Assembly (NCBI RefSeq): GCF_000971135.1
Contig: NZ_BBLW01000004.1
Span: forward strand, 186,001-250,000
Length of the DNA: 64,000 nt
Direction of reading: 5' to 3'
Source of the DNA: Demequina phytophila
Lineage (GTDB): Bacteria > Actinomycetota > Actinomycetes > Actinomycetales > Demequinaceae
The position numbers and the translations under genes were made by a program. Shown here in pieces: positions 1 to 64,000 of the stretch. The notes below the pieces were generated by a model that had not been told where the DNA came from, made no database searches, and saw only the letters and a list, made by a program, of their open reading frames with translations. The stretch's first letter is position 1. Every line of letters starts with the position of its first letter.

Positions 1-250
1 GCTCGCGGACCTCGCCGAGGCCGCGTCGACCGTCACGGGTGCGGAGATCACGCACTCGGACGTCACCGTCGAGCAGCTCGCCACCACCTTCCAGGAGGTC
101 GGGATGGACGCGGGCGCCGCTGGCTTCTGGGCCGCGATCGACGGCTCCATCGCCAAGGGCGAGCTCGACACCGACAGCACCGCGCTCGAGCAGCTCATCG
201 GCCGGCCCGCGACCCTGCTCGCGGACGCGGTCGCGGCCGCCCGCGCGTAA
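1..250 (+). CDS. NmrA/QorB-like NAD(P)-binding oxidoreductase, C-terminal part
   Basis: The window opens inside a plus-strand gene, read from base 2 and ending at a TAA at 248-250. About 82 residues are visible. The stretch with GAAGFWAAIDGSIAKGEL and the ending IGRPATLLADAV is typical of the C-terminus of atypical short-chain dehydrogenases of the NmrA/QorB type (NAD(P)H:quinone oxidoreductase 2-like). The dinucleotide-binding N-terminus lies outside the window, so cofactor preference and substrate cannot be judged. The gene converges on the minus-strand block that follows. The family call rests on remembered similarity of the C-terminal motif only. Confidence 0.65.
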   Translation, partial: LADLAEAASTVTGAEITHSDVTVEQLATTFQEVGMDAGAAGFWAAIDGSIAKGELDTDSTALEQLIGRPATLLADAVAAARA

Positions 251-263
251 CCCGCACGGCCCC

Positions 264-473
264 TCAGAGGTAGCGCGCCTCGTCGCCGCCCTCGTCCCCC
301 TCGGGCTCGTCCTCGAGGGGGACCACGGGGCCGTCGGCGGGCGCCTCCTCGTCGATCTCGTCCTCGGGGTCGACGGAGGCGTCGTATGCGGTGCCCTCAC
401 CCTCCCGCTCGCGCTCGGCGGCGGCCTCCATCCGGGCCATCGCCTCCGCGTCGTCGGCGAACTGCTCGCTCAT
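264..473 (-). CDS. small acidic hypothetical protein
   Basis: A 69-residue protein that I do not recognise. It is rich in Asp and Glu, especially in the second half, with no Cys, no signal peptide and no membrane segment, so a soluble and probably disordered cytoplasmic protein is likely. The ATG at 473 is preceded by a strong Shine-Dalgarno (GAGGAGGTGCGAG before ATG), which argues for real translation. It is the last gene of a minus-strand run with the 51-residue gene at 508-663 and lysA-argS upstream. Function unknown. Confidence 0.6.
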   Translation of the reverse strand: MSEQFADDAEAMARMEAAAEREREGEGTAYDASVDPEDEIDEEAPADGPVVPLEDEPEGDEGGDEARYL

Positions 474-507
474 CTCGCACCTCCTCGTGCGCGCTTCCTG
501 CGGCGCA

Positions 508-663
508 TCAGCCCTCGTGATGGCCGAGCGGATGCAGGATCTCCATGTCGACCGCGGCCAACGGGATCACGTCGCCCGCGTCGTCGTCGGTCTCGTCCTC
601 CCACTCGTCGGTCGGGGCGGGATCGAAGACTCCCAGGTGCGGCTTCTCGGCTCCGGCGGACAC
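508..663 (-). CDS. 51-residue acidic hypothetical protein
   Basis: A short gene with a GTG start at 663, supported by the upstream GAAGGGAG six bases before it. The protein is acidic in its middle (EWEDETDDDAGD) and ends in a His-rich tail. There is no signal peptide or membrane segment. It lies between lysA and the 69-residue acidic gene, all on the minus strand, and about 95 bases after lysA, separated from it by a hairpin. I do not recognise the family. The GTG start and short length mean a gene caller could miss it. Confidence 0.5.
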   Translation of the reverse strand: MSAGAEKPHLGVFDPAPTDEWEDETDDDAGDVIPLAAVDMEILHPLGHHEG

Positions 664-736
664 GGCGGCTCCCTTCGTTCGCGGGGACTCCCTCCCAGTG
701 AACCGCGCCCGCCGCGCACGCGCGAGCGGAGGCGCG

Positions 737-758
737 GCCGGCGGGACGATGCGCCGGC
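737..758 (-). terminator. hairpin after lysA
   Basis: Seven-base arms GCCGGCG (737-743) and CGCCGGC (752-758) directly follow the lysA stop codon on the minus strand. The loop holds most of the dispersed motif GGGACGATGC (743-752). There is no clear T-tract, as is common in high-G+C actinobacteria. Confidence 0.5.
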
Positions 759-2105
759 TCAGTCGGGCGCGACGTCCCAGCTGAAGAGGTCCTCGAGGGT
801 GTCGCGGCGGATCAGCACCTCGGACGCGCCGTCGCGCACCGCGACCACGGCAGGCCGCAGCACCGCGTTGTAGTTCGACGCCATCACGCGCCCGTACGCG
901 CCGGTCGCGGGCACCGCGAGCAGGTCGCCGCGCGCGACGTCGTGCGGCAGGTCGACGTCGCGGACCACGATGTCGCCGCTCTCGCAGTGCTTGCCCACCA
1001 CGCGGCTGAGCGCCGGCTCCGCCTCGGACAGGCGCGACGCGATGGTGGCGGTGTACTCCGCGCCGTAGGTGATGGTGCGCATGTTGTCGCTCATGCCGCC
1101 GTCGACCGCGACGTACTGCCGCGAGCCGCCGTCGTCGAGGCCCACCTGCTTGACCACCCCCACCCGGTAGAGCGTGAGGCCCGCGGGGCCCGCGATCGCG
1201 CGGCCCGGCTCGATCGACAGGTGCGGCCACGTGCCGCCCACCTTCGTCACCGCCGCGGCGACGGCCTCGGCCATCCCGGCGGCGGCATCGTCCGGCGTCA
1301 GCTCCTCGCCGTGCGGCGTGTACCGGATGGCGTAGCCGCCGCCCAGGTCGACCTCGGGGAGGTCGGCGCCGAGCTCCGCCAGGAAGGCCGCGCGCAGGCC
1401 GAGCATGCGCTCGGCGCTCTCCTGGAACGCCTCGATGGACAGGATCTGGCTGCCGATGTGGGTGTGGATGCCGCGCAGGTCGATGCCGGCGGCGTCGTGG
1501 CAGGCCACCAGCGCGTCGAAGGCGGCGCCCGAGGCGAGCGACAGCCCGAACTTCTGGTCCTCGTGGGAGGTGGCGATGTACTCGTGCCCGCCGGCATGCA
1601 CGCCGGTGGTGACGCGCACCAGGACCGGCGCGGTGGTGCCGAGCTCGCGCGCGATCTGGTCGAGGGTCTCGATCTCGGTGAACGAGTCGACGATGATCCG
1701 CCCCACGCCCACCTCGAGCGCGCGCCGCAGCTCCGCGTCGGACTTGTTGTTGCCGTGCAGCCCGATGCGCGCCGCCGGCATGCCGCCGCGCAGCGCGAGC
1801 TCGAGCTCGCCGCCGCTGGCGACGTCCATGCTGAGGTCCTCGGCGCGCATCCAGCGCGCGACCTTCGAGGACAGGAACGCCTTGGACGCGTAGTAGACGT
1901 CCACCTTGGCGCCGTGGCGGCCGAAGGCGGCGGTGAACGAGTCGCGGAACGCGGCGGCGCGCGCCCGCATGTCCTCCTCGTCGACCACGTACAGCGGGGT
2001 GCCGTACTGGCCGGCGAGCTCGCGCACGTCGACGCCGCCCACGGACAGGGCTCCGTCCTCGCCGCGCAGCACGGTCCGGGAGAACACGGGCGCGGTCACG
2101 GTCAC
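759..2105 (-). CDS. lysA: diaminopimelate decarboxylase
   Basis: This PLP enzyme of fold type III decarboxylates meso-diaminopimelate to L-lysine, the last step of lysine synthesis, in the cytosol. The 448-residue length is normal for the family. Visible motifs are YYASKAF, whose Lys forms the Schiff base with PLP, HGNNKS, HTHIGSQ, the Gly-rich phosphate-binding [19 protein letters not shown] and CESGD with the Cys/Asp substrate region. I chose the GTG at 2105 because it overlaps the argS stop in a GTGA arrangement, as in many coupled gene pairs here, and gives the expected N-terminus. The argS-lysA pairing is common in actinobacteria and puts the enzyme in one transcript with arginyl-tRNA synthetase. 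Confidence 0.96.
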
Positions 2106-3775
2106 ATCCTCTCGGGAGCGGAGACGCCCAGCAGGCGCAGGCCGTTGCGCAGCACCTGGCCGGTGGCGTCGTTGACCCACAGGCGGGTGCGGTGGAGGTC
2201 GGTGACCTGCTCGTCGCCCTGCGGGGTGACGCGCGTGCGGTCGTACCACTGGTTGAACGCGGCGGCCACGTCCTCGAGGTAGCGGGCGACGCGGTGCTGC
2301 TCGCGGAAGTCCACGGCCTGCGCGATGATCCGCGGGAACTCGCCCAGGATGCCCAGCAGGGCGGACTCGGTCTCATGCGTGAGCAGCGACGGGTCGAAGC
2401 CGTCCTCGCGGCGGATGCCGTACTCGGCGGCGTTGCGCGCCACGCCGGCGGTGCGGGCGTGCGCGTACTGGACGTAGAACACCGGGTTCGCGTTGCTCGC
2501 GGAGGCGAGCAGGTCGAGGTCGATGTCGATGGTCGAGTCCGCGCTGGAGCGGGCCAGCGCGTAGCGCGCGGCGTCCACCGACGTCGCGTCGACCAGGTCC
2601 GCCATGGTGACCACGGTGCCCGCGCGCTTGGACATGCGCACCGGCTGGCCGTCCTTCACCAGGTTGACCAGCTGACCGATGATCACCTCGACCGAGTCGG
2701 CGTCGTAGCCGAGCGCGGCGGCGGCGGCCTTGAGACGCGCGATGTAGCCGTGGTGGTCGGCGCCGAGCAGGTAGATGAAGCGGTCCGCGCCGCGCTCGTG
2801 CTTGTCGCGGATGTACGCGATGTCGCCCGCGATGTAGGCCGGGTGGCCGTCGGACTTGATGACCACGCGGTCCTTGTCGTCGCCGTACTCGGTCGAGCGC
2901 AGCCACCAGGCGCCGTCCGCCTCGTAGAGGGCGCCGGAGTCCTTGAGCTCGGCGACGGCCTTCTCGACCTTGCCGGACTTGTGCAGCGAGTCCTCGTGGA
3001 AGTACACGTCGAAGTCGACGCCGAAGTCGTGCAGCGAGCGCTTGACCTCGTCGAACATGAGGTGGACGCCGCGGGCACGGAAGAACTCCTGCATCTCCTC
3101 GCGAGGCAGCTCGAGCGGGTCGCGGTCGCCCGCCTCCATCGCCTCGATGAGCACACGGTTGGCCGTCTCCTGGATGTAGTCGCCGCCGTAGCCGTTCTCG
3201 GGGGTGTCCTCGCCGAGGATGGCCGCGACCAGGGACTTGGCGAAGTTGTCGATCTGCACGCCGTGGTCGTTGAAGTAGTACTCGCGGATCACCTCGGCGC
3301 CGTGGAACTCGAGCAGGCGCGCGAGCGAGTCGCCCACCGCCGCCCAGCGGGCGCCGCCCAGGTGCACGGGGCCGGTCGGGTTCGCGGACACGAACTCGAG
3401 GTTCACGGTGTGACCCGTGAGGGACTCACCGCGACCGTAGTCGTCGCCGTAGTCGACGATCCCCTTGGCGAGCAGGCCGGCCGCGTCCGCGTCCAGGAAG
3501 ATGTTGATGAAGCCCGGTCCCGCGACGTCCGCGGTCGCGATGCCATCGATCACGCGCAGGCGGTCCACCAGGGTCTCCGCGAACTCGCGCGGGTTCGTGC
3601 CTGCCTTCTTCGCGAGCTGCATCGCGACGTTGGTCGACCAGTCGCCGTGCTCGCGCTGGCGCGGTCGCTCGACGCGCGCCTCCGGGACGTCGAACGGGGA
3701 CAGCTGGAAGTCGCTGTCGTCGATGCCGGCCAGGATGGCGGCGCGGATGGTCGCGGAGAGCTCTTCGGGGGTCAC
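2102..3775 (-). CDS. argS: arginyl-tRNA synthetase
   Basis: Class I aminoacyl-tRNA synthetase that charges tRNA-Arg with arginine. It has 557 residues. The N-terminal additional domain (about 1-110) precedes the Rossmann core with [12 protein letters not shown], the HIGH-type motif, and [10 protein letters not shown], the KMSKS-type loop, around residue 375. The helical anticodon-binding domain follows and ends in the family-typical [10 protein letters not shown]. The start is the GTG at 3775. No Shine-Dalgarno is present, but a -10-like TAGAAT sits six bases upstream and overlaps the stop codon of the preceding gene, so the mRNA may be leaderless or also transcribed from upstream. The last bases overlap lysA. 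Confidence 0.97.
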
Positions 3776-3787
3776 CAGGCCATTCTA
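3773..3787 (-). promoter_or_regulatory. putative leaderless promoter of argS
   Basis: On the minus strand TAGAAT (3787-3782) is followed by six bases and the GTG start codon (3775-3773). This spacing puts the transcription start on or next to the start codon. There is no Shine-Dalgarno. Confidence 0.45.
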
Positions 3788-4567
3788 GGCGTGGGCGGGC
3801 GCGCTCCACGCGCGCGGGACGCGCACCGCGGCTCCCCTCTCGAGGAGGACGATGCGGTCGCGGGCCGGGTCGCCCTCGACCGCCCTGCGGAACACCGCGC
3901 GGGGCTCGGAGAAGTGCGCCCAGTCGTCCACGTGGACCGGCACCACCGTCGCCGCCGGCCACAGGTCCGCGATCGCGAGGGTGCGGGCGGCGTCCGCGGT
4001 GAGCAACGCGTTGTCGAGTCGCGCGACGCGGGCCGCCCCGGCGCACTGCAGCACGATCTCCACGTCGGGGAAGTGATGCGCGACCGCTGCAGCGACCTCC
4101 ACCTCCGCGTTGTCGCCCGAGAAGTACAGGGTGGGCCAGCCGGCGGCGCTCACCACGAATCCGGTGACCTCCGCGAGCCGGTCGCGCATCTCCGTGGGCC
4201 CGTGCTGCGCCGGCACGGCGGTGACGCACACCGGCGCGTGGGCACCGTAGAGCGTGATCGAATGCCACGGCTTGAGCCCCACGACACCCGGCACGCGGGA
4301 CGATGCGCCGGGCGTGGAGAGCACGTGACCCGCACCTTCCAGCAGGGCCCGGCCCGCGCGGTCGAGGTTGTCCGGATGCTCGTCGTGGGACAGCAGCACC
4401 ACATGCACGTGGCCGATGTGCTCGGGACCGAAGGCAGGGCCGGTGAGCTTGGTGAGGTTCCCATACTCCCCCGGCGGGTCGAACGTCGGGTCGGTCAGCA
4501 GCGTGAGGCCGGCGTAGCCGATCACCACGGTGGGACCGCCTACCAGGGCGAGCTCGACGTCGGGCAT
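3785..4567 (-). CDS. MBL-fold metallo-hydrolase (UlaG-like)
   Basis: A 260-residue single-domain metallo-beta-lactamase-fold protein. LLSHDEHPDNLD supplies the metal-binding motif in the form common to UlaG-like (L-ascorbate-6-phosphate lactonase-type) proteins of actinobacteria, with Asn in place of the last His. VPAQHGPT, FSGDN and PVHVDDWAHF carry the other expected metal ligands. There is no signal peptide, so it is cytoplasmic. The ATG at 4567 gives the usual N-terminus reading into the first beta strands (ELALVGGPTVVIGYAG). The substrate cannot be told from sequence, and nothing in the neighbourhood points to ascorbate metabolism. Confidence 0.8.
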   Translation of the reverse strand: MPDVELALVGGPTVVIGYAGLTLLTDPTFDPPGEYGNLTKLTGPAFGPEHIGHVHVVLLSHDEHPDNLDRAGRALLEGAGHVLSTPGASSRVPGVVGLKPWHSITLYGAHAPVCVTAVPAQHGPTEMRDRLAEVTGFVVSAAGWPTLYFSGDNAEVEVAAAVAHHFPDVEIVLQCAGAARVARLDNALLTADAARTLAIADLWPAATVVPVHVDDWAHFSEPRAVFRRAVEGDPARDRIVLLERGAAVRVPRAWSAPAHA

Positions 4568-4608
4568 GGCACCAGTGTGGCTCGGCCCGCGCATCGTCGC
4601 CACGGCGC

Positions 4609-4962
4609 CTACTCGAGGATCCGCGCGAGCGGGTCCGCGCACTGGACAGGGAAGGACTCCGCGCACGCCTCGACCCATACCTCGAGCCGGGTGCCCACGT
4701 CGAGGTCCGAGGCGACCGCGGCCTCGCCGTCGGGGCGCTCGATCGCGCCCTGCTCCGCGAACTCGAACGTGGTGCCCTCGAAGTACTCGTAGCCCGGGTC
4801 GGGCGCGAAGCCCACCGCGATCACCCCGGTCGCGTCGTCGACGCTGATCACCGTGCCGATCGCGTCGGGGTCGCGGTCGTCACGCGCATCACCGCCGCCG
4901 CGGGGCGCGCACGCCGCGAGGGCGAGCGCGATCGCCACGACGGCGACTGTCCTGCTACGCAT
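4609..4962 (-). CDS. small secreted lipoprotein
   Basis: A 117-residue protein with an N-terminal signal peptide and lipobox ALAAC. Cys18 would be lipidated and anchor the protein to the outer face of the membrane. After a Gly/Asp-rich linker the mature part (IGTVISVDDATGVIAVGFAPDPGYEYFEGTTF, given in two pieces here only as a description) reads like a small beta-rich domain, and two further Cys (in EACAE and QCADP) could form a disulfide. No family is recognised. It lies between the rhamnosidase terminator and the metallo-hydrolase on the same strand, with no functional link visible. Confidence 0.7.
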   Translation of the reverse strand: MRSRTVAVVAIALALAACAPRGGGDARDDRDPDAIGTVISVDDATGVIAVGFAPDPGYEYFEGTTFEFAEQGAIERPDGEAAVASDLDVGTRLEVWVEACAESFPVQCADPLARILE

Positions 4963-4970
4963 GCCTCAGC

Positions 4971-4999
4971 ATGGCACGGCGCGCGCGGCGCCGTGCCAT
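4971..4999 (-). terminator. terminator after the rhamnosidase gene
   Basis: Perfect 12-base inverted repeat ATGGCACGGCGC (4971-4982) / GCGCCGTGCCAT (4988-4999) with a five-base loop, immediately after the stop codon of the minus-strand GH78 gene. Confidence 0.7.
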
Positions 5000-5006
5000 G
5001 CATCGG

Positions 5007-7766
5007 TCACACGTCCGCGAGAGCCGTGTCCAGCGCGGAGATCGCCGCCGGCGGGAGCATCAGCGCGTGCTGACGGAACGTGGCCTGCGGACCCCACTCG
5101 ACCATGGTGAGGAAGGTCGCCGCGCCGTCCGCCCCGAGCGCCCCCACGAGCGCGCTCTTCGCGGCCGCATAGGCACCGGCGTTGCGGCGGATCTCCACCA
5201 GCGGGGTCTCCGAGGAGAATCCCTCCCAAGCGGCCGCCCGCGCCGGGGCGGGCGCCATCCACTCGTGGGTGCCGGATCCGACCGCGACCGGCTCGTCGCC
5301 GCCAGGGACGTGCACCAGCGCCGTGGTGTTCGGCGGCACCACCACGCGGATGCGCAGGCTCTCCCCCACCCGCTCCCAGCCGGCCTCATGCGTGCCGTAG
5401 GCGGACTCGAAGGTGGCGCGTGCGCGGTCGATCCCGTCGATCGGCAGCGGACGCACCTCGACCCGCCGGTACGCGGGCTCGATCGGGGCCAGCCCGGCGA
5501 GGCGCCGGTGCATCCAGTCCGCGATCGCGCCGAGCGCGTAGTGGTTGAAGCTGGTCATCTCGCCAGGGTTGACCGAGCCGTCCTCGAGCATCGAGTCCCA
5601 GCGCTCCCAGATGGTGGTCGCGCCCATGGTGACCGGGTAGAGCCACGAGGGGTTCTCGTCGTTCAAGACGAGACGCCCCGCCACATCGGCGTGCCCGGTG
5701 TCGGACAGCGCATCCGCGATGAGCGGGGTGCCCACGAACCCGGTGGAGATGCGGTAGCCCGCGCGCTCCACCAGGTCGGCCAGGCGGTCGCCCATCGCCT
5801 GACGGCGCGCGTCGTCGACCAGCCCGAAGCCGATCGCCACGGCGTAGGCGGTCTGCGCGTCGGACATGAGGCGTCCGTTCGCGGTGACGTACTGCGCCAG
5901 CCAGGCCGCGCGCACGCGGGAGGCGAGGTCGCCGTACTTGCCGGCCGCGGCATCGTCCCCCAGCACCCGTGCCGCCTGCGCCACCACGTCCGCCGAGCGG
6001 AACAGGTGCGCGGTCGCGACCAGGTCCTTGTCGGCCTTGGCGTCCGCCGGGTTCTCCGGCGGCGCGGACGGGTCGAGCCAGTCCGCGAACTGGAAGTCGT
6101 CCTCCCACAGGAGGTTCTCGCCGGCGCGGCCGGCCATCCAGTCGACCCACCGGGTCATGGAGCCGAACTGGCGCGCGAGCGTGTCGCGGTCGCCGAACCG
6201 CTGGTAGAGCGTCCACGGGACCAGCGTCGCGGCGTCGCCCCACGCGGCCGTGCCCACGTGCGCGGAGTCGAGGACGTCCGGGACCACGAACGGCACGGAG
6301 CCGTCCTCCGTCTGCGCGAGCTCGAGGTCCTCGAGCCACGAGGACAGGAACGCGTCCGCGTCGTGCAGGAACGATGCGGTGGGCGCGAAGACCTGGATGT
6401 CGCCGGTCCATCCCAGGCGCTCGTCGCGCTGCGGGCAGTCGGTCGGGATGGAGAGGAAGTTGCCGCGCATGGACCACACGACGTTCTCGTGGAGACGGTC
6501 GAGCAGCGCGTGCGAGGACGCGAAGGTCCCGGTGCGCCGCATGTCGGAACCCACGACGACGGCGGTGACGCTCGCGGGGTCGAGGGTTCCGGGCCAGCCG
6601 TCGAGCTGCGCGTAGCGGAAGCCGTGGAACGTGAAGCGCGGCTCCCAGGTCTCGTCGCCCGTGCCCGCGAGGGTGTAGCGGTCCGTGGCGGCCGCGCGTC
6701 GCAGGGTGCGCAGCGCGAGCTCGCCGTTCTCGAGCACCTCGGCGTGACGCAGCGTGACGGTGCTTCCCGCCGGTCCGCTGACCCGGATGCGCAGGTGCCC
6801 CACGAGGTTCTGACCGAAGTCGAGCACCGTCGCACCCGAGGGCGTGCGGATCACCTCGATCGGGGCGAGCTCCTGGGTGGCGCGCACCGGTGGGCTGGTG
6901 CGCGGCACCGGCGCGACGTCGACGGGCGACGATGCGGCGGGCACCCAGGTGGTCGGGTTCTCCTTGCGCGCGTCGACGTGCTCGCCCGCGTAGATGCCCG
7001 AGGCGATCACCGGGCCCTCGTCGGTGACCTCCCACGAGCCGTCCGTGACGACCTCGTCGACCGTGCCGTCCGCGTACGTCAGCGTGAGGACGCCGGTGAA
7101 GGCGGGCTGCGCGCCGTAGACGTAGCGCTCCTGGCCGTGGAAGCCGAACCGCTCGGAGTACCAGCCGGCGGCGAGGTCGACGGTCAGCGTGCGCGGGCCT
7201 TCGGTGAGGAGCGGGGTGACGTCGGTCGCGGCGTAGGTGTCGCGGACTCCGTAGGTGGTCCAGCCGGGCTTGAGTCGCTCGTCGTCGACGGCGACGCCGT
7301 CGACGTACGCCTGGTAGACGCCGTGCGCGGTCGCGTGCAGCATGGCCGACACCAGGCCCTCGCGGACCTCGACGGTGCGACGCAGGCGCACCGGGCACTG
7401 CTCGGTGCGCGGCCCGGGGTGGCCGATCCAGGTCGCGGGCCAGCCGTCGCGAACGCCGCACAGCACCGGCACCTCGTCGCTCCACGGCGACCACCCGGTG
7501 TCACGGGAGTGCACGCGCACCCGGACGGTGCCGCGCTCACCGTCGCGCAGCGGCGCGAACGGCCACGCGACCAGCACGGACGCGGCGCCCGAGATCTCGC
7601 GGATGAGCGCGCCGTGCGGGCCGGTCCACGAGACCTCGGCGGACTGCTGGGTCCAGCCGGGCGCCGCGGTGGCGGTGGCCCAGGAGAGCCGGGGGGTCCG
7701 AGTCATCACGACGGTGCCGAAGGCTCCGGAGTCGACGCTGACACGGACGGTGGTGCTTTCAGGCAT
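5007..7766 (-). CDS. alpha-L-rhamnosidase, glycoside hydrolase family 78
   Basis: A 919-residue GH78 enzyme that would release terminal alpha-L-rhamnose from plant or bacterial glycosides. It has the N-terminal beta-sandwich domains (about 1-380) followed by the (alpha/alpha)6 catalytic barrel. The catalytic signature DCPQRDERLGWTGD lies at about 443-456, with the acid Glu in DER, and the second essential Glu is in WERWD at about 720-724. FNHYALG and a C-terminal beta-sandwich domain follow. No signal peptide is visible, so the enzyme is probably cytoplasmic and acts on oligosaccharides brought in by the adjacent importer. The ATG overlaps the Shine-Dalgarno region AAGGGGTG, which contains the stop of the upstream permease, so it is the last gene of the importer operon. 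Confidence 0.93.
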   Translation of the reverse strand: MPESTTVRVSVDSGAFGTVVMTRTPRLSWATATAAPGWTQQSAEVSWTGPHGALIREISGAASVLVAWPFAPLRDGERGTVRVRVHSRDTGWSPWSDEVPVLCGVRDGWPATWIGHPGPRTEQCPVRLRRTVEVREGLVSAMLHATAHGVYQAYVDGVAVDDERLKPGWTTYGVRDTYAATDVTPLLTEGPRTLTVDLAAGWYSERFGFHGQERYVYGAQPAFTGVLTLTYADGTVDEVVTDGSWEVTDEGPVIASGIYAGEHVDARKENPTTWVPAASSPVDVAPVPRTSPPVRATQELAPIEVIRTPSGATVLDFGQNLVGHLRIRVSGPAGSTVTLRHAEVLENGELALRTLRRAAATDRYTLAGTGDETWEPRFTFHGFRYAQLDGWPGTLDPASVTAVVVGSDMRRTGTFASSHALLDRLHENVVWSMRGNFLSIPTDCPQRDERLGWTGDIQVFAPTASFLHDADAFLSSWLEDLELAQTEDGSVPFVVPDVLDSAHVGTAAWGDAATLVPWTLYQRFGDRDTLARQFGSMTRWVDWMAGRAGENLLWEDDFQFADWLDPSAPPENPADAKADKDLVATAHLFRSADVVAQAARVLGDDAAAGKYGDLASRVRAAWLAQYVTANGRLMSDAQTAYAVAIGFGLVDDARRQAMGDRLADLVERAGYRISTGFVGTPLIADALSDTGHADVAGRLVLNDENPSWLYPVTMGATTIWERWDSMLEDGSVNPGEMTSFNHYALGAIADWMHRRLAGLAPIEPAYRRVEVRPLPIDGIDRARATFESAYGTHEAGWERVGESLRIRVVVPPNTTALVHVPGGDEPVAVGSGTHEWMAPAPARAAAWEGFSSETPLVEIRRNAGAYAAAKSALVGALGADGAATFLTMVEWGPQATFRQHALMLPPAAISALDTALADV

Positions 7767-7769
7767 GAG

Positions 7770-8624
7770 TCACCCCTTGACGGCGCCGGACGTCATGCCG
7801 GCGACGATCTGACGGTTGAAGAAGATGTACATGAGGAGCATGGGCAGCGTGATGAGCAGGATGTCCATGAAGAGCAGGTTCCACGAGGTCGAGAACTGGC
7901 CCTGGAACGCATAGAGCGTGGTCTGCACCGTCGCGCCCTTGTCGCCCGGCAGGAAGTACAGGGGGTTCTGGAAGTCGTTGAAGACGAACACCGACTGGAC
8001 CACGACCACGGTGACGATCACGGAGCGCAGCAGCGGGAAGATCACCTTGAAGAACAGGCGGATCGGGCCGGCCCCGTCCATGATCGCGGCCTCGTCGAGC
8101 TCACGCGGGATGGTCGCCACGAAGGCACGGAACATGAGGATGCAGAAGGCCATGCCGAACGCGACCTCGATGAGGATGAGGCCGTGGAGAGTCTTGTAGA
8201 TGCCCAGGCCCTGCATCACCCAGATGGTGGGCACCACGGCCGGGGGCACGATGAGCCCCGCGAGCACCAGGAAGCTGATGAGACCGTTCCACCTGGACCT
8301 GCGGCGCTGCAGCACGTAGCCGACGAGCGCCGAGACGACCACCATCAGCGTGACCGAGCCGACGGTGAGGATCGTCGAGTTGATGAACGCCGTCACGAGG
8401 ATGTAGTCCCGGGCCTGCACCACCTCGACGAGGTTCTCGAAGAAGCGCCATTCGGTCGGCCATGAGAACTCGAGAAGCGAGGCCTCCTGGCCCGTCTTCG
8501 ACGCCGTGAGGACGATGAAGATGAACGGCACGATGAAGACGACGGTCGTGACGACGATGCCGGCAAGACCGCCGGCCCACTTGTACGTGCGGTTGAGCTT
8601 CGGGGTGCTCGTTGCGGTGGTCAC
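7770..8624 (-). CDS. ABC sugar transporter permease, MalG-like
   Basis: One of two membrane subunits of a CUT1-type carbohydrate importer. It has 284 residues and six predicted membrane helices. The cytoplasmic EAA loop that docks on the ATPase reads ELDEAAIMDGAGPIRLFFKV, followed by IFPLLRS. The GTG at 8624 overlaps the stop of the first permease as GTGA and is preceded by a perfect AAGGAGGT six bases away. The operon encodes no ATPase, as usual for CUT1 importers in actinobacteria, which share an MsiK-type ATPase encoded elsewhere. Location next to GH78 and GH3 enzymes suggests a rhamnose-containing or glucosidic oligosaccharide as cargo. Confidence 0.93.
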   Translation of the reverse strand: MTTATSTPKLNRTYKWAGGLAGIVVTTVVFIVPFIFIVLTASKTGQEASLLEFSWPTEWRFFENLVEVVQARDYILVTAFINSTILTVGSVTLMVVVSALVGYVLQRRRSRWNGLISFLVLAGLIVPPAVVPTIWVMQGLGIYKTLHGLILIEVAFGMAFCILMFRAFVATIPRELDEAAIMDGAGPIRLFFKVIFPLLRSVIVTVVVVQSVFVFNDFQNPLYFLPGDKGATVQTTLYAFQGQFSTSWNLLFMDILLITLPMLLMYIFFNRQIVAGMTSGAVKG

Positions 8625-9565
8625 TGGTCGACCTCCTTGCGGTTGAGGAACCAGAACAGCGGCACGACGATGACCGCCACCAGGACGAAGAGCACCACGT
8701 TGCCCGCCGTGGACAGGCCGTAGAACCCCGCCTGGTACTGCTTGTAGACCATCGAGGCGAGCACGTCCGAGCTGAACCCAGGTCCGCCGTTCGTCATGGT
8801 CCAGATGAGGGCGAAGGACCTCAGACCCCCGATGAGGGACAGGATGATCACCGTGGTGGTCGCGGGACGCATGAGCGGAAGCGTGATGTTCCAGAACGAC
8901 TTCACAGCGTTCGCGCCGTCGACCTTCGCGGCCTCGAAGTACTCCTGGGGGATCGCGACGATTCCGGCGATGTAGATGAGGGTGGCGATGCCGACCCCCG
9001 ACCAGACATCGACGAACGCGACCGAGTAGAGAGCGAGGTTCGGGTCGGTGAGCCAGCCCGGTCCCTCGATACCGAACACGGCGAGCGACTTGTTGATGAG
9101 GCCGTCGAACGGGTCCATCAGCACCGAGAAGGTGACACCCACGCCCACCGCCGAGACCAGCACGGGGAAGAACACGACGCTGCGGAGGTAGCCGCGCGCG
9201 ATGATCTGGCTCGAGAGGAAGACGCCGATCAGGAGCCCGAGGACCACCTTCAGCCCGGAGGTGATGGCCGCGTAGATGAGCGTGTGGATCAGGCTCTGGA
9301 AGAGGAAAGGCTCCGAGAAGAACGTCTGGAAGTTCTCCAGGCCCACGAACTCGGAGTCGAAGATGGTCCAGCGCGTGAGCGAGAAGTAGAAGGACGTGAA
9401 CGTCGGCACCACGAAGAGGCCGATGTAGATGATCGCCGCCGGAAGGTAGAACCACATGGGGTACGGGCTGCGCTTCTTGCCGCGCCGCTTCCTCGCGGTG
9501 GGCTCCGGCTCGGCGGGCCATGCGGAGGCGGAGCCGGTCTGAGACGTCGTTGTCGTCATGGTCAT
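8621..9565 (-). CDS. ABC sugar transporter permease, MalF-like
   Basis: The partner membrane subunit, 314 residues. A basic cytoplasmic N-terminus (KRRGKKR) is followed by six membrane helices. The EAA loop reads EYFEAAKVDGANAVKSFWNI. I chose the ATG at 9565 because AGGAG lies seven bases upstream, rather than the in-frame start at 9610, which falls inside the intergenic hairpin. It forms a heterodimer with the MalG-like subunit encoded immediately downstream and works with the lipoprotein encoded upstream. Confidence 0.92.
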   Translation of the reverse strand: MTMTTTTSQTGSASAWPAEPEPTARKRRGKKRSPYPMWFYLPAAIIYIGLFVVPTFTSFYFSLTRWTIFDSEFVGLENFQTFFSEPFLFQSLIHTLIYAAITSGLKVVLGLLIGVFLSSQIIARGYLRSVVFFPVLVSAVGVGVTFSVLMDPFDGLINKSLAVFGIEGPGWLTDPNLALYSVAFVDVWSGVGIATLIYIAGIVAIPQEYFEAAKVDGANAVKSFWNITLPLMRPATTTVIILSLIGGLRSFALIWTMTNGGPGFSSDVLASMVYKQYQAGFYGLSTAGNVVLFVLVAVIVVPLFWFLNRKEVDQ

Positions 9566-9582
9566 GAGTCTCTCCTGAGGGG

Positions 9583-9613
9583 GCGGTGGGCCCGGCGAGG
9601 CCGGGCCCACCGC
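9583..9613 (-). other. mRNA hairpin between binding protein and permease genes
   Basis: Perfect 13-base inverted repeat GCGGTGGGCCCGG (9583-9595) / CCGGGCCCACCGC (9601-9613) with a five-base loop. It lies after the binding-protein stop and before the permease Shine-Dalgarno. In sugar ABC operons such a hairpin commonly stabilises the binding-protein message or partly stops transcription, giving excess binding protein over permease. That role is inferred here. Confidence 0.65.
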
Positions 9614-9636
9614 GTGTCGGTGAGGGAACCCTCAGG

Positions 9637-10983
9637 TCACCAGCCTTCGAGGCCCAGCTGCTGGGCCTGCTTCTCGACGTCCTTGTCGTACAGCGCGGCG
9701 CCGTCCTCCGCGGAGCGGATGCCGGAGCCCACCTCGACGGTGATCTGCTCGAGGGCCGGGCCCTTGATGGGCGAGAGGAACTCGAGCGCCGGCTGGGTGT
9801 TGCCCGCGTCGAAGTACGGCAGCATGTCCGCCACCATCTGCGGCACGTCGTCGGGCAGCGTGCAGCCGTCGACGAAGTACGGGCCCTGGGCACCCACGGC
9901 CTCGGTCTGGATGTCGCAGGCCTCTGGCGTCGCCACGAAGTTGAGGAAGTCCTTCACGGCGTCGGCGTGCTCGGTCGTGGCCGGCGCGTAGATGCCCGCG
10001 GACAGCCACGTGGTGAGCGGGCTGTCGCCCTCGTCGCCCGGCATCGCGAAGAAGCCGACGTTCGCGACGTCGTCGGGCGAGTTCGCCTGAAGCTCGGAGA
10101 GGGCGAAGCTGAGCATCGGGTAGTGAGCACCCTCGCCCGACGCGACCATGCGCACGCCGTCTGCGAAGCCCGCGGACGCGAAGTCCTTGTTGAGGTAGCC
10201 GGCCTCGAACACCTCCTGCTGGTGCGTGAAGCCGTCGATCGCCGGCGGGCCGTCCGCGTACTTGACCTCGTTGGCCGTGTACTTGTCCGCCCACTCGGGG
10301 TCGACCGCGAGGACGTTGGCGAAGTCGCCCAGGACGAACAGCTGCGACGTCCACGTCTCACCGAAGGTCTGGATGACGGGAGCGGCGTCGCCCGCGTCGA
10401 GGATCGCCTGGTTGTTCGCCATGAACTCGTCCCACGAGGTCGGGATCTCGAGACCGAGCTCCTCGTAGAGGGGGATGTTGTACATGACGCCGCCACCCAT
10501 GGCGGTGCCCGCGGGCACGCCGTAGAGGCTGCCGTCGGCCGTCACGCCCGCCTTGAACGTGTCGGAGATGGCACCGGCGTTGGGCAGGTCGTCGATCGCG
10601 AGGAGCGTCTTGGTGGGCGCGAGCGCCTGGAAGAGCGAACCGGAGTTGTACCAGAAGAGGTCCGACATCTCGCCGGTCTGGAGGCGGGTCTTGACGATGT
10701 TGTCGCCGTCACCGCCCTGCGGACGCTCCTCGATCGCGAAGGTGACCTCGGGGTGTTCGGCGGTGTACGCCGCGGTCAGGGCCTCGACGATCCCCACCGT
10801 GGTCTCGGTGCTGTCGACGAGGAAGCTGAGCTCGACGGGCTCCATCGCCTCGGTGGTCTCGGCGCCACCGGCGGAGCCGGACGGTTCGGGGTCGCCCCCC
10901 GAGGAGCAGGCGGCAAGGCCGAGGGCCGAGACCGCGAAGACGGCCGGGAGCGCGTAGGCACCGCGGCGGAGACGGAAAGGCAT
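9637..10983 (-). CDS. extracellular sugar-binding lipoprotein of ABC importer
   Basis: A 448-residue solute-binding protein of the family-1 (MalE/UgpB) type. The signal peptide ends in lipobox GLAAC, with Cys26 lipidated, so the protein captures sugar at the outer membrane face and delivers it to the two permeases. After a Ser/Gly/Glu linker the two-lobed domain starts at about residue 45 (VELSFLVDSTE). Two adjacent ATG codons follow AGGAGG. I chose the second (10983) because its six-base spacing is better than the three bases to the first. It is the first gene of the importer operon, and its upstream region carries an operator-like palindrome matching one before the GH3 gene. Confidence 0.93.
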   Translation of the reverse strand: MPFRLRRGAYALPAVFAVSALGLAACSSGGDPEPSGSAGGAETTEAMEPVELSFLVDSTETTVGIVEALTAAYTAEHPEVTFAIEERPQGGDGDNIVKTRLQTGEMSDLFWYNSGSLFQALAPTKTLLAIDDLPNAGAISDTFKAGVTADGSLYGVPAGTAMGGGVMYNIPLYEELGLEIPTSWDEFMANNQAILDAGDAAPVIQTFGETWTSQLFVLGDFANVLAVDPEWADKYTANEVKYADGPPAIDGFTHQQEVFEAGYLNKDFASAGFADGVRMVASGEGAHYPMLSFALSELQANSPDDVANVGFFAMPGDEGDSPLTTWLSAGIYAPATTEHADAVKDFLNFVATPEACDIQTEAVGAQGPYFVDGCTLPDDVPQMVADMLPYFDAGNTQPALEFLSPIKGPALEQITVEVGSGIRSAEDGAALYDKDVEKQAQQLGLEGW

Positions 10984-11022
10984 CATTGTCCTCCTGTTCC
11001 GGCGGGCACCATTGCCCTGCCG

Positions 11023-11036
11023 TTGAACCGATTCAA
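11023..11036. promoter_or_regulatory. LacI-type operator before the importer operon
   Basis: TTGAACCGATTCAA: arms TTGAA/TTCAA around CCGA. It differs by one base from the site TTGAACCGCTTCAA before the GH3 gene. Its position about 40 bases before the binding-protein start suits repression. Confidence 0.6.
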
Positions 11037-11067
11037 GCATGGGGGTCCTTGGTCCCGCAAGGGTTTG

Positions 11068-11080
11068 TGTAACGATTCAA
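11068..11080. promoter_or_regulatory. second, weaker operator-like site
   Basis: TGTAACGATTCAA (minus strand TTGAATCGTTACA) shares the TTGAATCG half with the site at 11023-11036. The two centres are about 44 bases apart, near four helical turns, which would allow paired binding. Confidence 0.35.
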
Positions 11081-11172
11081 TAACGAGAGGGTCTCGAGCG
11101 GGCGCTCCTTCGCCTCCGCGGGTGGAGATCGACGTGTTCGCGGGCCGTGTCCGCACGGGTGCGCCCTGCTGA

Positions 11173-11178
11173 TATCCT
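11173..11178 (+). promoter_or_regulatory. possible -10 box of the tRNA gene
   Basis: TATCCT fits the TANNNT pattern and ends 25 bases before the tRNA. No convincing -35 is seen. Confidence 0.35.
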
Positions 11179-11203
11179 CATTCGGCCCGGCCAGTCCGGG
11201 CAT

Positions 11204-11276
11204 GCCCCCGTAGCTCAGCGGATAGAGCGCCGGTTTCCGGTACCGTAGGTCGCAGGTTCGATTCCTGTCGGGGGCA
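11204..11276 (+). tRNA. tRNA-Arg (anticodon CCG)
   Basis: A 73-base cloverleaf. The acceptor stem GCCCCCG/CGGGGGC is perfect. The D arm is GCTC/GAGC, the anticodon stem is CCGGT/ACCGT, the loop is TTCCGGT with anticodon CCG at 11237-11239, and the T arm is GCAGG/CCTGT with the loop TTCGATT. It reads the Arg codon CGG. The first anticodon-stem pair is a C-T mismatch, which is unusual but tolerated next to position 26. CCA is not encoded. It is the only plus-strand gene inside the sugar locus and is followed by its own terminator. Confidence 0.96.
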
Positions 11277-11304
11277 CTCTTCGACACCGGATGTCGACGC
11301 ACGC

Positions 11305-11328
11305 AAGGCCCCTCGCACGAGGGGCCTT
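11305..11328 (+). terminator. tRNA terminator
   Basis: Arms AAGGCCCCTCG (11305-11315) and CGAGGGGCCTT (11318-11328) form an 11-base stem with a two-base gap, followed by a weakly T-rich stretch. It lies 28 bases after the tRNA. Confidence 0.8.
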
Positions 11329-11551
11329 CGTCGTCTCCGGAGCGGCCGCCACGCCGTGTTTCGCGGTCCCCGCATCGGGCCGAGCGATCCCCCGCGCCAG
11401 GCTGATGCACCGGTGCACAGATCGGGCAGGATTTCGGGTCTCGTGGATCACCGGAGCCGGCCGCCGCGCCGCTTCGTACCCCACGCACAGGAAGCCGGAG
11501 CCCGCGGCATCCAGGCGACCCCCGCATCGTCCCAGAGCGATCCGGACAGCA
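11329..11551. other. intergenic stretch without a recognised gene
   Basis: Between the tRNA terminator and the GH3 terminator I see no coding region with a plausible start and no family match. The open frames here are artefacts of high G+C. One copy of the dispersed motif (GCATCGTCCC, 11524-11533) lies in it. Confidence 0.5.
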
Positions 11552-11585
11552 CGGGAGGCCCGAGGCGTTCGCCTCGGGCCTCCCG
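11552..11585 (-). terminator. terminator of the GH3 gene
   Basis: A perfect 15-base stem CGGGAGGCCCGAGGC (11552-11566) / GCCTCGGGCCTCCCG (11571-11585) with a GTTC loop, just after the minus-strand GH3 stop. Confidence 0.85.
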
Positions 11586-11595
11586 CACCACGCTC

Positions 11596-13860
11596 CTACT
11601 TCTGCGTGAAGGTGTCCTCCAGCACCGTGTCGACCGAGCCGCCGACGTGCACCGTGAAGGTGCCCTTGGCGGTGGTCCACGCACCCGCGGACTCGTCGAA
11701 GTACTGCAGCAGGCGCAGGTCCTCGAGGTCGTCACCGGTGAACGTCACCTGGACGTTCTTGTGCTGTCCGGGCTCGAGCGTCACGTGCTGCCATCCGGCC
11801 AGCCGCTTGGACGGCTCCCCCGCGGAGGCGGGCAGCTCGAGGTACACCTGAGCGATCTCGGTCGCGGCGGTGTCGCCCGTGTTGGTCAGCCGGAAGCGGA
11901 CGCGCACGTCGTTGGTGCCCTGGTGCGACGTGGGCGTGATCTGCAGCTTCGAGTACTCGAAGTCCGTGTAGGTGAGGCCGTGGCCGAAGTCGAACAGCGG
12001 GTCCACGCCGTTCGCCTCGAACCACCGGTAGCCCACCTCGAGCCCCTCGGTGTACTCGACCTGGCGGATGCCGTTGATGATCTCGACGCCTGGGTACTGC
12101 TCCGCGGTGAGGAGCGGGCCGGTCGCGAGGTCGGGCGTGAACGCCATCGGCAGCTTGCCGGACGGCGCGACGTCCCCGAAGAGGAGCGACGCGAGTGCGG
12201 GTCCCACCTGCTCGCCCGCGTGCCACGCCTCCATGACGGCCGGGACGTCGTCGAGCCACGGCATCTCCACCGCGCTGCCGGTCTGCAGCACCACGACGGT
12301 GTTCGGGTTCGCGGCGGCGACCGCCTCGATCAGCGCGTCACCACCGTTGTCGAGCACCATGTCGGCCATGTCCGAGAACTCGCCCTGGTTGGTGTAGCCG
12401 AACACGATTGCCACATCCGCGGCAGCGGCATCGGCCGCGACGCTGGCGAGGTCCGCCCCGCCGTTGAACGTCACCGAGGCGCCGTCCTGAGCGGCGCGCG
12501 CCGTGATCGCGGTGAGCGGATCGACGATGGCGCTGCAGTTGAGCACGTTGCCCGTGGTTCCCGTGCTGCAGGCCCGCGTCGCGCTGATGCCGTTGGTCGG
12601 GGTGGTCGACGCGGTCGCACCGATGATCGCGATCGAGTCGCCCGAGGCGGGGGCGAGCGGGAGCGCGTCCTCGTTCTTCAGCAGCACCATCGACTTCTCG
12701 GCGATCTCACGCGCGAGCGCCTTGTGCTCCGGCGTCGACGCGTTCGCGACGGGGGTCGCGGGGAGCGGGTGGTCGAACACGCCCTCGCCGATGAGCGCGG
12801 TGACGACCCTCATCGCCGCCTCCTCGATGCGCTCCTGCGTGATCTCGCCGGCCGCGAGGGCCGCATCGAGACGCGCCGGCGTGAACCACTTCGGCCGGTT
12901 GAGCTCCTGATCCATGCCCGCCATGAGCGACGCACCCGTCGAGTGCACCGAGCCGAAGTCGCTCATGATGTAGCCGTTGAAGCCCACCTCGTCCTTGAGG
13001 ACGACCTGCTGGATCGGGTCCTCGCAGGCCCACACCCCGTTGACCTGGTTGAACGAGCACATGATGCTGCCCGGGTCGGAGTCCGTGACGGCGATCTCAT
13101 AGGGAAGGCTGTAGATCTCGCGCGCCACCCGCTCCGACATGTTCGACGAGCTCGCCGAACGATCGATCTCCTGCTCGTTCGCGTAGTAGTGCTTGAGGTT
13201 GGCGACCACCGGCTTGGAGGGGTCGTTCTCGTCCTCCATGCCGCGGATGGTCGCGCCGGCGAGCAGCCCCGACAGCACCGGGTCCTCGCCGAAGTACTCG
13301 GACGTGCGCCCGGACAGCGGCGCGCGGGCGCTGTTGACGCCGGGACCGAGCACGACGTTGCGGCCCTTGTCGAACGACTCGTCCGCGATCGCGGCGCCGC
13401 GCGCCACCTGCAGGTCGAGGTCCCAGGTCGCCGCGTTCGCGACGGGCACCGGCCATGCGGTGGTGCCCGCGGTGCGGTGCACACCCTCCGAACCGTTGGT
13501 GTACACGACCTTGGGCGTGCACTCCACCTGGGCCGGGTAGATCACCGGCAGGGTGTCCCCGGGGAACCCGTCGCCGACGTTGCTCGGGTTCCACTGCACG
13601 CGGGTCGGGTCGTTGGCCGGCTGCTCCACCAGCCAGCGGTAGATCTGGTGCTGCGAGCTCGCGTCGAGAAGCGCCTCGGCACGCTGCTCGGCGGTCAGGC
13701 TCGTGTCCATCCAGGGGACGGTCGAGCAGTCGAGGGGCTCGTCTGCGGCGGTCGCCGTGGTTGCGATCGCGGGGACCGCGATGGCGCCCGCGGCCAGGAC
13801 CGTGAGCGCGGCGGAGGCGCGGCGCCGCTGGCGCCCGCCCGGTGTCAGTCGTGGGGACAT
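11596..13860 (-). CDS. secreted beta-glucosidase-type enzyme, glycoside hydrolase family 3
   Basis: A 754-residue GH3 enzyme. The N-terminus is basic and then hydrophobic, ending in ATTATAADEP, a Sec signal peptide with probable cleavage near residue 38. The (beta/alpha)8 domain contains GPGVNSARAPLSGR, NLKHYYANEQE and the nucleophile motif IMSDFGSVHS, with Asp at about residue 301. The alpha/beta sandwich domain follows, and the protein ends in a fibronectin III-like domain (about 650-740). It would hydrolyse beta-glucosides or beta-xylosides outside the cell; the exact sugar is not deducible. The ATG at 13860 follows AGAAGGAG. The promoter region holds two operator-like palindromes, one nearly identical to that of the importer operon, and lacI lies just upstream. 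Confidence 0.92.
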   Translation of the reverse strand: MSPRLTPGGRQRRRASAALTVLAAGAIAVPAIATTATAADEPLDCSTVPWMDTSLTAEQRAEALLDASSQHQIYRWLVEQPANDPTRVQWNPSNVGDGFPGDTLPVIYPAQVECTPKVVYTNGSEGVHRTAGTTAWPVPVANAATWDLDLQVARGAAIADESFDKGRNVVLGPGVNSARAPLSGRTSEYFGEDPVLSGLLAGATIRGMEDENDPSKPVVANLKHYYANEQEIDRSASSSNMSERVAREIYSLPYEIAVTDSDPGSIMCSFNQVNGVWACEDPIQQVVLKDEVGFNGYIMSDFGSVHSTGASLMAGMDQELNRPKWFTPARLDAALAAGEITQERIEEAAMRVVTALIGEGVFDHPLPATPVANASTPEHKALAREIAEKSMVLLKNEDALPLAPASGDSIAIIGATASTTPTNGISATRACSTGTTGNVLNCSAIVDPLTAITARAAQDGASVTFNGGADLASVAADAAAADVAIVFGYTNQGEFSDMADMVLDNGGDALIEAVAAANPNTVVVLQTGSAVEMPWLDDVPAVMEAWHAGEQVGPALASLLFGDVAPSGKLPMAFTPDLATGPLLTAEQYPGVEIINGIRQVEYTEGLEVGYRWFEANGVDPLFDFGHGLTYTDFEYSKLQITPTSHQGTNDVRVRFRLTNTGDTAATEIAQVYLELPASAGEPSKRLAGWQHVTLEPGQHKNVQVTFTGDDLEDLRLLQYFDESAGAWTTAKGTFTVHVGGSVDTVLEDTFTQK

Positions 13861-13900
13861 TGATGCTCCTTCTCTCGCCTTTGAGAGACCTTGCGGCCAG

Positions 13901-13916
13901 GTTGAACCGCTTCAAC
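13901..13916. promoter_or_regulatory. LacI-type operator before the GH3 gene
   Basis: GTTGAACCGCTTCAAC, a perfect 6-4-6 palindrome 40 bases before the GH3 start. Its inner 14 bases match the importer operator at 13 positions. Confidence 0.65.
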
Positions 13917-13918
13917 CC

Positions 13919-13936
13919 GGTTGGAACGTATCAACC
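13919..13936. promoter_or_regulatory. second operator before the GH3 gene
   Basis: GGTTGGAACGTATCAACC has outer arms GGTTG/CAACC. Its centre is 19 bases from the palindrome at 13901-13916, almost two helical turns. Confidence 0.45.
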
Positions 13937-13989
13937 GAATACGGACGTCGCAACATATAGCGGCTGTTAACGAGCACATTTCGCAAAAC

Positions 13990-13999
13990 GAAACGTTTC
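13990..13999. promoter_or_regulatory. palindrome GAAACGTTTC between lacI and GH3 genes
   Basis: GAAACGTTTC is a perfect 10-base palindrome with the central CG typical of LacI-family operators. It lies 18 bases past the lacI stop and 130 bases before the GH3 start. Confidence 0.4.
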
Positions 14000-14016
14000 A
14001 GCGTCGACGGACCGGG

Positions 14017-15069
14017 TCAGGCGGTTCCGACCGTGCTCTGTCGCACGATGAGGCTCGGTGCGAGGCCTACCACGCGGTGCTCGTGGCTCGGGTCGTTGAT
14101 CTCCTCGAACAGCAGCTCCGCGCCGCGCGCGCCCATGTCCTCGCCCGGCTGCCGCACGGTGGTCAGCGGGATGGGGCTGTCCCACGCCTCCTGGTTGTCG
14201 TCGTATCCGACGATCGCGACGTCGCCCGGGACGTCGACGGTGCCCGACGCGGACACCGCCTGAAGCAGCCCGGCCGCAGCGAGGTCCGCGACGGCGAAGA
14301 TCCCGTCGATGTCGCCGGCCTCGATCCTCGGCAGCAGCTCGCGGCCCACGCGCCACCCGTCTGCGCGGTGCACGTTCTCCACGCTCACGCGCGCGACGAT
14401 GCTCGCGTCGCTCGCGTCCACCACCTCCTCGAAGCCGGCAAGGCGTTCGGCGACCGGTTGCAGCTCGTGGGGCGGCGAGACGACGGCGAGGCGGCGCCTG
14501 CCGAGCCCGACCAGGTGACGGGCCGCGATCGCACCGCCGGCGCGGTTGTCGGCGTGGACCGAGCAATAGCGGTCGTCGAGGTTGCGGTAGTCGAGGAACA
14601 CGAGCGGCCGCTCGCCGCGATGATTCGCGGCCAGGCTCTCGTAGTGGGCCGCGTTGTTGATCGACACGAGCGCGCCCAGGGTGTGCACCGCCTCGAACAT
14701 CCCCAGGTACCGCCGCTCGCGGTCGAGATCCGTGTACGAGTTCGCGATGAGGACGTATCCGTTGCGCTCCTCGACGATCCGCTCGACGCCGCGCAGCATC
14801 TCCACGAACAGCGAGTTCGCCACGTCCGACAGCACCAGACCGACCGCCGGCATGGTGCCGACCGCCAGCGAGCGCGCGGTGCCGTGCGGCACGAAGCTCA
14901 GCTCCGCGATCGCGCTCTCGACCCGCTGGCGCGTGGCCTCCGCGACGCGCTCCGGGTGGTTGAGCACGTGCGACACCGTGCCCTTCGACACGCCCGCGAG
15001 CGCCGCCACGTCGGCGAGGCTGCTACGCCGCGCCGCGGCGGCGCGGCGGACGGACGGTCCTGAGGTCAC
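14017..15069 (-). CDS. LacI-family transcriptional regulator of the sugar locus
   Basis: A 350-residue regulator. The N-terminal helix-turn-helix (about 17-40) reads SLADVAALAGVSKGTVSHVLN, followed by the hinge helix and then a periplasmic-binding-protein-like effector domain (PAVGLVLSDVANSLFVEML onward). By analogy it represses the GH3 gene and the importer/rhamnosidase operon until an inducing sugar binds. The GTG at 15069 has no Shine-Dalgarno, but TAGAGT lies six bases upstream, suggesting a leaderless message. It is transcribed toward the GH3 gene. The effector is unknown. Confidence 0.93.
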   Translation of the reverse strand: MTSGPSVRRAAAARRSSLADVAALAGVSKGTVSHVLNHPERVAEATRQRVESAIAELSFVPHGTARSLAVGTMPAVGLVLSDVANSLFVEMLRGVERIVEERNGYVLIANSYTDLDRERRYLGMFEAVHTLGALVSINNAAHYESLAANHRGERPLVFLDYRNLDDRYCSVHADNRAGGAIAARHLVGLGRRRLAVVSPPHELQPVAERLAGFEEVVDASDASIVARVSVENVHRADGWRVGRELLPRIEAGDIDGIFAVADLAAAGLLQAVSASGTVDVPGDVAIVGYDDNQEAWDSPIPLTTVRQPGEDMGARGAELLFEEINDPSHEHRVVGLAPSLIVRQSTVGTA

Positions 15070-15081
15070 GCGCTCACTCTA
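15067..15081 (-). promoter_or_regulatory. putative leaderless promoter of lacI
   Basis: TAGAGT (15081-15076 on the minus strand), six bases, then GTG. No Shine-Dalgarno. Confidence 0.45.
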
Positions 15082-15157
15082 CGGGCGCGTCGGGGTGCGA
15101 TCTCGCAGGCATGACACGTGCGCGGGTCCGGGGAGCGGCTCCCGAGCCGGGCGCGCC

Positions 15158-15496
15158 TCAGCCGCCCGCGTACCCGACCACGGTGTAGATCACGCACGCC
15201 GCGCCGAGCAGGAGCACGGCCGCCGACATCGCCGCCACCAGCAGGCCCGGTCCGAGGTGCCGACCTGTGCGCACCCGATGGAGGTGAACGGCCCGGTACC
15301 GCAGCACCGCGACGGCGAGCGTGGCGAGCGCGCACAGCGACCCGCCCGCGGCGAGCGCGACCGCCGCCCCGGCCACCGGCGCGAACACCCCGGCGGCTCC
15401 CAGCGACGCGACCGCGAAGGCCAGAGCCGTGCGTTGCCACGCGAGCGCCGTGCGCTCGAGCGCGAGGCCCTCGTCCGCGGCCGTGCCGTCCGTCAC
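15158..15496 (-). CDS. DUF202 membrane protein
   Basis: A 112-residue protein of the DUF202 family. The motif ALERTALAWQRTALAFAVASLG is the family signature and runs into the first of three membrane helices (about 24-46, 50-68, 84-108). The function of the family is unknown. The GTG at 15496 overlaps the stop of the second DUF202 gene as GTGA, so the two are co-translated and may form a heteromer. Confidence 0.8.
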   Translation of the reverse strand: MTDGTAADEGLALERTALAWQRTALAFAVASLGAAGVFAPVAGAAVALAAGGSLCALATLAVAVLRYRAVHLHRVRTGRHLGPGLLVAAMSAAVLLLGAACVIYTVVGYAGG

Positions 15497-15855
15497 ACGA
15501 CCATCCCGACCACCACGAGCACCATCCCCGTCACCGCGCCCACCGTGACGAGCATCCCCACGCGGGGCCCCGGCAGCGGTGTCCCGAGGCGCAGCGCGCG
15601 CTCGGCCCGCAACCACCCGACCAGCCCCGCGACCCCGGCGACGATCCCGAGCACGCAGAACAGCACCGCGACGATCAGCCGGATGGTGACGTGGATGGGA
15701 GCATCGAGGGCCTCGAGGCCCACCCCGGTGGCGAACAGCGCGAGCGAGGTGCGGGTCCAGGCGAGGTAGGTGCGCTCGTTGGCCATCGAGAACCGGGCAT
15801 CGGGGGCGTCGCCGACGCCGTAGACGCGGCGAGGGAAGCCAGGCGAGTCGGCCAT
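15493..15855 (-). CDS. DUF202/YidH-like membrane protein
   Basis: A 120-residue protein resembling E. coli YidH. NERTYLAWTRTSLALFATGVGLEAL is the DUF202 signature at about 26-50, followed by three membrane helices. It is the first of a pair with the DUF202 gene downstream. No Shine-Dalgarno precedes the ATG, but TACGCT lies six bases upstream. The biochemical role is unknown. Confidence 0.85.
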   Translation of the reverse strand: MADSPGFPRRVYGVGDAPDARFSMANERTYLAWTRTSLALFATGVGLEALDAPIHVTIRLIVAVLFCVLGIVAGVAGLVGWLRAERALRLGTPLPGPRVGMLVTVGAVTGMVLVVVGMVV

Positions 15856-15867
15856 GGTGCCAGCGTA
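15853..15867 (-). promoter_or_regulatory. putative leaderless promoter of the DUF202 pair
   Basis: TACGCT (15867-15862 on the minus strand), six bases, then ATG. No Shine-Dalgarno. Confidence 0.45.
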
Positions 15868-15875
15868 GGGCGAGG

Positions 15876-16340
15876 TCAGCCGAGCGGGACGATCGCGACG
15901 GTGTCGGGCAGCGCGGCGTCGCCCACGACGTCGACCTCGCAGGCGAGGTGCTCCTCGCTGTCGAGCCACCACACCACGGTGACGTGGTCGCGGCCCTCCG
16001 CCGCGAGGGCGGCGGCGGACGCCTCGGCCTCGACCTCGTCGACCTCGACCCCCGCGGAGTCGAGGAGCCCCTGCTCCTCGAGGAACGCGCGCAGGTCGCG
16101 CCACTCCGCGGCACCGTAGACATCCCCGGCGACGATGCGCGGGAGCGCCTCCCCGTCGGTCGCCGAGTCCGCGTATGCCGCCTCGCACACCTCGACCGCG
16201 TCGGCCCTTCCCTCGCTCATGCCGGACCGCAGGCCCGACGCGACGAACGCCCCGATCACCACGAGCGCGGCGACCGACGCGGCGATCGCGAGGGGCATCC
16301 AGGTGCGGGGGGTCGGGTTCGCGTCGGGGGCCTCGGACAT
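15876..16340 (-). CDS. membrane-anchored hypothetical protein
   Basis: A 154-residue protein with one N-terminal membrane helix (about 15-37, WMPLAIAASVAALVVIGAFVA) and an acidic extracytoplasmic domain. Two Cys (in VEVCEAAY and HLACEVDV) could form a disulfide. The C-terminal half has short beta-like segments (HVTVVWWL, TVAIVPLG). No family is recognised. It lies between ald and the DUF202 pair on the same strand, with no clear operon partner, and carries its own leaderless-type start. Confidence 0.65.
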   Translation of the reverse strand: MSEAPDANPTPRTWMPLAIAASVAALVVIGAFVASGLRSGMSEGRADAVEVCEAAYADSATDGEALPRIVAGDVYGAAEWRDLRAFLEEQGLLDSAGVEVDEVEAEASAAALAAEGRDHVTVVWWLDSEEHLACEVDVVGDAALPDTVAIVPLG

Positions 16341-16352
16341 GGCCCCAGCCTA
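16338..16352 (-). promoter_or_regulatory. putative leaderless promoter of the 15876-16340 gene
   Basis: TAGGCT (16352-16347 on the minus strand), six bases, then ATG. It overlaps the last codons of ald. Confidence 0.4.
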
Positions 16353-17438
16353 GGCGGGTGTTCTCGCCTCGCCGAGCGCCTCCGCCACGGCGGGGTGGAC
16401 GATGCGCCCGTCCCGCACGTTGACCCCGCCGGCGAGCGCGGGGTCCCCGGCCACGGCATCGTCCACCCCGTCCGCCAGCCTCAGGATGTACGGCAGGGTG
16501 GCGTTGGTGAGGGCCCGCGTCGCGGTCACGCCGACCGCGGCGGGCATGTTCGCGACGGCGTAGACCTGCGAGCCCGCGACCCGCCTGACGGGGTCGTCAT
16601 GCGTCGTGGGCACCGCACCCTCGATGCATCCGCCCTGGTCGATCGCGATGTCGACCAGCACGCTGCCGGGACGCATGCGCGCGATCATCGCCTCGGTCAC
16701 GACGACGGGCGCGGGACGCCCGGGCAGCAGGACGGCCCCGATCACCAGGTCCGACTCCTCCACCTCCGCCGCGATGGCGTGGGCCGTCGACGCGAGGGTG
16801 CGCACGCGACCGCCGTGACGCTCGTCCAGGCGGCGCAGCGCCGGCAGCGAGAGGTCGATCGCGGTGACGTCGGCGCCGAGCCCCACCGCCTGCGCGATCG
16901 CGTGCGAGCCCGCGACCCCGGCGCCCAGCACGGTCACGCGCGCGCCGGGCACGCCGGGCACGCCCGCGAGCAGCACTCCCCTCCCGCCGTGCGGCCCGAG
17001 CAGGTGGTGCGCGCCGGCGAGCACCGCGAGCCGCCCCGCGACCTCGCTCATCGGCGTGAGGAGCGGCAGCGACCCGTCCGCGGCCTGGACGGTGTCGTAC
17101 GACAGCGCCGTGGTGCCGGCGCGGACCAGCGCGTCCGCGACCGCGGGGTTCGCCGCCAGGTGGAGGAACGTGAACAACGCGTTGTCGCGCAGCAGGCCGA
17201 GCTCGTCCGGCTGCGGCTCCTTGACCTTGATCACCAGGTCCGCGGCCCACGCGTCCTGTGCGGACACGAGGCGTGCGCCGGCGGCCGCGAGGTCGGCGTC
17301 CGTGACCCCCGCGCGGTCTCCCGCGCCGGATTGCACCAGCACGTCATGCCCCCGTGCCGCGAGCGCGTGCGCGCCGGCGGGCGTCAGCGCGATACGCGTC
17401 TCGCCGCTCTTCGTCTCCGTGGGGACACCGACACGCAT
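16350..17438 (-). CDS. ald: alanine dehydrogenase
   Basis: NAD-dependent interconversion of L-alanine with pyruvate and ammonium. At 362 residues it has the usual family length (about 370). The N-terminus MRVGVPTETKSGETRIALTP and KVKEPQP contain the pyruvate-binding Arg and Lys. HLAAN carries a conserved His, VTVLGAGVAG the dinucleotide-binding loop, and DIAIDQGGCIE and YAVANMPAAV the closing motifs. In the canonical enzyme GGCFE is more usual than GGCIE, a small change. The ATG follows AGGAGG. It has no linked partner gene; an Lrp-type regulator often next to ald is absent. Confidence 0.93.
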   Translation of the reverse strand: MRVGVPTETKSGETRIALTPAGAHALAARGHDVLVQSGAGDRAGVTDADLAAAGARLVSAQDAWAADLVIKVKEPQPDELGLLRDNALFTFLHLAANPAVADALVRAGTTALSYDTVQAADGSLPLLTPMSEVAGRLAVLAGAHHLLGPHGGRGVLLAGVPGVPGARVTVLGAGVAGSHAIAQAVGLGADVTAIDLSLPALRRLDERHGGRVRTLASTAHAIAAEVEESDLVIGAVLLPGRPAPVVVTEAMIARMRPGSVLVDIAIDQGGCIEGAVPTTHDDPVRRVAGSQVYAVANMPAAVGVTATRALTNATLPYILRLADGVDDAVAGDPALAGGVNVRDGRIVHPAVAEALGEARTPA

Positions 17439-17501
17439 CGCCGCCTCCTCGCGTCTCCCTCCAGTCCTACACCAGGACCTGGGGGCGGGGCGGGCGCGAC
17501 G

Positions 17502-18296
17502 TCAGTAGCGGTCGTAGGTCTGGTACTCCCAGTGCCACGGCTCGTACTTGCTGGTCTTGGCCCAGTCGGGGTTCCAGAAGCCGTACGTGGCCGCGTTGTT
17601 CGCGAACCACGTGTAGTAGACGCCGTACGCGTGCGTGCTGCACAGGTCGATCGCGAGCCCGAGCCCGTGCATCGACGTGCCCGGGGTCGCCGCGAGATAG
17701 CCCTTGGACGCCTTGGTCGCGTACTGGCTCGACAGGCTGCGGTACGAGTCGGTGATGCAGATGTCCGTGCCGAACTCGGACTTGAAGCGCTCGTTGAGCG
17801 CCGCGAAGGCGAGCGCGGCGTCGGGGCGTAGCGCCTGGCCGGAGATCCACAGCGAGCACAGCTGATCGCTGCGCAGGTTGCCGTTGGACATCACGGGGTC
17901 GAACTCGGGATCGCAGTCGGGCAGCAGGCTCGACGCGACGGGCATGTCGTTCGCGGTGAGGACGGCGCCGGACTGGTCGTCGACCGTCGGCAGGGGCAGG
18001 TCCGAGGACTCGAACTGGGGGCCGGCGCCCAGGATCGCGGTCGCGGTGGTGGGCGACTGGCCCTTCACCACGCCGGGGATCTGCTCGGCCGCGTTCGCGT
18101 ACGGCGTGATGGTGCCCATCACCGGGTAGATCACCATGGCGGCCAGGAAGCCGACCATGACGCCCGCGCGGGTGACGAGCTTCCGGCGGCGCAGGCTGGT
18201 GCGCACCTGGATCTCGGCGGTGTGCTCGACGCGGCGCTCCCTGCGGGAGCGGTGGGTCGGTCGGAGCGCGTGATGGGCGGCGCGCTTGCTCACCAT
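17502..18296 (-). CDS. membrane-anchored D-alanyl-D-alanine carboxypeptidase (VanY, M15B)
   Basis: A zinc peptidase that would trim the terminal D-Ala from peptidoglycan stem peptides outside the membrane. The 264-residue protein has a basic cytoplasmic N-terminus, one membrane helix (about 43-66), a linker and a C-terminal M15B domain. ITDSYRSLSSQ, SMHGLGLAIDLC (His and Asp zinc ligands) and EPWHWEY (third ligand His and catalytic Glu region) are all present, so it should be active. I chose the ATG at 18296 because AAGGAGG lies immediately upstream. A perfect 6-2-6 palindrome with GTTAC character lies about 80 bases upstream and may bind MtrA, whose gene is at 46.6-47.3 kb. Confidence 0.9.
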   Translation of the reverse strand: MVSKRAAHHALRPTHRSRRERRVEHTAEIQVRTSLRRRKLVTRAGVMVGFLAAMVIYPVMGTITPYANAAEQIPGVVKGQSPTTATAILGAGPQFESSDLPLPTVDDQSGAVLTANDMPVASSLLPDCDPEFDPVMSNGNLRSDQLCSLWISGQALRPDAALAFAALNERFKSEFGTDICITDSYRSLSSQYATKASKGYLAATPGTSMHGLGLAIDLCSTHAYGVYYTWFANNAATYGFWNPDWAKTSKYEPWHWEYQTYDRY

Positions 18297-18373
18297 CGCC
18301 TCCTTGGGGCCACGGACATCGGATGCACGAACGTCCCGGGGCGTCATCTCCGCCGGGGCGTCCGCGTCAATTA

Positions 18374-18388
18374 TTACCAAATGGTAAC
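18374..18388. promoter_or_regulatory. palindrome upstream of vanY
   Basis: TTACCA-AA-TGGTAA (18374-18387) is a perfect palindrome; with the next C the minus strand reads GTTACCATTTGGTAA. It lies in the most A+T-rich part of this intergenic region, 78 bases before the vanY start. The half-site GTTAC resembles published MtrA boxes. Confidence 0.5.
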
Positions 18389-18449
18389 GATGGGGCCAAC
18401 CCCCTGGGGATGTCGGCTCCGTCACATCCCGTGATCGGTCACCGTCCTG

Positions 18450-19490
18450 CTACGCGCTCGCGTCCCTCCGGGCGAGCGAATCGCGCACCTCGCCGACCAG
18501 CTCCTCGAGGATGTCCTCGAGGAACACCATGCCGACCGCGCGGTCGTCGCGCATGACGGTCGCGACGTGCGCGCCGGAGCGCCGCATGAGCGCGAGCGCG
18601 AGCTCGACCTCCGCCCCGTGCTCCACGGCCGGCAGGTCGCGCACGCGCCACGCCTGGATGGGCTCCTCACGCTCACCGGGCCGCGCGTAGAGCGCGTCCT
18701 TGATGTGGAGGTAGCCCACGTAGACGCCGCCCTCGGTCACGGGGAACCGCGAGAATCCGGTGTCGGTCGCGACCTCCTCGAGCTCCTCGACCGTCACGCC
18801 GAGCGCGACGGCGCGCACGCCGTCGAGGGGCACCATGACCTCCTCCACGGAGCGCTCGGAGAACTCGATCGCCGTGGTGAGCAGGCCGGTCGGGTCGGAG
18901 ATGGTGCCTTCCGCGGAGGACCGCTCGACGATGCTGTGGACCTCGTCGGCGGTGAACGCGCTCGTGACCTCGTCCTTGGGCTCGAAGCCGAGCATGCGGA
19001 CGGTGGCGTTCGCGACCCAGTTCAACGCGACGATGATCGGGCGCACGGCCCGCGCGACGGCGACGAGCGGCGGACCGAACACCATGGCGGCGCGGTCGGG
19101 GCTCGACACCGCGGCGTTCTTGGGGACCATCTCGCCGACCACCACGTGCAACCCGACGATCACGAGCAGGGCGATCGCGACCGCGACGCCATGCGCCGCC
19201 GCCTCGCCGAGCCCGAACGCGTGGAGCACCGGTTCGAGGGCGTGCGCGAGCGCGGGCTCCGCCACGACGCCCAGCGCGACGGAGCACACGGTGATGCCCA
19301 GCTGCGACGTCGCGAGCATGAGCGAGACGTTCTCCATGGCCCACAGGACCGTGCGCGCGGCACGCGAGCCCTGCTCCGCGCGCGGCTCGATCGAGCTGCG
19401 GCGGGCGGAGATGATCGCGAACTCCGCGCCCACGAAGAACGCGTTCGCGAGCAGCAGCGCGGCCACGGCGACCACCATGCCCGCGCTCAT
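18450..19490 (-). CDS. CNNM/CBS-domain membrane protein (hemolysin/CorC family)
   Basis: A 346-residue membrane protein. The N-terminal CNNM (DUF21) domain has three to four helices (about 1-160) with NAFFVGAEFAIISARRS and VVGEMVPKNAA, both family signatures. A pair of CBS domains follows (about 200-330; EVMVPLDGVRAV, GFSRFPV, VFLEDILEELVGEV). The family is linked to magnesium or sodium transport, and the old name hemolysin is misleading. A C-terminal CorC/HlyC domain is absent, and the protein ends soon after the second CBS domain. It overlaps the upstream paralogue as ATGA. Confidence 0.9.
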   Translation of the reverse strand: MSAGMVVAVAALLLANAFFVGAEFAIISARRSSIEPRAEQGSRAARTVLWAMENVSLMLATSQLGITVCSVALGVVAEPALAHALEPVLHAFGLGEAAAHGVAVAIALLVIVGLHVVVGEMVPKNAAVSSPDRAAMVFGPPLVAVARAVRPIIVALNWVANATVRMLGFEPKDEVTSAFTADEVHSIVERSSAEGTISDPTGLLTTAIEFSERSVEEVMVPLDGVRAVALGVTVEELEEVATDTGFSRFPVTEGGVYVGYLHIKDALYARPGEREEPIQAWRVRDLPAVEHGAEVELALALMRRSGAHVATVMRDDRAVGMVFLEDILEELVGEVRDSLARRDASA

Positions 19491-20785
19491 CGCTCCTCCT
19501 CCGCGATCTCGATCGGGGTGAGGCGCACGCGATCGATGCGGCGGCCGTCCATGCGCTCGACGCGTGCACCCACTCCGGGTGCCGCGACCGCGTCGCCGGC
19601 CTCGGCGACGCGTCCCAGGCGCGCCATGACGAACCCGCCCAGGGTCTCGTACGCGGGCGACTCGGGGATCACCAGGCCCGTGCGCTCGCGCACCTCGTCC
19701 GGCCGCAGGTCGCCGGGCACGATCCACGCGCCGCCGGGCGCGCGGTGCACGGCGGCGCGACGGCGGTCGTGCTCGTCGGCGACCTCGCCCACGAGCTCCT
19801 CGACCACGTCCTCGAGCGTGACGAGCCCGGCGGTGCCGCCGTACTCGTCCACGACGATCGCGCACTGGTGCCCGAGGCCGCGCAGCTCGACGAGCAACGG
19901 CCTCATCCGCATGGTCTCGGGGATGCGGGGGGCATCCGCCATGAGGGCGCGGACCGCGGCCTCGGAGCGACGATGCGCGGGCACCGCGATCGCCGCCCGC
20001 AGGTGGACGATGCCGAGCACGTCGTCGGTGCCCTCCCCCACCACCGGGAAGCGCGAGTGGCCGGTCGCGCGCGACGCGGCGATGACGTCCGCCGCGGTGG
20101 CGTCGCGGCCGAGCGTGTGCAGCCGCGTCCGGTCCGTCATCACGTCGATCGCCGCGAGATCGTCGAGCTCGATGGAGTTCTTGAGCAGCAGCGCCGTCGA
20201 GGGTGCGAGCGTGCCCGCCTCCGCGCTGCGGCTCACCAGCGCGGCGAGCTCCTGCCGTGAGCGTCCGCCCGCGAGCTCCTCCTTCGGCTCGATCCCCATG
20301 AGGCGCAGGATCCCGTTGGCCGCGGCGTTGAGCAGCGCGATGACGGGACGCAGCGCCCCGGTGAACGCCATGTTGAGCGGCGCCGCGACCTCCGCGGTGC
20401 GCAGCGGCTCGGCGAGCGCGAGGTTCTTGGGGATGAGCTCCCCGACGATCATCGAGAACGCGTTGACGACCACGAGCGACACGATGCCGGCGAGCCCCGC
20501 CACCGCGGCGCGCGAGAGCGGCGTGGTCGACAGCGGCACGGACAGCAGCTCCACCAGCGCGGGCTGAGCGGTGTAGCCGAGCAGGATGGTGGTGAGCGTG
20601 ATCCCCACCTGGGCGCCCGAGAGCTGCGTCGAGAGGCGCCGCAGCGCGGTGCGGACCCGGCGTCCGCGACCCTGGTCCTCGACGTGGGACGGGTCGAGGG
20701 CGACCAGCGAGAACTCGGCGGCGACGAAGACGGCGGTGCCGAGCGTGAGGAGCACCCCGACGCCCACGAGGAGCCAGGCGGTCAT
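19487..20785 (-). CDS. CNNM/CBS-domain membrane protein with CorC domain
   Basis: A 432-residue paralogue of the protein encoded downstream. It has the CNNM membrane domain (AVFVAAEFSLVALDPS, VGELIPKNLALAEP), two CBS domains (IDVMTDRTRLHTL, GHSRFPVVGEG, LVTLEDVVEELVGEV) and, unlike its neighbour, a C-terminal CorC/HlyC domain (about 345-425, ending YETLGGFVMARLGR). Paired CNNM genes in one operon are common in actinobacteria and probably give a heteromeric cation transporter. The ATG at 20785 starts a conventional membrane helix. Confidence 0.92.
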   Translation of the reverse strand: MTAWLLVGVGVLLTLGTAVFVAAEFSLVALDPSHVEDQGRGRRVRTALRRLSTQLSGAQVGITLTTILLGYTAQPALVELLSVPLSTTPLSRAAVAGLAGIVSLVVVNAFSMIVGELIPKNLALAEPLRTAEVAAPLNMAFTGALRPVIALLNAAANGILRLMGIEPKEELAGGRSRQELAALVSRSAEAGTLAPSTALLLKNSIELDDLAAIDVMTDRTRLHTLGRDATAADVIAASRATGHSRFPVVGEGTDDVLGIVHLRAAIAVPAHRRSEAAVRALMADAPRIPETMRMRPLLVELRGLGHQCAIVVDEYGGTAGLVTLEDVVEELVGEVADEHDRRRAAVHRAPGGAWIVPGDLRPDEVRERTGLVIPESPAYETLGGFVMARLGRVAEAGDAVAAPGVGARVERMDGRRIDRVRLTPIEIAEEER

Positions 20786-20859
20786 GGTCGGCCGGAACTG
20801 TCAGGGTCCATGGTGTCGAAAGGATACAGGCGACGGCGCGCGCCGCACAGGCCGCAACT

Positions 20860-20878
20860 GTTATATTTCATCTATAAC
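20860..20878. promoter_or_regulatory. palindrome over the ABC exporter promoter
   Basis: GTTATA (20860-20865), seven bases, TATAAC (20873-20878). The island is strikingly A+T-rich and includes -10-like sequences (TATATT, TATAAC), 21 bases before the exporter start. The layout suggests a repressor site overlapping a promoter; no regulator gene is adjacent. Confidence 0.5.
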
Positions 20879-20898
20879 AACAAGCGAAAGGCGGCGCC

Positions 20899-21789
20899 AT
20901 GGACGGACCGCTCATCGAGATCGCCGGCCTGACCAAGACCTTCGGCGCGGTCACGGCGATCCAGGACGTGTCGTTCGTGGCGGAGCCGGGCCGCGTCACC
21001 GGCTTCCTGGGTCCCAACGGCGCCGGCAAGTCCACGACGCTGCGCACCCTGCTCGGCCTCGTCTCGCCCACGGCGGGCGAGGCTCGGATCGGCGGCCGCC
21101 CCTACCCGGACCTCGACCGCCCGGCCGCACTGGTCGGCGCGCAGCTCGAGACCGCGTTCCATCCGGGCCGCACGGCCCTCGACCACCTGCGCACGGTCGC
21201 TCCACTCGTCGGCGCGTCGGACGACCGCTGCGACGAGGTGATCGCGACCGTGGGCCTCACCGAGGCGGCCCGGCGTCGCGTCGGCGGGTTCTCGATGGGC
21301 ATGCGGCAGCGGCTGGGGCTCGCGACCGCGCTCCTGGGCGATCCCTCCGCGCTGGTGCTCGACGAGCCCGCGAACGGCCTCGACCCCGCGGGCATCACCT
21401 GGATGCGCGGATTCGTGCGCGCATTCGCCGCGCACGGTGGCACCGTGCTGCTGTCCTCGCACCTGCTCGGGGAGGTCGAGCAGACGGTCGACGACGTGGT
21501 GATCATCGCGCGCGGACGGGTCCGTCACGCGTCCTCGCTCGCCGAGCTGCGCGACCTCGCCCACCCGGCCGCCTCGCTCGCCTCCCCCGACGCGGCGCGC
21601 CTCGCGCGGCTCGCGGACGCGCTCCCCGGCGCCACGCTCACCTCGCCCCACGACCTCACGGTGCCGCAGCTCACGCCGGCGGAGCTCGGCGCGCACGCGT
21701 TCGCGGCGGGGGTCGAGGTGCACCGGTTGACGGAGACGGGCGAGACCCTCGAACAGGTGTTCCTGCGGCTCACCGAGGAGGCGGCATGA
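20899..21789 (+). CDS. ABC transporter ATP-binding protein
   Basis: A 296-residue cytoplasmic ATPase of the CcmA/YtrB/DrrA class. Walker A is GPNGAGKST (about 34-42), the ABC signature is GGFSMGMRQRL, unusual in starting FSMG as in many drug or antibiotic exporters, and Walker B is ALVLDEP followed by ANGLDP and the switch His in LLSSHLL. The C-terminal 70 residues form the extension typical of this class. The ATG follows AAAGGCGG. It overlaps its permease gene as ATGA. The substrate is unknown; antibiotic or peptide export is a family-level guess. Confidence 0.92.
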   Translation: MDGPLIEIAGLTKTFGAVTAIQDVSFVAEPGRVTGFLGPNGAGKSTTLRTLLGLVSPTAGEARIGGRPYPDLDRPAALVGAQLETAFHPGRTALDHLRTVAPLVGASDDRCDEVIATVGLTEAARRRVGGFSMGMRQRLGLATALLGDPSALVLDEPANGLDPAGITWMRGFVRAFAAHGGTVLLSSHLLGEVEQTVDDVVIIARGRVRHASSLAELRDLAHPAASLASPDAARLARLADALPGATLTSPHDLTVPQLTPAELGAHAFAAGVEVHRLTETGETLEQVFLRLTEEAA

Positions 21790-22589
21790 GCGCCGCGATC
21801 CGCAGCGAGCTGCGCAAGATCCTCACCACGCGCCTGTGGTGGGCCCTGCTCGCCATGATGGCGGTGGCCGTCGCCTTCTTCGCCGTGGTGTTCGCGCTCG
21901 CGCTCACGCTGGGCGACACCACCGGACCCGACGGGCAGCCGCTCGCGATCGAACCGTCCCACCTCGCGCTCACCGTGTACACCGCGGGCGTCTCGCTCGC
22001 GTACGTGTTCCCTCTCGCCTTCGGGGCGATCATCGTCACCAGCGAGTTCCGGCACCGCACCATCGCGACCACGCTGCTGGCCGAGCCGAGGCGCGCCCGC
22101 GTCATCACCGCGAAGCTGCTCGCCGCGATCCCGTTCGCCCTCCTCTACGGGCTGGTCGCGGCGGCCGTCGCCGTCGCGGCGGGCGCGCCAGCGCTCGCGC
22201 TCGCAGGAGCCGAGACGATGCTCGGCGACGCCGAGGTGTGGCGCGCCCTGGGCGCGACCGTCGCCGCGATGGCCGCCTGGACGCTCGTCGGCGTGGGATT
22301 CGGCACGGCCGTCACCCACCAGGTGGGCGTGATCGTCGGTCTGATCGTGTGGACCCAGCTCGTCGAACCTCTCGTGCGGCTCGCGGCGGGGTTCTGGAGC
22401 GCGGCCGCACCGATCGCGCGGTTCCTGCCTGGCGCCGCGGGCGAGGCCGTGGTCGGGACCAGCTTCTACTCGGCGTCGGGGCTCGCGACATTGCTCCCCG
22501 CCTGGGCGGGCCTGCTCGTGCTGCTCGGATACGGCCTGGTGGCCGCGGCGATCGGGTGGCGGACGACCTTCCGTCACGACATCTCGTAA
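21786..22589 (+). CDS. ABC transporter permease (ABC-2 type)
   Basis: A 267-residue membrane partner of the ATPase. The N-terminus SELRKILTTRLWW is the usual amphipathic lead of ABC-2/YhgE-like permeases, followed by six hydrophobic helices. SEFRHRTIATTLLAEPRRARV between helices 2 and 3 is the conserved coupling loop. The protein acts as a dimer. The ATG overlaps the ATPase stop. The operon ends here and kgd follows 113 bases later. Confidence 0.88.
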   Translation: MSAAIRSELRKILTTRLWWALLAMMAVAVAFFAVVFALALTLGDTTGPDGQPLAIEPSHLALTVYTAGVSLAYVFPLAFGAIIVTSEFRHRTIATTLLAEPRRARVITAKLLAAIPFALLYGLVAAAVAVAAGAPALALAGAETMLGDAEVWRALGATVAAMAAWTLVGVGFGTAVTHQVGVIVGLIVWTQLVEPLVRLAAGFWSAAAPIARFLPGAAGEAVVGTSFYSASGLATLLPAWAGLLVLLGYGLVAAAIGWRTTFRHDIS

Positions 22590-22702
22590 AGGTTCCCCAA
22601 AACTTTCGGAAGGTGGTTCCGACCCCGACCCGTTTGCGTGGAAGATAGGAACCACTGATCACCATCGACGCTGATGCGCCAAGAAAGCGAGCGGCCTCCA
22701 CC

Positions 22703-25700
22703 GTGTCCCCAGACACCTCTGCGCCCGATACCGACCGTGTCTCCGTCGCCCGCGCTGCAGGTGCCCCATCCGTGGCGTCGCTCATCCTGGGCGACGCGCG
22801 CGGGGCAGATGCGACGCCGGGCGATGCCGCCACGCGCCAGGAGACCCCTGACGCCGGGCAGAACCCCACCGTCCCCCAGCCCCCCACGCAGGCGATCCCG
22901 ACGGTGACCCCGTCCGCCTCCGCGGGTGCGATCCCGCCGCCGCCTCCCCCGCCGCCCGCCGCGCAGCGCGCCGACGCTCCCACCCCCGCGGCCGAGCCCG
23001 CGCAGGACGCCACGTCGCCCGCCGCCCCCGAGGCGCCCCGCAGCAAGCCGGCGCCCGCGACCGCCGCATCGTCCGCCGAGGCGGACCCGACCGCGACGCA
23101 GCCCATCGCGACGGCGCAGGCGCCCACCGCGGCCTACCTGCAGCACGCCGAGCTCTCGCAGGTCGCGCCCAAGGACGTGACCCAGGGCATCGCGCGCCTG
23201 CGCGGCCCCGCCGCGCGCGTGGTCGAGAACATGGAGTCGAGCCTCGCGGTGCCCACCGCGACGTCGGTGCGCACCGTGCCCGCGAAGCTGCTCATGGACA
23301 ACCGCGTGGTGGTGAACAACCACCTGGCACGCACGCGCGGCGGCAAGGTGAGCTTCACGCACCTCATCGGCTTCGCGATCGTCGAGGCACTGGCCGAGTT
23401 CCCGTCGATGAACGTCGCGTACGCGGAGCAGGACGGCAAGCCCGCACTGTCGACGCCGGCCTCGGTCAACCTGGGCCTCGCGATCGACCTGGCGCGCCCG
23501 GACGGCACGCGCCAGCTGCTCGTGCCGTCGATCAAGGGCGCGGACCGCATGGACTTCGCCGAGTTCTGGTCCGCCTACGAGGACGTGGTGCGCCGCGCCC
23601 GCAACGGCGCGCTGCAGGCCGCCGACTTCCAGGGCACCACGCTCACGCTGACGAACCCGGGCACGCTCGGCACGGTCCACTCGGTGCCGCGCCTCATGAA
23701 CGGCCAGGGCGCGATCATCGGCGTCGGCTCGATGGACTACCCCGCCGAGTTCCAGGGCGCGTCCGAGGACACCGTGACCCGGCTGGGCGTGTCGAAGGTC
23801 ATGACCCTGACCTCGACGTACGACCACCGCGTCATCCAGGGCGCGCAGTCGGGCGAGTTCCTCGGGATCGTGCACCGCAAGCTGCTGGGTCTGGACGGCT
23901 TCTACGACCGCGTGTTCTCGTCCGTCCGCGTGCCGTACGAGCCCGTGCGCTGGGTGCAGGACGCCGCGACCGACCCCGCCACCGAGGCCGCCAAGCCGGC
24001 GCGCATCGCGGAGCTCATCCACGCGTACCGCTCGCGCGGCCACCTCATGGCCGACGTGGACCCCCTGTCGAGCCGTCCCCGCAAGCACCCCGACCTCGAC
24101 GTGCAGACGCACGGCCTCACCCTGTGGGACCTCGACCGCTCGTACGAGACCGGCGGCTTCGCCGGCCAGCAGTCGTGGAAGATGCGCACGGTGCTCAGCC
24201 GCCTGCGCGACGCGTACTGCCGCACCATCGGCCTCGAGTACATGCACATCGCGGACCGCGAGCAGCGCTCGTTCTTCCAGGACCGCCTCGAGCACGGCTA
24301 CACCAAGCCCACGCGCGAGGAGCACCTGCGGATCCTGCACCGCCTCAACGCGGCGGAGGCGTTCGAGGCGTTCCTGCAGACCAAGTACGTGGGCCAGAAG
24401 CGCTTCTCCCTCGAGGGCGGCGAGTCCCTGATCCCGCTGCTCGACTCCGTGATGAGCGCCGCCGCCGAGGCGGGCGTCCACGAGGTCTGCATCGGCATGG
24501 CCCACCGCGGCCGCCTCAACGTGCTCGCCAACCTCGCGGGCAAGAGCTACGGCCAGATCTTCTCCGAGTTCGAGGGCACCGCCGTGCCCGGCTCCGTGCA
24601 GGGCTCGGGCGATGTCAAGTACCACCTGGGCACGGAGGGCACGTTCACCGCCGAGTCGGGCGCCACCACGCGCGTCTACCTCGCCGGTAACCCGTCGCAC
24701 CTCGAGGCGGTCGACCCGGTGCTCGAGGGCATCGTGAGGGCCAAGCTCGACGCGCTGGGCGCGGACCCGGCGACGGACGGCTACCCCGTCCTGCCGGTCC
24801 TCATCCACGGCGACGCGGCCTTCGCCGGCCAGGGCGTGGTCCTCGAGACGCTCAACATGGCGCTGCTCAAGGGCTACCGCACCGGCGGCACCGTGCACGT
24901 CATCATCAACAACCAGGTGGGCTTCACCACCGGGCCCGAGTCCTCGCGGTCGACGCGCTACTGCACCGACATCGCCAAGGGCTTCCAGATCCCGATCTTC
25001 CACGTCAACGGCGATGACCCGGAGGCGTGCGTGCGCGCCGCGCGACTCGCGTTCGAGTACCGCGAGCGGTTCGGCCGCGACGTGATCGTCGACATGGTCT
25101 GCTACCGCCGCCGCGGTCACAACGAGGGCGACGACCCGTCGATGACGCAGCCGCGCATGTACGACCTCATCGAGGGCAAGCGCTCCGTCCGCCACCTCTA
25201 CACCGAGGCGCTCATCCGTCGCGGCGACATCACCACCGAGGAGGCCGAGTCGGTCTCGAAGGACTACCTCGCCCAGCTCGAGCGAGTGTTCATCGAGACG
25301 CGCGAGGGCTACAAGCCGGCGTCCGACTCCGAGGCCATCTCGGGCCTCGAGCTGCCGTCCTCGCAGTCCTCGGACGCCGGAGTGATGGTGGGCTGGAAGA
25401 CGGCCGTGTCGGCCAGCCAGGTCGAGCGGATCGGACGCGCCCACGTCCGCCCGCCGGAGGGCTTCTCCGTCCACCCCAAGCTCGAGAAGCTGCTCGAGCG
25501 TCGCGAGGTCATGAGCCGCGAGGGCGGCATCGACTGGGGCTACGGCGAGATCCTCGCGTTCGGCACGCTGCTGCAGGAGGGCGTCCCCGTCCGCGTGTCC
25601 GGACAGGACTCGCGCCGCGGCACGTTCGTCCAACGACACGCCGTCTACCACGACCGCAACACGGGCTCCGAGTGGACGCCGCTGCTGTACCTGTCCTCCG

Positions 25701-26545
25701 ACCAGGCCCGCCTGCACATCTACGACTCCCCGCTGTCGGAGTACGGCGTGCTGGGATTCGAGTACGGCTACTCGGTCGAGCGGCCGGACTCGCTGGTGGT
25801 CTGGGAGGCGCAGTTCGGCGACTTCGTCAACGGCGCGCAGACCATCATCGACGAGTTCATCTCCTCCTCCGAGCAGAAGTGGGGGCAGTCCTCGTCCGTG
25901 GTGCTGCTGCTGCCCCACGGCTTCGAGGGCCAGGGCCCGGACCACTCGTCGGCGCGCGTCGAACGCTTCCTGCAACTGTGCGGCGAGGAGAACATGATCG
26001 CCGCGATGCCGTCCACGCCCGCCAGCTACTTCCACCTGCTGCGCCGCCAGGCGTACAACCGACCCCGCAAGCCGCTCATCGTCTTCACGCCGAAGTCGAT
26101 GCTGCGCCTGCGTGCCGCGCAGTCCGCGGTCGAGGACTTCACCACGGGCACGTTCCGTGAGGTCATCGGTGATGATGCCGTGGATCCGGGCGGCGTCGAC
26201 CGCGTCCTGCTGTGCGCGGGCAAGGTCTATTACGACCTCGTCGCGGAGCGTGAGCGTACCGGGGACACGGCGACCGCTATCGTGCGTCTTGAGCAGCTGT
26301 ACCCGCTCGCGCACGACGCGATCCGCGAGGCACTCGCCCCGTTCGATGGCGCCGAGCTGGTGTGGGTCCAGGAGGAGCCTCAGAACCAGGGAGCGTGGTC
26401 GCGCATGTCGTTGAGCCTTCCGCAGGTGGTCGGCACCACCCTCGGGGTGGTGTCCCGCCCGGCGTCCGCCTCGCCCGCCTCGGGCCTGGCGTCGCGCCAC
26501 GCGGCCGAGCAGGCGGAGCTGGTCGCGCGGGCCTTCGCCCGATGA
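22703..26545 (+). CDS. kgd: 2-oxoglutarate decarboxylase/dehydrogenase E1-E2 fusion (Kgd/OdhA)
   Basis: This protein of 1280 residues combines a thiamine-diphosphate E1 and an acyltransferase-like E2 domain, the actinobacterial form of the 2-oxoglutarate dehydrogenase component of the TCA cycle. After a Pro/Ala-rich linker (about 1-135), the E2-like core runs to about 390, with the catalytic motif TYDHRVIQG (His at about 375). The E1 part follows, with [13 protein letters not shown], the ThDP/Mg motif [18 protein letters not shown] and the C-terminal EEPQNQGAW. The start is a GTG at 22703; an in-frame stop lies just upstream. The usual N-terminal helix with the NEWLV-type motif is missing. 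The last bases overlap the GDSL-like gene. Confidence 0.95.
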
Positions 26546-27138
26546 GGAACGTCTTCCTCGTCGGCGACGAGCTGGTCGCCGGGCACGGCGACCCCAAGGC
26601 GCTGGGGTGGGCGGGGCGCGTCGCGGCGCGCACCCTCCCCCTCGCGCCCGACCTCGCGTTCCACACGCTCGCGGTGCCGCACGAGACCACCGGCGAGCTC
26701 ACCAGCCGATGGGACGAGGAGGCGCTGCGCCGCACCGCGCGCAGCGAGCCCACGGCGAACCACGTGCTCTTCGCGATCGGCCGCCACGACGTCCACCGCG
26801 GGGTCTCCCCCACGATGACGCGGCTCAACATCGCGAACTTCCTCGACCGGGCGCACGCGCTGGGTTTCGAGACCCTCATCGCCGGCCCCCCGCCGGGCGC
26901 CGAGGCCGACAACCCGCGCATCGCGGAGCTCGCCGCCGTGTGCGAGGACGCCGCCTCACGCCGGGGCGTGGGCTACATCGACATGTACGGCCCGCTCGCG
27001 CGCCACGAGCAGTGGGGCGCGGACATGGCCACGGGCCATGACTCGCTGCCGCTGCAGGCCGGCTACGGCCTCATGGCGTGGCTGGTGCTGCACTCGCGGT
27101 GGCACTCGTGGCTCGGCATCGAGCCACCCGCGGCCTGA
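26542..27138 (+). CDS. GDSL/SGNH-fold protein lacking catalytic residues
   Basis: A 198-residue protein with the SGNH-hydrolase fold, translationally coupled to kgd through ATGA. The first block reads [19 protein letters not shown] where active members have GDS, so the nucleophile Ser is Glu. The Asn block GxND appears as IGRHDVHRG. The C-terminal Asp-x-x-His reads [12 protein letters not shown], with no His at the expected place. The remaining scaffold is well kept. Hydrolase activity therefore looks unlikely, and a structural or regulatory role linked to Kgd is possible. That role is inference from operon position only. Confidence 0.8.
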
Positions 27139-27181
27139 TGGGCCGGAGTTCCGCTGCCAGTCTCCACACACCATGCCCGGT

Positions 27182-27193
27182 GTGAACGTTCAC
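27182..27193. promoter_or_regulatory. perfect 12-base palindrome
   Basis: GTGAACGTTCAC in the convergent space between the GDSL-like gene and pilT. A second palindrome, ATGCAGCTGCAT, lies at 27232-27243. No adjacent promoter is evident, and the role is unknown. Confidence 0.3.
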
Positions 27194-27261
27194 CCGATGC
27201 AACTGTCCGCACATCACCCCTGGTGAGAGGCATGCAGCTGCATTTCTCGTGTGGAACGCGG

Positions 27262-27284
27262 CTCGGGGACAACGCGCCCCCGAG
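27262..27284 (-). terminator. hairpin after pilT
   Basis: CTCGGGG (27262-27268) / CCCCGAG (27278-27284), just after the minus-strand pilT stop at 27297. Confidence 0.5.
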
Positions 27285-27296
27285 AGCCGCGAGGCG

Positions 27297-28385
27297 TCAG
27301 TCGATGACGCCGGCGCCGCGCAGCTCCACCAGCAGGTCGTGCGGACGCGACGCGATCGCGACCGCGTCGTCCAGCGCGACCACGTTGTCCCGCACCAGCT
27401 GGAACAGGTGCTGGTCGAACGTCTGCATCTTGTAGTACTCGCCCTCGGCGATGAGGTCGAGGATGGGCGGCTGGCTCGACGGGTCGACGATCGCCTCGGC
27501 GGTGCGGCCGGTGTTGACCATCACCTCCGCGACGAGCGTGCGGCCACCGCCGTCGCCCTTGCGCACCAGGCGCTGCGACACGATGCCGCGCAGGGTCTGC
27601 GCGAGGGTCGCGCGGACCTGGTTCTGCTCGTGCGGCGTGAAGAAGTCGACGATGCGGTTGATGGTGTCCTGCGCGTCCACCGTGTGGAGCGTCGCGAGCA
27701 CCAGGTGGCCGGTCTCGGCGGCGGACAGCGCCGCGCGGACCGTCTCGATGTCGCGCATCTCGCCGACCATGATGACGTCGGGGTCCTGGCGCATGGCGGC
27801 GCGCAGCGCGGACGTGAAGTCGAGCGTGTCGGAGCGCACCTCACGCTGCGAGATGATCGCCTTCTTGTCCTGGTGGAGCACCTCGATCGGGTCCTCGATC
27901 GTGACGATGTTGACCTCGCGGTAGCTGTTGATGAGGTCGATCATCGACGCGAGCGTGGTGGTCTTGCCGGAGCCCGTCGGGCCGGTCACCAGGACCAGGC
28001 CGCGCGGCTCGAGCGCGAGGTCCGCGATGACGCCGGGCAGCCCCAGCTCCTCGAAGCTCTGCGCTCCCACCGCGACGCGACGGAACACCAGGCCCTCGGC
28101 GCCGCGCGCCACGTAGGCGTTGACGCGGAAGCGGCCCACGCCGGACAGCGAGAACGCGAAGTCGGCCTCGTGCGTGTCGCGGAACACGGGGACCAGGTCC
28201 TCGGGCAGCACCTGCGCGACCATGTGGCGCGTGTCCTCGGGGGTCAGCGGCGGCACCTGCAGCTTGCGCAGCCGGCCGTCGACTCGCACGCGGGGCGCGG
28301 AGCCCACCTTGCAGTGCAGGTCCGAGCCGCCCGTCGAGGCAAGCGCATGCAGGAACGGGATGACTGACTGGGGCTGATCGCTCAC
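27297..28385 (-). CDS. pilT: PilT-type twitching/retraction ATPase
   Basis: A hexameric secretion ATPase of 362 residues that in type IV pilus systems powers filament retraction. The N-terminal PAS-like domain (about 1-100, GGSDLHCKVGSAPRVRVDG) is followed by the RecA-like core with Walker A GPTGSGKTTT, the Asp box TIEDPIE, Walker B MVGEMRD and His box LATLHT. This is the PilT/PilU rather than the PilB class. The GTG at 28385 follows GGAGGAAC. No pilin, PilB, PilC or prepilin peptidase is in the window, so its partners must be elsewhere. The orphan position next to bL37-sigH is noteworthy. Confidence 0.93.
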   Translation of the reverse strand: MSDQPQSVIPFLHALASTGGSDLHCKVGSAPRVRVDGRLRKLQVPPLTPEDTRHMVAQVLPEDLVPVFRDTHEADFAFSLSGVGRFRVNAYVARGAEGLVFRRVAVGAQSFEELGLPGVIADLALEPRGLVLVTGPTGSGKTTTLASMIDLINSYREVNIVTIEDPIEVLHQDKKAIISQREVRSDTLDFTSALRAAMRQDPDVIMVGEMRDIETVRAALSAAETGHLVLATLHTVDAQDTINRIVDFFTPHEQNQVRATLAQTLRGIVSQRLVRKGDGGGRTLVAEVMVNTGRTAEAIVDPSSQPPILDLIAEGEYYKMQTFDQHLFQLVRDNVVALDDAVAIASRPHDLLVELRGAGVID

Positions 28386-28525
28386 GGTTCCTCCATCGGC
28401 ATCCGGCTCACCCGGCTTGAGGGGAGCGTAGCCGTGACCGCCGCCACCCGGGCCCCCGGTGTGACGAGGTCCTCAGATGTGGGAGGATAGGGGGTCGAAT
28501 TCCTGCGTCCAGAAAGGGGAACGTT

Positions 28526-28600
28526 GTGAGCAAGCGAGGCCGCAAGCGCAAGGCGCGCGCGAAGGGTGGCGCCAACCACGGCAAGCGGCCCAACGCCTGA
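28526..28600 (+). CDS. ribosomal protein bL37 (24 residues)
   Basis: A very short gene with 24 codons, GTG start at 28526 and TGA at 28598-28600. The Shine-Dalgarno AAAGGGGA lies seven bases upstream. The peptide starts MSKRGRKRKAR and ends in ANHGKRPNA. The basic body and the NHGKRPN end match bL37, the small 50S protein first seen in mycobacterial ribosome structures and restricted to actinobacteria. It binds 23S rRNA. A strong terminator follows at once, so it is monocistronic. Its length puts it below most gene-calling limits. Confidence 0.9.
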   Translation: MSKRGRKRKARAKGGANHGKRPNA

Positions 28601-28624
28601 GCCGTTCCGCCCGGATGAATGAGG

Positions 28625-28655
28625 AAAGCCGCATCGGCCTCGCCGATGCGGCTTT
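28625..28655 (+). terminator. terminator of the bL37 gene
   Basis: A 14-base stem AAAGCCGCATCGGC (28625-28638) / GCCGATGCGGCTTT (28642-28655) with a CTC loop, followed by CGTCGTT. Confidence 0.9.
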
Positions 28656-28667
28656 CGTCGTTCTCAG

Positions 28668-28720
28668 GGGGACGATGCGCGGGTGACCGGGGCGCGTGAC
28701 GCGCCCCAGGCATCGTCCCC
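28668..28720 (-). terminator. compound hairpin built from two inverted GGGACGATGC copies
   Basis: The outer arms GGGGACGATGC (28668-28678) and GCATCGTCCCC (28710-28720) enclose a perfect inner stem GGGGCGCG (28689-28696) / CGCGCCCC (28700-28707). It directly follows the minus-strand rshA stop and would terminate that operon. Confidence 0.6.
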
Positions 28721-28728
28721 GGCGCTCG

Positions 28729-28983
28729 CTAGGCGCTCTCGGGCCGGGTGGCCCGGATGGTCTCGAGGATGCGCGAGCGCAGCTCCTCGGGCGCCACCTC
28801 GTGACCAGCCTTGTTGACCAGGCGCTTGATCTTCTCGTTGATCTTGTGCTCCGCCTCGCACGGCGCGCACTCCTTGAGGTGCTCGCCGATCCGGTGGATC
28901 TCATCCTCGGGCAGCTCGTGGTCGATGTACTCGAACAGTCGATCGAGCGCCTCTTCGCATTCAGGCTTCGGCACGGCACACAC
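28729..28983 (-). CDS. rshA: zinc-binding anti-sigma factor (RshA/RsrA-like)
   Basis: An 84-residue anti-sigma factor of the ZAS family. HLKECAPC (His35, Cys39, Cys42) is the H-x3-C-x2-C zinc motif, and Cys9 is the upstream conserved Cys. Oxidation of the Cys thiols releases zinc and frees SigH, so the protein is a cytosolic redox switch. The listed GTG at 28983 overlaps the sigH gene by 23 bases. The in-frame GTG at 28974 is an equally plausible start that would shorten the protein by three residues. Co-translation with sigH is expected, as in mycobacteria and streptomycetes. Confidence 0.92.
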
Positions 28984-29581
28984 CCCCGTCCTTGTCCTTC
29001 TGGCCCTTCTTCACGGGCGCCTTCTCGTAGAGACCACGCTCGGCGGCGTAGTCGCGCAGCTTCTCTCGCAGCAGCTTCCGGCCGCGGTGCAGCCGGGACA
29101 TCACGGTCCCCACGGGGGTGTCCATGATCTGGGCGATCTCCTTGTACGCGAACCCCTCCACGTCGGAGAGGTAGACGGCCATGCGGAAATCTTCCGAGAG
29201 CTCGGACAGCGCCCGCCTGATCTCGTCGTCGCCGAGCGCGTCGAGCGCGTTGTCCTCGGCCGAGGCGAGACCGCTCGACGTGTGCTCCGCCGCGGCGGCG
29301 AGCTGCCAGTCCTCGACGGACTCCGCGTCGGAGCGCTTGGGCTCACGCTGCTTCTTGCGATACGTGTTGATGAACGCGTTGGTCTGGATGCGGTACAGCC
29401 ACGCCTTGAGGTTGGTCCCCGGCGTGAACTTGTCCTGCGCGGCGAACGCCTTGGCGAACGTCTCCTGGACCAGGTCCTCGGCGTCCGCGCCGTTGCGCGT
29501 CATGCGCAGCGCGGCGGCGTACAGCTGGTCCATGTAGGACAGCGCCTCGGCCTCGAAGTCGAACTCTGCAATGTCGGTCAT
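28961..29581 (-). CDS. sigH: ECF sigma factor SigH/SigR, oxidative and heat stress
   Basis: A 206-residue group IV sigma factor. Region 2 reads [34 protein letters not shown] with the -10 recognition part following, and region 4 reads [33 protein letters not shown], the -35-binding helix-turn-helix. The linker is of the SigH/SigR type. It directs thiol-stress genes (thioredoxin system, proteases) in relatives. The ATG at 29581 gives the normal N-terminus. A matching promoter lies 86 bases upstream, so the gene probably activates itself and is held in check by RshA, encoded in the overlapping gene. Confidence 0.95.
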
Positions 29582-29666
29582 CGGTTGCGAGCGTACAGGC
29601 GTGGGACGTCGCGCGGGAGTGCGCGACGCCCGGGGCCTCTCCACGGTGGTCGTCACAAAGGTCCGT

Positions 29667-29693
29667 AACGGTGAGCCTCGCTCTCGCATTCCC
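29667..29693 (-). promoter_or_regulatory. SigH-type promoter of sigH
   Basis: On the minus strand GGGAAT (29693-29688) is followed by 18 bases and GTT (29669-29667). This equals the GGAAT-N18-GTT consensus known for SigH of mycobacteria and SigR of streptomycetes. Confidence 0.75.
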
Positions 29694-29733
29694 GCCCCTG
29701 ACGGCACGCCCGCGTGTTGGTAGCGTAGGAGGC

Positions 29734-30315
29734 ATGTTGCGTGCACTTGCCCGGCCGCTCCTCGCCTCGTGGTTCATCTACGGAGGCGTCCAGAGCTATC
29801 TCGAGCCCGAGACGCGCGCCGCGCGCGTCGCCCCCACCGTCGAGCCCGCGCTCAAGGAGCTGGGTCTCGAGGAGGTCAGCACCGTCGACCTGGTGAAGGT
29901 CCACGGCGCCGCATCCGTCGCGCTGGCCGCCACCCTCGCGCTGTCACGCAGCCCGCGCGCAGCCGCGCTCGGCCTCGCGGGTCTTGCCGGCGCCACCGCG
30001 GCCCTCACCCACCCCTTCTGGAAGGAGGAGGACGAGGCGCGCAAGGAGGCGGAGCTCGAGCAGTTCCTCAAGAACGTGTCGCTCGTGGGCGGCGTGCTGC
30101 TCGCGGCCACGGCGGGCCACAGCCAGCGTCACATCGACCGCAAGAAGGCAAAGAAGGCCAAGGCCAAGGAGAAGGCGGTCGAGGCCAAGCTGAAGGAGAA
30201 GGAGGCCAAGGCGGAGGTCAAGGCCGCTCTCAAGGCCGCAGCCAAGGCGAAGGACCAGCCCGAGGCCACGCCCGCCAAGAGCTCGAAGAGCGCGAAGAAG
30301 AAGCGCGCCGCGTGA
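29734..30315 (+). CDS. DoxX-family membrane protein with Lys/Ala-rich tail
   Basis: A 193-residue protein with the DoxX fold, four membrane helices in the first 130 residues. [21 protein letters not shown], the loop with [10 protein letters not shown] and [35 protein letters not shown] are characteristic. The last 60 residues are a Lys/Ala/Glu helix, highly positive and cytoplasmic, with no known counterpart to me. The ATG follows TAGGAGG. It is divergent from sigH and starts an operon with aroA and rsgA through a GTGA overlap. DoxX proteins have been tied to membrane thiol or quinone redox stress, which fits SigH next door, but that is only inferred. Confidence 0.85.
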
Positions 30316-31616
30316 GCGGCACCCTTCCCTCCGGCACCGGACTCGGCGAGGCGTGGGACGCGCCCGCCGCGCATCGTCCCCTCGACGCGACGGTCTCCGT
30401 CCCCGGCTCGAAGTCCCTGACCAACCGCTACCTGGTGCTCGCGGCGCTCGCCGCGGAGCCCGTGACGGTCCGCGGCGGCCTGCGCTCGCGCGACTCGGAG
30501 CTCATGATCGGCGCGTTGCGCGGCCTGGGCGTCGAGGTGGACGATGCGGGCGCCGAGTGGCGTGTCACGCCCGGCCCGCTGCGGGGCGGCTCCCACGTGG
30601 ACTGCGGGCTCGCGGGCACGGTCATGCGGTTCGTGCCTCCCATGGTGCTCCTGGCTGACGGCCCCGTGAGCTTCGACGGCGACGAGGGCGCCCGCGTGCG
30701 CCCCATGGGCCCGCTGCTCGACGCGCTGCGCCTGCTGGGCGCCACTGTCGACGACGACGGCCGCGGCACGCTGCCGTTCACCGTCACCCCGCCCGCCGAG
30801 GTGCCCGACGTGGTCGAGGTCGACTCGTCGTCCTCGTCGCAGTTCGTCACCGGGCTGCTGCTGACCGCGCCGCGCCTGCCCGAGGGGCTCACCATCCGCC
30901 ACACCGGCGCGACCCTGCCGAGCCTGCCCCACATCGACATGACGTGCGAGACGCTGCGCGAGGCAGGCATCCGGGTCGACCAGCCCGACGAGCGCACCTG
31001 GGTGGTCCACCCGGGCGACATCCGTCCGGGGGACGTCCGCGTCGAGCCGGACCTGTCCAACGCCGGCCCCTTCATGGCCGCCGCGCTGGTCGCCGGCGGC
31101 AGCGTCCGCATCCCCGGCTGGCCGTCCGCGACCACGCAACCGGGCGCGTACTTCCCCGAGCTGCTCGAGCGCATGGGTGCGACGTGCACGCTCGAGGGCG
31201 ACGTCATGACCGTGACCGGCACCGGCGAGATCCGCGGCATCGACGCCGACCTCTCCCCCGCCGGCGAGATCACGCCCACCATCGCGGCGCTGTGCGCACT
31301 GGCCGAGGGGCCGTCGCGGCTGAGCGGGATCGGCCACCTGCGCGGCCACGAGACCGACCGCCTCGCCGCCATCGCGGCCGAGGTGGAGCGGCTGGGCGGA
31401 CGCTGCACGGCGGACGATGACTCGCTGACCTTCGGAGGGGTGCCCGCGGGCGGCCTTGCGGGCGCCGCCATGGAGACCTATCACGACCACCGGATGGCGA
31501 CCTTCGCGGCGATCGTCGGGCTGGCCGTGGCCGGCGTGCACGTGATCAACGTCGGGACCACCGCGAAGACCATGCCCGACTTCCCGCGCATGTGGACGGG
31601 GATGCTCTCGGCGTGA
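30312..31616 (+). CDS. aroA: 3-phosphoshikimate 1-carboxyvinyltransferase (EPSP synthase)
   Basis: The sixth step of the shikimate pathway joins phosphoenolpyruvate to shikimate-3-phosphate. At 434 residues it has normal length. VPGSKSLTNRYL (substrate Lys and Ser), DCGLAGTVMRF in place of the common NAGTAMR and SSSSSQFVTGLLL are present, together with the double-domain repeats and the C-terminal HDHRMATFAAIVGLAV. The GTG at 30312 overlaps the doxX-like gene as GTGA. In mycobacteria aroA is also followed by rsgA. Confidence 0.96.
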   Translation: MSGTLPSGTGLGEAWDAPAAHRPLDATVSVPGSKSLTNRYLVLAALAAEPVTVRGGLRSRDSELMIGALRGLGVEVDDAGAEWRVTPGPLRGGSHVDCGLAGTVMRFVPPMVLLADGPVSFDGDEGARVRPMGPLLDALRLLGATVDDDGRGTLPFTVTPPAEVPDVVEVDSSSSSQFVTGLLLTAPRLPEGLTIRHTGATLPSLPHIDMTCETLREAGIRVDQPDERTWVVHPGDIRPGDVRVEPDLSNAGPFMAAALVAGGSVRIPGWPSATTQPGAYFPELLERMGATCTLEGDVMTVTGTGEIRGIDADLSPAGEITPTIAALCALAEGPSRLSGIGHLRGHETDRLAAIAAEVERLGGRCTADDDSLTFGGVPAGGLAGAAMETYHDHRMATFAAIVGLAVAGVHVINVGTTAKTMPDFPRMWTGMLSA

Positions 31617-32632
31617 GCGACTGGAGCCGCTACGACGAGTCCGACGCCAAGGTGCGCCCCAATCGGCGCGGCTCGCGGCCTCGCACCAAGATCCGTCCCG
31701 CGCATGACGAGGCCGTCGACGGCACGGTGATCGCGGTCGACCGCGGTCGCTACACGGTCCAGGTGGACGATGCGGTGGTCACCGCCGTCAAGGCCCGGGA
31801 GCTGGGCAGGCGCGGCCTGGTCATCGGCGACTGGGTGAAGGTGGTCGGCGACGTCTCCGGCGCGCCCGACACGCTGGCCCGCGTGGTCAAGCGGGACGAG
31901 CGCAGGAACTCGCTCAGCCGGACGGCCGATGACACCGATCCCACCGAGCGGGTGATCGTCGCCAACGCGGACCAGCTCGCGATCGTCACCGCGCTGGCCG
32001 ACCCGGAGCCGAACCCGCGCATGATCGACCGCTGCCTGGTCGCGGCCTTCGACGCGGGCATGACGGCGCTCCTGGTGCTGACCAAGGCGGACCTCGCGAG
32101 CGCCGACGAGCTGCGCGCCGCCTACGAGCCGCTGGGCGTGACCGTGATCGAGACGTCCACCAAGCGGGAGGGCGGCCCGGAGGTCGATCCCGGCTTCGTG
32201 CGCTTCCGCCAGGAGCTCCACGGGATCACCACCGTCCTGGTGGGCTACTCGGGCGTGGGCAAGTCCACGCTGGTGAACGCCTTGGTCCCCGACGCGGGCC
32301 GCGCGGTGGGCGTGGTGAACGACGTCACCGGCCGCGGCCGTCACACGTCGACGTCCGCGATCCGCTACGAGGTCCCCACCGCGGGGTGGATCGTGGACAC
32401 GCCCGGCGTACGGTCCTTCGGGCTCGCGCACATCGACCCCGACCGGTTCATCCACGCCTTCCCCGACGTGTCTGCCGCCACCGACGAGCTCTGCCCTCGG
32501 GGCTGCACCCATGAGAGCGCCGCACTGGGCTGCGAGCTCGACGCCTGGGCGGCCGACGACCCGGCGCGCCAGGCCCGGGTCGAGTCGATCCGGCGCCTCC
32601 TCGCCTCCCGCGCGGCCGGCGACCAGTACTGA
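31613..32632 (+). CDS. rsgA: ribosome small subunit GTPase RsgA
   Basis: A 339-residue circularly permuted GTPase that assists late maturation of the 30S subunit. The OB fold (about 37-100) precedes the GTPase domain, where the order is G4 (TKAD), G5, then G1 Walker A GYSGVGKST, G2 and G3 DTPGV, which is the permutation typical of the family. The C-terminal zinc finger is CPRGCTHESAALGCELD. The long positively charged N-terminal extension is typical of actinobacterial RsgA. It is coupled to aroA through a GTGA overlap. Confidence 0.95.
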   Translation: MSDWSRYDESDAKVRPNRRGSRPRTKIRPAHDEAVDGTVIAVDRGRYTVQVDDAVVTAVKARELGRRGLVIGDWVKVVGDVSGAPDTLARVVKRDERRNSLSRTADDTDPTERVIVANADQLAIVTALADPEPNPRMIDRCLVAAFDAGMTALLVLTKADLASADELRAAYEPLGVTVIETSTKREGGPEVDPGFVRFRQELHGITTVLVGYSGVGKSTLVNALVPDAGRAVGVVNDVTGRGRHTSTSAIRYEVPTAGWIVDTPGVRSFGLAHIDPDRFIHAFPDVSAATDELCPRGCTHESAALGCELDAWAADDPARQARVESIRRLLASRAAGDQY

Positions 32633-32663
32633 CGCGCCCGCCCGGCCCGGGCATCGTCGCCGG

Positions 32664-32678
32664 TAGGTTGAAGCCATG
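32664..32678 (+). promoter_or_regulatory. putative leaderless promoter of hisN
   Basis: TAGGTT (32664-32669), six bases, then ATG. No Shine-Dalgarno. Confidence 0.45.
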
Positions 32679-33461
32679 ACGGACGCCCCCTACGCCGACG
32701 ACCTGCTGCTCGCCCTCGCCATCGCGGACGAGGTCGACCGCCTCACCCTCGCGAACTTCGCGACAGGGGATCTCACGGTCGAGACCAAGCCGGACGACAC
32801 CCCCGTGACGGCGGTCGACCGCGCCGCCGAGCGCATCGCACGCGACGCCATCGCCCAGCACCGCCCCGACGACGCGTTCGTGGGCGAGGAGTACGGGACC
32901 ACGGGCACGGGCGCGCGGCGGTGGGTCGTGGACCCGATCGACGGCACCAAGAACTTCATCCGCGACGTGCCGGTGTGGGCGACCCTGATCTCCCTGCTCG
33001 ACGGCGACGACGTGGTCGTGGGCGTGGTGAGCGCGCCCGCGCTGCACCGCCGCTGGTTCGCGGCGCGCGGTCAAGGGGCGTGGCTGGGCGCGTCGGAGGC
33101 GACCGCCCGTCGCATCTCCGTGTCGGGCGTCGACTCGCTGAGCGAGGCCTCGCTGTCCTACTCGGACCTGTCGGAGTGGCGCGAGTTCGGCCGGCTGGAC
33201 GCCTTCATGGGCCTCATGGATGCCGTGTGGCGCACGCGCGGCTACGGCGACTTCTGGAGCTACATGATGGTCGCGGAGGGCGCCGTCGACATCGCCGCGG
33301 AGCCCGAGCTCGAGCTGTACGACATGGCCGCGCTGGTGCCGATCGTCGAGGAGGCGGGCGGCCGCTTCACCGGCGTCGACGGCACGCCGGGTCCGCACGG
33401 CGGCAACGCGCTGGTCACCAACGGGCTGCTCCACGATGAGGTGCTGCGCCGCCTCGCGTGA
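32676..33461 (+). CDS. hisN: histidinol-phosphatase, inositol-monophosphatase family
   Basis: A 261-residue member of the inositol-monophosphatase superfamily. Metal-ligand motifs are DDTPVTAVDRAAE, GEEYG, WVVDPIDGTKNFIRDVP and, near the C-terminus, ELYDMAALVPIVEEAGG. The features match the HisN type of histidinol-phosphatase that completes histidine synthesis in actinobacteria, although inositol-phosphate or 3'-phosphoadenosine phosphatase activity cannot be excluded. It follows rsgA by 43 bases and appears to have its own leaderless promoter. It converges closely on the next gene, with only 12 bases between. Confidence 0.85.
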   Translation: MTDAPYADDLLLALAIADEVDRLTLANFATGDLTVETKPDDTPVTAVDRAAERIARDAIAQHRPDDAFVGEEYGTTGTGARRWVVDPIDGTKNFIRDVPVWATLISLLDGDDVVVGVVSAPALHRRWFAARGQGAWLGASEATARRISVSGVDSLSEASLSYSDLSEWREFGRLDAFMGLMDAVWRTRGYGDFWSYMMVAEGAVDIAAEPELELYDMAALVPIVEEAGGRFTGVDGTPGPHGGNALVTNGLLHDEVLRRLA

Positions 33462-33473
33462 CCTCCATGAAGG

Positions 33474-33914
33474 TCAGGCGGGCTTGAGGTGGGCCAGCTC
33501 GGACGCGTCGTACCAGAGCAGGTCGCGCTCCTCGAGGGAGTCGAGGGCGTCCTCGTCACCGCCGACGGCGGCGCGCACGTCCGCGGCCGCGTCGGCCTCG
33601 TCGACGAACGCGCACGCGATCGCCGAGGCGGGGATGCGCCCCTGGACGCGGACCGCGGCGGGGTGCAGGTCCGGGTCCGCCTCGCACTCGGCACGCGTGA
33701 GCTCCGCGACCACGACGACGCGCAGCGGCGACCCGACCTCGATCACGGAGGCACGGGCGGCGACGTCGCGAGCGATCTCCGCGAGCTCGTCCGCGTCGTC
33801 CGAGTCGACGATCGCGAGCAGGCGGTCGGTCACGGCATAGGCGAGCGGCGGCTCCCACAGCCCGTCCGCGCAGCGAGGGAGGTCGTCGACGGTGGCCGGG
33901 ATGTACACGCGCAT
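33474..33914 (-). CDS. conserved actinobacterial protein (DUF6912-like)
   Basis: A 146-residue soluble protein starting MRVYIPATVDDL, the start I remember from the DUF6912 family of actinobacteria. Beta strands alternate with helices (IARDVAARASVIEVG, LRVVVVAELTR), and the C-terminus is acidic. No catalytic motif is evident. The ATG has no Shine-Dalgarno; the -10-like CAGACT six bases before is close to the leaderless pattern. Function unknown. Confidence 0.65.
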   Translation of the reverse strand: MRVYIPATVDDLPRCADGLWEPPLAYAVTDRLLAIVDSDDADELAEIARDVAARASVIEVGSPLRVVVVAELTRAECEADPDLHPAAVRVQGRIPASAIACAFVDEADAAADVRAAVGGDEDALDSLEERDLLWYDASELAHLKPA

Positions 33915-33918
33915 GCGG

Positions 33919-35091
33919 TCAGTCTGTCACCGTCGCGGGCGTGCCACGCGAGGCGCGCGCGTGGGTCACCACGGCGGCACCGAGCGACGCGATCGCGCGC
34001 CTCAGGGGTGAGCGGGGCGCCGCCTCGGCGAGCGTCCGGCCGTCCCTGACGGCCCCATCGCAGGCGCGCGGATCCCACGGCAGCGGCCACACCTCCGCGA
34101 TCCCCGCGTGGCGGCCCAGCGCCGCCGCGATGGCGTCCTCGGGACGCGCGCCCGCGACCGATGCCCGGATGCGGTTCACCGCCACCACCGGGGTCGGCCC
34201 CTCATGGTCGAGCAGCAGGTGGACCAGCCGCACCAGCTGGTGCGGCTCCGCTCCCCCGACGGCGACGACCGCGTCGGCCTCGGCGAGGCCCGCGAGCGTC
34301 GCATCGTCCCGGCGCGGACCCAGCGTGGCCGGACCGGCCGCCGCCTCCGCCGAGGCGGCGAGATCGAGCACCACCACGTCGGCTGCCGCGCGGAGCGCCG
34401 GCCACAGGCGCTCGAGCGCCGGCGCGGTGACCTCCGGCCAGCGCGCGGCACGCGTGAGCCCGGTCACGACCCTCAGCCGCGGCGCGACCTCGAGCGCGTG
34501 CCGCTCGAGCAGCGATCCCGGGTCCTCCCCGCGCGCGGCGGCCCGCGCGACCGACGCGATCCCGGGCGCCTCGTCCGCAAGCCCGAGCATCGACGAGATC
34601 GATGCGCCGTACGTGTCGAGGTCGACCAGCATCACGCGATGACCCGCGAGCGCGGCCTCGGCGGCGAGGTTGACCGCGACCGTGGTGCGTCCCGGCGCAC
34701 CGCCCGTGCCCCACACGGCGACCATCGCCCCGTCGCCGACGGTCGGGGGTGGAAGGAACTCGGGGGCCGGTGTGTCGACGGCGGCCAGCACCGCCTCCGC
34801 GAGGCTACCGTCCGCCACGGCGATGCCGATCGCGTCGAGACGCGCGGACTCGCCCACGCCCACGATCCCGGCGCCCGCCCTGCGCATCGCCGCCACCGCG
34901 TCGGCGTCGAGGTGGGGCTGGTCCGAGAGCACCACCACGACGCCCAGCCCGGCGCGCACCACGGCGACGGCCTCCGCGAGGTCCGCGCAGCGGCGCACCA
35001 CCGTGAGCCGCGGGTGGGCGTCGACCTCCGCGACCACGCGCGCCTCCGCGTCGCCACGCACCGCGACCACCACGCCGAGCGGCGCGCTCAC
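33919..35091 (-). CDS. CpaE/MinD-like P-loop protein
   Basis: A 390-residue protein with an N-terminal receiver-like pseudo domain (about 1-110) and a C-terminal SIMIBI P-loop domain. The Walker A region reads WGTGGAPGRTTVAVNLA, where the usual KGGxGKT carries Arg in the final Lys position and lacks the deviant first Lys, so ATP handling may be altered. Later motifs are VMLVDLDTYGASI and VVLDLAAS. CpaE proteins place Flp pili or help septum and chromosome positioning. The upstream SAF gene overlaps by four bases. No TadA/TadB genes are in the window, so a pilus role is not supported by context. Confidence 0.75.
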   Translation of the reverse strand: MSAPLGVVVAVRGDAEARVVAEVDAHPRLTVVRRCADLAEAVAVVRAGLGVVVVLSDQPHLDADAVAAMRRAGAGIVGVGESARLDAIGIAVADGSLAEAVLAAVDTPAPEFLPPPTVGDGAMVAVWGTGGAPGRTTVAVNLAAEAALAGHRVMLVDLDTYGASISSMLGLADEAPGIASVARAAARGEDPGSLLERHALEVAPRLRVVTGLTRAARWPEVTAPALERLWPALRAAADVVVLDLAASAEAAAGPATLGPRRDDATLAGLAEADAVVAVGGAEPHQLVRLVHLLLDHEGPTPVVAVNRIRASVAGARPEDAIAAALGRHAGIAEVWPLPWDPRACDGAVRDGRTLAEAAPRSPLRRAIASLGAAVVTHARASRGTPATVTD

Positions 35092-35690
35092 GCGGCCCCC
35101 ACCACCGCGACCTCGGAAGCGGCGGACAGCGCGTCGAGCAGCAGCCCCACGTCGTCCGCGGGCACCACCACGTATACCGTCTCCCCGGCGAGCCCGAAGG
35201 AGCCCTCGTCCCGCTCGACCGCCGACACGGGCAGCGACTCCCCCACGCGCTCCGAGGCGCCCGCCTCCGGGGTCACCCAGACGTCGACCACGGAGCCGGC
35301 GTCGACCCCGGCGGCGACGGGTGCGGTGGTGACCACCGCGACCGGACGCCCGTCGAAGTCCTCGCGCGCGGCGACCGCGCTGGCGGGCAGCAGCTCGCCC
35401 GCACCGACAGCGCGCGTCACCACGGAGCCGAACGGCGCCTGGTCCGGCGCCCCGAGGTATTGGTCGCCCACCCGCACGTGCGCGACCACCAGGGTGGACT
35501 CGTCGAGCACCGTGCCGGGCGCGAGGTCCGTCGCGGCCGCGTACACGGGGGCGGTGCGGTCCGCCCCGCGCAGCATCGCCGCGACCCCCACGACGGCGAC
35601 CACGATCAGCAGCACCCCGACCACGAGGCGCGGGTCGCGCCACCCCGGCGGTCGCAGCCTTGCGGCGACCGCCTGCACCTGTGCGCCCAT
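35088..35690 (-). CDS. SAF-domain membrane protein (CpaB-like)
   Basis: A 200-residue protein with one N-terminal membrane helix (about 22-42) and an extracytoplasmic SAF domain (about 48-110, PVYAAATDLAPGTVLDESTLVVAHV). The domain is shared with CpaB/RcpC of Flp pilus systems and with flagellar FlgA. A beta-rich C-terminal part follows. It overlaps the CpaE-like gene as GTGA, so the two probably act together at the membrane. The ATG at 35690 follows a G-rich sequence that can serve as a weak Shine-Dalgarno. Confidence 0.75.
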   Translation of the reverse strand: MGAQVQAVAARLRPPGWRDPRLVVGVLLIVVAVVGVAAMLRGADRTAPVYAAATDLAPGTVLDESTLVVAHVRVGDQYLGAPDQAPFGSVVTRAVGAGELLPASAVAAREDFDGRPVAVVTTAPVAAGVDAGSVVDVWVTPEAGASERVGESLPVSAVERDEGSFGLAGETVYVVVPADDVGLLLDALSAASEVAVVGAA

Positions 35691-35786
35691 CGGCACCCCC
35701 CATTGCCGCCGGATACCGCCATCATGCCTGGTGGATGGGCTCGCGTGAAGTCCTGTGGACAGCGGGCATGCGTGACGGCGCCGTGT

Positions 35787-35801
35787 CACAATGGCCGGGT
35801 G
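35787..35801 (+). promoter_or_regulatory. putative leaderless promoter of the HTH gene
   Basis: CACAAT (35787-35792), six bases, then GTG. No Shine-Dalgarno. Confidence 0.4.
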
Positions 35802-36011
35802 CCTCCGCGGTTCCTCAAGCTCAGCGACGTTCAGGAGATCCTCAACATCTCCTCCCCGCAGGCCTACGCCCTGGTGCGGTCCGGCGACCTGCCCGCGATC
35901 CAGGTGGGCGGACGCGGCCAGTGGCGCGTCGAGGAGGAGCAGCTCGAGGCGTACATCGCGCGCCAGTACGCGCTCGCCAAGGAGCACCTGAAGGAGCGCG
36001 AGACCCGCTGA
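35799..36011 (+). CDS. small helix-turn-helix protein (excisionase/BldC-like)
   Basis: A 70-residue DNA-binding protein with a winged MerR-like helix-turn-helix: FLKLSDVQEILNISSPQAYALVRSGDLPAIQVGG, followed by the wing GRGQWRVEEEQLEAYIARQYA. The layout matches excisionase/AlpA-type and BldC-type proteins of actinobacteria, which can bind direct repeats cooperatively. There is no integrase or phage gene nearby, so a chromosomal regulator is likely. It is divergent from the SAF/CpaE-like pair. Four 10-base-phased repeats 590 bases downstream, before the LysM gene, are a possible target. Confidence 0.85.
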   Translation: MPPRFLKLSDVQEILNISSPQAYALVRSGDLPAIQVGGRGQWRVEEEQLEAYIARQYALAKEHLKERETR

Positions 36012-36017
36012 CCTGCG

Positions 36018-36524
36018 CTAGCGGGCCCGGACCGCGAGCAGCGCGGCCGATGCGATCGCGACCGACCCCGCGTCCGTCACCAGGTCCAGGTGGTCGGCGC
36101 CGACCGCGCCGATGATCCCGCGCCAGCGTCCACCGTCGGTCTCGACGGCCACCGCGAGCCCGGCCTCCGCGAGCTCGCGCAGCGCCGCGGCCACGGTGAG
36201 GCGGAGCCGCACCTCGCCGAGCACCGTCGCGGCGTGTCCCAGTCCGTCGGCGGCCGCCACCGCCGCGAGCGGCACCAACGCCTGACCGTCGCCGACGTCG
36301 AGCAGCACCCAGGAGCCGGCGACGTCCGCCACCGCGCCCCTCACCTCGGAGCCCCCGCGCAGCACCAGGCGCACGGGCCCACCGCGGTGCGCCGCGAGCC
36401 GCCCGGCGAGCGTCACCGCCGCCCGTTCGTCCCGGGTGCGCTCCTCGATCTCGACGTCGAGGTCGACGCGCTCGGCGACCTCGAGCCTCGACTCGAGGTC
36501 GGCGAACAGCAGCTCCCAGCGCAT
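36018..36524 (-). CDS. conserved actinobacterial hypothetical protein
   Basis: A 168-residue protein beginning MRWELLFADLESRLEVAERVDLDVEIEERTRDERA, a start I recall from conserved but unnamed actinobacterial proteins. The body is beta-rich with two SH3/LSm-like stretches (VRLVLRGGSEVRGAVADVAGSWVLLDV and RWRGIIGAVGADHLDLVT, described by position about 52-80 and 135-155). No catalytic residues are recognised. It converges on the HTH gene with six bases between them. Confidence 0.6.
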   Translation of the reverse strand: MRWELLFADLESRLEVAERVDLDVEIEERTRDERAAVTLAGRLAAHRGGPVRLVLRGGSEVRGAVADVAGSWVLLDVGDGQALVPLAAVAAADGLGHAATVLGEVRLRLTVAAALRELAEAGLAVAVETDGGRWRGIIGAVGADHLDLVTDAGSVAIASAALLAVRAR

Positions 36525-36536
36525 GGCGCCACGCTA
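36522..36536 (-). promoter_or_regulatory. putative leaderless promoter of the 36018-36524 gene
   Basis: TAGCGT (36536-36531 on the minus strand), six bases, then ATG. No Shine-Dalgarno. Confidence 0.45.
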
Positions 36537-36600
36537 GCGCCCGCATCCACAGCCCGCCCGCAGCGGTGGACAGATCGGACATCACTGAGTTACACCAGGA

Positions 36601-36640
36601 GATATCAAACTGCATCAAACAACATCTAAGAGGGGCAAAC
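36601..36640 (+). repeat. four 10-base-phased direct repeats upstream of the LysM gene
   Basis: Successive 10-mers gatATCAAAC, tgcATCAAAC, aacATCTAAG, aggGGCAAAC keep the same register right up to the start codon. The region is far more A+T-rich than its surroundings. The last unit contains the Shine-Dalgarno. Confidence 0.55.
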
Positions 36641-36641
36641 C

Positions 36642-37373
36642 ATGAACGTGGTGGGGACGATGCGGCCGTCAGGGGCCGCGGGGACGATGCGGCGGTCGGG
36701 GGCCGCGGCGCGGGCGGCCTGGGCGTCGCTCGCCGCGACGGCGGCGGCACTCGTGACTGCCGGCGCGGCATCCGCCCTGGCCTGGCAGACCCTGCACCGG
36801 GTCGACTGGCGCGTGTGGGCCGCCGCCGACGCCGTGGTGGTGGTCGCGGGAGCCGTGGCCGCGACGGTCGCGGCCCGGTTCCTGGTCGAGGTCGCCGCCG
36901 CCCTCGCGGCGATCGCCCACGGCGCATCGGCGCCGCGCTGGACGGGCCGGTTCGCGCGGGCCACCGCTGCCGCTCTCGCCGCGACGCTGCTCGGTGCCGG
37001 TGCCGCACAGGCCGCGGACCCGCCGCCCTCCGCGGGCTGGCTCCCTGCCCAGGGCGCCTCGACGGCCGTCCCGTGGACCCCGGCGACCGAGGCGCCGAGC
37101 CCCGCGCGCATCGTCCCGACGGCGGCGCCGACGGCGACGGAGCGCCCGGATGCCGGGGCGCCACCCGGCCGTTCCGTGCACGTGGTCGCCGCCGGCGAGT
37201 CGCTGTGGTCCATCACCGCGGACGCGCTGGACACGGACGAGGCCGGCGCGATCGCCGCCGCGTGGCCGGAGCTCTACCGCGCGAACCGTACCGCGATCGG
37301 CGGCGACCCGGACCTCATCCACCCGGGTCAACGGCTCACGGTCCCCGCCGCCCTCGAGGGGGGCGCCCGATGA
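36642..37373 (+). CDS. LysM-domain membrane protein
   Basis: A 243-residue protein. Its N-terminus has two copies of a GTMRxSGAA-like unit encoded by a 27-base tandem repeat. Two or three hydrophobic segments follow (about 22-45, 52-76, 106-124), the last resembling a signal-type helix ending AQAADPPP. A Pro/Ala/Thr linker leads to a C-terminal LysM domain (about 183-238, HVVAAGESLWSITADAL and LIHPGQRLTVP), which binds peptidoglycan glycan. The protein probably sits in the membrane with LysM in the wall. The ATG follows AGAGGGG. It overlaps the Rv3235-like gene as ATGA. Confidence 0.85.
   Translation: MNVVGTMRPSGAAGTMRRSGAAARAAWASLAATAAALVTAGAASALAWQTLHRVDWRVWAAADAVVVVAGAVAATVAARFLVEVAAALAAIAHGASAPRWTGRFARATAAALAATLLGAGAAQAADPPPSAGWLPAQGASTAVPWTPATEAPSPARIVPTAAPTATERPDAGAPPGRSVHVVAAGESLWSITADALDTDEAGAIAAAWPELYRANRTAIGGDPDLIHPGQRLTVPAALEGGAR
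36653..36706 (+). repeat. 27-base tandem repeat carrying the GGGACGATGC motif
   Basis: Two units (36653-36679 and 36680-36706) agree at 25 of 27 bases. Each begins GGGGACGATGCGGC and ends GGGGCCGC. The repeat lies in the first codons of the LysM gene. A similar arrangement occurs between genes at 54628-54662. Confidence 0.8.
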
Positions 37374-37762
37374 GCGCCGAGCCGGCATGGGCGCCTCGAC
37401 CGGCCCGGCGCGACGTCTACGGGAGGCGGCGGCCCACGCTGGGAGACCCCACCCCGCTCGCGTGCACCGTCGCGCTCACCGCGATCGAGGTGGCCCACGG
37501 CGGCGATGGCATCGACACGCTGCTGCGGTGGGTCACGCCGGAGGTCCGCGAGTCCCTGGCGCGGCAGCACTCGATCGCCCGGCGCACCGGGCGGCGGGGA
37601 GGCACGGAGGCGAGCATCCTGCGCGCCCGCGCCTGCCGGGTGTCGCGCGGCGCGGCGGAGATCGCGGCGGTCGCGATGATCGGGACGCGCGCCCATGCCG
37701 TCGCGATCCGCCTCGAGGACCTCGCGGGCCGGTGGGTCATCACCGTGCTCGACATCGGCTGA
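37370..37762 (+). CDS. Rv3235-family protein
   Basis: A 130-residue cytoplasmic protein resembling mycobacterial Rv3235, a family found close to secA in actinobacteria. A disordered Pro/Arg-rich N-terminus leads to an alpha/beta region (LACTVALTAIEVAHGGDGIDTLLRWVTPEV onward, about 28-60) and a beta-hairpin end (HAVAIRLEDLAGRWVITVLDIG). The resemblance of the core to SecA-linked or NTF2-like folds is too weak to assign a function. It is coupled to the LysM gene and ends at a bidirectional terminator shared with secA. Confidence 0.75.
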   Translation: MSAEPAWAPRPARRDVYGRRRPTLGDPTPLACTVALTAIEVAHGGDGIDTLLRWVTPEVRESLARQHSIARRTGRRGGTEASILRARACRVSRGAAEIAAVAMIGTRAHAVAIRLEDLAGRWVITVLDIG

Positions 37763-37769
37763 GGGCAGA

Positions 37770-37812
37770 CGCCACGAGGGCGGCACCCCGGAAGGGTGCC
37801 GCCCTCGTGGCG
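37770..37812. terminator. strong bidirectional terminator
   Basis: A perfect 19-base stem CGCCACGAGGGCGGCACCC (37770-37788) / GGGTGCCGCCCTCGTGGCG (37794-37812), loop CGGAA, between the convergent Rv3235-like gene and secA. Confidence 0.93.
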
Positions 37813-37826
37813 GTGGGGACGGAGCG

Positions 37827-40664
<2,838 letters not shown>

Positions 40665-40710
40665 GTCGCGCTCCTCGCAAGCCTGTACAGTCCCCGACCA
40701 TCGTAGGCGG

Positions 40711-41601
40711 TCAGTGGATGCTCTCCGGCTCGTCTCGCTGTGGGCGCAACAGGACCACCGCAACCGCCAGGAGCACCCCGCCTGCGATCCCACCCCACCC
40801 GAGGCTCTCGTGCAGCACGATCGCTCCGAGCACGGCCGCCACCAGCGGTTCGAGCAGCGACACGATGGTCGCGACGAACGGCGGCACGGTGGCGAGGCCC
40901 CCCAGGTAGGCGACGTACGCGAGCGCGGTGGAGACGATCCCGAGCGCGAGCGCGTACCCCCACGCCGCGCCGCCCGTGGGGGCGCCCCAGCCGAGCACCA
41001 TCGCCACCGGGATCAGCAGCATCCCGCCGGCGGCGAAGGACAGCGCGGTGAGCCGCGCCGCGCCGAGCCCGGGCACCGGCTCGCGGTTGACCACCGTGAC
41101 GCCCGCGAACGCGGCGCCCGTGACGACGGCGACCACCACGCCCAGCAGCGCGCGGTCGCCGACCGTGAGGGACGAGCCCAGCAGCGCCGCCAGGCCCGCG
41201 ACCGCGAGGGCGAGCGCCAGCACCCGCCGCCCCTCGGGTCGGTCGCCGCGCCGCGCCCAGTCCCACAGCGCGACCCACACGGGCGCGGAGCCGATCGCGA
41301 CGAGCGTCGCCAGCCCGACGCCCGCGAGCGTGATCCCCGTGAAGTAGAGGACCTCGAACACCGCGGTGAGGGAGCCCGTCGCCAGGATCCGCACCAGCAT
41401 CGGGCGGTCGAGCGACCCCGGCGCGAGCGCGCGGCGCACCAGCAGCCACAGCGTGAGCGCCACACCGGCGATGAGCATGCGCCACATCGCGACGGACGCG
41501 GGCGGGACGTCGCTCTCCCGGGCGAGCAGGGTGCCCAGCAGGCCGCCGCTGCCCCACAGGGTCGCGGCGAGGACGACGGAAAGGAAGTGGCGGGGCTGCA
41601 C
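40711..41601 (-). CDS. EamA/DMT-family exporter
   Basis: A 296-residue membrane protein with ten predicted helices arranged as two EamA repeats (about 5-140 and 150-285). [21 protein letters not shown] opens the first repeat, and [41 protein letters not shown] (about 225-265) is the conserved end of the second. Family members export amino acids or other metabolites; the substrate is unknown. The GTG at 41601 has no Shine-Dalgarno but a TAGATT six bases upstream. Confidence 0.9.
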
Positions 41602-41613
41602 CCGGCGAATCTA
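41599..41613 (-). promoter_or_regulatory. putative leaderless promoter of the EamA gene
   Basis: TAGATT (41613-41608 on the minus strand), six bases, then GTG. No Shine-Dalgarno. Confidence 0.5.
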
Positions 41614-41641
41614 GCCGGTGGCAGCCCCGCCGTGACGGCGA

Positions 41642-42289
41642 TCAGGCGGTCTCGCGCGACTCCTCGGACGCGCCCTGCTCGAGGTGGATCACGCCGTAGG
41701 TCCAGCCGCGTCGGCGGTACACCGCGGACGCGAGGCCGGTGTCGGCGTCATGGAAGAGGAAGAAGTCGTGCCCCACGAGCTCCATCTGGTCGAGGGCGTC
41801 GGCGACGCTCATGGGCGCGGCCGCGTGGGTCTTGGAACGGATGACGATGGGGGTGCCGTCGATCGGGATCTCGCGGTGCGAGCCCTCGGGCGCGCCCTCC
41901 CATGCCTCGACGCTGCTCGCGCGCTCGTCCGAGTCGGCGGCGTCACCGGCCGGCGCGGGCACCGTGTGCAGCCCCGCCTTGCCCTGGTGGCGGTGCGCCT
42001 TGCGCTCGTGAAGCTTGCGCAGCTGCTCGACCAGCTTCTGCATGGCCCCGTCGAGGGCGACGAAGCGATCCTCCGCCGCGGCCTCCGCACGCACCACTCC
42101 GCGTCCGCGCACCGTGATCTCGACGCGCTCGCGGTCGTTGGCGTGCTTGGGATTCCTCTCATGGACCACATGAACGTCCGCTCGGGTCGCCCGAGGGGCG
42201 AGGGCCTCGACCTTCTCCATCTTCTCGAAGATCTTCTGCCGCATGTCCTCGGAGACCTTGGTGTGACGTCCCACGATGGCGATGTCCAT
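41642..42289 (-). CDS. hpf: long ribosome hibernation-promoting factor
   Basis: A 215-residue long-form HPF that dimerises idle 70S ribosomes into 100S particles. The N-terminal S30AE domain (about 1-105; MDIAIVGRHTKVSEDMRQK, HERNPKHANDRERVEITV) binds the decoding site. A variable linker (about 115-150) joins the C-terminal dimerisation domain (about 155-212), which includes QMELVGHDFFLFHDADTG and VYRRRGWTYGVIHL. The ATG follows GAAGGAG. The hpf-secA proximity matches mycobacteria, as does comF upstream. Confidence 0.95.
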   Translation of the reverse strand: MDIAIVGRHTKVSEDMRQKIFEKMEKVEALAPRATRADVHVVHERNPKHANDRERVEITVRGRGVVRAEAAAEDRFVALDGAMQKLVEQLRKLHERKAHRHQGKAGLHTVPAPAGDAADSDERASSVEAWEGAPEGSHREIPIDGTPIVIRSKTHAAAPMSVADALDQMELVGHDFFLFHDADTGLASAVYRRRGWTYGVIHLEQGASEESRETA

Positions 42290-42315
42290 GACGAAAACTC
42301 CTTCACTGTCGCTGA

Positions 42316-42330
42316 GGCCCCGCAGGGGCC
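42316..42330 (-). terminator. short hairpin between comF and hpf
   Basis: GGCCCC (42316-42321) / GGGGCC (42325-42330) after the comF stop. It is short and could be fortuitous. Confidence 0.35.
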
Positions 42331-42416
42331 AGGGGCAAGGTGGCGGCGCTTGTCACGCCTGCTGCATCACCTCCTTGCCGGGAAGGTGTCCGACGTTCGT
42401 CGTCGTCCTGGACCTC

Positions 42417-43157
42417 CTACCCTAGCGCGGGTTCCGAGCGCCCGTCCCGGACTCTCAGCACTTTCCCAGGGCCCGGCGCGGATGCCAGGACGAGCGCCCC
42501 GATCGGCACCAGCCGCGACCCCGCGAGCGCCGCCGCGGCACGCGCGAGGGTGGCGCCGGTGGTGAGCACGTCGTCGACCAGCAGCACCGGGCGGGGCGCG
42601 GGCTCCCGCCACGCGACGGGCCTCGCCAGCGACGGGCCCGCGCGCCACCGTCCCCTGTCGCCGGAGCCGCGCGACGCGCCCGTCGCGGGCGCCAGCGCCG
42701 TCACGGGCGCGGCGGGGACGCCCGCGTCGACGAGCCCCGCCGCCGCCGCGCCCGCCAGCATCAGCGGCAGGTCCTCGCCGCGCCTGCGCGTGTGGGCGGC
42801 CCGGGCGGGACAGGGCGCCACCGCGACGCGGGACGATGCGCCGGCCGGGCCGAGCGCCGCCGCGACCTCCCGCGCGCCTCGCCTCATCGCGGGACGCAGC
42901 AGCCGCCCCAGATCGCGCCTGCCCTCGTCCTTCCACGCGGCGACGATGCCGTGCGCGGGGCCGTCGAGCTCGGTGATGGACCACACCGGCAGCACCGGCG
43001 CGAGGGCGTCCAGTCGGGGCGCGCCGCTCTCGCACCGGAGCGGCGGCTCCCACCACGCCGCCTCGCACGCGTCGCACCAGCGCACATCCGTCAGCCCGCA
43101 CCCCGGGCATGCGACCGGCACCACGAGGCGCGCGAGTCGCGCGACGGGCCCGGCCAT
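42417..43157 (-). CDS. ComF-family phosphoribosyltransferase-like protein
   Basis: A 246-residue protein with the ComF layout. An N-terminal zinc-finger-like segment (ACPGCGLTDVRWCDACEAAWW, four Cys) is followed by a PRTase fold. The pyrophosphate-binding signature VLLVDDVLTTGATL lies at about 190-203. In competent bacteria ComF supports DNA uptake at the inner face of the membrane, but the family is universal in actinobacteria, and its role here is unproven. The ATG at 43157 gives the usual start. Its position between hpf and lpqB matches Rv3242c. Confidence 0.88.
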   Translation of the reverse strand: MAGPVARLARLVVPVACPGCGLTDVRWCDACEAAWWEPPLRCESGAPRLDALAPVLPVWSITELDGPAHGIVAAWKDEGRRDLGRLLRPAMRRGAREVAAALGPAGASSRVAVAPCPARAAHTRRRGEDLPLMLAGAAAAGLVDAGVPAAPVTALAPATGASRGSGDRGRWRAGPSLARPVAWREPAPRPVLLVDDVLTTGATLARAAAALAGSRLVPIGALVLASAPGPGKVLRVRDGRSEPALG

Positions 43158-43245
43158 CCGCCCACGGTGACACGGGCGGCGCACCCCGGGGGTGCATCGT
43201 CCCACCGCGGTGGACGGGCGGCCCCGTTGGCGGGGACCATGGACA

Positions 43246-44970
43246 TCAGCCTGCGTAGGCGAGCTCGTCGACGCCCGTGGCGATCTGCGACCATCCCGTG
43301 CCCGCCCGCTCACGCACGGTGCCGTCCCTCGACACCAGGGTGATGGACCGGTCGCCGTGACGCGCCGAGATCGACACCGCGTCGGGCACGGCGGCGTCCT
43401 CCGTGGTGCGGCCTCCGACGGACACCAGCCACAGGGGCGCGCTCTCGTCGCCCGAGGAGGTGCCCAGGAGCGCGACGGTGAGATCGTCGACCCAGATCGC
43501 GTCGATCGCGCGTCCCAGGTTGGCGCCGACCTGCAGCGGCTCGCCGATGCTGAGCGGCTCGCCGGCCTCGGAGCGCACCACCTCGACCACCTCGGCGACG
43601 GTCTGGTTGCCCGCGCGCGACACCACGAGGACCCTCGCGCCGTCGCGGGACGGGACCACCTCCTCGATGACGCGGCCCGCGAGCCAGCGCGCGTCGAGCT
43701 CCATCACGGTGCCGTCCTCCGCGACCGCGGTGACGCCGTCGGGGTCGACCGCGGGGGCGGTCCACACCCAGCCGTAGCGGTCGAAGCTCGGGGCGACCAG
43801 GTCCGCACCCTCGACCATGGTGGTCACCTCCATGGTGCCCTGCGCGCGTCCGGCGTCCTCGGCGGGGATCAGGTCCGGGGCGCCGCCCGCGAGCGCGTCC
43901 GAGACCACGATCCGGTCGCGGTCCACGCGGAACGCCACCCGGGTGCCGTCGTACGAGGTCGCGAGCTCGTCGGAACCGGCAGGGAGCGCCCCCACGGCGT
44001 CGGGCACCACGAGCAGCTCGTCGCCGTCCCAGAGGCCCAGGCGGCCGTCGATGAACACCGCGGCGACGCTCTCCGGGACGGGCTCCCTGGTGAGCGTGTC
44101 CGCCTCCTCGGCGACCAGCGGGACGCCCGCCACGGTGACGTCCACGTCGCGGATCCCGGGAAGCGCGGTGAGCGTGAGCCGCAGCTGCTGCTCCGCGAGG
44201 GCCCGCTGCTCCGGCGTGCCCGCGGACTGCGACGCGAGCTGCACCGCCGCGACGCCGTCGGTCACCACCACCGAGTCGACCGCCAGCGCGGAGCCGGCGG
44301 GGAACCCTGTGGTCACCGCGTTCGCCAGCCACGGCGACGGGCCCGCGACCAGCTCGCGCGCCGCCCACGTCGCGACGTTGGTCTGCGGCAGCCACCGCAG
44401 CTCGGGCACCACGGTGGTGCCGTCGGCGGACGCGAACACGAGCGACACGGGCAGGAACACGCGGTTGAACGTCGCCTCCGCGAGCAGCGAGCCGTCGTCG
44501 AGGCCGGAGATGCGCCACTGCGCGCCCACGTCCTGCGCCACCTCGAACTGGAGCTGCGACTGGGTGCCCGCCTCGGCCTCGACCATGCGCCCCGCATCGT
44601 CCAGCCACGCCGCCACCGGCACGGAGTAGACCACCTTGCCCGCGCCCTCGTCGTAGTCCGGCGTCAGCGCGCCCGAGTCGTACACGGTGACCTGGGCGAG
44701 CGGATCCCACTGGTTGCGCGCGGGCACGGTGAGGTACTCGCGCGCCACCGAGAAGTCGGACGCGAATCCCGCCGCGGTGGCCTGGATGAAGCCCGACACC
44801 GTGGCGTTGACGGAGTCGCCGATCTGCGGGCCCTCGGCGAACGGCACGATGGGCTCGGCTCCCTCGACCTCGCCGGTGCCCTCGGACACGGGCCCCGAGG
44901 TCGGGATGGATGTGCACGCCGCGAGCGCGAGCGCGCACGCGGCGGCGAGCGCGGCGATCCTGGTCCTCAC
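43246..44970 (-). CDS. lpqB: lipoprotein LpqB, partner of MtrAB
   Basis: A 574-residue lipoprotein of the outer membrane face. Lipobox ALAAC with Cys19. The N-terminal GerMN-like domain (about 180-300) and the C-terminal beta-propeller (about 300-570) are recognisable. In mycobacteria LpqB interacts with the extracellular part of MtrB and modulates phosphorylation of MtrA, affecting cell-wall metabolism and division. The GTG at 44970 overlaps the mtrB stop as GTGA. The three-gene order mtrA-mtrB-lpqB is intact. Confidence 0.93.
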   Translation of the reverse strand: MRTRIAALAAACALALAACTSIPTSGPVSEGTGEVEGAEPIVPFAEGPQIGDSVNATVSGFIQATAAGFASDFSVAREYLTVPARNQWDPLAQVTVYDSGALTPDYDEGAGKVVYSVPVAAWLDDAGRMVEAEAGTQSQLQFEVAQDVGAQWRISGLDDGSLLAEATFNRVFLPVSLVFASADGTTVVPELRWLPQTNVATWAARELVAGPSPWLANAVTTGFPAGSALAVDSVVVTDGVAAVQLASQSAGTPEQRALAEQQLRLTLTALPGIRDVDVTVAGVPLVAEEADTLTREPVPESVAAVFIDGRLGLWDGDELLVVPDAVGALPAGSDELATSYDGTRVAFRVDRDRIVVSDALAGGAPDLIPAEDAGRAQGTMEVTTMVEGADLVAPSFDRYGWVWTAPAVDPDGVTAVAEDGTVMELDARWLAGRVIEEVVPSRDGARVLVVSRAGNQTVAEVVEVVRSEAGEPLSIGEPLQVGANLGRAIDAIWVDDLTVALLGTSSGDESAPLWLVSVGGRTTEDAAVPDAVSISARHGDRSITLVSRDGTVRERAGTGWSQIATGVDELAYAG

Positions 44971-46604
44971 GGCGCCACCTCCCTGCGGTCGGAGTCGAGC
45001 GGGACGCGCTGCGCGATGGTGCCGTAGTCGAGCTCGGCGATCACGAGCGGGAGGGGCGGGTGCTGGCCCAGCCCGCGCGACGTGCGCGGCAGCTGCAGCC
45101 GGAAGCTCGCACCCTTGCCCGGCAGGCCCCACGCCTCGAGCTTGCCGCCGTGCAGCTGCGCGTCCTCGCGGGCGATCGAGAGGCCCAGCCCGGTGCCGCC
45201 CATGGTCCGCGCACGGGCGGCATCGGCGCGCCAGAAGCGGTCGAACACGCGCTGCGCCTGCTGCGGCGTGAGGCCGATCCCGTAGTCGCGGACCACCACC
45301 GCCACGGCCCGCTTGCTCGAGGACACGACCACGTCGACGGGGTGACGCTGCGCGTGCTCGATCGCGTTGGACAGCAGGTTGCGGACGATGCGCGCGACGC
45401 GCGGCCTGTCCATCGACGCGACGTGGTCGCCCTTCGCGACCCAGAGGCGGAGCTCGACGCCCTGGCTGCGGGCGGGCGGCACCATCGCCTCCACCTGGTC
45501 GCGCACGACGTCCGCGAGCGACATGTCGTCGAACTCGAGCTGCGCCGCGCCCGCGTCGATGCGCGAGATCTCGAGGAGGTCCGACAGGAGCGACTCGAAG
45601 CGGTCGATCTGGGTGTTGAGCAGCTCCGCGGACCGCGCCACCTCGGGCGCGAACCCGTCGCGCGAGTCGTGGAGCACGTCGGAGGCCATGCGGATGGTGG
45701 TGAGGGGGGTGCGCAGCTCGTGCGACACGTCGGAGACGAACCGCCGCTGCAGGCGCGACAGCTCCTCCATGCGGGTGATCTGGCGCTGCAACGACTCGGC
45801 CATCTCGTTGAACGTGCGCGCGAGCGTGGCCATCTCGTCCTGACCGCGCACCGTCATGCGCTCGGACAGGATGCCCTCGGCGAGGCGCGACGCGACGCGG
45901 GCGGCGTGGCGCACCGGCCTCACCGTCTGACGGGTCACCTGGAAGGTCAGCACGCCGAGCAGCGCCATGAGGGCGATCGCGCCCACGATGAGGACGCGCT
46001 GGATGAGCAGCAGCGTCGCCTGCTCGTCGGCGAGCGAGTACACGAAGTACAGCTCGTACTCCCCCGCGACGCGGATGGTGAACGGCACGCCCACCACCAC
46101 GCCCGGATCGCCGGTGTCGGGCAGCGCGACGAACTGCCAGGACTGGGGGTCGCCCGCCTGCACCGCGGCACGCATCTCCGGGGTGATGACCTCGACGAGG
46201 CCCGTGTCGGTCACGGGGGTCGAGAGGATCACGCCGGACGTGTTGGCGGGGTCGCGCAGCAGCACCAGGCCGCGCGAGTTGCCGCCGATGGTGCCGAGCG
46301 TGTCGAAGAGGTCGTACGCGAGCTGCTGGAGGTCGCCCGAGCTCTCCGCGGTCGACGCATCGACGTTCTCCTGCGCGCTCGCGGCGTCGCGCGCGGACTC
46401 CGCGAGGATCCGGTCCACGCGCGTCTGCACCAGCCCGTCACGGATCTGCGTGCTGATGAGCGCGCCGATCACGATGACGGCACCGAGGCCCAGGATGGTG
46501 GTGGTCGCGACCACCCGCAGCAGGAGCGACCCTCGGAAGCGGCGCCAGACCCGTCGCGGGCCCCTCGCCAGGTTCGCCCACAGGGAGCGGGGGGTGAGCC
46601 TCAC
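44967..46604 (-). CDS. mtrB: sensor histidine kinase MtrB
   Basis: A 545-residue kinase. It has a basic N-terminal region, a first membrane helix (about 27-50), an extracytoplasmic sensor (about 51-195), a second helix (about 196-220), HAMP, then the dimerisation helix RFVSDVSHELRTPLTTIRM with the phospho-accepting His. The catalytic ATPase domain has N box ..RNLLSNAIEHA, G1 DYGIGL and G2 GGTGLGLSI. It phosphorylates MtrA in response to cell-wall or division cues. The GTG at 46604 overlaps the mtrA stop as GTGA. Confidence 0.96.
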   Translation of the reverse strand: MRLTPRSLWANLARGPRRVWRRFRGSLLLRVVATTTILGLGAVIVIGALISTQIRDGLVQTRVDRILAESARDAASAQENVDASTAESSGDLQQLAYDLFDTLGTIGGNSRGLVLLRDPANTSGVILSTPVTDTGLVEVITPEMRAAVQAGDPQSWQFVALPDTGDPGVVVGVPFTIRVAGEYELYFVYSLADEQATLLLIQRVLIVGAIALMALLGVLTFQVTRQTVRPVRHAARVASRLAEGILSERMTVRGQDEMATLARTFNEMAESLQRQITRMEELSRLQRRFVSDVSHELRTPLTTIRMASDVLHDSRDGFAPEVARSAELLNTQIDRFESLLSDLLEISRIDAGAAQLEFDDMSLADVVRDQVEAMVPPARSQGVELRLWVAKGDHVASMDRPRVARIVRNLLSNAIEHAQRHPVDVVVSSSKRAVAVVVRDYGIGLTPQQAQRVFDRFWRADAARARTMGGTGLGLSIAREDAQLHGGKLEAWGLPGKGASFRLQLPRTSRGLGQHPPLPLVIAELDYGTIAQRVPLDSDRREVAP

Positions 46605-47284
46605 GGCAAGACGCCACCCGCCTTGTAGCCGACGCCACGCACCGTGAGGATGATCTCGGGGTTCTCCGGGTCGCGCTCCACCTTGGCGCGCAGCCGCTGG
46701 ATGTGGACGTTGACCAGGCGCGTGTCCGCCGCATGACGGTAGCCCCACACGTCCTCGAGCAGCACCTCGCGCGTGAACACCTGGCCGGGGCTGCGGGCGA
46801 GGGTGACCAGCACATCGAACTCGAGGGGCGTCAGCGGGATCATCTCGCCGTCGCGCGTGACGCGGTGTCCGGTCACGTCGATCTCGAGGTCCGCGACCCG
46901 CACCACCGCGGGGGTGGCGTTGTCGTTGCGACGCAGGCGGGCGCGCACCCGCGCGATCAGCTCGCGCGGCTTGAACGGCTTGGGGACGTAGTCGTCGGCG
47001 CCCGACTCGAGACCCAGCACCACGTCGACCGTCTCCGACTTCGCGGTGAGCATGATGATCGGCACGCCCGACTCCGCGCGGATGTCGCGACAGATGTCGA
47101 TGCCGGACCGGCCGGGCAGCATCAGGTCGAGCAGGATCACATCGGGGTTGGTGGCGCGGAACGCCGCCACCGCCTCGTCGCCGTGGTCGCAGAACACCGT
47201 CTCGAAGCCGTCGCCGCGCAGCACGATGCCCAGCATCTCGGCCACGGCAGGGTCATCGTCGACCACCAGGATCTTCGCCGTCAT
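46601..47284 (-). CDS. mtrA: response regulator MtrA
   Basis: A 227-residue OmpR-family regulator. The receiver domain has the acidic pair in VVDDDP, the phosphorylation site Asp53 in ILLDLMLPG and the switch Lys in YVPKPFKP. The C-terminal winged helix (about 130-224) has LTPLEFDVLVTLARSPGQVFTREVLLEDVWGY and RLRAKVE. MtrA controls cell-wall hydrolases, division and, in mycobacteria, replication genes. The ATG at 47284 has no Shine-Dalgarno but CATAAT six bases upstream, suggesting a leaderless mRNA. A possible target in the window is vanY. Confidence 0.97.
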   Translation of the reverse strand: MTAKILVVDDDPAVAEMLGIVLRGDGFETVFCDHGDEAVAAFRATNPDVILLDLMLPGRSGIDICRDIRAESGVPIIMLTAKSETVDVVLGLESGADDYVPKPFKPRELIARVRARLRRNDNATPAVVRVADLEIDVTGHRVTRDGEMIPLTPLEFDVLVTLARSPGQVFTREVLLEDVWGYRHAADTRLVNVHIQRLRAKVERDPENPEIILTVRGVGYKAGGVLP

Positions 47285-47296
47285 GCCCCCATTATG
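47282..47296 (-). promoter_or_regulatory. putative leaderless promoter of mtrA
   Basis: CATAAT (47296-47291 on the minus strand), six bases, then ATG. No Shine-Dalgarno. Confidence 0.5.
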
Positions 47297-47362
47297 CCGA
47301 GGGGTTCGCCGGAGCCCTCGCAGCGCGTGGCAGGATGGGCGAGACCGTACGGAGAGGACACC

Positions 47363-48484
47363 ATGGAGGACCGTCGATCGGCCGACGACTGGGCCGCTCC
47401 CGCGCCCGTCACCCCTGATACCGGCCCGGCCCCCGCATCGTCCCCCGCACCCGCTCCGCCCGTCGCGGCGTGGCCCGCCCCGCCGGTGCCGCCCGGCTCC
47501 GCGCCCGCCTGGCAGCCGGCGCCCACCGCCCGCGCCGCCGCACCCACCGCGGCGTCCTGGCAGCCCGGCTTCATGCCGCTGCGACCCCTCGGGTTCGGCG
47601 ACCTGCTCGGCCTGCCGTTCCGCGCCATGCGCTACAACCGCGGCGTGATCGTCGGCGGCCCGCTGCTGCTCACGCTCGGCGCGACCGTGCTGATGACGGC
47701 CGCGCTGTGGCTGCTGTTCACGGACCCGTCGCTCGCGCTCATGGACCCGTTGTCGCAGGGCGGCTCGATCAGCGGCACCACGATCGCCGTGATCGTGGTC
47801 GCGGTCGTGGCCGCGCTGCTCGCGGACGTGTTCTCGAGCGCCGTGGTCGCCCCCGGCGTGGCGCGCGGCGCTCTCGGGGAGCGGATCCGGCTGGCGGAGG
47901 CGTGGCGCGCGGTGCGCCCGCGGATCGGCTCGCTCCTGCTGCTGTACCTGCTCGCCACCGTCGCGCTGCTCCTCGCGATCGCCATCGGCCTGGTGCCGCT
48001 CGTCATCGCCGTCGCCAACGAGAGCGTGGGCGGGATGGTCGCCGGGGCGCTCGTGGCGGTGGTCATCGCCGTGCCCGCCGGCTTCATGTTCACGCTGATC
48101 GGCGGCCTCGCGCGGCCCATCATCGTCCTCGAACGCCGCGGGGCGATCGCCGCGATCGGACGCGCGGCCCGCCTCCTCAGGGGCCGGTTCTGGTGGTCGG
48201 TGCTCGTGGTGTTCGTCGCGAGCACGCTCATCGGGATCGTGTCGAGCGTCATCAGCCAGGTGGGCGGCTACGCCGCTCTCATCGTGACAGTCGTCGCGCC
48301 CGACAACCTCGTGGTGCTCGGCATCGCGTTCGCGCTCGTGACCGCGCTGTCGCTCGTGATCTCGTACGTCCTCACGTACTCCTACCTCGGATCGCTGTTC
48401 TCGCTGCTGATGATCGACCTGCGGATCCGCCACGAGGGCTTCGACCTCACGCTCGCCGAGGCCGCCGAGGCGCGCCGCCGGTGA
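47363..48484 (+). CDS. polytopic membrane protein, GDPD-membrane-domain-like
   Basis: A 373-residue protein with a Pro/Ala-rich cytoplasmic N-terminus (about 1-70) followed by six hydrophobic helices. The segment FMPLRPLGFGDLLGLPFRAMRYNRGVI (about 70-96) is the lead of membrane proteins sometimes annotated as glycerophosphodiester phosphodiesterase membrane domain. No phosphodiesterase catalytic domain is present. It starts a co-translated operon with DUF4129, DUF4350, MoxR and DUF58 genes. The ATG at 47363 follows GGAGAGGA. The linker contains one copy of the dispersed motif. Confidence 0.75.
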   Translation: MEDRRSADDWAAPAPVTPDTGPAPASSPAPAPPVAAWPAPPVPPGSAPAWQPAPTARAAAPTAASWQPGFMPLRPLGFGDLLGLPFRAMRYNRGVIVGGPLLLTLGATVLMTAALWLLFTDPSLALMDPLSQGGSISGTTIAVIVVAVVAALLADVFSSAVVAPGVARGALGERIRLAEAWRAVRPRIGSLLLLYLLATVALLLAIAIGLVPLVIAVANESVGGMVAGALVAVVIAVPAGFMFTLIGGLARPIIVLERRGAIAAIGRAARLLRGRFWWSVLVVFVASTLIGIVSSVISQVGGYAALIVTVVAPDNLVVLGIAFALVTALSLVISYVLTYSYLGSLFSLLMIDLRIRHEGFDLTLAEAAEARRR

Positions 48485-49119
48485 GCCTGACGTCATCGCC
48501 GCTCACGCCCGACGCGGACACCGCGCGTCGCTGGGCCGTCGAGGAGCTCGCGAAGGACGAGTACCGCGAGGGCGGCACCTCGTGGCTCGAGCGCGTCACC
48601 ACGTGGTTCCAGAACCTGCTCGACGGGATCGGCGGCGGGATCGGCGGCGCGGCGGGACCGGTCGGCATCCTGATCACGGTGCTCGTCGGGGCCGCGCTGG
48701 TGGCGCTCGTGCTGTGGCTGGTGGTGGGGCCGATGCGGCGCAGCCGCCGCGCCTCCACGGAGCCCACGCTGTTCGACGACGACCGTGGCGCCGATGCGCT
48801 GGCAGAGGCGGCCCGGACCGCCGCCCGGGCCGGCGACTGGGCGGCCGCGACGCTCGACCTCTACCGCGCGATGGTGAGGCGCCTCTCCGAGCGCGACGTG
48901 ATCGCGCTCGGGCCGGGGCTCACCGCCGCGGAGGCGGCGGACCAGGCGGCCGTGGCGCTGCCGTCCTTCGCGGCGCGGCTGCGCGCGGACGCCGACGCGT
49001 TCGACGGCATCAGGTACGGGCACGTGCCCGCGACCGAGGCGACCTACGCCCACGTCCTCGAGACCATGCGTGCCTGCGACGCCGCGCGCCCGCGCCTGGT
49101 CCCGGCGGAGACGCCATGA
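48481..49119 (+). CDS. DUF4129 membrane protein
   Basis: A 212-residue protein. An N-terminal extracytoplasmic helix (about 12-50, AKDEYREGGTSWLERVTTWFQNLLDG) is followed by one membrane helix (about 60-82) and a cytoplasmic DUF4129 domain (LAEAARTAARAGDWAAATLDLYRAMVRRLSERDVI, about 98-132, ending in the family-typical region before GPGLTAAEAA). DUF4129 proteins accompany MoxR/DUF58 genes and transglutaminase-like proteins. GTG start, coupled by GTGA to the gene before it and by ATGA to the next. Confidence 0.8.
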   Translation: MSLTSSPLTPDADTARRWAVEELAKDEYREGGTSWLERVTTWFQNLLDGIGGGIGGAAGPVGILITVLVGAALVALVLWLVVGPMRRSRRASTEPTLFDDDRGADALAEAARTAARAGDWAAATLDLYRAMVRRLSERDVIALGPGLTAAEAADQAAVALPSFAARLRADADAFDGIRYGHVPATEATYAHVLETMRACDAARPRLVPAETP

Positions 49120-50312
49120 CGGCGACGGCGCTCCGCACCGCCCCGTCCGGGCCCGGCCTGCGCGCCCGCGCGCGCGGCGGGCGGCTCGGGATCGTCGCGC
49201 TGGTGCTGCTGCTCGGCCTGGTGGCGATGCTGGTGCTCGGCTCCCGGCCCGGCGACTACGTGCCGCTGTCGACGGAGAACTCGACGCCGTCGGGCACCCG
49301 CGCGATCGCGCAGATCCTGCGCGGCCACGGCGTGGACGTGCGGCAGGTGGACACGCTCGCGCGCGCCGCGGTCCGCGAGCCGGCATCCACGACCGTGGTG
49401 ATCGCGAATGCCGCCCTCCTCACCGGCGGCCAGGTGCGCTCGCTCGTGGACTACCCGGGCGACCTGGTCCTGCTCGGCGAGTCGGGTGCGGCGCTCGCGC
49501 CGCTCGGCATCGACGCGACCGAGGAGGCCGTGGTGGTCCCCCGCACCGTCGCGGCGGCGTGCGACGACCCCGACGCCGTGGCGGCGGGCACGGCACGCGT
49601 CGACGTGCTGGGCCTCGCGGCGGACGGCCCGGGCGCGACGCTGTGCTTCCCGCAGCGCGGCGGCACGGCCGCATTCGGCCGCGCCGAGCGGGATGGCCGC
49701 ACCGTGACCGCGATCGCGTCCGCGTCGCTGCTCACCAACGCCCAGCTCGACGCCGCGGGCCACGCGGCCCTCGCGGCGCGCAGCCTCGGCCGGCACCCGG
49801 AGCTGGTCTGGTACGTGGCCGACGGCTTCGATCCCAGCCTGCTCACGTGGGCCGGATCGGGCTCCGGCGAGGTGCCCGGCGAGATCGACGCGACGCCCGA
49901 CTTCTTCCCGCCCGGCACGGGCTCCGCCTTCTACGCGCTCGCGCTCACCGCGCTGATCGCCGCGGTGTGGCGTGCGCGCCGGTTCGGCGCGCTCGTGAGC
50001 GAACCGCTGCCCGTGGTGGTCCGCGCCTCCGAGGCCACGAGGGGTCGCGCCCGCCTGTACCGCCGCGCGCGCGCCACGGGCCGCGCGGCCGCGTCGCTGC
50101 GCGCCGCCGCGGCCCTGCGCATGGGGCGCCGGCTCGGCGTGAGCCGCACGGACGGCCGGGACGCGCTGGTCCGCGCGGTCGCACGCGCCGCGGGACGCAG
50201 CGAGGCCGACGTCGACCGCCTGCTTTACGGGGACGCGCCGCCGCACGATGCCGCTCTTCTCACCCTGATCTCCGAGCTCGACGCACTGGAAAGCGAGGTT
50301 CACCGACCGTGA
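49116..50312 (+). CDS. DUF4350 membrane protein
   Basis: A 398-residue protein with an N-terminal membrane helix (about 24-44) and an extracytoplasmic GATase-like DUF4350 domain (about 48-270), opening with YVPLSTENSTPSGTRAIAQILRGHGVDV, a hallmark of the family. A second membrane helix follows (FYALALTALIAAVWRARRFG, about 272-292), then a cytoplasmic, Arg/Ala-rich tail. The function is unknown, and it is always found with MoxR-type operons. It overlaps neighbours on both sides. Confidence 0.82.
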   Translation: MTATALRTAPSGPGLRARARGGRLGIVALVLLLGLVAMLVLGSRPGDYVPLSTENSTPSGTRAIAQILRGHGVDVRQVDTLARAAVREPASTTVVIANAALLTGGQVRSLVDYPGDLVLLGESGAALAPLGIDATEEAVVVPRTVAAACDDPDAVAAGTARVDVLGLAADGPGATLCFPQRGGTAAFGRAERDGRTVTAIASASLLTNAQLDAAGHAALAARSLGRHPELVWYVADGFDPSLLTWAGSGSGEVPGEIDATPDFFPPGTGSAFYALALTALIAAVWRARRFGALVSEPLPVVVRASEATRGRARLYRRARATGRAAASLRAAAALRMGRRLGVSRTDGRDALVRAVARAAGRSEADVDRLLYGDAPPHDAALLTLISELDALESEVHRP

Positions 50313-51304
50313 CCGAGACCACCCCGACCGCCCCCGCCGAGGCGACCGCCGCATCGTCCACCGCCCGCGACGCCCTGGGGCGCCTGCGCACCGAGGTGGG
50401 CAAGGCCGTGGTGGGCCAGGACCAGATCGTCACCGGGCTGGTGATCGCGCTGCTGTGCCGCGGGCACGTGCTGCTCGAGGGCGCGCCGGGCGTCGCGAAG
50501 ACGCTCCTGGTCCGCGCCCTGGCCGCCTCGCTCGACGTGGGCACCAAGCGCGTCCAGTTCACGCCGGACCTGATGCCCGGCGACGTCACCGGCTCGCTGG
50601 TCTACGACGGGCGCACGGCGGCGTTCTCGTTCCGCGAGGGCCCGCTGTTCACCCACCTCATGCTCGCGGACGAGATCAACCGCACTCCCCCCAAGACCCA
50701 GTCCGCGCTGCTCGAGGCCATGGAGGAGCGTCAGGTGACGGTGGACGGCGAGGCACGTCGCCTGCCCGACCCGTTCCTGGTCATCGCGACTCAGAACCCC
50801 GTCGAGTACGAGGGCACCTATCCGCTGCCCGAGGCGCAGCTCGACCGCTTCATGGTCAAGCTCACCGTGCCGATGCCGTCGCGCGACGCCGAGGCGGACG
50901 TGGTGCGTCGCCACGCGTCCGGCTTCGACCCGCGCGACCTCGCCGCCGCGGGGGTGGGCCCCGTCGCCACCATCGCCGACCTCGAGCGGGCCCGCGAGGA
51001 GGTCGCCGCGGTCGAGATCGCGGACGACGTCGTCGCCTACATCGTGGATCTGTGCCGCGCGACGCGTGAGGCGCCGTCGGTGTCGCTGGGAGTGTCGCCG
51101 CGCGGCGCGACCGCGCTCATGCAGACCGCCCGGGCGTGGGCGTGGATGCGCGGCCGCACCTACGTGTCCCCCGACGACGTCAAGGCGCTCGCCGGGTGGA
51201 CGCTCGCCCACCGGATGCGCGTCCGCGCGGAGGCCGAGCTCGAGGGCGTGACCGCCGCCTCGGTGCTCACGTCCGTGCTCGCGACGGTGCCCGTCCCCCG
51301 CTGA
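50309..51304 (+). CDS. MoxR-family AAA+ ATPase
   Basis: A 331-residue AAA+ ATPase thought to act as a chaperone for metal insertion or assembly of complexes with its DUF58 partner. Walker A is EGAPGVAKT (about 64-72), Walker B LMLADEINRTPPKTQSALLEAM with the usual MoxR signature, sensor 1 VIATQNPVEYEGTYPLPEAQLDRF. The C-terminal lid (about 240-325) is complete. It is coupled to DUF4350 by GTGA and followed by DUF58 after one base. Confidence 0.92.
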   Translation: MTETTPTAPAEATAASSTARDALGRLRTEVGKAVVGQDQIVTGLVIALLCRGHVLLEGAPGVAKTLLVRALAASLDVGTKRVQFTPDLMPGDVTGSLVYDGRTAAFSFREGPLFTHLMLADEINRTPPKTQSALLEAMEERQVTVDGEARRLPDPFLVIATQNPVEYEGTYPLPEAQLDRFMVKLTVPMPSRDAEADVVRRHASGFDPRDLAAAGVGPVATIADLERAREEVAAVEIADDVVAYIVDLCRATREAPSVSLGVSPRGATALMQTARAWAWMRGRTYVSPDDVKALAGWTLAHRMRVRAEAELEGVTAASVLTSVLATVPVPR

Positions 51305-51305
51305 C

Positions 51306-52595
51306 ATGCACATCACCGGCTGGACGGTCGCGCTCGCGGCGCTCGGGGTGATCCCGGCGGCGCTGACGCAGTCGCGCGCCGTGGCGTGGGCATGGATCCT
51401 CGGGGTGGTGGCGCTCGCGCTGATCGACGCGTGGCTCGCGGCGCCGCCGTCATGGGTCGGGGTGAGGCGCGACGCCCCGGGCTCGGTGCGGCTCACGCAG
51501 TCGACCCACGCGACCCTGCTGGTCGCGAACGTGGGACGCCGGCGCGTGCGGGGCGCCGTGCGCGACGCGTGGCAGCCGTCCGCCGGCGCCTCCGGCGAGC
51601 GGCACGCGTTCGCGCTGCGCCCCGGCGAGTCGGAGACGTTCCGCACCGCGCTGCACCCCACCCGCCGCGGCGACCGGCACGCGGGGCCCGTGACCGTCCG
51701 CACGGTGGGACCCCTCCGCCTCGCGGGACGCCAGCGCTCCTTCGACGTGCCCGCGCGGCTGCGCGTCCTGCCCGAGTTCGCCTCGCGCCGCCACCTCCCG
51801 TCCCGCCTGGTGCGCCTGCGGGAGATCGACGGCCGCACCGCCGTGCGCCTCAAGGGAGCGGGCTCGGAGTTCGACTCGCTGCGCGAGTACGTGGTGGGCG
51901 ACGACGTGCGCGCGATCGACTGGCGTGGCACCGCGCGCCGCGGCGAGGTGGTGGTGCGCACGTACCGGCCCGAGCGCGACAGGCGCGTGGTGATCGCGCT
52001 CGACAGCGCCCGGCTGTCCGCGGCGCGCGTGGGCGACGCCCCCCGCCTCGATGCCTCGATCGAGGCCGCGCTCCTGCTCGCGGCCCTCGCGGCGCACGCG
52101 GGCGACCGGGTCCAGGCCACGGCGTTCGACCGCGCGGAGCAGGCGCGCGCGGCCTCCACGGGATCGCGGATCGTCGCACCCCTCGCGGAGGCCCTCGCGA
52201 CCGTCGAGCCCTCGCTGCTCGAGCCGGACTGGCCCGCGCTGGTGCGTCTGGTCGAGTCGCGCGTGTCGCAGCGCTCGCTGGTGGTGCTGCTCACCACCGT
52301 CGACACGTCCGCGATGGACTCGGGCCTGATCGAGGCCGTCGCGGCGCTGCAGCGCAAGCATCAGGTGCTGGTCGGGTCGGTGGAGGATCCCGAGCTGGGG
52401 CTCATGGTGACGGGCCGGGCCGACGCGGACGCGCTGTACGACGCGGGCGCCGCGTCGCGCGCGATGCTCGAGCGCGAGGCGGTCGCGACACGCCTGCGGC
52501 AGCTGGGCGCCGAGGTCGTGACGGCGCTGCCGGACGACCTCGCCCCCGCGGTGTGCGACCGCTACCTCGCGCTCAAGGCGGCGGGGCGGCTGTAG
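51306..52595 (+). CDS. DUF58 protein
   Basis: A 429-residue membrane protein. Two N-terminal helices (about 7-25 and 26-46) precede a beta-sandwich (about 55-150) and the DUF58 region with DSLREYVVGDDVRAIDWRGTARRGE(about 182-206), the family signature, followed by a VWA-like fold (VVIALDSARLSA). DUF58 proteins pair with MoxR ATPases. It is the last gene of the operon and ends in a terminator hairpin. Confidence 0.9.
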   Translation: MHITGWTVALAALGVIPAALTQSRAVAWAWILGVVALALIDAWLAAPPSWVGVRRDAPGSVRLTQSTHATLLVANVGRRRVRGAVRDAWQPSAGASGERHAFALRPGESETFRTALHPTRRGDRHAGPVTVRTVGPLRLAGRQRSFDVPARLRVLPEFASRRHLPSRLVRLREIDGRTAVRLKGAGSEFDSLREYVVGDDVRAIDWRGTARRGEVVVRTYRPERDRRVVIALDSARLSAARVGDAPRLDASIEAALLLAALAAHAGDRVQATAFDRAEQARAASTGSRIVAPLAEALATVEPSLLEPDWPALVRLVESRVSQRSLVVLLTTVDTSAMDSGLIEAVAALQRKHQVLVGSVEDPELGLMVTGRADADALYDAGAASRAMLEREAVATRLRQLGAEVVTALPDDLAPAVCDRYLALKAAGRL

Positions 52596-52618
52596 GGGCG
52601 CGCGGCGCGGCGCGCCCC
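52595..52618 (+). terminator. terminator after the DUF58 gene
   Basis: GGGGCGCGC (52595-52603) / GCGCGCCCC (52610-52618), nine-base stem, six-base loop, overlapping the stop codon by one base. Confidence 0.75.
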
Positions 52619-52642
52619 TCACTGCGCCGGCTCGCGACCGGC

Positions 52643-52736
52643 CTCCACACGCCGGACCCGCATCCGCGCGTATCCCGCTGCAACTCGCGGTGCGAAGCCC
52701 GACCAAAGCGGGTGGAGTTGCAGAATGCGTGTGGAG
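52643..52736. repeat. nested inverted repeats
   Basis: The outer pair CTCCACACGC (52643-52652) / GCGTGTGGAG (52727-52736) encloses an inner pair CTGCAACTC (52678-52686) / GAGTTGCAG (52715-52723). The left arms are 25 bases apart, the right arms three. The element fills the convergent gap between the DUF58 and SpoIIM-like genes. Confidence 0.65.
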
Positions 52737-52767
52737 ACCGATCCCGGGTGGACCTTCGGAGCGACCG

Positions 52768-53763
52768 CTACCCCGCGAGCGCGACCTGGTCCGTCGCGAA
52801 GTCGCCCGCGGCATCCCCGCTGGCGCCCGCCCGCACGGCGGCCCGCCCGGCGACGAAGATGTACGCCCAGAACGCCGCGACCGCGACCACACCGATGCCC
52901 ACCTTGAGCCACCAGGGCATCCCCGAGCCGGTGATGTAGCCCTCGATGAGACCGGACACGAACAGCGCGATCACCAGCCCGAGCGCGACCGCGATGGCCC
53001 CGCGCCCCTCCTCGGCGAGCGCGCGTCCGCGCGGGCGGGGACCCGGCACCAGCATCGTCCAGAACAGCCGCAACCCCGTGCCTGCCGCCACGAACACCGC
53101 CGACAGCTCGAGCAGCCCGTGCGGCGAGATGAGCTGGAAGAACACGTCGAGCGCGCCCGCCTCGGCCATCACCGCGCCCGAGACCCCGAGCTGGATGACC
53201 GTGTTGTACATGAGGTAGAGCGGGAACACGCCGGTGATCCCCAGCGCGATGCACTGCGCCGCGAGCCATGCGTTGTTGGTCCACACCATCGCCCCGAAGG
53301 ACGTCGAGTCGTACTCCGTGTAGTAGCTCGCGAACTGCTCCTCCGCGATCGCGGCCCGCGCCTCGGGCGGCCCGACCAGGTCGAGCGCCTCGGGATGCGT
53401 GAGCGTCCACCAGCCCACCAGGACCGCGAGACCCACCACGGCGGCGGTCATGCCCACCGCCCACCAGCGCACCCGGTAGAGCGCCGCGGGCAGCGTCACC
53501 GTGAGGTAGCGGCGCGCATCCCGGGTCGACACGGTGTGCGCGCCCGTGAGCCACACCCGTGCGGACGCGAGCAGCACCGACAGCCGCGACACCACCGACG
53601 GCTCGGGCGCCGCGGACCTCACGGCCGCCAGGTCGCCCGCGGTCGCCTGGTAGAGGCGGGTCAGCTCGTCGGCCTCGGCGCCGGTGAGGCGCCGCGAGCG
53701 CGACAGCTCCTTGAGCCGCGTCCAGCGTGCCTCGCGCACGGCGCCGAAGGAGTCGATGTCCAC
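52768..53763 (-). CDS. SpoIIM-like membrane protein
   Basis: A 331-residue protein of the stage II sporulation protein M family (DUF95). A cytoplasmic helical N-terminus (about 1-95, REARWTRLKELSRSRRLTGAEADELTRLYQATAGDLA) leads to six membrane helices, including NNAWLAAQCIALGITGVFPLYLMYNTVIQLG (about 163-193) and ISPHGLLELSAVFVAAGTGLRL (about 212-233), both family signatures. The SPHG/E motif suggests a metal-dependent membrane activity, unproven. There is no sign of sporulation here. Such genes neighbour MoxR-DUF58 and RDD genes across actinobacteria. Confidence 0.85.
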   Translation of the reverse strand: MDIDSFGAVREARWTRLKELSRSRRLTGAEADELTRLYQATAGDLAAVRSAAPEPSVVSRLSVLLASARVWLTGAHTVSTRDARRYLTVTLPAALYRVRWWAVGMTAAVVGLAVLVGWWTLTHPEALDLVGPPEARAAIAEEQFASYYTEYDSTSFGAMVWTNNAWLAAQCIALGITGVFPLYLMYNTVIQLGVSGAVMAEAGALDVFFQLISPHGLLELSAVFVAAGTGLRLFWTMLVPGPRPRGRALAEEGRGAIAVALGLVIALFVSGLIEGYITGSGMPWWLKVGIGVVAVAAFWAYIFVAGRAAVRAGASGDAAGDFATDQVALAG

Positions 53764-53804
53764 GCCGCTACGATGCCACAGGAGGCCGCAGCCAGGGAGG
53801 ACGC

Positions 53805-54626
53805 ATGACGGACGAGGACGCGATCCTCATCGGCGAGGGCGTGGTGCTCGACTCCGGCGCCGCCCCGCTGCCGCTGCGCATCCTGTCGGGCGTGATCGAC
53901 CTGGTGTCCGTGTACGCGCTGCTCCTCGTGGGCATGTCCGCGCTCGAGCGCGTCACCGGGGGCCTCAACGACGCGTGGATCCGCTCCGTCCTCATCGTGT
54001 GGACGGTCACCTGCCTGGTGCTGGTCCCCATGACCGTGGAGACCCTCACCCGCGGCCGGTCCCTGGGACGCTGGGCCGCCGGCCTGCGCATCGTCCGCGA
54101 CGACGGGGGGCCGGTGAGCGTCCGCCATGCCGCGGCGCGCGCGCTGCTCGGCGTGCTCGAGATCTACGCGACCGCGGGGATGCTCGCCATGACCGTGTCG
54201 GCGTTCGGGGCGCGCGGCAAGCGCATCGGCGACTACGTCGCGGGGACGTACGCGATGCGCACGCGGGGCGCCAAGCGGGCGCTCCCGCGCCTCGCGATGC
54301 CGATCGGGCTGGCCGGCTGGGCGCGCACGGCCGACATCACACGCCTGCCCGACGGGCTCGCGCTCACCGCGCGGATGTTCCTCGCGCGCGCGCCGGGCAT
54401 GCACGCGCCGTCGCGCGTCCGCGTGGGCACGCGCCTGTCCGAGCAGTTCGCCGCCCATGTGGCGCCGCTGCCGCCCGCGGGCACCCACCCCGAGGCGTTC
54501 GTCGCGGCCGTGCTGGTGGAGCGCCGCGACCGCGAGCAGGCGGTCGAGGAGGCGCGCATGGCGCGCGCCGTGCGCGACGGGGACGCGCTGCGCCGGCTGC
54601 CGTTCGGCATCCCCGACGCGGACTGA
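53805..54626 (+). CDS. RDD-family membrane protein
   Basis: A 273-residue protein. The RDD domain (about 22-150) has two or three membrane helices and the signature PLPLRILSGVIDLVSVYALLL and RGRSLGRWAAGLRIVRDDG, containing the conserved Arg and Asp pair. The C-terminal 120 residues are cytoplasmic, helical and Arg/Ala-rich. RDD proteins may exchange ions or transport compatible solutes. It is divergent from the SpoIIM-like gene, with AGGGAGGA before the ATG. Confidence 0.85.
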   Translation: MTDEDAILIGEGVVLDSGAAPLPLRILSGVIDLVSVYALLLVGMSALERVTGGLNDAWIRSVLIVWTVTCLVLVPMTVETLTRGRSLGRWAAGLRIVRDDGGPVSVRHAAARALLGVLEIYATAGMLAMTVSAFGARGKRIGDYVAGTYAMRTRGAKRALPRLAMPIGLAGWARTADITRLPDGLALTARMFLARAPGMHAPSRVRVGTRLSEQFAAHVAPLPPAGTHPEAFVAAVLVERRDREQAVEEARMARAVRDGDALRRLPFGIPDAD

Positions 54627-54635
54627 CGGGGCCGC

Positions 54636-54672
54636 GGGACGATGCGCGGGCCGGGGGCCGCGCGCACCGTCC
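54636..54672. terminator. convergent hairpin with dispersed motif
   Basis: GGACGATGCGCG (54637-54648) pairs with CGCGCACCGTCC (54661-54672) at 11 of 12 positions. It lies between the RDD gene and the convergent ahcY gene. The left arm contains GGGACGATGC. Confidence 0.5.
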
Positions 54673-54684
54673 TTGGGACGCGCG

Positions 54685-56124
54685 TCAGTAGCGGTAGTGC
54701 TCCGGCTTGAAGGGGCCCTCGACGGACACGCCGATGTAGTCCGCCTGCGACGTCGACAGCTCCGTGAGGCGCACGCCGAGCGCGTCGAGGTGGAGCCGCG
54801 CGACCTTCTCGTCGAGCTCCTTGGGCAGGCGGTGCACGCCCAGCGGGTACGCGGCGAGGTTGACCCACAGCTCGATCTGCGCGATCACCTGGTTGGTGAA
54901 CGAGGCGCTCATGACGAAGCTGGGGTGGCCCGTGGCGTTGCCCAGGTTGAGCAGGCGGCCCTCGCTCAGCACGATGATGCTGTGGCCGTCGGGGAACACC
55001 CACTCGTCGACCTGCGGCTTGATGGGCGTGAGCTTCGCGCCCGAGCGCGAGAGGCCGGCCATGTCGATCTCGTTGTCGAAGTGGCCCACGTTTCCCACGA
55101 TGGCCTTGTCCTTCATCGCGGCCATGTGCTCGACGCGGATGATGTCCTTGTTGCCCGTCGTGGTGATGAAGAAGTCGGCGCGGTCCACGTAGTCCTCGAC
55201 GCGCGCGACCTCGTAGCCGTCCATCGCGGCCTGCAGCGCGCAGATCGGGTCCACCTCGGACACGACCACGCGGGAGCCCTGGCCGCGCAGCGCCTCGGCG
55301 GCGCCCTTGCCGACGTCGCCGTAGCCGGCGATGAACGCGACCTTGCCGCCCATGAGGACGTCGGTGGCGCGGTTGATGCCGTCGGGCAGCGAGTGGCGGA
55401 TGCCGTACTTGTTGTCGAACTTCGACTTGGTGACGGAGTCGTTGACGTTGATCGCGGGGAACAGCAGCTCGCCGCGGCGGTGCATGAGCTCGAGGCGGTG
55501 CACGCCGGTGGTGGTCTCCTCGGACACACCGACGATCCCGGCGGCCATGCGCGTGAAGCGCGTGGGGTCCGTCGCGATCGAGCGGCGGATCACGGCGCGC
55601 ATGCCCTCGACCTCGGCGTTGTACTCGGGGTCCTCCTCCTCGAGCGGGGCGGGCACGGCGCCCAGCTTCTCGAACCGGGCGCCCTCGTGGACCAGGAGGG
55701 TCGCGTCGCCGCCGTCGTCGAGGATGATCGTCGGGCCGTCGTGGCCGTCCCACGTGAGGATGCGGTCCGTGTACTCCCAGTACTCGGGGATGGTCTCGCC
55801 CTTGATCGCGAACACCGGCACGCCCGCGGGCGCGGAGTAGGTGCCGGCGCCGATCACGATCGCCGCGGCAGCCTCGTCCTGCGTGGAGAAGATGTTGCAC
55901 GAGGCCCAGCGGACGTCCGCGCCGAGCGCGGTGAGGGTCTCGATGAGGACCGCGGTCTGCACGGTCATGTGGAGCGAGCCCGCGATGCGCGCCCCCTGCA
56001 GCGGCTGCGCGGCGCCGAACTCCTCGCGCAGGGCCATGAGGCCCGGCATCTCCTGCTCCGCGAGCCGGATCTGGTTGCGCCCGGCCTCCGCCAGCGCCAG
56101 GTCCGCGACGACGTGCTCGATCAT
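54685..56124 (-). CDS. ahcY: adenosylhomocysteinase
   Basis: NAD-dependent hydrolysis of S-adenosylhomocysteine to adenosine and homocysteine, which keeps methylation going. It has 479 residues. [46 protein letters not shown], the NAD loop [13 protein letters not shown] and the C-terminal KPEHYRY with the Lys and Tyr that close the active site of the partner subunit are all present. The ATG follows GGAGGA. In mycobacteria the gene (sahH) lies near mtrA in the same neighbourhood. Confidence 0.97.
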
Positions 56125-56171
56125 GGGTCCTCCAAGGTTCGCCCCGCACGGGGCACGGTCGTCATTTCTAC

Positions 56172-56196
56172 CATCGTCGCCGACGGCGGGACGATG
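56172..56196 (-). terminator. hairpin between the CDF gene and ahcY
   Basis: CATCGTC (56172-56178) / GACGATG (56190-56196); the right arm is part of a GGGACGATGC copy (56188-56197). It follows the minus-strand CDF stop. Confidence 0.45.
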
Positions 56197-56207
56197 CGCC
56201 GCCCGGG

Positions 56208-57137
56208 TCAGGCCTCGGGTGCCGGCTCCGCGTGGCGGACATCGGGCTCGATGAAGATGAGCCGCACGGCCGGCACGGCCTCACGGATGAGCTCCTCGGC
56301 GCGGTCGGTGCGCGCGGCGACGGTCTCGAGGCTCTCGTCGGCACCCGCGGCGACCTTGACCGCGACCAGGATGTCCTCGGGACCCAGGTGGGAGGTGCGC
56401 AGGTGGATGACGTCGGGGTAGCCGCCCTCGGCGAGCGCGGCACGGATCTTCGCGAGGTCCTCGGGGGTCGCCGACTCGCCGAGCAGCATCTCGCGGGTCT
56501 CGGAGCCGAGCACGATCGCGATGGTGACGAGCAGCAGGCCGATCGCCGCGGAGCCGAGGGCGTCCCAGCGTCCGTCGTGCGTGATGAGGGTCATGGACAC
56601 GCCGAACAGCGCGAAGACGAGGCCGATCAGCGCGCCGAAGTCCTCGAGGAGGATGACGGGCAGCTCGGGTGAGCGCGAGCGGCGGATGAACCTTCCCCAG
56701 CCCACGTTGCCGCGGATCTTGTTCGACTCGCGGATCGCGGTGCGGAAGGACAGCCCCTCGAGGACGATCGCGATGAGGAGCACCGCGATGGGCACCCACT
56801 GCCACGACTCGATGGGCTCGGGCTCGTGCCACTTGTGCCAGCCCTCGTACAGCGCGAACAGGCCACCGACGGTGAAGAGCACCACGGCGACCAGGAACGC
56901 GTAGTAGTAGCGGTAGCGGGAGTACCCGAACGGGTGCTCCTCGGTAGCCTCGCGCTTCGCCGCCTTGCCGCCCACGAGCAGCAGCACCTGGTTGCCGGAG
57001 TCGGCGACCGAGTGGATGGCCTCCGCCAGCATCGACGACGCGCCCGTGAGCGCGTAGGCCCCGAACTTGGTGACGCCGATGCCGAGGTTCGCGGACAACG
57101 CCGCGATGACCGCCTTGGTGCCGCCCTCGGTCGACAT
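56208..57137 (-). CDS. cation diffusion facilitator transporter
   Basis: A 309-residue CDF protein, likely an antiporter exporting zinc, iron or manganese against protons. Helices run from about 10 to 210; the HxxxD metal site in [20 protein letters not shown] (helix 2) is present, and helix 5 has [15 protein letters not shown] with Asp/Glu. The C-terminal cytoplasmic domain (about 215-300) has the ferredoxin-like pattern ..[28 protein letters not shown] precedes the ATG, one base after manB ends. Confidence 0.92.
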
Positions 57138-57138
57138 G

Positions 57139-58572
57139 TCAGCCCTCCCTGATGACCGCGAGCACCTGGTCGCGCACGCGCTCCATGAGCTCCCGGCCGT
57201 CCGCCTCGGAGTTGAGGCGCAGCAGCGGCTCGGTGTTGGACGGGCGCACGTTGAACCACCAGCGCTCGCCCTCGCCGGGCGCGGGCCAGTGCTCGACGGT
57301 GAGGCCGTCGAACTCGTCGGAGTAGACCTCGTCGGTCACGAACGCGGCCTTGACGCGCGCCAGCGCGTCCGGCACGGAGTCGACGCGGGAGTTGATCTCA
57401 CCCGAGGCGACGTAGGGCTCGTGCGCCTCGATGAGCGAGGACAGGGGGCCGTCCTGCGAGCCGAGAGCCGCGAGCACGTGCATGGCGGCGAGCATGCCCG
57501 AGTCCGCGTAGAAGAAGTCGCGGAAGTAGAAGTGCGCGCTGTGCTCGCCGCCGAACACGGCGTTCAGGCGCGCCATCTCCGCCTTGATGAAGCTGTGGCC
57601 CACGCGCGAGCGTACGGGCGTGGCGCCGGCGGTCGCGAGCTGCTCGCGCACGGCGCGCGAGGAGATGAGGTTGTGGATGACCGTGGGCGCCGCCGTCGGG
57701 TCGGCCGCGCGCTCGCGCGCGGTCTCGCGCAGGCCCACCAGGCACGTGATGGCCGAGGGCGTCACCACCTCACCGCGCTCGTCGATCACGAAGCAGCGGT
57801 CGGCGTCGCCGTCGAAGGCGAGGCCGATGTCCGCGCCGTGCTCCTTGACCGCGGCCTGCAGGTCGCGCAGGTTCTCGGTCTCGAGGGGGTTCGCCTCGTG
57901 GTTCGGGAACGTGCCGTCGAGCTCGAAGTACAGCGGGACGATCTCGAGCGGCAGCTCCGTCAGCCCCGCGGCCGTGCCGAGCACCGCCGGCACGGTGTAG
58001 CCGCCCATGGCGTTCGCCGCGTCGACCACGACCTTGAGCGGCCGGACGCCGTCCAGCGGGACCAGCGAGCGCAGGAACGCGCCGTACTCGCCCACCATGT
58101 CGCGCGTCGACTCCGTGCCGCGGGTCTCGGCGACCGCATACGGCTCGACCAGGTAACGCGACGCGAGCGCGCGCACGTCGGCGAGGCCCGAGTTGTCACC
58201 CACCGCTCGCGCACGGCTGCGGCACAGCTTCATGCCGTTGTAGGCGGCGGGGTTGTGGCTCGCGGTGATCATGACGCCCGGGATGTCGAGCGCGCCGGAC
58301 GCGTGGTAGAGCCCGTCGGTCGAGCACAGCCCGATGCGCACCACGTCGACGCCGCGCGCGGTCAGCCCCTCGGCGACCGCATCGGCGAGCCACGGACCGG
58401 AGTCACGCATGTCGTGGCCGATCGCGACGGTGGACCCGCCCTCCGGGAGCACGATCGCGTCCGCGAAAGCCGCGCCGATCGCGGTGGCGACCTCCGCGGT
58501 CAGCGTCTCGCCCACGATCCCGCGAACGTCGTACGACTTGATGAGCTGGGACAGGTCGGGTGCGTCAGTCAC
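57139..58572 (-). CDS. manB: phosphomannomutase/phosphoglucomutase
   Basis: Converts mannose-6-phosphate to mannose-1-phosphate for GDP-mannose and mannosylated lipids and glycans. 477 residues of the alpha-D-phosphohexomutase fold. The catalytic Ser loop is TASHNPAAYNGMK, the metal loop is GLAFDGDADRCFVID, the sugar loop is GGEHSAHFYFRDF, and the phosphate loop is RPSNTEPLLRLNSE. The GTG at 58572 has no Shine-Dalgarno but TAGTCT six bases upstream. Position beside DUF3499 and the zincin-like gene matches mycobacterial pmmA. Confidence 0.95.
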   Translation of the reverse strand: MTDAPDLSQLIKSYDVRGIVGETLTAEVATAIGAAFADAIVLPEGGSTVAIGHDMRDSGPWLADAVAEGLTARGVDVVRIGLCSTDGLYHASGALDIPGVMITASHNPAAYNGMKLCRSRARAVGDNSGLADVRALASRYLVEPYAVAETRGTESTRDMVGEYGAFLRSLVPLDGVRPLKVVVDAANAMGGYTVPAVLGTAAGLTELPLEIVPLYFELDGTFPNHEANPLETENLRDLQAAVKEHGADIGLAFDGDADRCFVIDERGEVVTPSAITCLVGLRETARERAADPTAAPTVIHNLISSRAVREQLATAGATPVRSRVGHSFIKAEMARLNAVFGGEHSAHFYFRDFFYADSGMLAAMHVLAALGSQDGPLSSLIEAHEPYVASGEINSRVDSVPDALARVKAAFVTDEVYSDEFDGLTVEHWPAPGEGERWWFNVRPSNTEPLLRLNSEADGRELMERVRDQVLAVIREG

Positions 58573-58584
58573 GCCGACAGACTA
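58570..58584 (-). promoter_or_regulatory. putative leaderless promoter of manB
   Basis: TAGTCT (58584-58579 on the minus strand), six bases, then GTG. No Shine-Dalgarno. Confidence 0.5.
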
Positions 58585-58607
58585 GCGGCCCGGCGTTGGG
58601 AGTGTCT

Positions 58608-58967
58608 TTAGGCGTCGTTGGAGATCACGCGCAGGTGGCCCCGGCGCGGCTCGGACGCGACGGGCGCGGGCGCCACGAAGGCCTGCGCCTGGCGCGGGCG
58701 GCCGGCCTCGCGGACCGCGCGCGCGAGCGCCTCGAGGTCGTCGGTCGACGGCTCCGGCTCGGCGAACTCCGTCTGGATGTGGACCACGTCCCAGCCGCGG
58801 GGCGCCGTGAACCTGTCCGCGTGGTGCGCGCACAGGTCGTAGCTGTGCGGCTCGGCGGCCGCGGAGAGGGTGCCCACCACGACCGTCGAGTCCGCGTACA
58901 CGTAGGTCAGCGTCGCGGCGGCGGGGCGCGCGCACGACGATCGCGAGCACTGGCGGGTGGAGATCAC
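58608..58967 (-). CDS. DUF3499 protein
   Basis: A 119-residue soluble protein. STRQCSRSSCARPAAATLTYVYADSTVVVG with two Cys and CAHHADRFTAPRGWDVV with Cys-x-His-His (about 4-62) are the DUF3499 signature and look like a small zinc ribbon. The C-terminal half is variable. Function unknown. It sits between manB and the divergent zincin-like gene, as in mycobacteria (Rv3258c). The start is the GTG at 58967; TACCGT lies seven bases upstream, close to the leaderless pattern. Confidence 0.8.
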   Translation of the reverse strand: MISTRQCSRSSCARPAAATLTYVYADSTVVVGTLSAAAEPHSYDLCAHHADRFTAPRGWDVVHIQTEFAEPEPSTDDLEALARAVREAGRPRQAQAFVAPAPVASEPRRGHLRVISNDA

Positions 58968-59038
58968 GTCAGCGACGGTACCCCCGGCGACGCGGAGCGG
59001 AGCGCTGCCACGCCGTCCTCCGTCGACGGCTCGCGCGG

Positions 59039-59053
59039 TAGCCTCGCGGTATG
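59039..59053 (+). promoter_or_regulatory. putative leaderless promoter of the zincin-like gene
   Basis: TAGCCT (59039-59044), six bases, then ATG. No Shine-Dalgarno. Confidence 0.5.
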
Positions 59054-59452
59054 TCCCGGCGCGATCGTCATGGCCGCGGCCTCCGCAGGCCACTCCTTCC
59101 CTTCGGCGCACCCGGTCACCGCACGCGCGCCGAGCGGTTCGACGACCTGGTCGCGGACGCGGTCGACCGTCTCGAGCCCCGCTGGGGCGGCGAGTGGGGG
59201 CGTATCGAGTTCGGCACGGAGGACGTGCCGCCGTCGGATCCGACGCCGTGGGAGGAGGGCGTGCCGCTCGGCCGCCTGTTCCCCGCGGACCTCGGTCAGC
59301 CCACCCGGGTGGTGCTGTACCGGCGCACGCTCGAGCAGCGCGCGGATCCCGCCGATCTGCCGGGTCTGGTCCGCGACGTGGTCGCGGAGCACGTCGCGCA
59401 CGTGGTGGGGCGCTCCCCGGACGAGGTGGATCCGGAGTACGGGAGCGGCTGA
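59051..59452 (+). CDS. zincin-like metallopeptidase-family protein, motif degenerate
   Basis: A 133-residue protein of the metallopeptidase family PF06262. A basic N-terminus leads to ERFDDLVADAVDRLEPRWGGEW, then FGTEDVPP and VVLYRRTLEQRA, all as in the family. The place of the zinc motif HExxH reads AEHVAHVVG, so the first His and the Glu are not in canonical order and activity is doubtful. This matches what I recall of actinobacterial members near whiB (Rv3259-like). It is divergent from DUF3499. Confidence 0.75.
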   Translation: MSRRDRHGRGLRRPLLPFGAPGHRTRAERFDDLVADAVDRLEPRWGGEWGRIEFGTEDVPPSDPTPWEEGVPLGRLFPADLGQPTRVVLYRRTLEQRADPADLPGLVRDVVAEHVAHVVGRSPDEVDPEYGSG

Positions 59453-59505
59453 CCGGCGAGGTGCGCGCACGCGGCGCCACGCGCACGCGCGCGGGCGTCA
59501 GTCCG

Positions 59506-60825
59506 TCACGACACGGGCCCCGCGTAGGGCCGCTGGCCCACCGTCACCGGGGTCGACACGATGTCCGTGCGCCGGGGCGAGAGCGCGGCGACGAAGCCGG
59601 GATCGTCCGCGAGCGCGAGGCTCCACGTGAAGCCGGCGCTGCCGGTGAGGACCGTGCCCGCGGGGACGGTCACGTCGAGGGTGGTGGTGGACCGTGCCGC
59701 GAGCGTCGCCGAGGCGACGACGCCCCCGGTCTGGTCCGTCAGCACGAACTCGCCGGCGGACTCCGCGTGGACGGTGGCCGCGACGACGTGGTCCGCCACC
59801 ATGACGCTGCGAGGCATGCCGTCGGTGACGTCCTGCGCGGGCAGCCACACCAGGTCGCTGGCGACCGCATCGGCGGGCCCGTCGACCACCTCGCGCGGCA
59901 CGCTCCGCATGGCCCCCGCGACCACGGGGGCGTCGGCCCGCACCTCGATCGCGCCGGACGCGATCGCGGGCACCTCGACCTCGGTCACCACGCCGGGGTC
60001 GAGGGTGAGGCCGGAGACGCCGCCCCATGTCACCAGGCCCTCGTCGCCCGCGAGCGCGAGGTCGACCGTCGCGCCGTCGGGCGCCAGCAGGCGCAGCGTG
60101 GTGGTGGCGCCCTCCGGCGCGCCGATCCCGGGCACCACCAGGCGTGTCGACGGCAGCGCGCCGCGCCCGACCCAGTCGGTCCCGGCCGGTTGGAAGCCGT
60201 CGAGCCGCGAGTCCTGCAGGTGCGCGACCACGCCGGCGCCGGTGGCGACCACGCGGACCGCGAGGGCGGGCACCTCCGCGGCCACGGCCTCGAGCAGCAG
60301 GTCCTGCTGTCCGCCCGGCGCGATGGAGACCACGGCATGCTCGTCGAGCTCCCCGACGCCGCCGTACAGCGTGACGGTCGCCTCGGTCGAGGCGTCCGAG
60401 GGGTTGGTGAGCACCAGGCGGGCGCTCGCGCCCAGGGCGGTGGATCCGCCCACGAGCCACTGGTCACGCGCGGGATCCAGGCACGTCGCGGCGGACAGCC
60501 CGGCGACATCTCCCGAGCCGACGCGCTCGACCGAGGCGGCCGCCTCACCGGTCGCGAGGAAGCCCGCTCCCGCGGGCTCGCTGCCGTCGCCGAGCGCCTG
60601 ATACGTCTGATCCTCCGAGCCGGACCCGAGGTCCGGATCCCCCGAGTCGATGTCCCCCACCGGGATGTCGACCGGCCCGGGGCACGCGAGGGGCTGGACG
60701 GCCGGGGTCACCTCGCCGTCGAAGGCCGGCGCGACCGCGGTCTCCTCGACCGGGATCCGCGCGGACGCGACCACCGCGAGCACCGCGACCGTCGCCGCGC
60801 CGAGCACCACCAGCCGCCGGATCAT
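59506..60825 (-). CDS. DUF5719 secreted/membrane-anchored protein
   Basis: A 439-residue protein with an N-terminal membrane anchor or signal (about 4-24, LVVLGAATVAVLAVVASA) and a large extracytoplasmic beta-rich region. RLVLTNPSDASTEATVTLYGG (about 135-155) and similar segments look like immunoglobulin-like strands. CPGP and TCLDPARDQWLVGG contain two Cys that could pair. It overlaps the giant glycosyltransferase gene by four bases (ATGA), a pairing I know from other actinobacteria, and probably acts with it at the cell surface. Function unknown. Confidence 0.78.
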   Translation of the reverse strand: MIRRLVVLGAATVAVLAVVASARIPVEETAVAPAFDGEVTPAVQPLACPGPVDIPVGDIDSGDPDLGSGSEDQTYQALGDGSEPAGAGFLATGEAAASVERVGSGDVAGLSAATCLDPARDQWLVGGSTALGASARLVLTNPSDASTEATVTLYGGVGELDEHAVVSIAPGGQQDLLLEAVAAEVPALAVRVVATGAGVVAHLQDSRLDGFQPAGTDWVGRGALPSTRLVVPGIGAPEGATTTLRLLAPDGATVDLALAGDEGLVTWGGVSGLTLDPGVVTEVEVPAIASGAIEVRADAPVVAGAMRSVPREVVDGPADAVASDLVWLPAQDVTDGMPRSVMVADHVVAATVHAESAGEFVLTDQTGGVVASATLAARSTTTLDVTVPAGTVLTGSAGFTWSLALADDPGFVAALSPRRTDIVSTPVTVGQRPYAGPVS

Positions 60826-63800
60826 CCGCGCACCGCCAGGTAGCGCCGGTCATGGAGGGGCACCATCCCGACCATCGCCCAGGCGACGAGCACCGCGGAC
60901 GCCCACCACCATGCACGGTAGGAGAAGTCGTCGTAGCGGTACGCCACCCGCTCCGCGCCCTCCGGGACCTCGAACGCGGCCCGGCCCGCGGCATCGTCCA
61001 CCGGTGCGAGCGCGACGCCGTCGGCCGTCGCGGTCCAGGACGGGTCCGCGTCCGCCGCGATGACCAGGGTGCCGCCGCCCGCGACGGACCCGGCGCCGGA
61101 CCAGGAGTCGGAGTCGAGCGCGGTGACGCCGCCGTCGCCCTCGACCCAGGCGCGCGACACGGGCACGTCGGAGTCGGGGCGCGAGACGCGATAGCTGGTG
61201 CCCACGTCGCTCGCGCCGATGAGCCGGAGCACGGGCAGCTGGGACAGGGAGCTCGCGATCATGTCGGAGCCGGGCGCCGCGACGACGACGCCGATGCCCC
61301 AGTCGGCCAGCTGCCGGTCGGCGCCGGCTCCGGCGCCCGCGAGGGTCGCGACCGTCTCCGCGAGCGCGTCCGTGGTGACGGGCGACGTGCCGGAGCGCAC
61401 GAGCGGGACGCCGTCCGCGTCCGTCTGCGCGCGCCCCGTGACCACCGTGGTGCCGTCGCCCTCGAGCACCGTGTAGTCCACGCCGTCCTCCGTGTCCGTG
61501 AGCACCAGCACGCGTTGGCGCGTCTCGAGCCTCTGCTCGAGGTTCGCCACCAGCGGCAGCGCCTCGGTCGAGGCCGGGTGCACGTCGCCGCGCTCGGCGC
61601 GGCCGGGCCAGGCCTCGACCACGACGGTCGCGACGATCACGCCCGCCATGAGGGTGACGGCGATGGGGGCGACCAGGCGGATGGCGGAGCGGGTGCGGCC
61701 CTCGCCGGCGAGCCAGAGGCCGGACGATGCCGCGGCGGCGGCGCCGATGAGGCCGGCGGCGACGAGGGACGTGCCGGGTCCGGCGAAACCGTTCGCAGCC
61801 GCCTCGCCGTATCCGGCCGCCGGGACCACCACGGTGGCCTGGGCTGCGGCCGCGGTGCCGACCCCGAGGGCCGCGACGAGCAGGCCGGCGGCCACGGCGC
61901 GCGGCGTGCGTCCGGAGGCCACCGCGACCACCACCGCCAGGACGAGGCCGAGGCCGATCGCACCCACCACGACCGTGCCGGGCACGCCGGGCAGCCCGGG
62001 AGCACCGCGCGAGTGATCGGTGAGGCCGAGCACGAGTCGCCAGGGCTCGACGGCACCGGAGGCGAGCGCGGGACCGTTCTCGCGCGCGAGGATCGCCCAC
62101 GCGTCCCGCGTGAACCCCGCCTGCCAGGCCGCCACCAGGCCGGGACCCGACACCACCAGCGCGGGCAGCGCGGCGGTCCACACGCGCCAGCGCGCGCGGC
62201 CGGCGAAGGCGCCGGCGACGGCCACGACGACCACGAGGGGCGGCAGGAGCACGGGCGTCGCCGCGGCGATGATCGCGAGGGAGAAGGCCGCGCCCATGGC
62301 GGCGCTCGGGGACGGGAGCCGGCGGGCGGGGAACTCCTCGCCGCCGCCGACCGCCTCGCCGCGGTGCCATCCCGCGGCGCGCGCGAGCCCCATCGCGAAC
62401 CACGGCAGCATGACGTGCGCGATCACGGGTCCGACCCGTCCGTCGGAGATCGCCTGGAGGTGCAGCGGCCACAGCCCGTACGCGAGCGCCCCGAGGCCGC
62501 GCGCCCACACGGAGCGCGTGGCGGCGCCCAGGGCGAACCAGGCCGACACCGCGGCGAGCGCGACGCCGAGCGCGAGCAGCAATCCGATCCAGACGCGGGC
62601 GCCGCCCGGCAGCACGGCGGCCGGGAGCAGCAGCGCGCCGAAGGCGCCGTCGAGGGCCGCGGACCCGAATCCGGTGGCGCTCCACCCGGACCACGTCCGC
62701 TCCCACAGCTCGGACAGCGGCGTGTCCGTGACGCCGAGCGCCTCGCCGGCGAGCATGCGCCCCGACGTGAGGGCGGTGAGCCACGTCCCATGGAGCGCGA
62801 TCGAGGCCGCGACCGCGAGCACGGTCACGACCGCGGCGCCCGCGCGGCGCCGCGCGGCCGCGTCCGCGAGCTCGGCGCGCACCACGTCGGAGGGAGCGGA
62901 CTGCGCGCGCCAGCGGTCGTAGGCCCGCAGCTCCCGCGAGCGGATGGTCGACAGCACCGTCCGGGTGCCCACGAGGAACGGCGCGACGGCCGCGCGCGGG
63001 CGCGTCGAGCCTCGCCGGATGCGCGCCCGCACGGCCGGGACCCGCGGCAGGCGCCCGAGCAGGCGCCACGGCACCGCGAGATCGGCACCGACCATGCGCG
63101 ACTCGTTCTGCGCGATGCGCAGCACCGCGCGCGTGGCGGCGGAGAGGAAGGACCAGACCACCAGCAGCGGGATCGCGAGCGCGGGCGCCCACGCGACCGC
63201 GTGGACCCATTCGCCCGTGCGGCGCGCGCCATAGGTCGAGTCCGCACCGCGCGCGGAGCCCGTCCGCACGCCGCGCAGGCCGTCCTGCGCATGCCGCACC
63301 CGCGCGACAGGCACGATCACCACGTCGTGTCCCGCACGCCACGCGCGACGGCAGAAGTGCAGGCTGTCGCCGAAGCCGCGGTAGGCGGGCTCGAGGCCCC
63401 CGACCTGCTCCCAGACGTCGCGCCGCACCAGCGCGCCCGCGAGCGAGGCGGCGAGCACGTCCTCGCGCTCGTCGTACTGGCCCTGGTTGATGTCGTCCTC
63501 GTCGACCAGGTCGATGCGGCGCGCGCCGACCCGCGTCGTGGTGACGCCCAGGCTCACCAGGCGGCTGACGTCGTCCCAGCGGACGTGCGCGGGCGCCACC
63601 ACCCCGGCGGCGGTGCGCTTCTTCGCTGTCGCCACCAGCTGCGCGAGGACCGGCGGCAGCGGGGCGGTGTCATCGTGGAGCAGCCACAGCAGCTCGGCGT
63701 CCTCGGCCGGGTGCGCGGCGAGCACCTCGTCCACGCCCTGGGAGTACGTGCGGGAGCCCTCGTGCCACTCGACCGCGAGCCCGTCCGGCACGTCGGGCCT

Positions 63801-63941
63801 CCCCGCGCCTGCCGGGAGCACCACGTGAAGCGAGTCGGGCGCCACGGTCTGCTCGGCGACCGCGCCGAGCACCTCGGGCAGGCGCTCCGAGCGACCGTCC
63901 GAGACCACGATCGCGCGCACCCGCGGGCGCGCAGGACTCAT
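60822..63941 (-). CDS. large membrane glycosyltransferase, family 2 (GT-A)
   Basis: A 1039-residue protein. The N-terminal GT-A domain (about 1-290) has RVRAIVVSDGRSERLPEVLGAV, the DxD-like LWLLHDDTAPLP and, around 170-200, ASLAGALVRRDVWEQVGGLEPAYRGFGDSL, where the Asp/Glu are typical of GT2 catalytic sites. About twelve membrane helices follow, and the last 230 residues form an extracytoplasmic domain before a final helix (about 1010-1032). It probably transfers a sugar to a lipid-linked cell-wall polymer. RBS GGGAG precedes the ATG. It is coupled to DUF5719 and adjoins a probable whiB. Confidence 0.88.
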   Translation of the reverse strand: MSPARPRVRAIVVSDGRSERLPEVLGAVAEQTVAPDSLHVVLPAGAGRPDVPDGLAVEWHEGSRTYSQGVDEVLAAHPAEDAELLWLLHDDTAPLPPVLAQLVATAKKRTAAGVVAPAHVRWDDVSRLVSLGVTTTRVGARRIDLVDEDDINQGQYDEREDVLAASLAGALVRRDVWEQVGGLEPAYRGFGDSLHFCRRAWRAGHDVVIVPVARVRHAQDGLRGVRTGSARGADSTYGARRTGEWVHAVAWAPALAIPLLVVWSFLSAATRAVLRIAQNESRMVGADLAVPWRLLGRLPRVPAVRARIRRGSTRPRAAVAPFLVGTRTVLSTIRSRELRAYDRWRAQSAPSDVVRAELADAAARRRAGAAVVTVLAVAASIALHGTWLTALTSGRMLAGEALGVTDTPLSELWERTWSGWSATGFGSAALDGAFGALLLPAAVLPGGARVWIGLLLALGVALAAVSAWFALGAATRSVWARGLGALAYGLWPLHLQAISDGRVGPVIAHVMLPWFAMGLARAAGWHRGEAVGGGEEFPARRLPSPSAAMGAAFSLAIIAAATPVLLPPLVVVVAVAGAFAGRARWRVWTAALPALVVSGPGLVAAWQAGFTRDAWAILARENGPALASGAVEPWRLVLGLTDHSRGAPGLPGVPGTVVVGAIGLGLVLAVVVAVASGRTPRAVAAGLLVAALGVGTAAAAQATVVVPAAGYGEAAANGFAGPGTSLVAAGLIGAAAAASSGLWLAGEGRTRSAIRLVAPIAVTLMAGVIVATVVVEAWPGRAERGDVHPASTEALPLVANLEQRLETRQRVLVLTDTEDGVDYTVLEGDGTTVVTGRAQTDADGVPLVRSGTSPVTTDALAETVATLAGAGAGADRQLADWGIGVVVAAPGSDMIASSLSQLPVLRLIGASDVGTSYRVSRPDSDVPVSRAWVEGDGGVTALDSDSWSGAGSVAGGGTLVIAADADPSWTATADGVALAPVDDAAGRAAFEVPEGAERVAYRYDDFSYRAWWWASAVLVAWAMVGMVPLHDRRYLAVRG

Positions 63942-63965
63942 CGGGCTCCCACGCAGGTGATCCGG

Positions 63966-64000
63966 CTAGACCGCTCGCCGCTTGAGCTTGCGGCGCTCGC
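63966..64000 (-). CDS. probable WhiB-family regulator, last residues
   Basis: Only the final ten codons lie in the window, on the minus strand, ending at the TAG at 63968-63966. They read ERRKLKRRAV. This basic tail is what follows the tryptophan turn of WhiB-type iron-sulfur regulators (..ERRALKRR..), and whiB2 occupies the same place beside the large glycosyltransferase in relatives. The call depends on a very short match and on gene order. Confidence 0.4.
   Translation of the reverse strand, partial: ERRKLKRRAV

Follow-up and report, generated by a model that had tools for sequence, protein, structure and literature searches.

A 10-bp repeat array at the promoter of a LysM gene and its putative HTH_17 repressor in Demequina and other actinobacterial families

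Introduction

A LysM gene of Demequina phytophila is preceded by ATCAAAC-like repeats that recur every ten bases, and the locus raises the question of which protein, if any, reads these repeats, and with what consequence for the genes downstream. An earlier note on the window (the whole stretch of DNA that was analysed, 64,000 nucleotides) drew attention to the repeat letters at 36601-36640, which are indeed present there, and to a 70-residue HTH protein encoded about 590 bases from them, whose gene lies at 35799-36011. We propose, with a probability of roughly three in four and on the basis of sequence comparison, that this HTH protein is a dedicated repressor of the LysM-DUF6459 operon, the binding of the array being included in this estimate.

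Results

The genes of the locus follow in the order ParA/CpaE-like ATPase (reverse strand), SAF-domain CpaB-like protein (reverse), HTH protein (forward), a 168-residue protein (reverse), LysM protein (forward), DUF6459 protein (forward) and a protein that we take, from its sequence, to be SecA (reverse). The conserved chromosomal order (SAF-domain, LysM, DUF6459, secA) speaks against the HTH gene being part of a mobile element; neither an integrase nor an att site was noticed next to it. The LysM protein (36642-37373, forward strand, 243 residues), the product of the proposed target gene, has a C-terminal LysM domain and hydrophobic stretches in its N-terminal half; it scores 19.1 bits with PF01476, under the cut-off of 20.9, and a LysM profile built in the course of the analysis connects it with its relatives. 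The start codon of the DUF6459 gene (37370-37762, forward strand; PF20060, 83.9 bits) overlaps the stop codon of the LysM gene, thus the two genes probably form one operon. Most of the named relatives of the DUF6459 protein belong to Demequina or Demequinaceae, the nearest being that of D. silvatica (98% identical), and no paper on DUF6459, the Rv3235 family or Rv3235c was found in the literature searched. The divergent 168-residue protein, encoded between the HTH gene and the array (36018-36524, reverse strand), shows weak, below-cut-off similarity to the RimP C-terminal domain and DUF2642. It accompanies the gene group as faithfully as the HTH protein does, with homologues in 92 of 92 array-bearing loci, and the array could also act on its promoter.

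Alignment of the LysM promoter regions of 44 Demequina genomes with an iterated weight matrix revealed that the best-aligned block, found in all 44, consists of a promoter followed by ATCAAAC units in an exact 10-bp register. Conservation is strong in TGGACA and, after some 17 bp, in TAYAYC with the phased units, but not in the sequence between. The -35 element TGGACA (36567-36572, forward strand) matches in five or six of its six positions in 40 of the 44 loci with a spacer of 16-18 bp; the spacer to the -10 element is 17 bp in 38 of the 44 loci and 18 bp here. In the -10 element, defined by the profile of the 44 loci (TACACC at 36591-36596, forward strand; TAYAYC in the genus), T occupies position 1 in 95%, and A at position 2, A at position 4 and C at position 6 are found in 100% of the loci. 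The first unit of the array (36594-36600), recognised by its conservation, overlaps this element; it reads ACCAGGA here and ATCTA in most relatives, with A at its position 1 and C at its position 3 invariant in 44/44 genomes. Units 2 and 3 (36604-36610 and 36614-36620, both ATCAAAC) are each kept with at least five of seven letters in 43 of the 44 genomes. Unit 4 (ATCTAAG, 36624-36630) is weaker, being kept to the same extent in 26/44, and begins with A in 40/44. All four units are on the forward strand, and their genus consensus is, in order, ATCTA (inside the -10 element), ATCAAA, ATCAAA and ATCnAA. The base preceding unit 3 is C in 98% of the alignment, and that preceding unit 2 is C or T. 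The weakest arrays among the 44 belong to G019 and G026, and in G044 the array is degraded and the HTH gene is 12.6 kb distant. The assembly of G026 (contig C1) carries the DUF6459-LysM-HTH locus twice (at about 41 kb and 2.67 Mb), which is possibly an assembly duplication.

The conserved array sits one unit upstream of the set given in the earlier note and reaches into the -10 element. The four phased repeats listed there comprised the strong copies at 36604 and 36614 and the weak one at 36624, all of which stand, and missed the copy at 36594; the supposed fourth copy, GGCAAAC (36634-36640, forward strand), falls outside the conserved array and is at background level, as it is kept in 5/44 genomes, with a mean of 2.36 of seven letters vs 2.16-2.50 at control offsets of +5, -30 and +40 and 0.48 at -40. 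Nor does a one-turn register to the start codon hold, since the distance from the unit corresponding to 36604 to the first in-frame start ranges from 25 to 62 bases in the 44 Demequina genomes and is most commonly 35-37. The ribosome-binding site of the LysM gene, judged from its sequence, is GAGGGG (36630-36635, forward strand), six bases before the ATG at 36642, and transcription presumably starts near 36602-36604. From the alignment of the units and their register in Demequina it follows that the array starts inside the -10 element and crosses the expected transcription start into the leader.

The 2.98-Mb genome has a single copy of the pattern ATCAAAC-N3-ATCAAAC, and with up to two mismatches the sole additional match is the overlapping next copy. 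With up to three mismatches the 64-kb window holds two matches vs 0.21 expected, and two were reached in 2 of 100 shuffles; the letters alone are therefore modest evidence, and conservation is the strong part. The three-unit pattern with up to three mismatches was matched in 40 of the 44 Demequina genomes, in 38 of them at the LysM promoter, with seven matches elsewhere (six at three mismatches, one at two), and the backwards control of the pattern gave one match across the same genomes; the remaining six Demequina genomes have weaker forms of the array at the same place. Searching 99 genomes of the order with a looser pattern and one mismatch gave 25 matches in 22 genomes, 21 of them at this site and four elsewhere, while the reversed-pattern control gave none. 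The array is practically private to the LysM promoter. That the likeness of the decamers is due to chance is an idea favoured by the fact that short two-copy families often arise in this way, and by the two shuffles of the window that equalled its loose-match count; it is already contradicted by an array that is kept in 44/44 congeners and lies in the same place in many families, and we give it practically no weight.

The proposed regulator (35799-36011, forward strand, GTG start) belongs to HTH_17 (PF12728, 51.3 bits, cut-off 27) and to the excisionase family (TIGR01764, 31.8 bits, cut-off 28.8). Its AlphaFold2 model (pLDDT 92) has a C-terminal helix at residues 46-69 and, as modelled, the protein would be a single small MerR-like wHTH domain free of any coiled-coil or effector domain, as are the members of the BldC family. 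The best Foldseek matches of the model were Pukovnik Xis (top) and BldC, with probabilities of 1.00 and no E-value below 0.001; a profile of 24 relatives, searched against the PDB, had Pukovnik Xis as its sole match under E 0.001 (E 0.00014). A second structural comparison placed 6hn7_B first (Z 8.4, rmsd 3.4, 12% identity), which we regard as tied with BldC (6amk_B, Z 8.0, rmsd 1.1 over 51 residues), a Z around 8 being not unusual among small domains. The earlier note had taken the protein for a BldC-type regulator; the BldC/Xis-like fold is borne out by prediction, whereas the protein is not BldC, and the pitch and letters of its putative operator differ from those of BldC. The genome has a separate BldC-like gene (G000:C10:392121, about 65 residues in a 67-codon open frame), whose product is 24% identical to the HTH protein. 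In addition, the putative operator has a 10-bp and not a 9-bp pitch, and the base-contacting residues of BldC are absent: Arg30, Lys26 and Trp31, described as contact residues of BldC in PMC5859096, align with Ala24, Pro20 and Leu25 of the HTH protein.

Outside the genus, 88 loci from 17 other families of the order were sampled, each extending upstream of the DUF6459 gene; 60 loci were hand-picked from 198 genomes, the first 20 favouring HTH-poor genomes, and the short loci L099, L109, L112 and L114 were excluded from the pair-distance, three-unit and HTH-status counts. The ATCAAAC models were built from Demequina post hoc and the threshold of 21 was picked once the scores were known, and other distances, the reverse strand and shuffles served as guards against scan bias. 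At distance 10, 44/88 loci have a pair of units with 12 or more of 14 letters on the forward strand and one locus has such a pair on the reverse strand, vs 0-3 loci at the other distances from 7 to 23 (two at distance 9), except distance 20, i.e. two turns, with 15. With 11 of 14 letters the counts are 47/88 at distance 10 and 30 at distance 20 vs 2-13 elsewhere. A three-unit score of at least 21 was reached in 52/88 loci forward, five reverse and 1/88 shuffled.

The array exceeds the threshold in 54 of the 64 loci with a conserved HTH gene, in none of the 13 loci of family f19, where the HTH gene is diverged (12 loci) or was not found (one), and in two of the 11 loci without an HTH gene in the stretch. 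One of the two, G183, stops at a contig edge; the other, G147, has a weak match and no LysM gene. G104, likewise counted as HTH-less in the stretch, has its HTH gene 6.5 kb away. Loss of the repeats from LysM genes that keep the HTH gene, which the earlier note had named as counter-evidence to its proposal, is thus not the pattern seen in 44/44 Demequina loci and 54/64 loci outside the genus. Ten of the 64 loci, including all four HTH loci of family f13, are under the threshold, and in-phase units with changed letters are present in four of the sub-threshold loci (G058, G075, G068 and G172). In family f13 (G058/L113, G075/L132 and G104/L197) the in-phase 10-bp units have other letters, such as CACGAACCGA; the HTH protein of this family has a different recognition helix, and its gene is about 6.5 kb distant in G058 and G104. 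Searches for the LysM gene detected it in 63 of the 64 HTH loci (the exception is G119) as well as in G104 and G183, and not in the other nine HTH-less loci or the 13 f19 loci. In G119 (L205), where the HTH gene and the array are present and the LysM gene was not detected, the array precedes the DUF6459 gene. Within Demequina, reading of the HTH gene covered 37 of the 44 array loci; in the other seven, a search with an out-of-frame query places it upstream. Since the presence of both the LysM gene and the array tracks that of the HTH gene, the three are inherited together. Co-loss alone cannot separate binding of the array by the HTH protein from both belonging to the LysM gene, because outside Demequina the LysM gene is missing in 9/9 truly HTH-less loci.

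At the LysM promoters of G052 (L106), G126 (L185), G107 (L207) and G133 (L209) the array is reversed, and the direction of the LysM gene is unchanged; a fifth reverse-strand array, in G121, lies away from the LysM promoter. The reversed arrays bear on the possibility that the repeats act as leader RNA or merely as bent DNA. Units 3 and 4 lie inside the putative transcribed leader, and phased short A runs can curve DNA. However, reversal would have changed the RNA in four loci and the first unit overlaps the -10 element, while curvature alone leaves the conserved letters ATCAAA unexplained. We consider both forms of this explanation very improbable.

The HTH gene is also widespread beyond the order, being carried (E <=1e-18) by 52 of 98 genomes sampled from the class, a few of which are from the order. 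In loci from families in other orders of the class, CAAAC-type pairs are present at distance 10 in 11/17; they lie 0.8-1.3 kb downstream of the start of the HTH gene, and most have the form AGCAAAC or GGCAAAC. The remaining distances gave none except 16 (one locus) and 20 (three). At 10 of 12 letters, 14/17 loci have a pair at distance 10, vs 0-6 at other distances except for ten at distance 20.

The HTH gene itself is also preceded, at 37-91 bp, by phased pairs with at least 11 of 14 letters in 7 of 63 loci (families f6, f7 and f10), vs 0-3 at other distances and none at distance 10 on the reverse strand; when 12 of 14 letters are required, the count is 2/63 vs 0-1 at other distances. Several of these pairs, as we read them, directly follow a -10-like word and are placed as at the LysM promoter. 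No phased pair precedes the HTH gene in 37 loci (36 of Demequina and G046), therefore autoregulation through such sites is not expected in Demequina.

These sites and the rarity of the array have to be weighed against the possibility that the array is bound by another conserved protein, e.g. canonical BldC or a response regulator, the HTH gene being a mere neighbour. The genome encodes a BldC-like protein at another location, and some response regulators bind direct repeats (PMC5859096). A global regulator should, however, have many sites, while the motif is close to single-copy, and phased pairs precede the HTH gene in three families. As the same source describes, BldC reads AATTXXXX(C) at 9 bp; canonical BldC was judged unlikely as the array binder, and the hypothesis of a different binder as a whole seems to us unlikely. 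The HTH gene is the likely partner of the array because of their co-inheritance, the privacy of the array, the pairs before the HTH gene and the unit letters, which follow the protein.

This last correspondence involves residue 35 of the HTH protein. Where it is Gln, base 2 of the unit is T in 115 of 148 units; where it is Lys, base 2 is T in 22 of 84 units and G in 44 (26 of 118 loci, arrayless in a letter-neutral scan, were omitted from the count). Compared by family groups, 7 Gln vs 14 Lys, the difference has a Mann-Whitney p of 0.0005, the families being not fully independent, and T is not the prevailing base in 13 of the 58 Gln rows. Shared descent may still account for the association, because the tree of the divergent protein gave a single supported independent pair.

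Discussion

Repeats spaced by one turn recall the operators of small recombination directionality factors. Excisionase-type proteins line up cooperatively and head to tail on tandem direct repeats with one-turn spacing, and Apl of phage 186, with direct repeats of 10-11 bp, represses both promoters that it covers (PMC7498355). The HTH protein, like Apl, lambda Xis and Pukovnik Xis, is small and, to judge from the DNA, would be served by an array with one-turn repeats of the excisionase/RDF-operator kind. Unlike Apl and Xis, which function in recombination and are encoded by phages or mobile elements, it has a chromosomal gene that stands in a conserved order, and essentially one promoter site. 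BldC monomers likewise assemble head to tail on direct repeats, at 9 bp and with AATTXXXX(C) (PMC5859096). The predicted wHTH fold is shared with Streptomyces BldC, whereas BldC, with its 9-bp AATTXXXX(C) sites, serves several developmental genes and the present array has a 10-bp pitch, ATCAAAC letters and a near-private location. RdfS of Mesorhizobium forms a head-to-tail filament with about 10 bp of DNA per molecule (PMC11963761). Like the HTH protein it belongs to the HTH 17 group and, unlike it, it has an extra N-terminal helix; it controls the excision and transfer of an integrative element, and PMC11963761 gives no identified consensus motif for it. The predicted fold and the proposed binding mode are thus of a known kind; what is new is the putative 10-bp ATCAAAC operator, its near-single target and the breadth of its conservation. 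No paper on the protein/array pair was found in the literature searched.

We propose that the HTH protein binds the array cooperatively and represses the LysM promoter. One monomer would occupy each 10-bp unit, head to tail and on a single face of the helix, in the manner of Xis/Apl and BldC, and a row of three or four monomers would start in the -10 element and cover the transcription start and the early leader. Because of this position, a filled row should exclude RNA polymerase. The protein would be a repressor with essentially one genomic site and, in some related families, it may also occupy its own promoter.

Alternatively, the HTH protein may bind the array and activate, e.g. by bending the DNA or by holding the polymerase. 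The -10 element TAYAYC departs from the consensus, so the promoter may need help, and MerR-type relatives often are activators. Against activation, the array overlaps the -10 element and the region downstream of it, and proteins bound there usually block transcription. The arrays are, moreover, found in either orientation, and Apl represses from arrays of this type (PMC7498355). Activation appears to us rather unlikely, and we retain repression as the preferred reading.

The co-conservation of the HTH gene and the repeats, together with the near-absence of other sites, supports the private switch suggested by the earlier note. The pair has the look of an old switch, with one regulator for one promoter, that many actinobacterial families have kept. 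We put forward more tentatively, at somewhat less than even odds, that the HTH protein is an ancient, class-wide, one-target factor of the excisionase fold, present in the approximately 20 families sampled, that its residue 35 (Gln or Lys) sets base 2 of the unit (T or G/C) and that either orientation of the array is used. Repression of the LysM promoter would point to a function for a widespread protein that is named only "helix-turn-helix" or "excisionase family" in family libraries. It would also indicate how a conserved operon is controlled, one that includes the DUF6459 protein, for which no function is known. It would be unusual, if the proposal is true, for a regulator to be retained over such distances for what is essentially a single promoter, and the natural variants of the protein and its operator would offer a series for reading how a row of winged-HTH proteins selects DNA.

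Two further observations concern the sequences around both promoters. In many Demequina genomes and in other families, DnaA-box-like words (TNTCCACA and TCCACAG, here at 35754-35762 and approximately 36545-36553) lie upstream of both the HTH and the LysM promoter; nothing is claimed for them as DnaA boxes, the window holding nine one-mismatch boxes vs 9.26 expected. The HTH gene itself looks leaderless (region 35780-35801), its start codon being preceded, at a distance of a few bases, by a CACAAT-like word in most of the Demequina genomes read.
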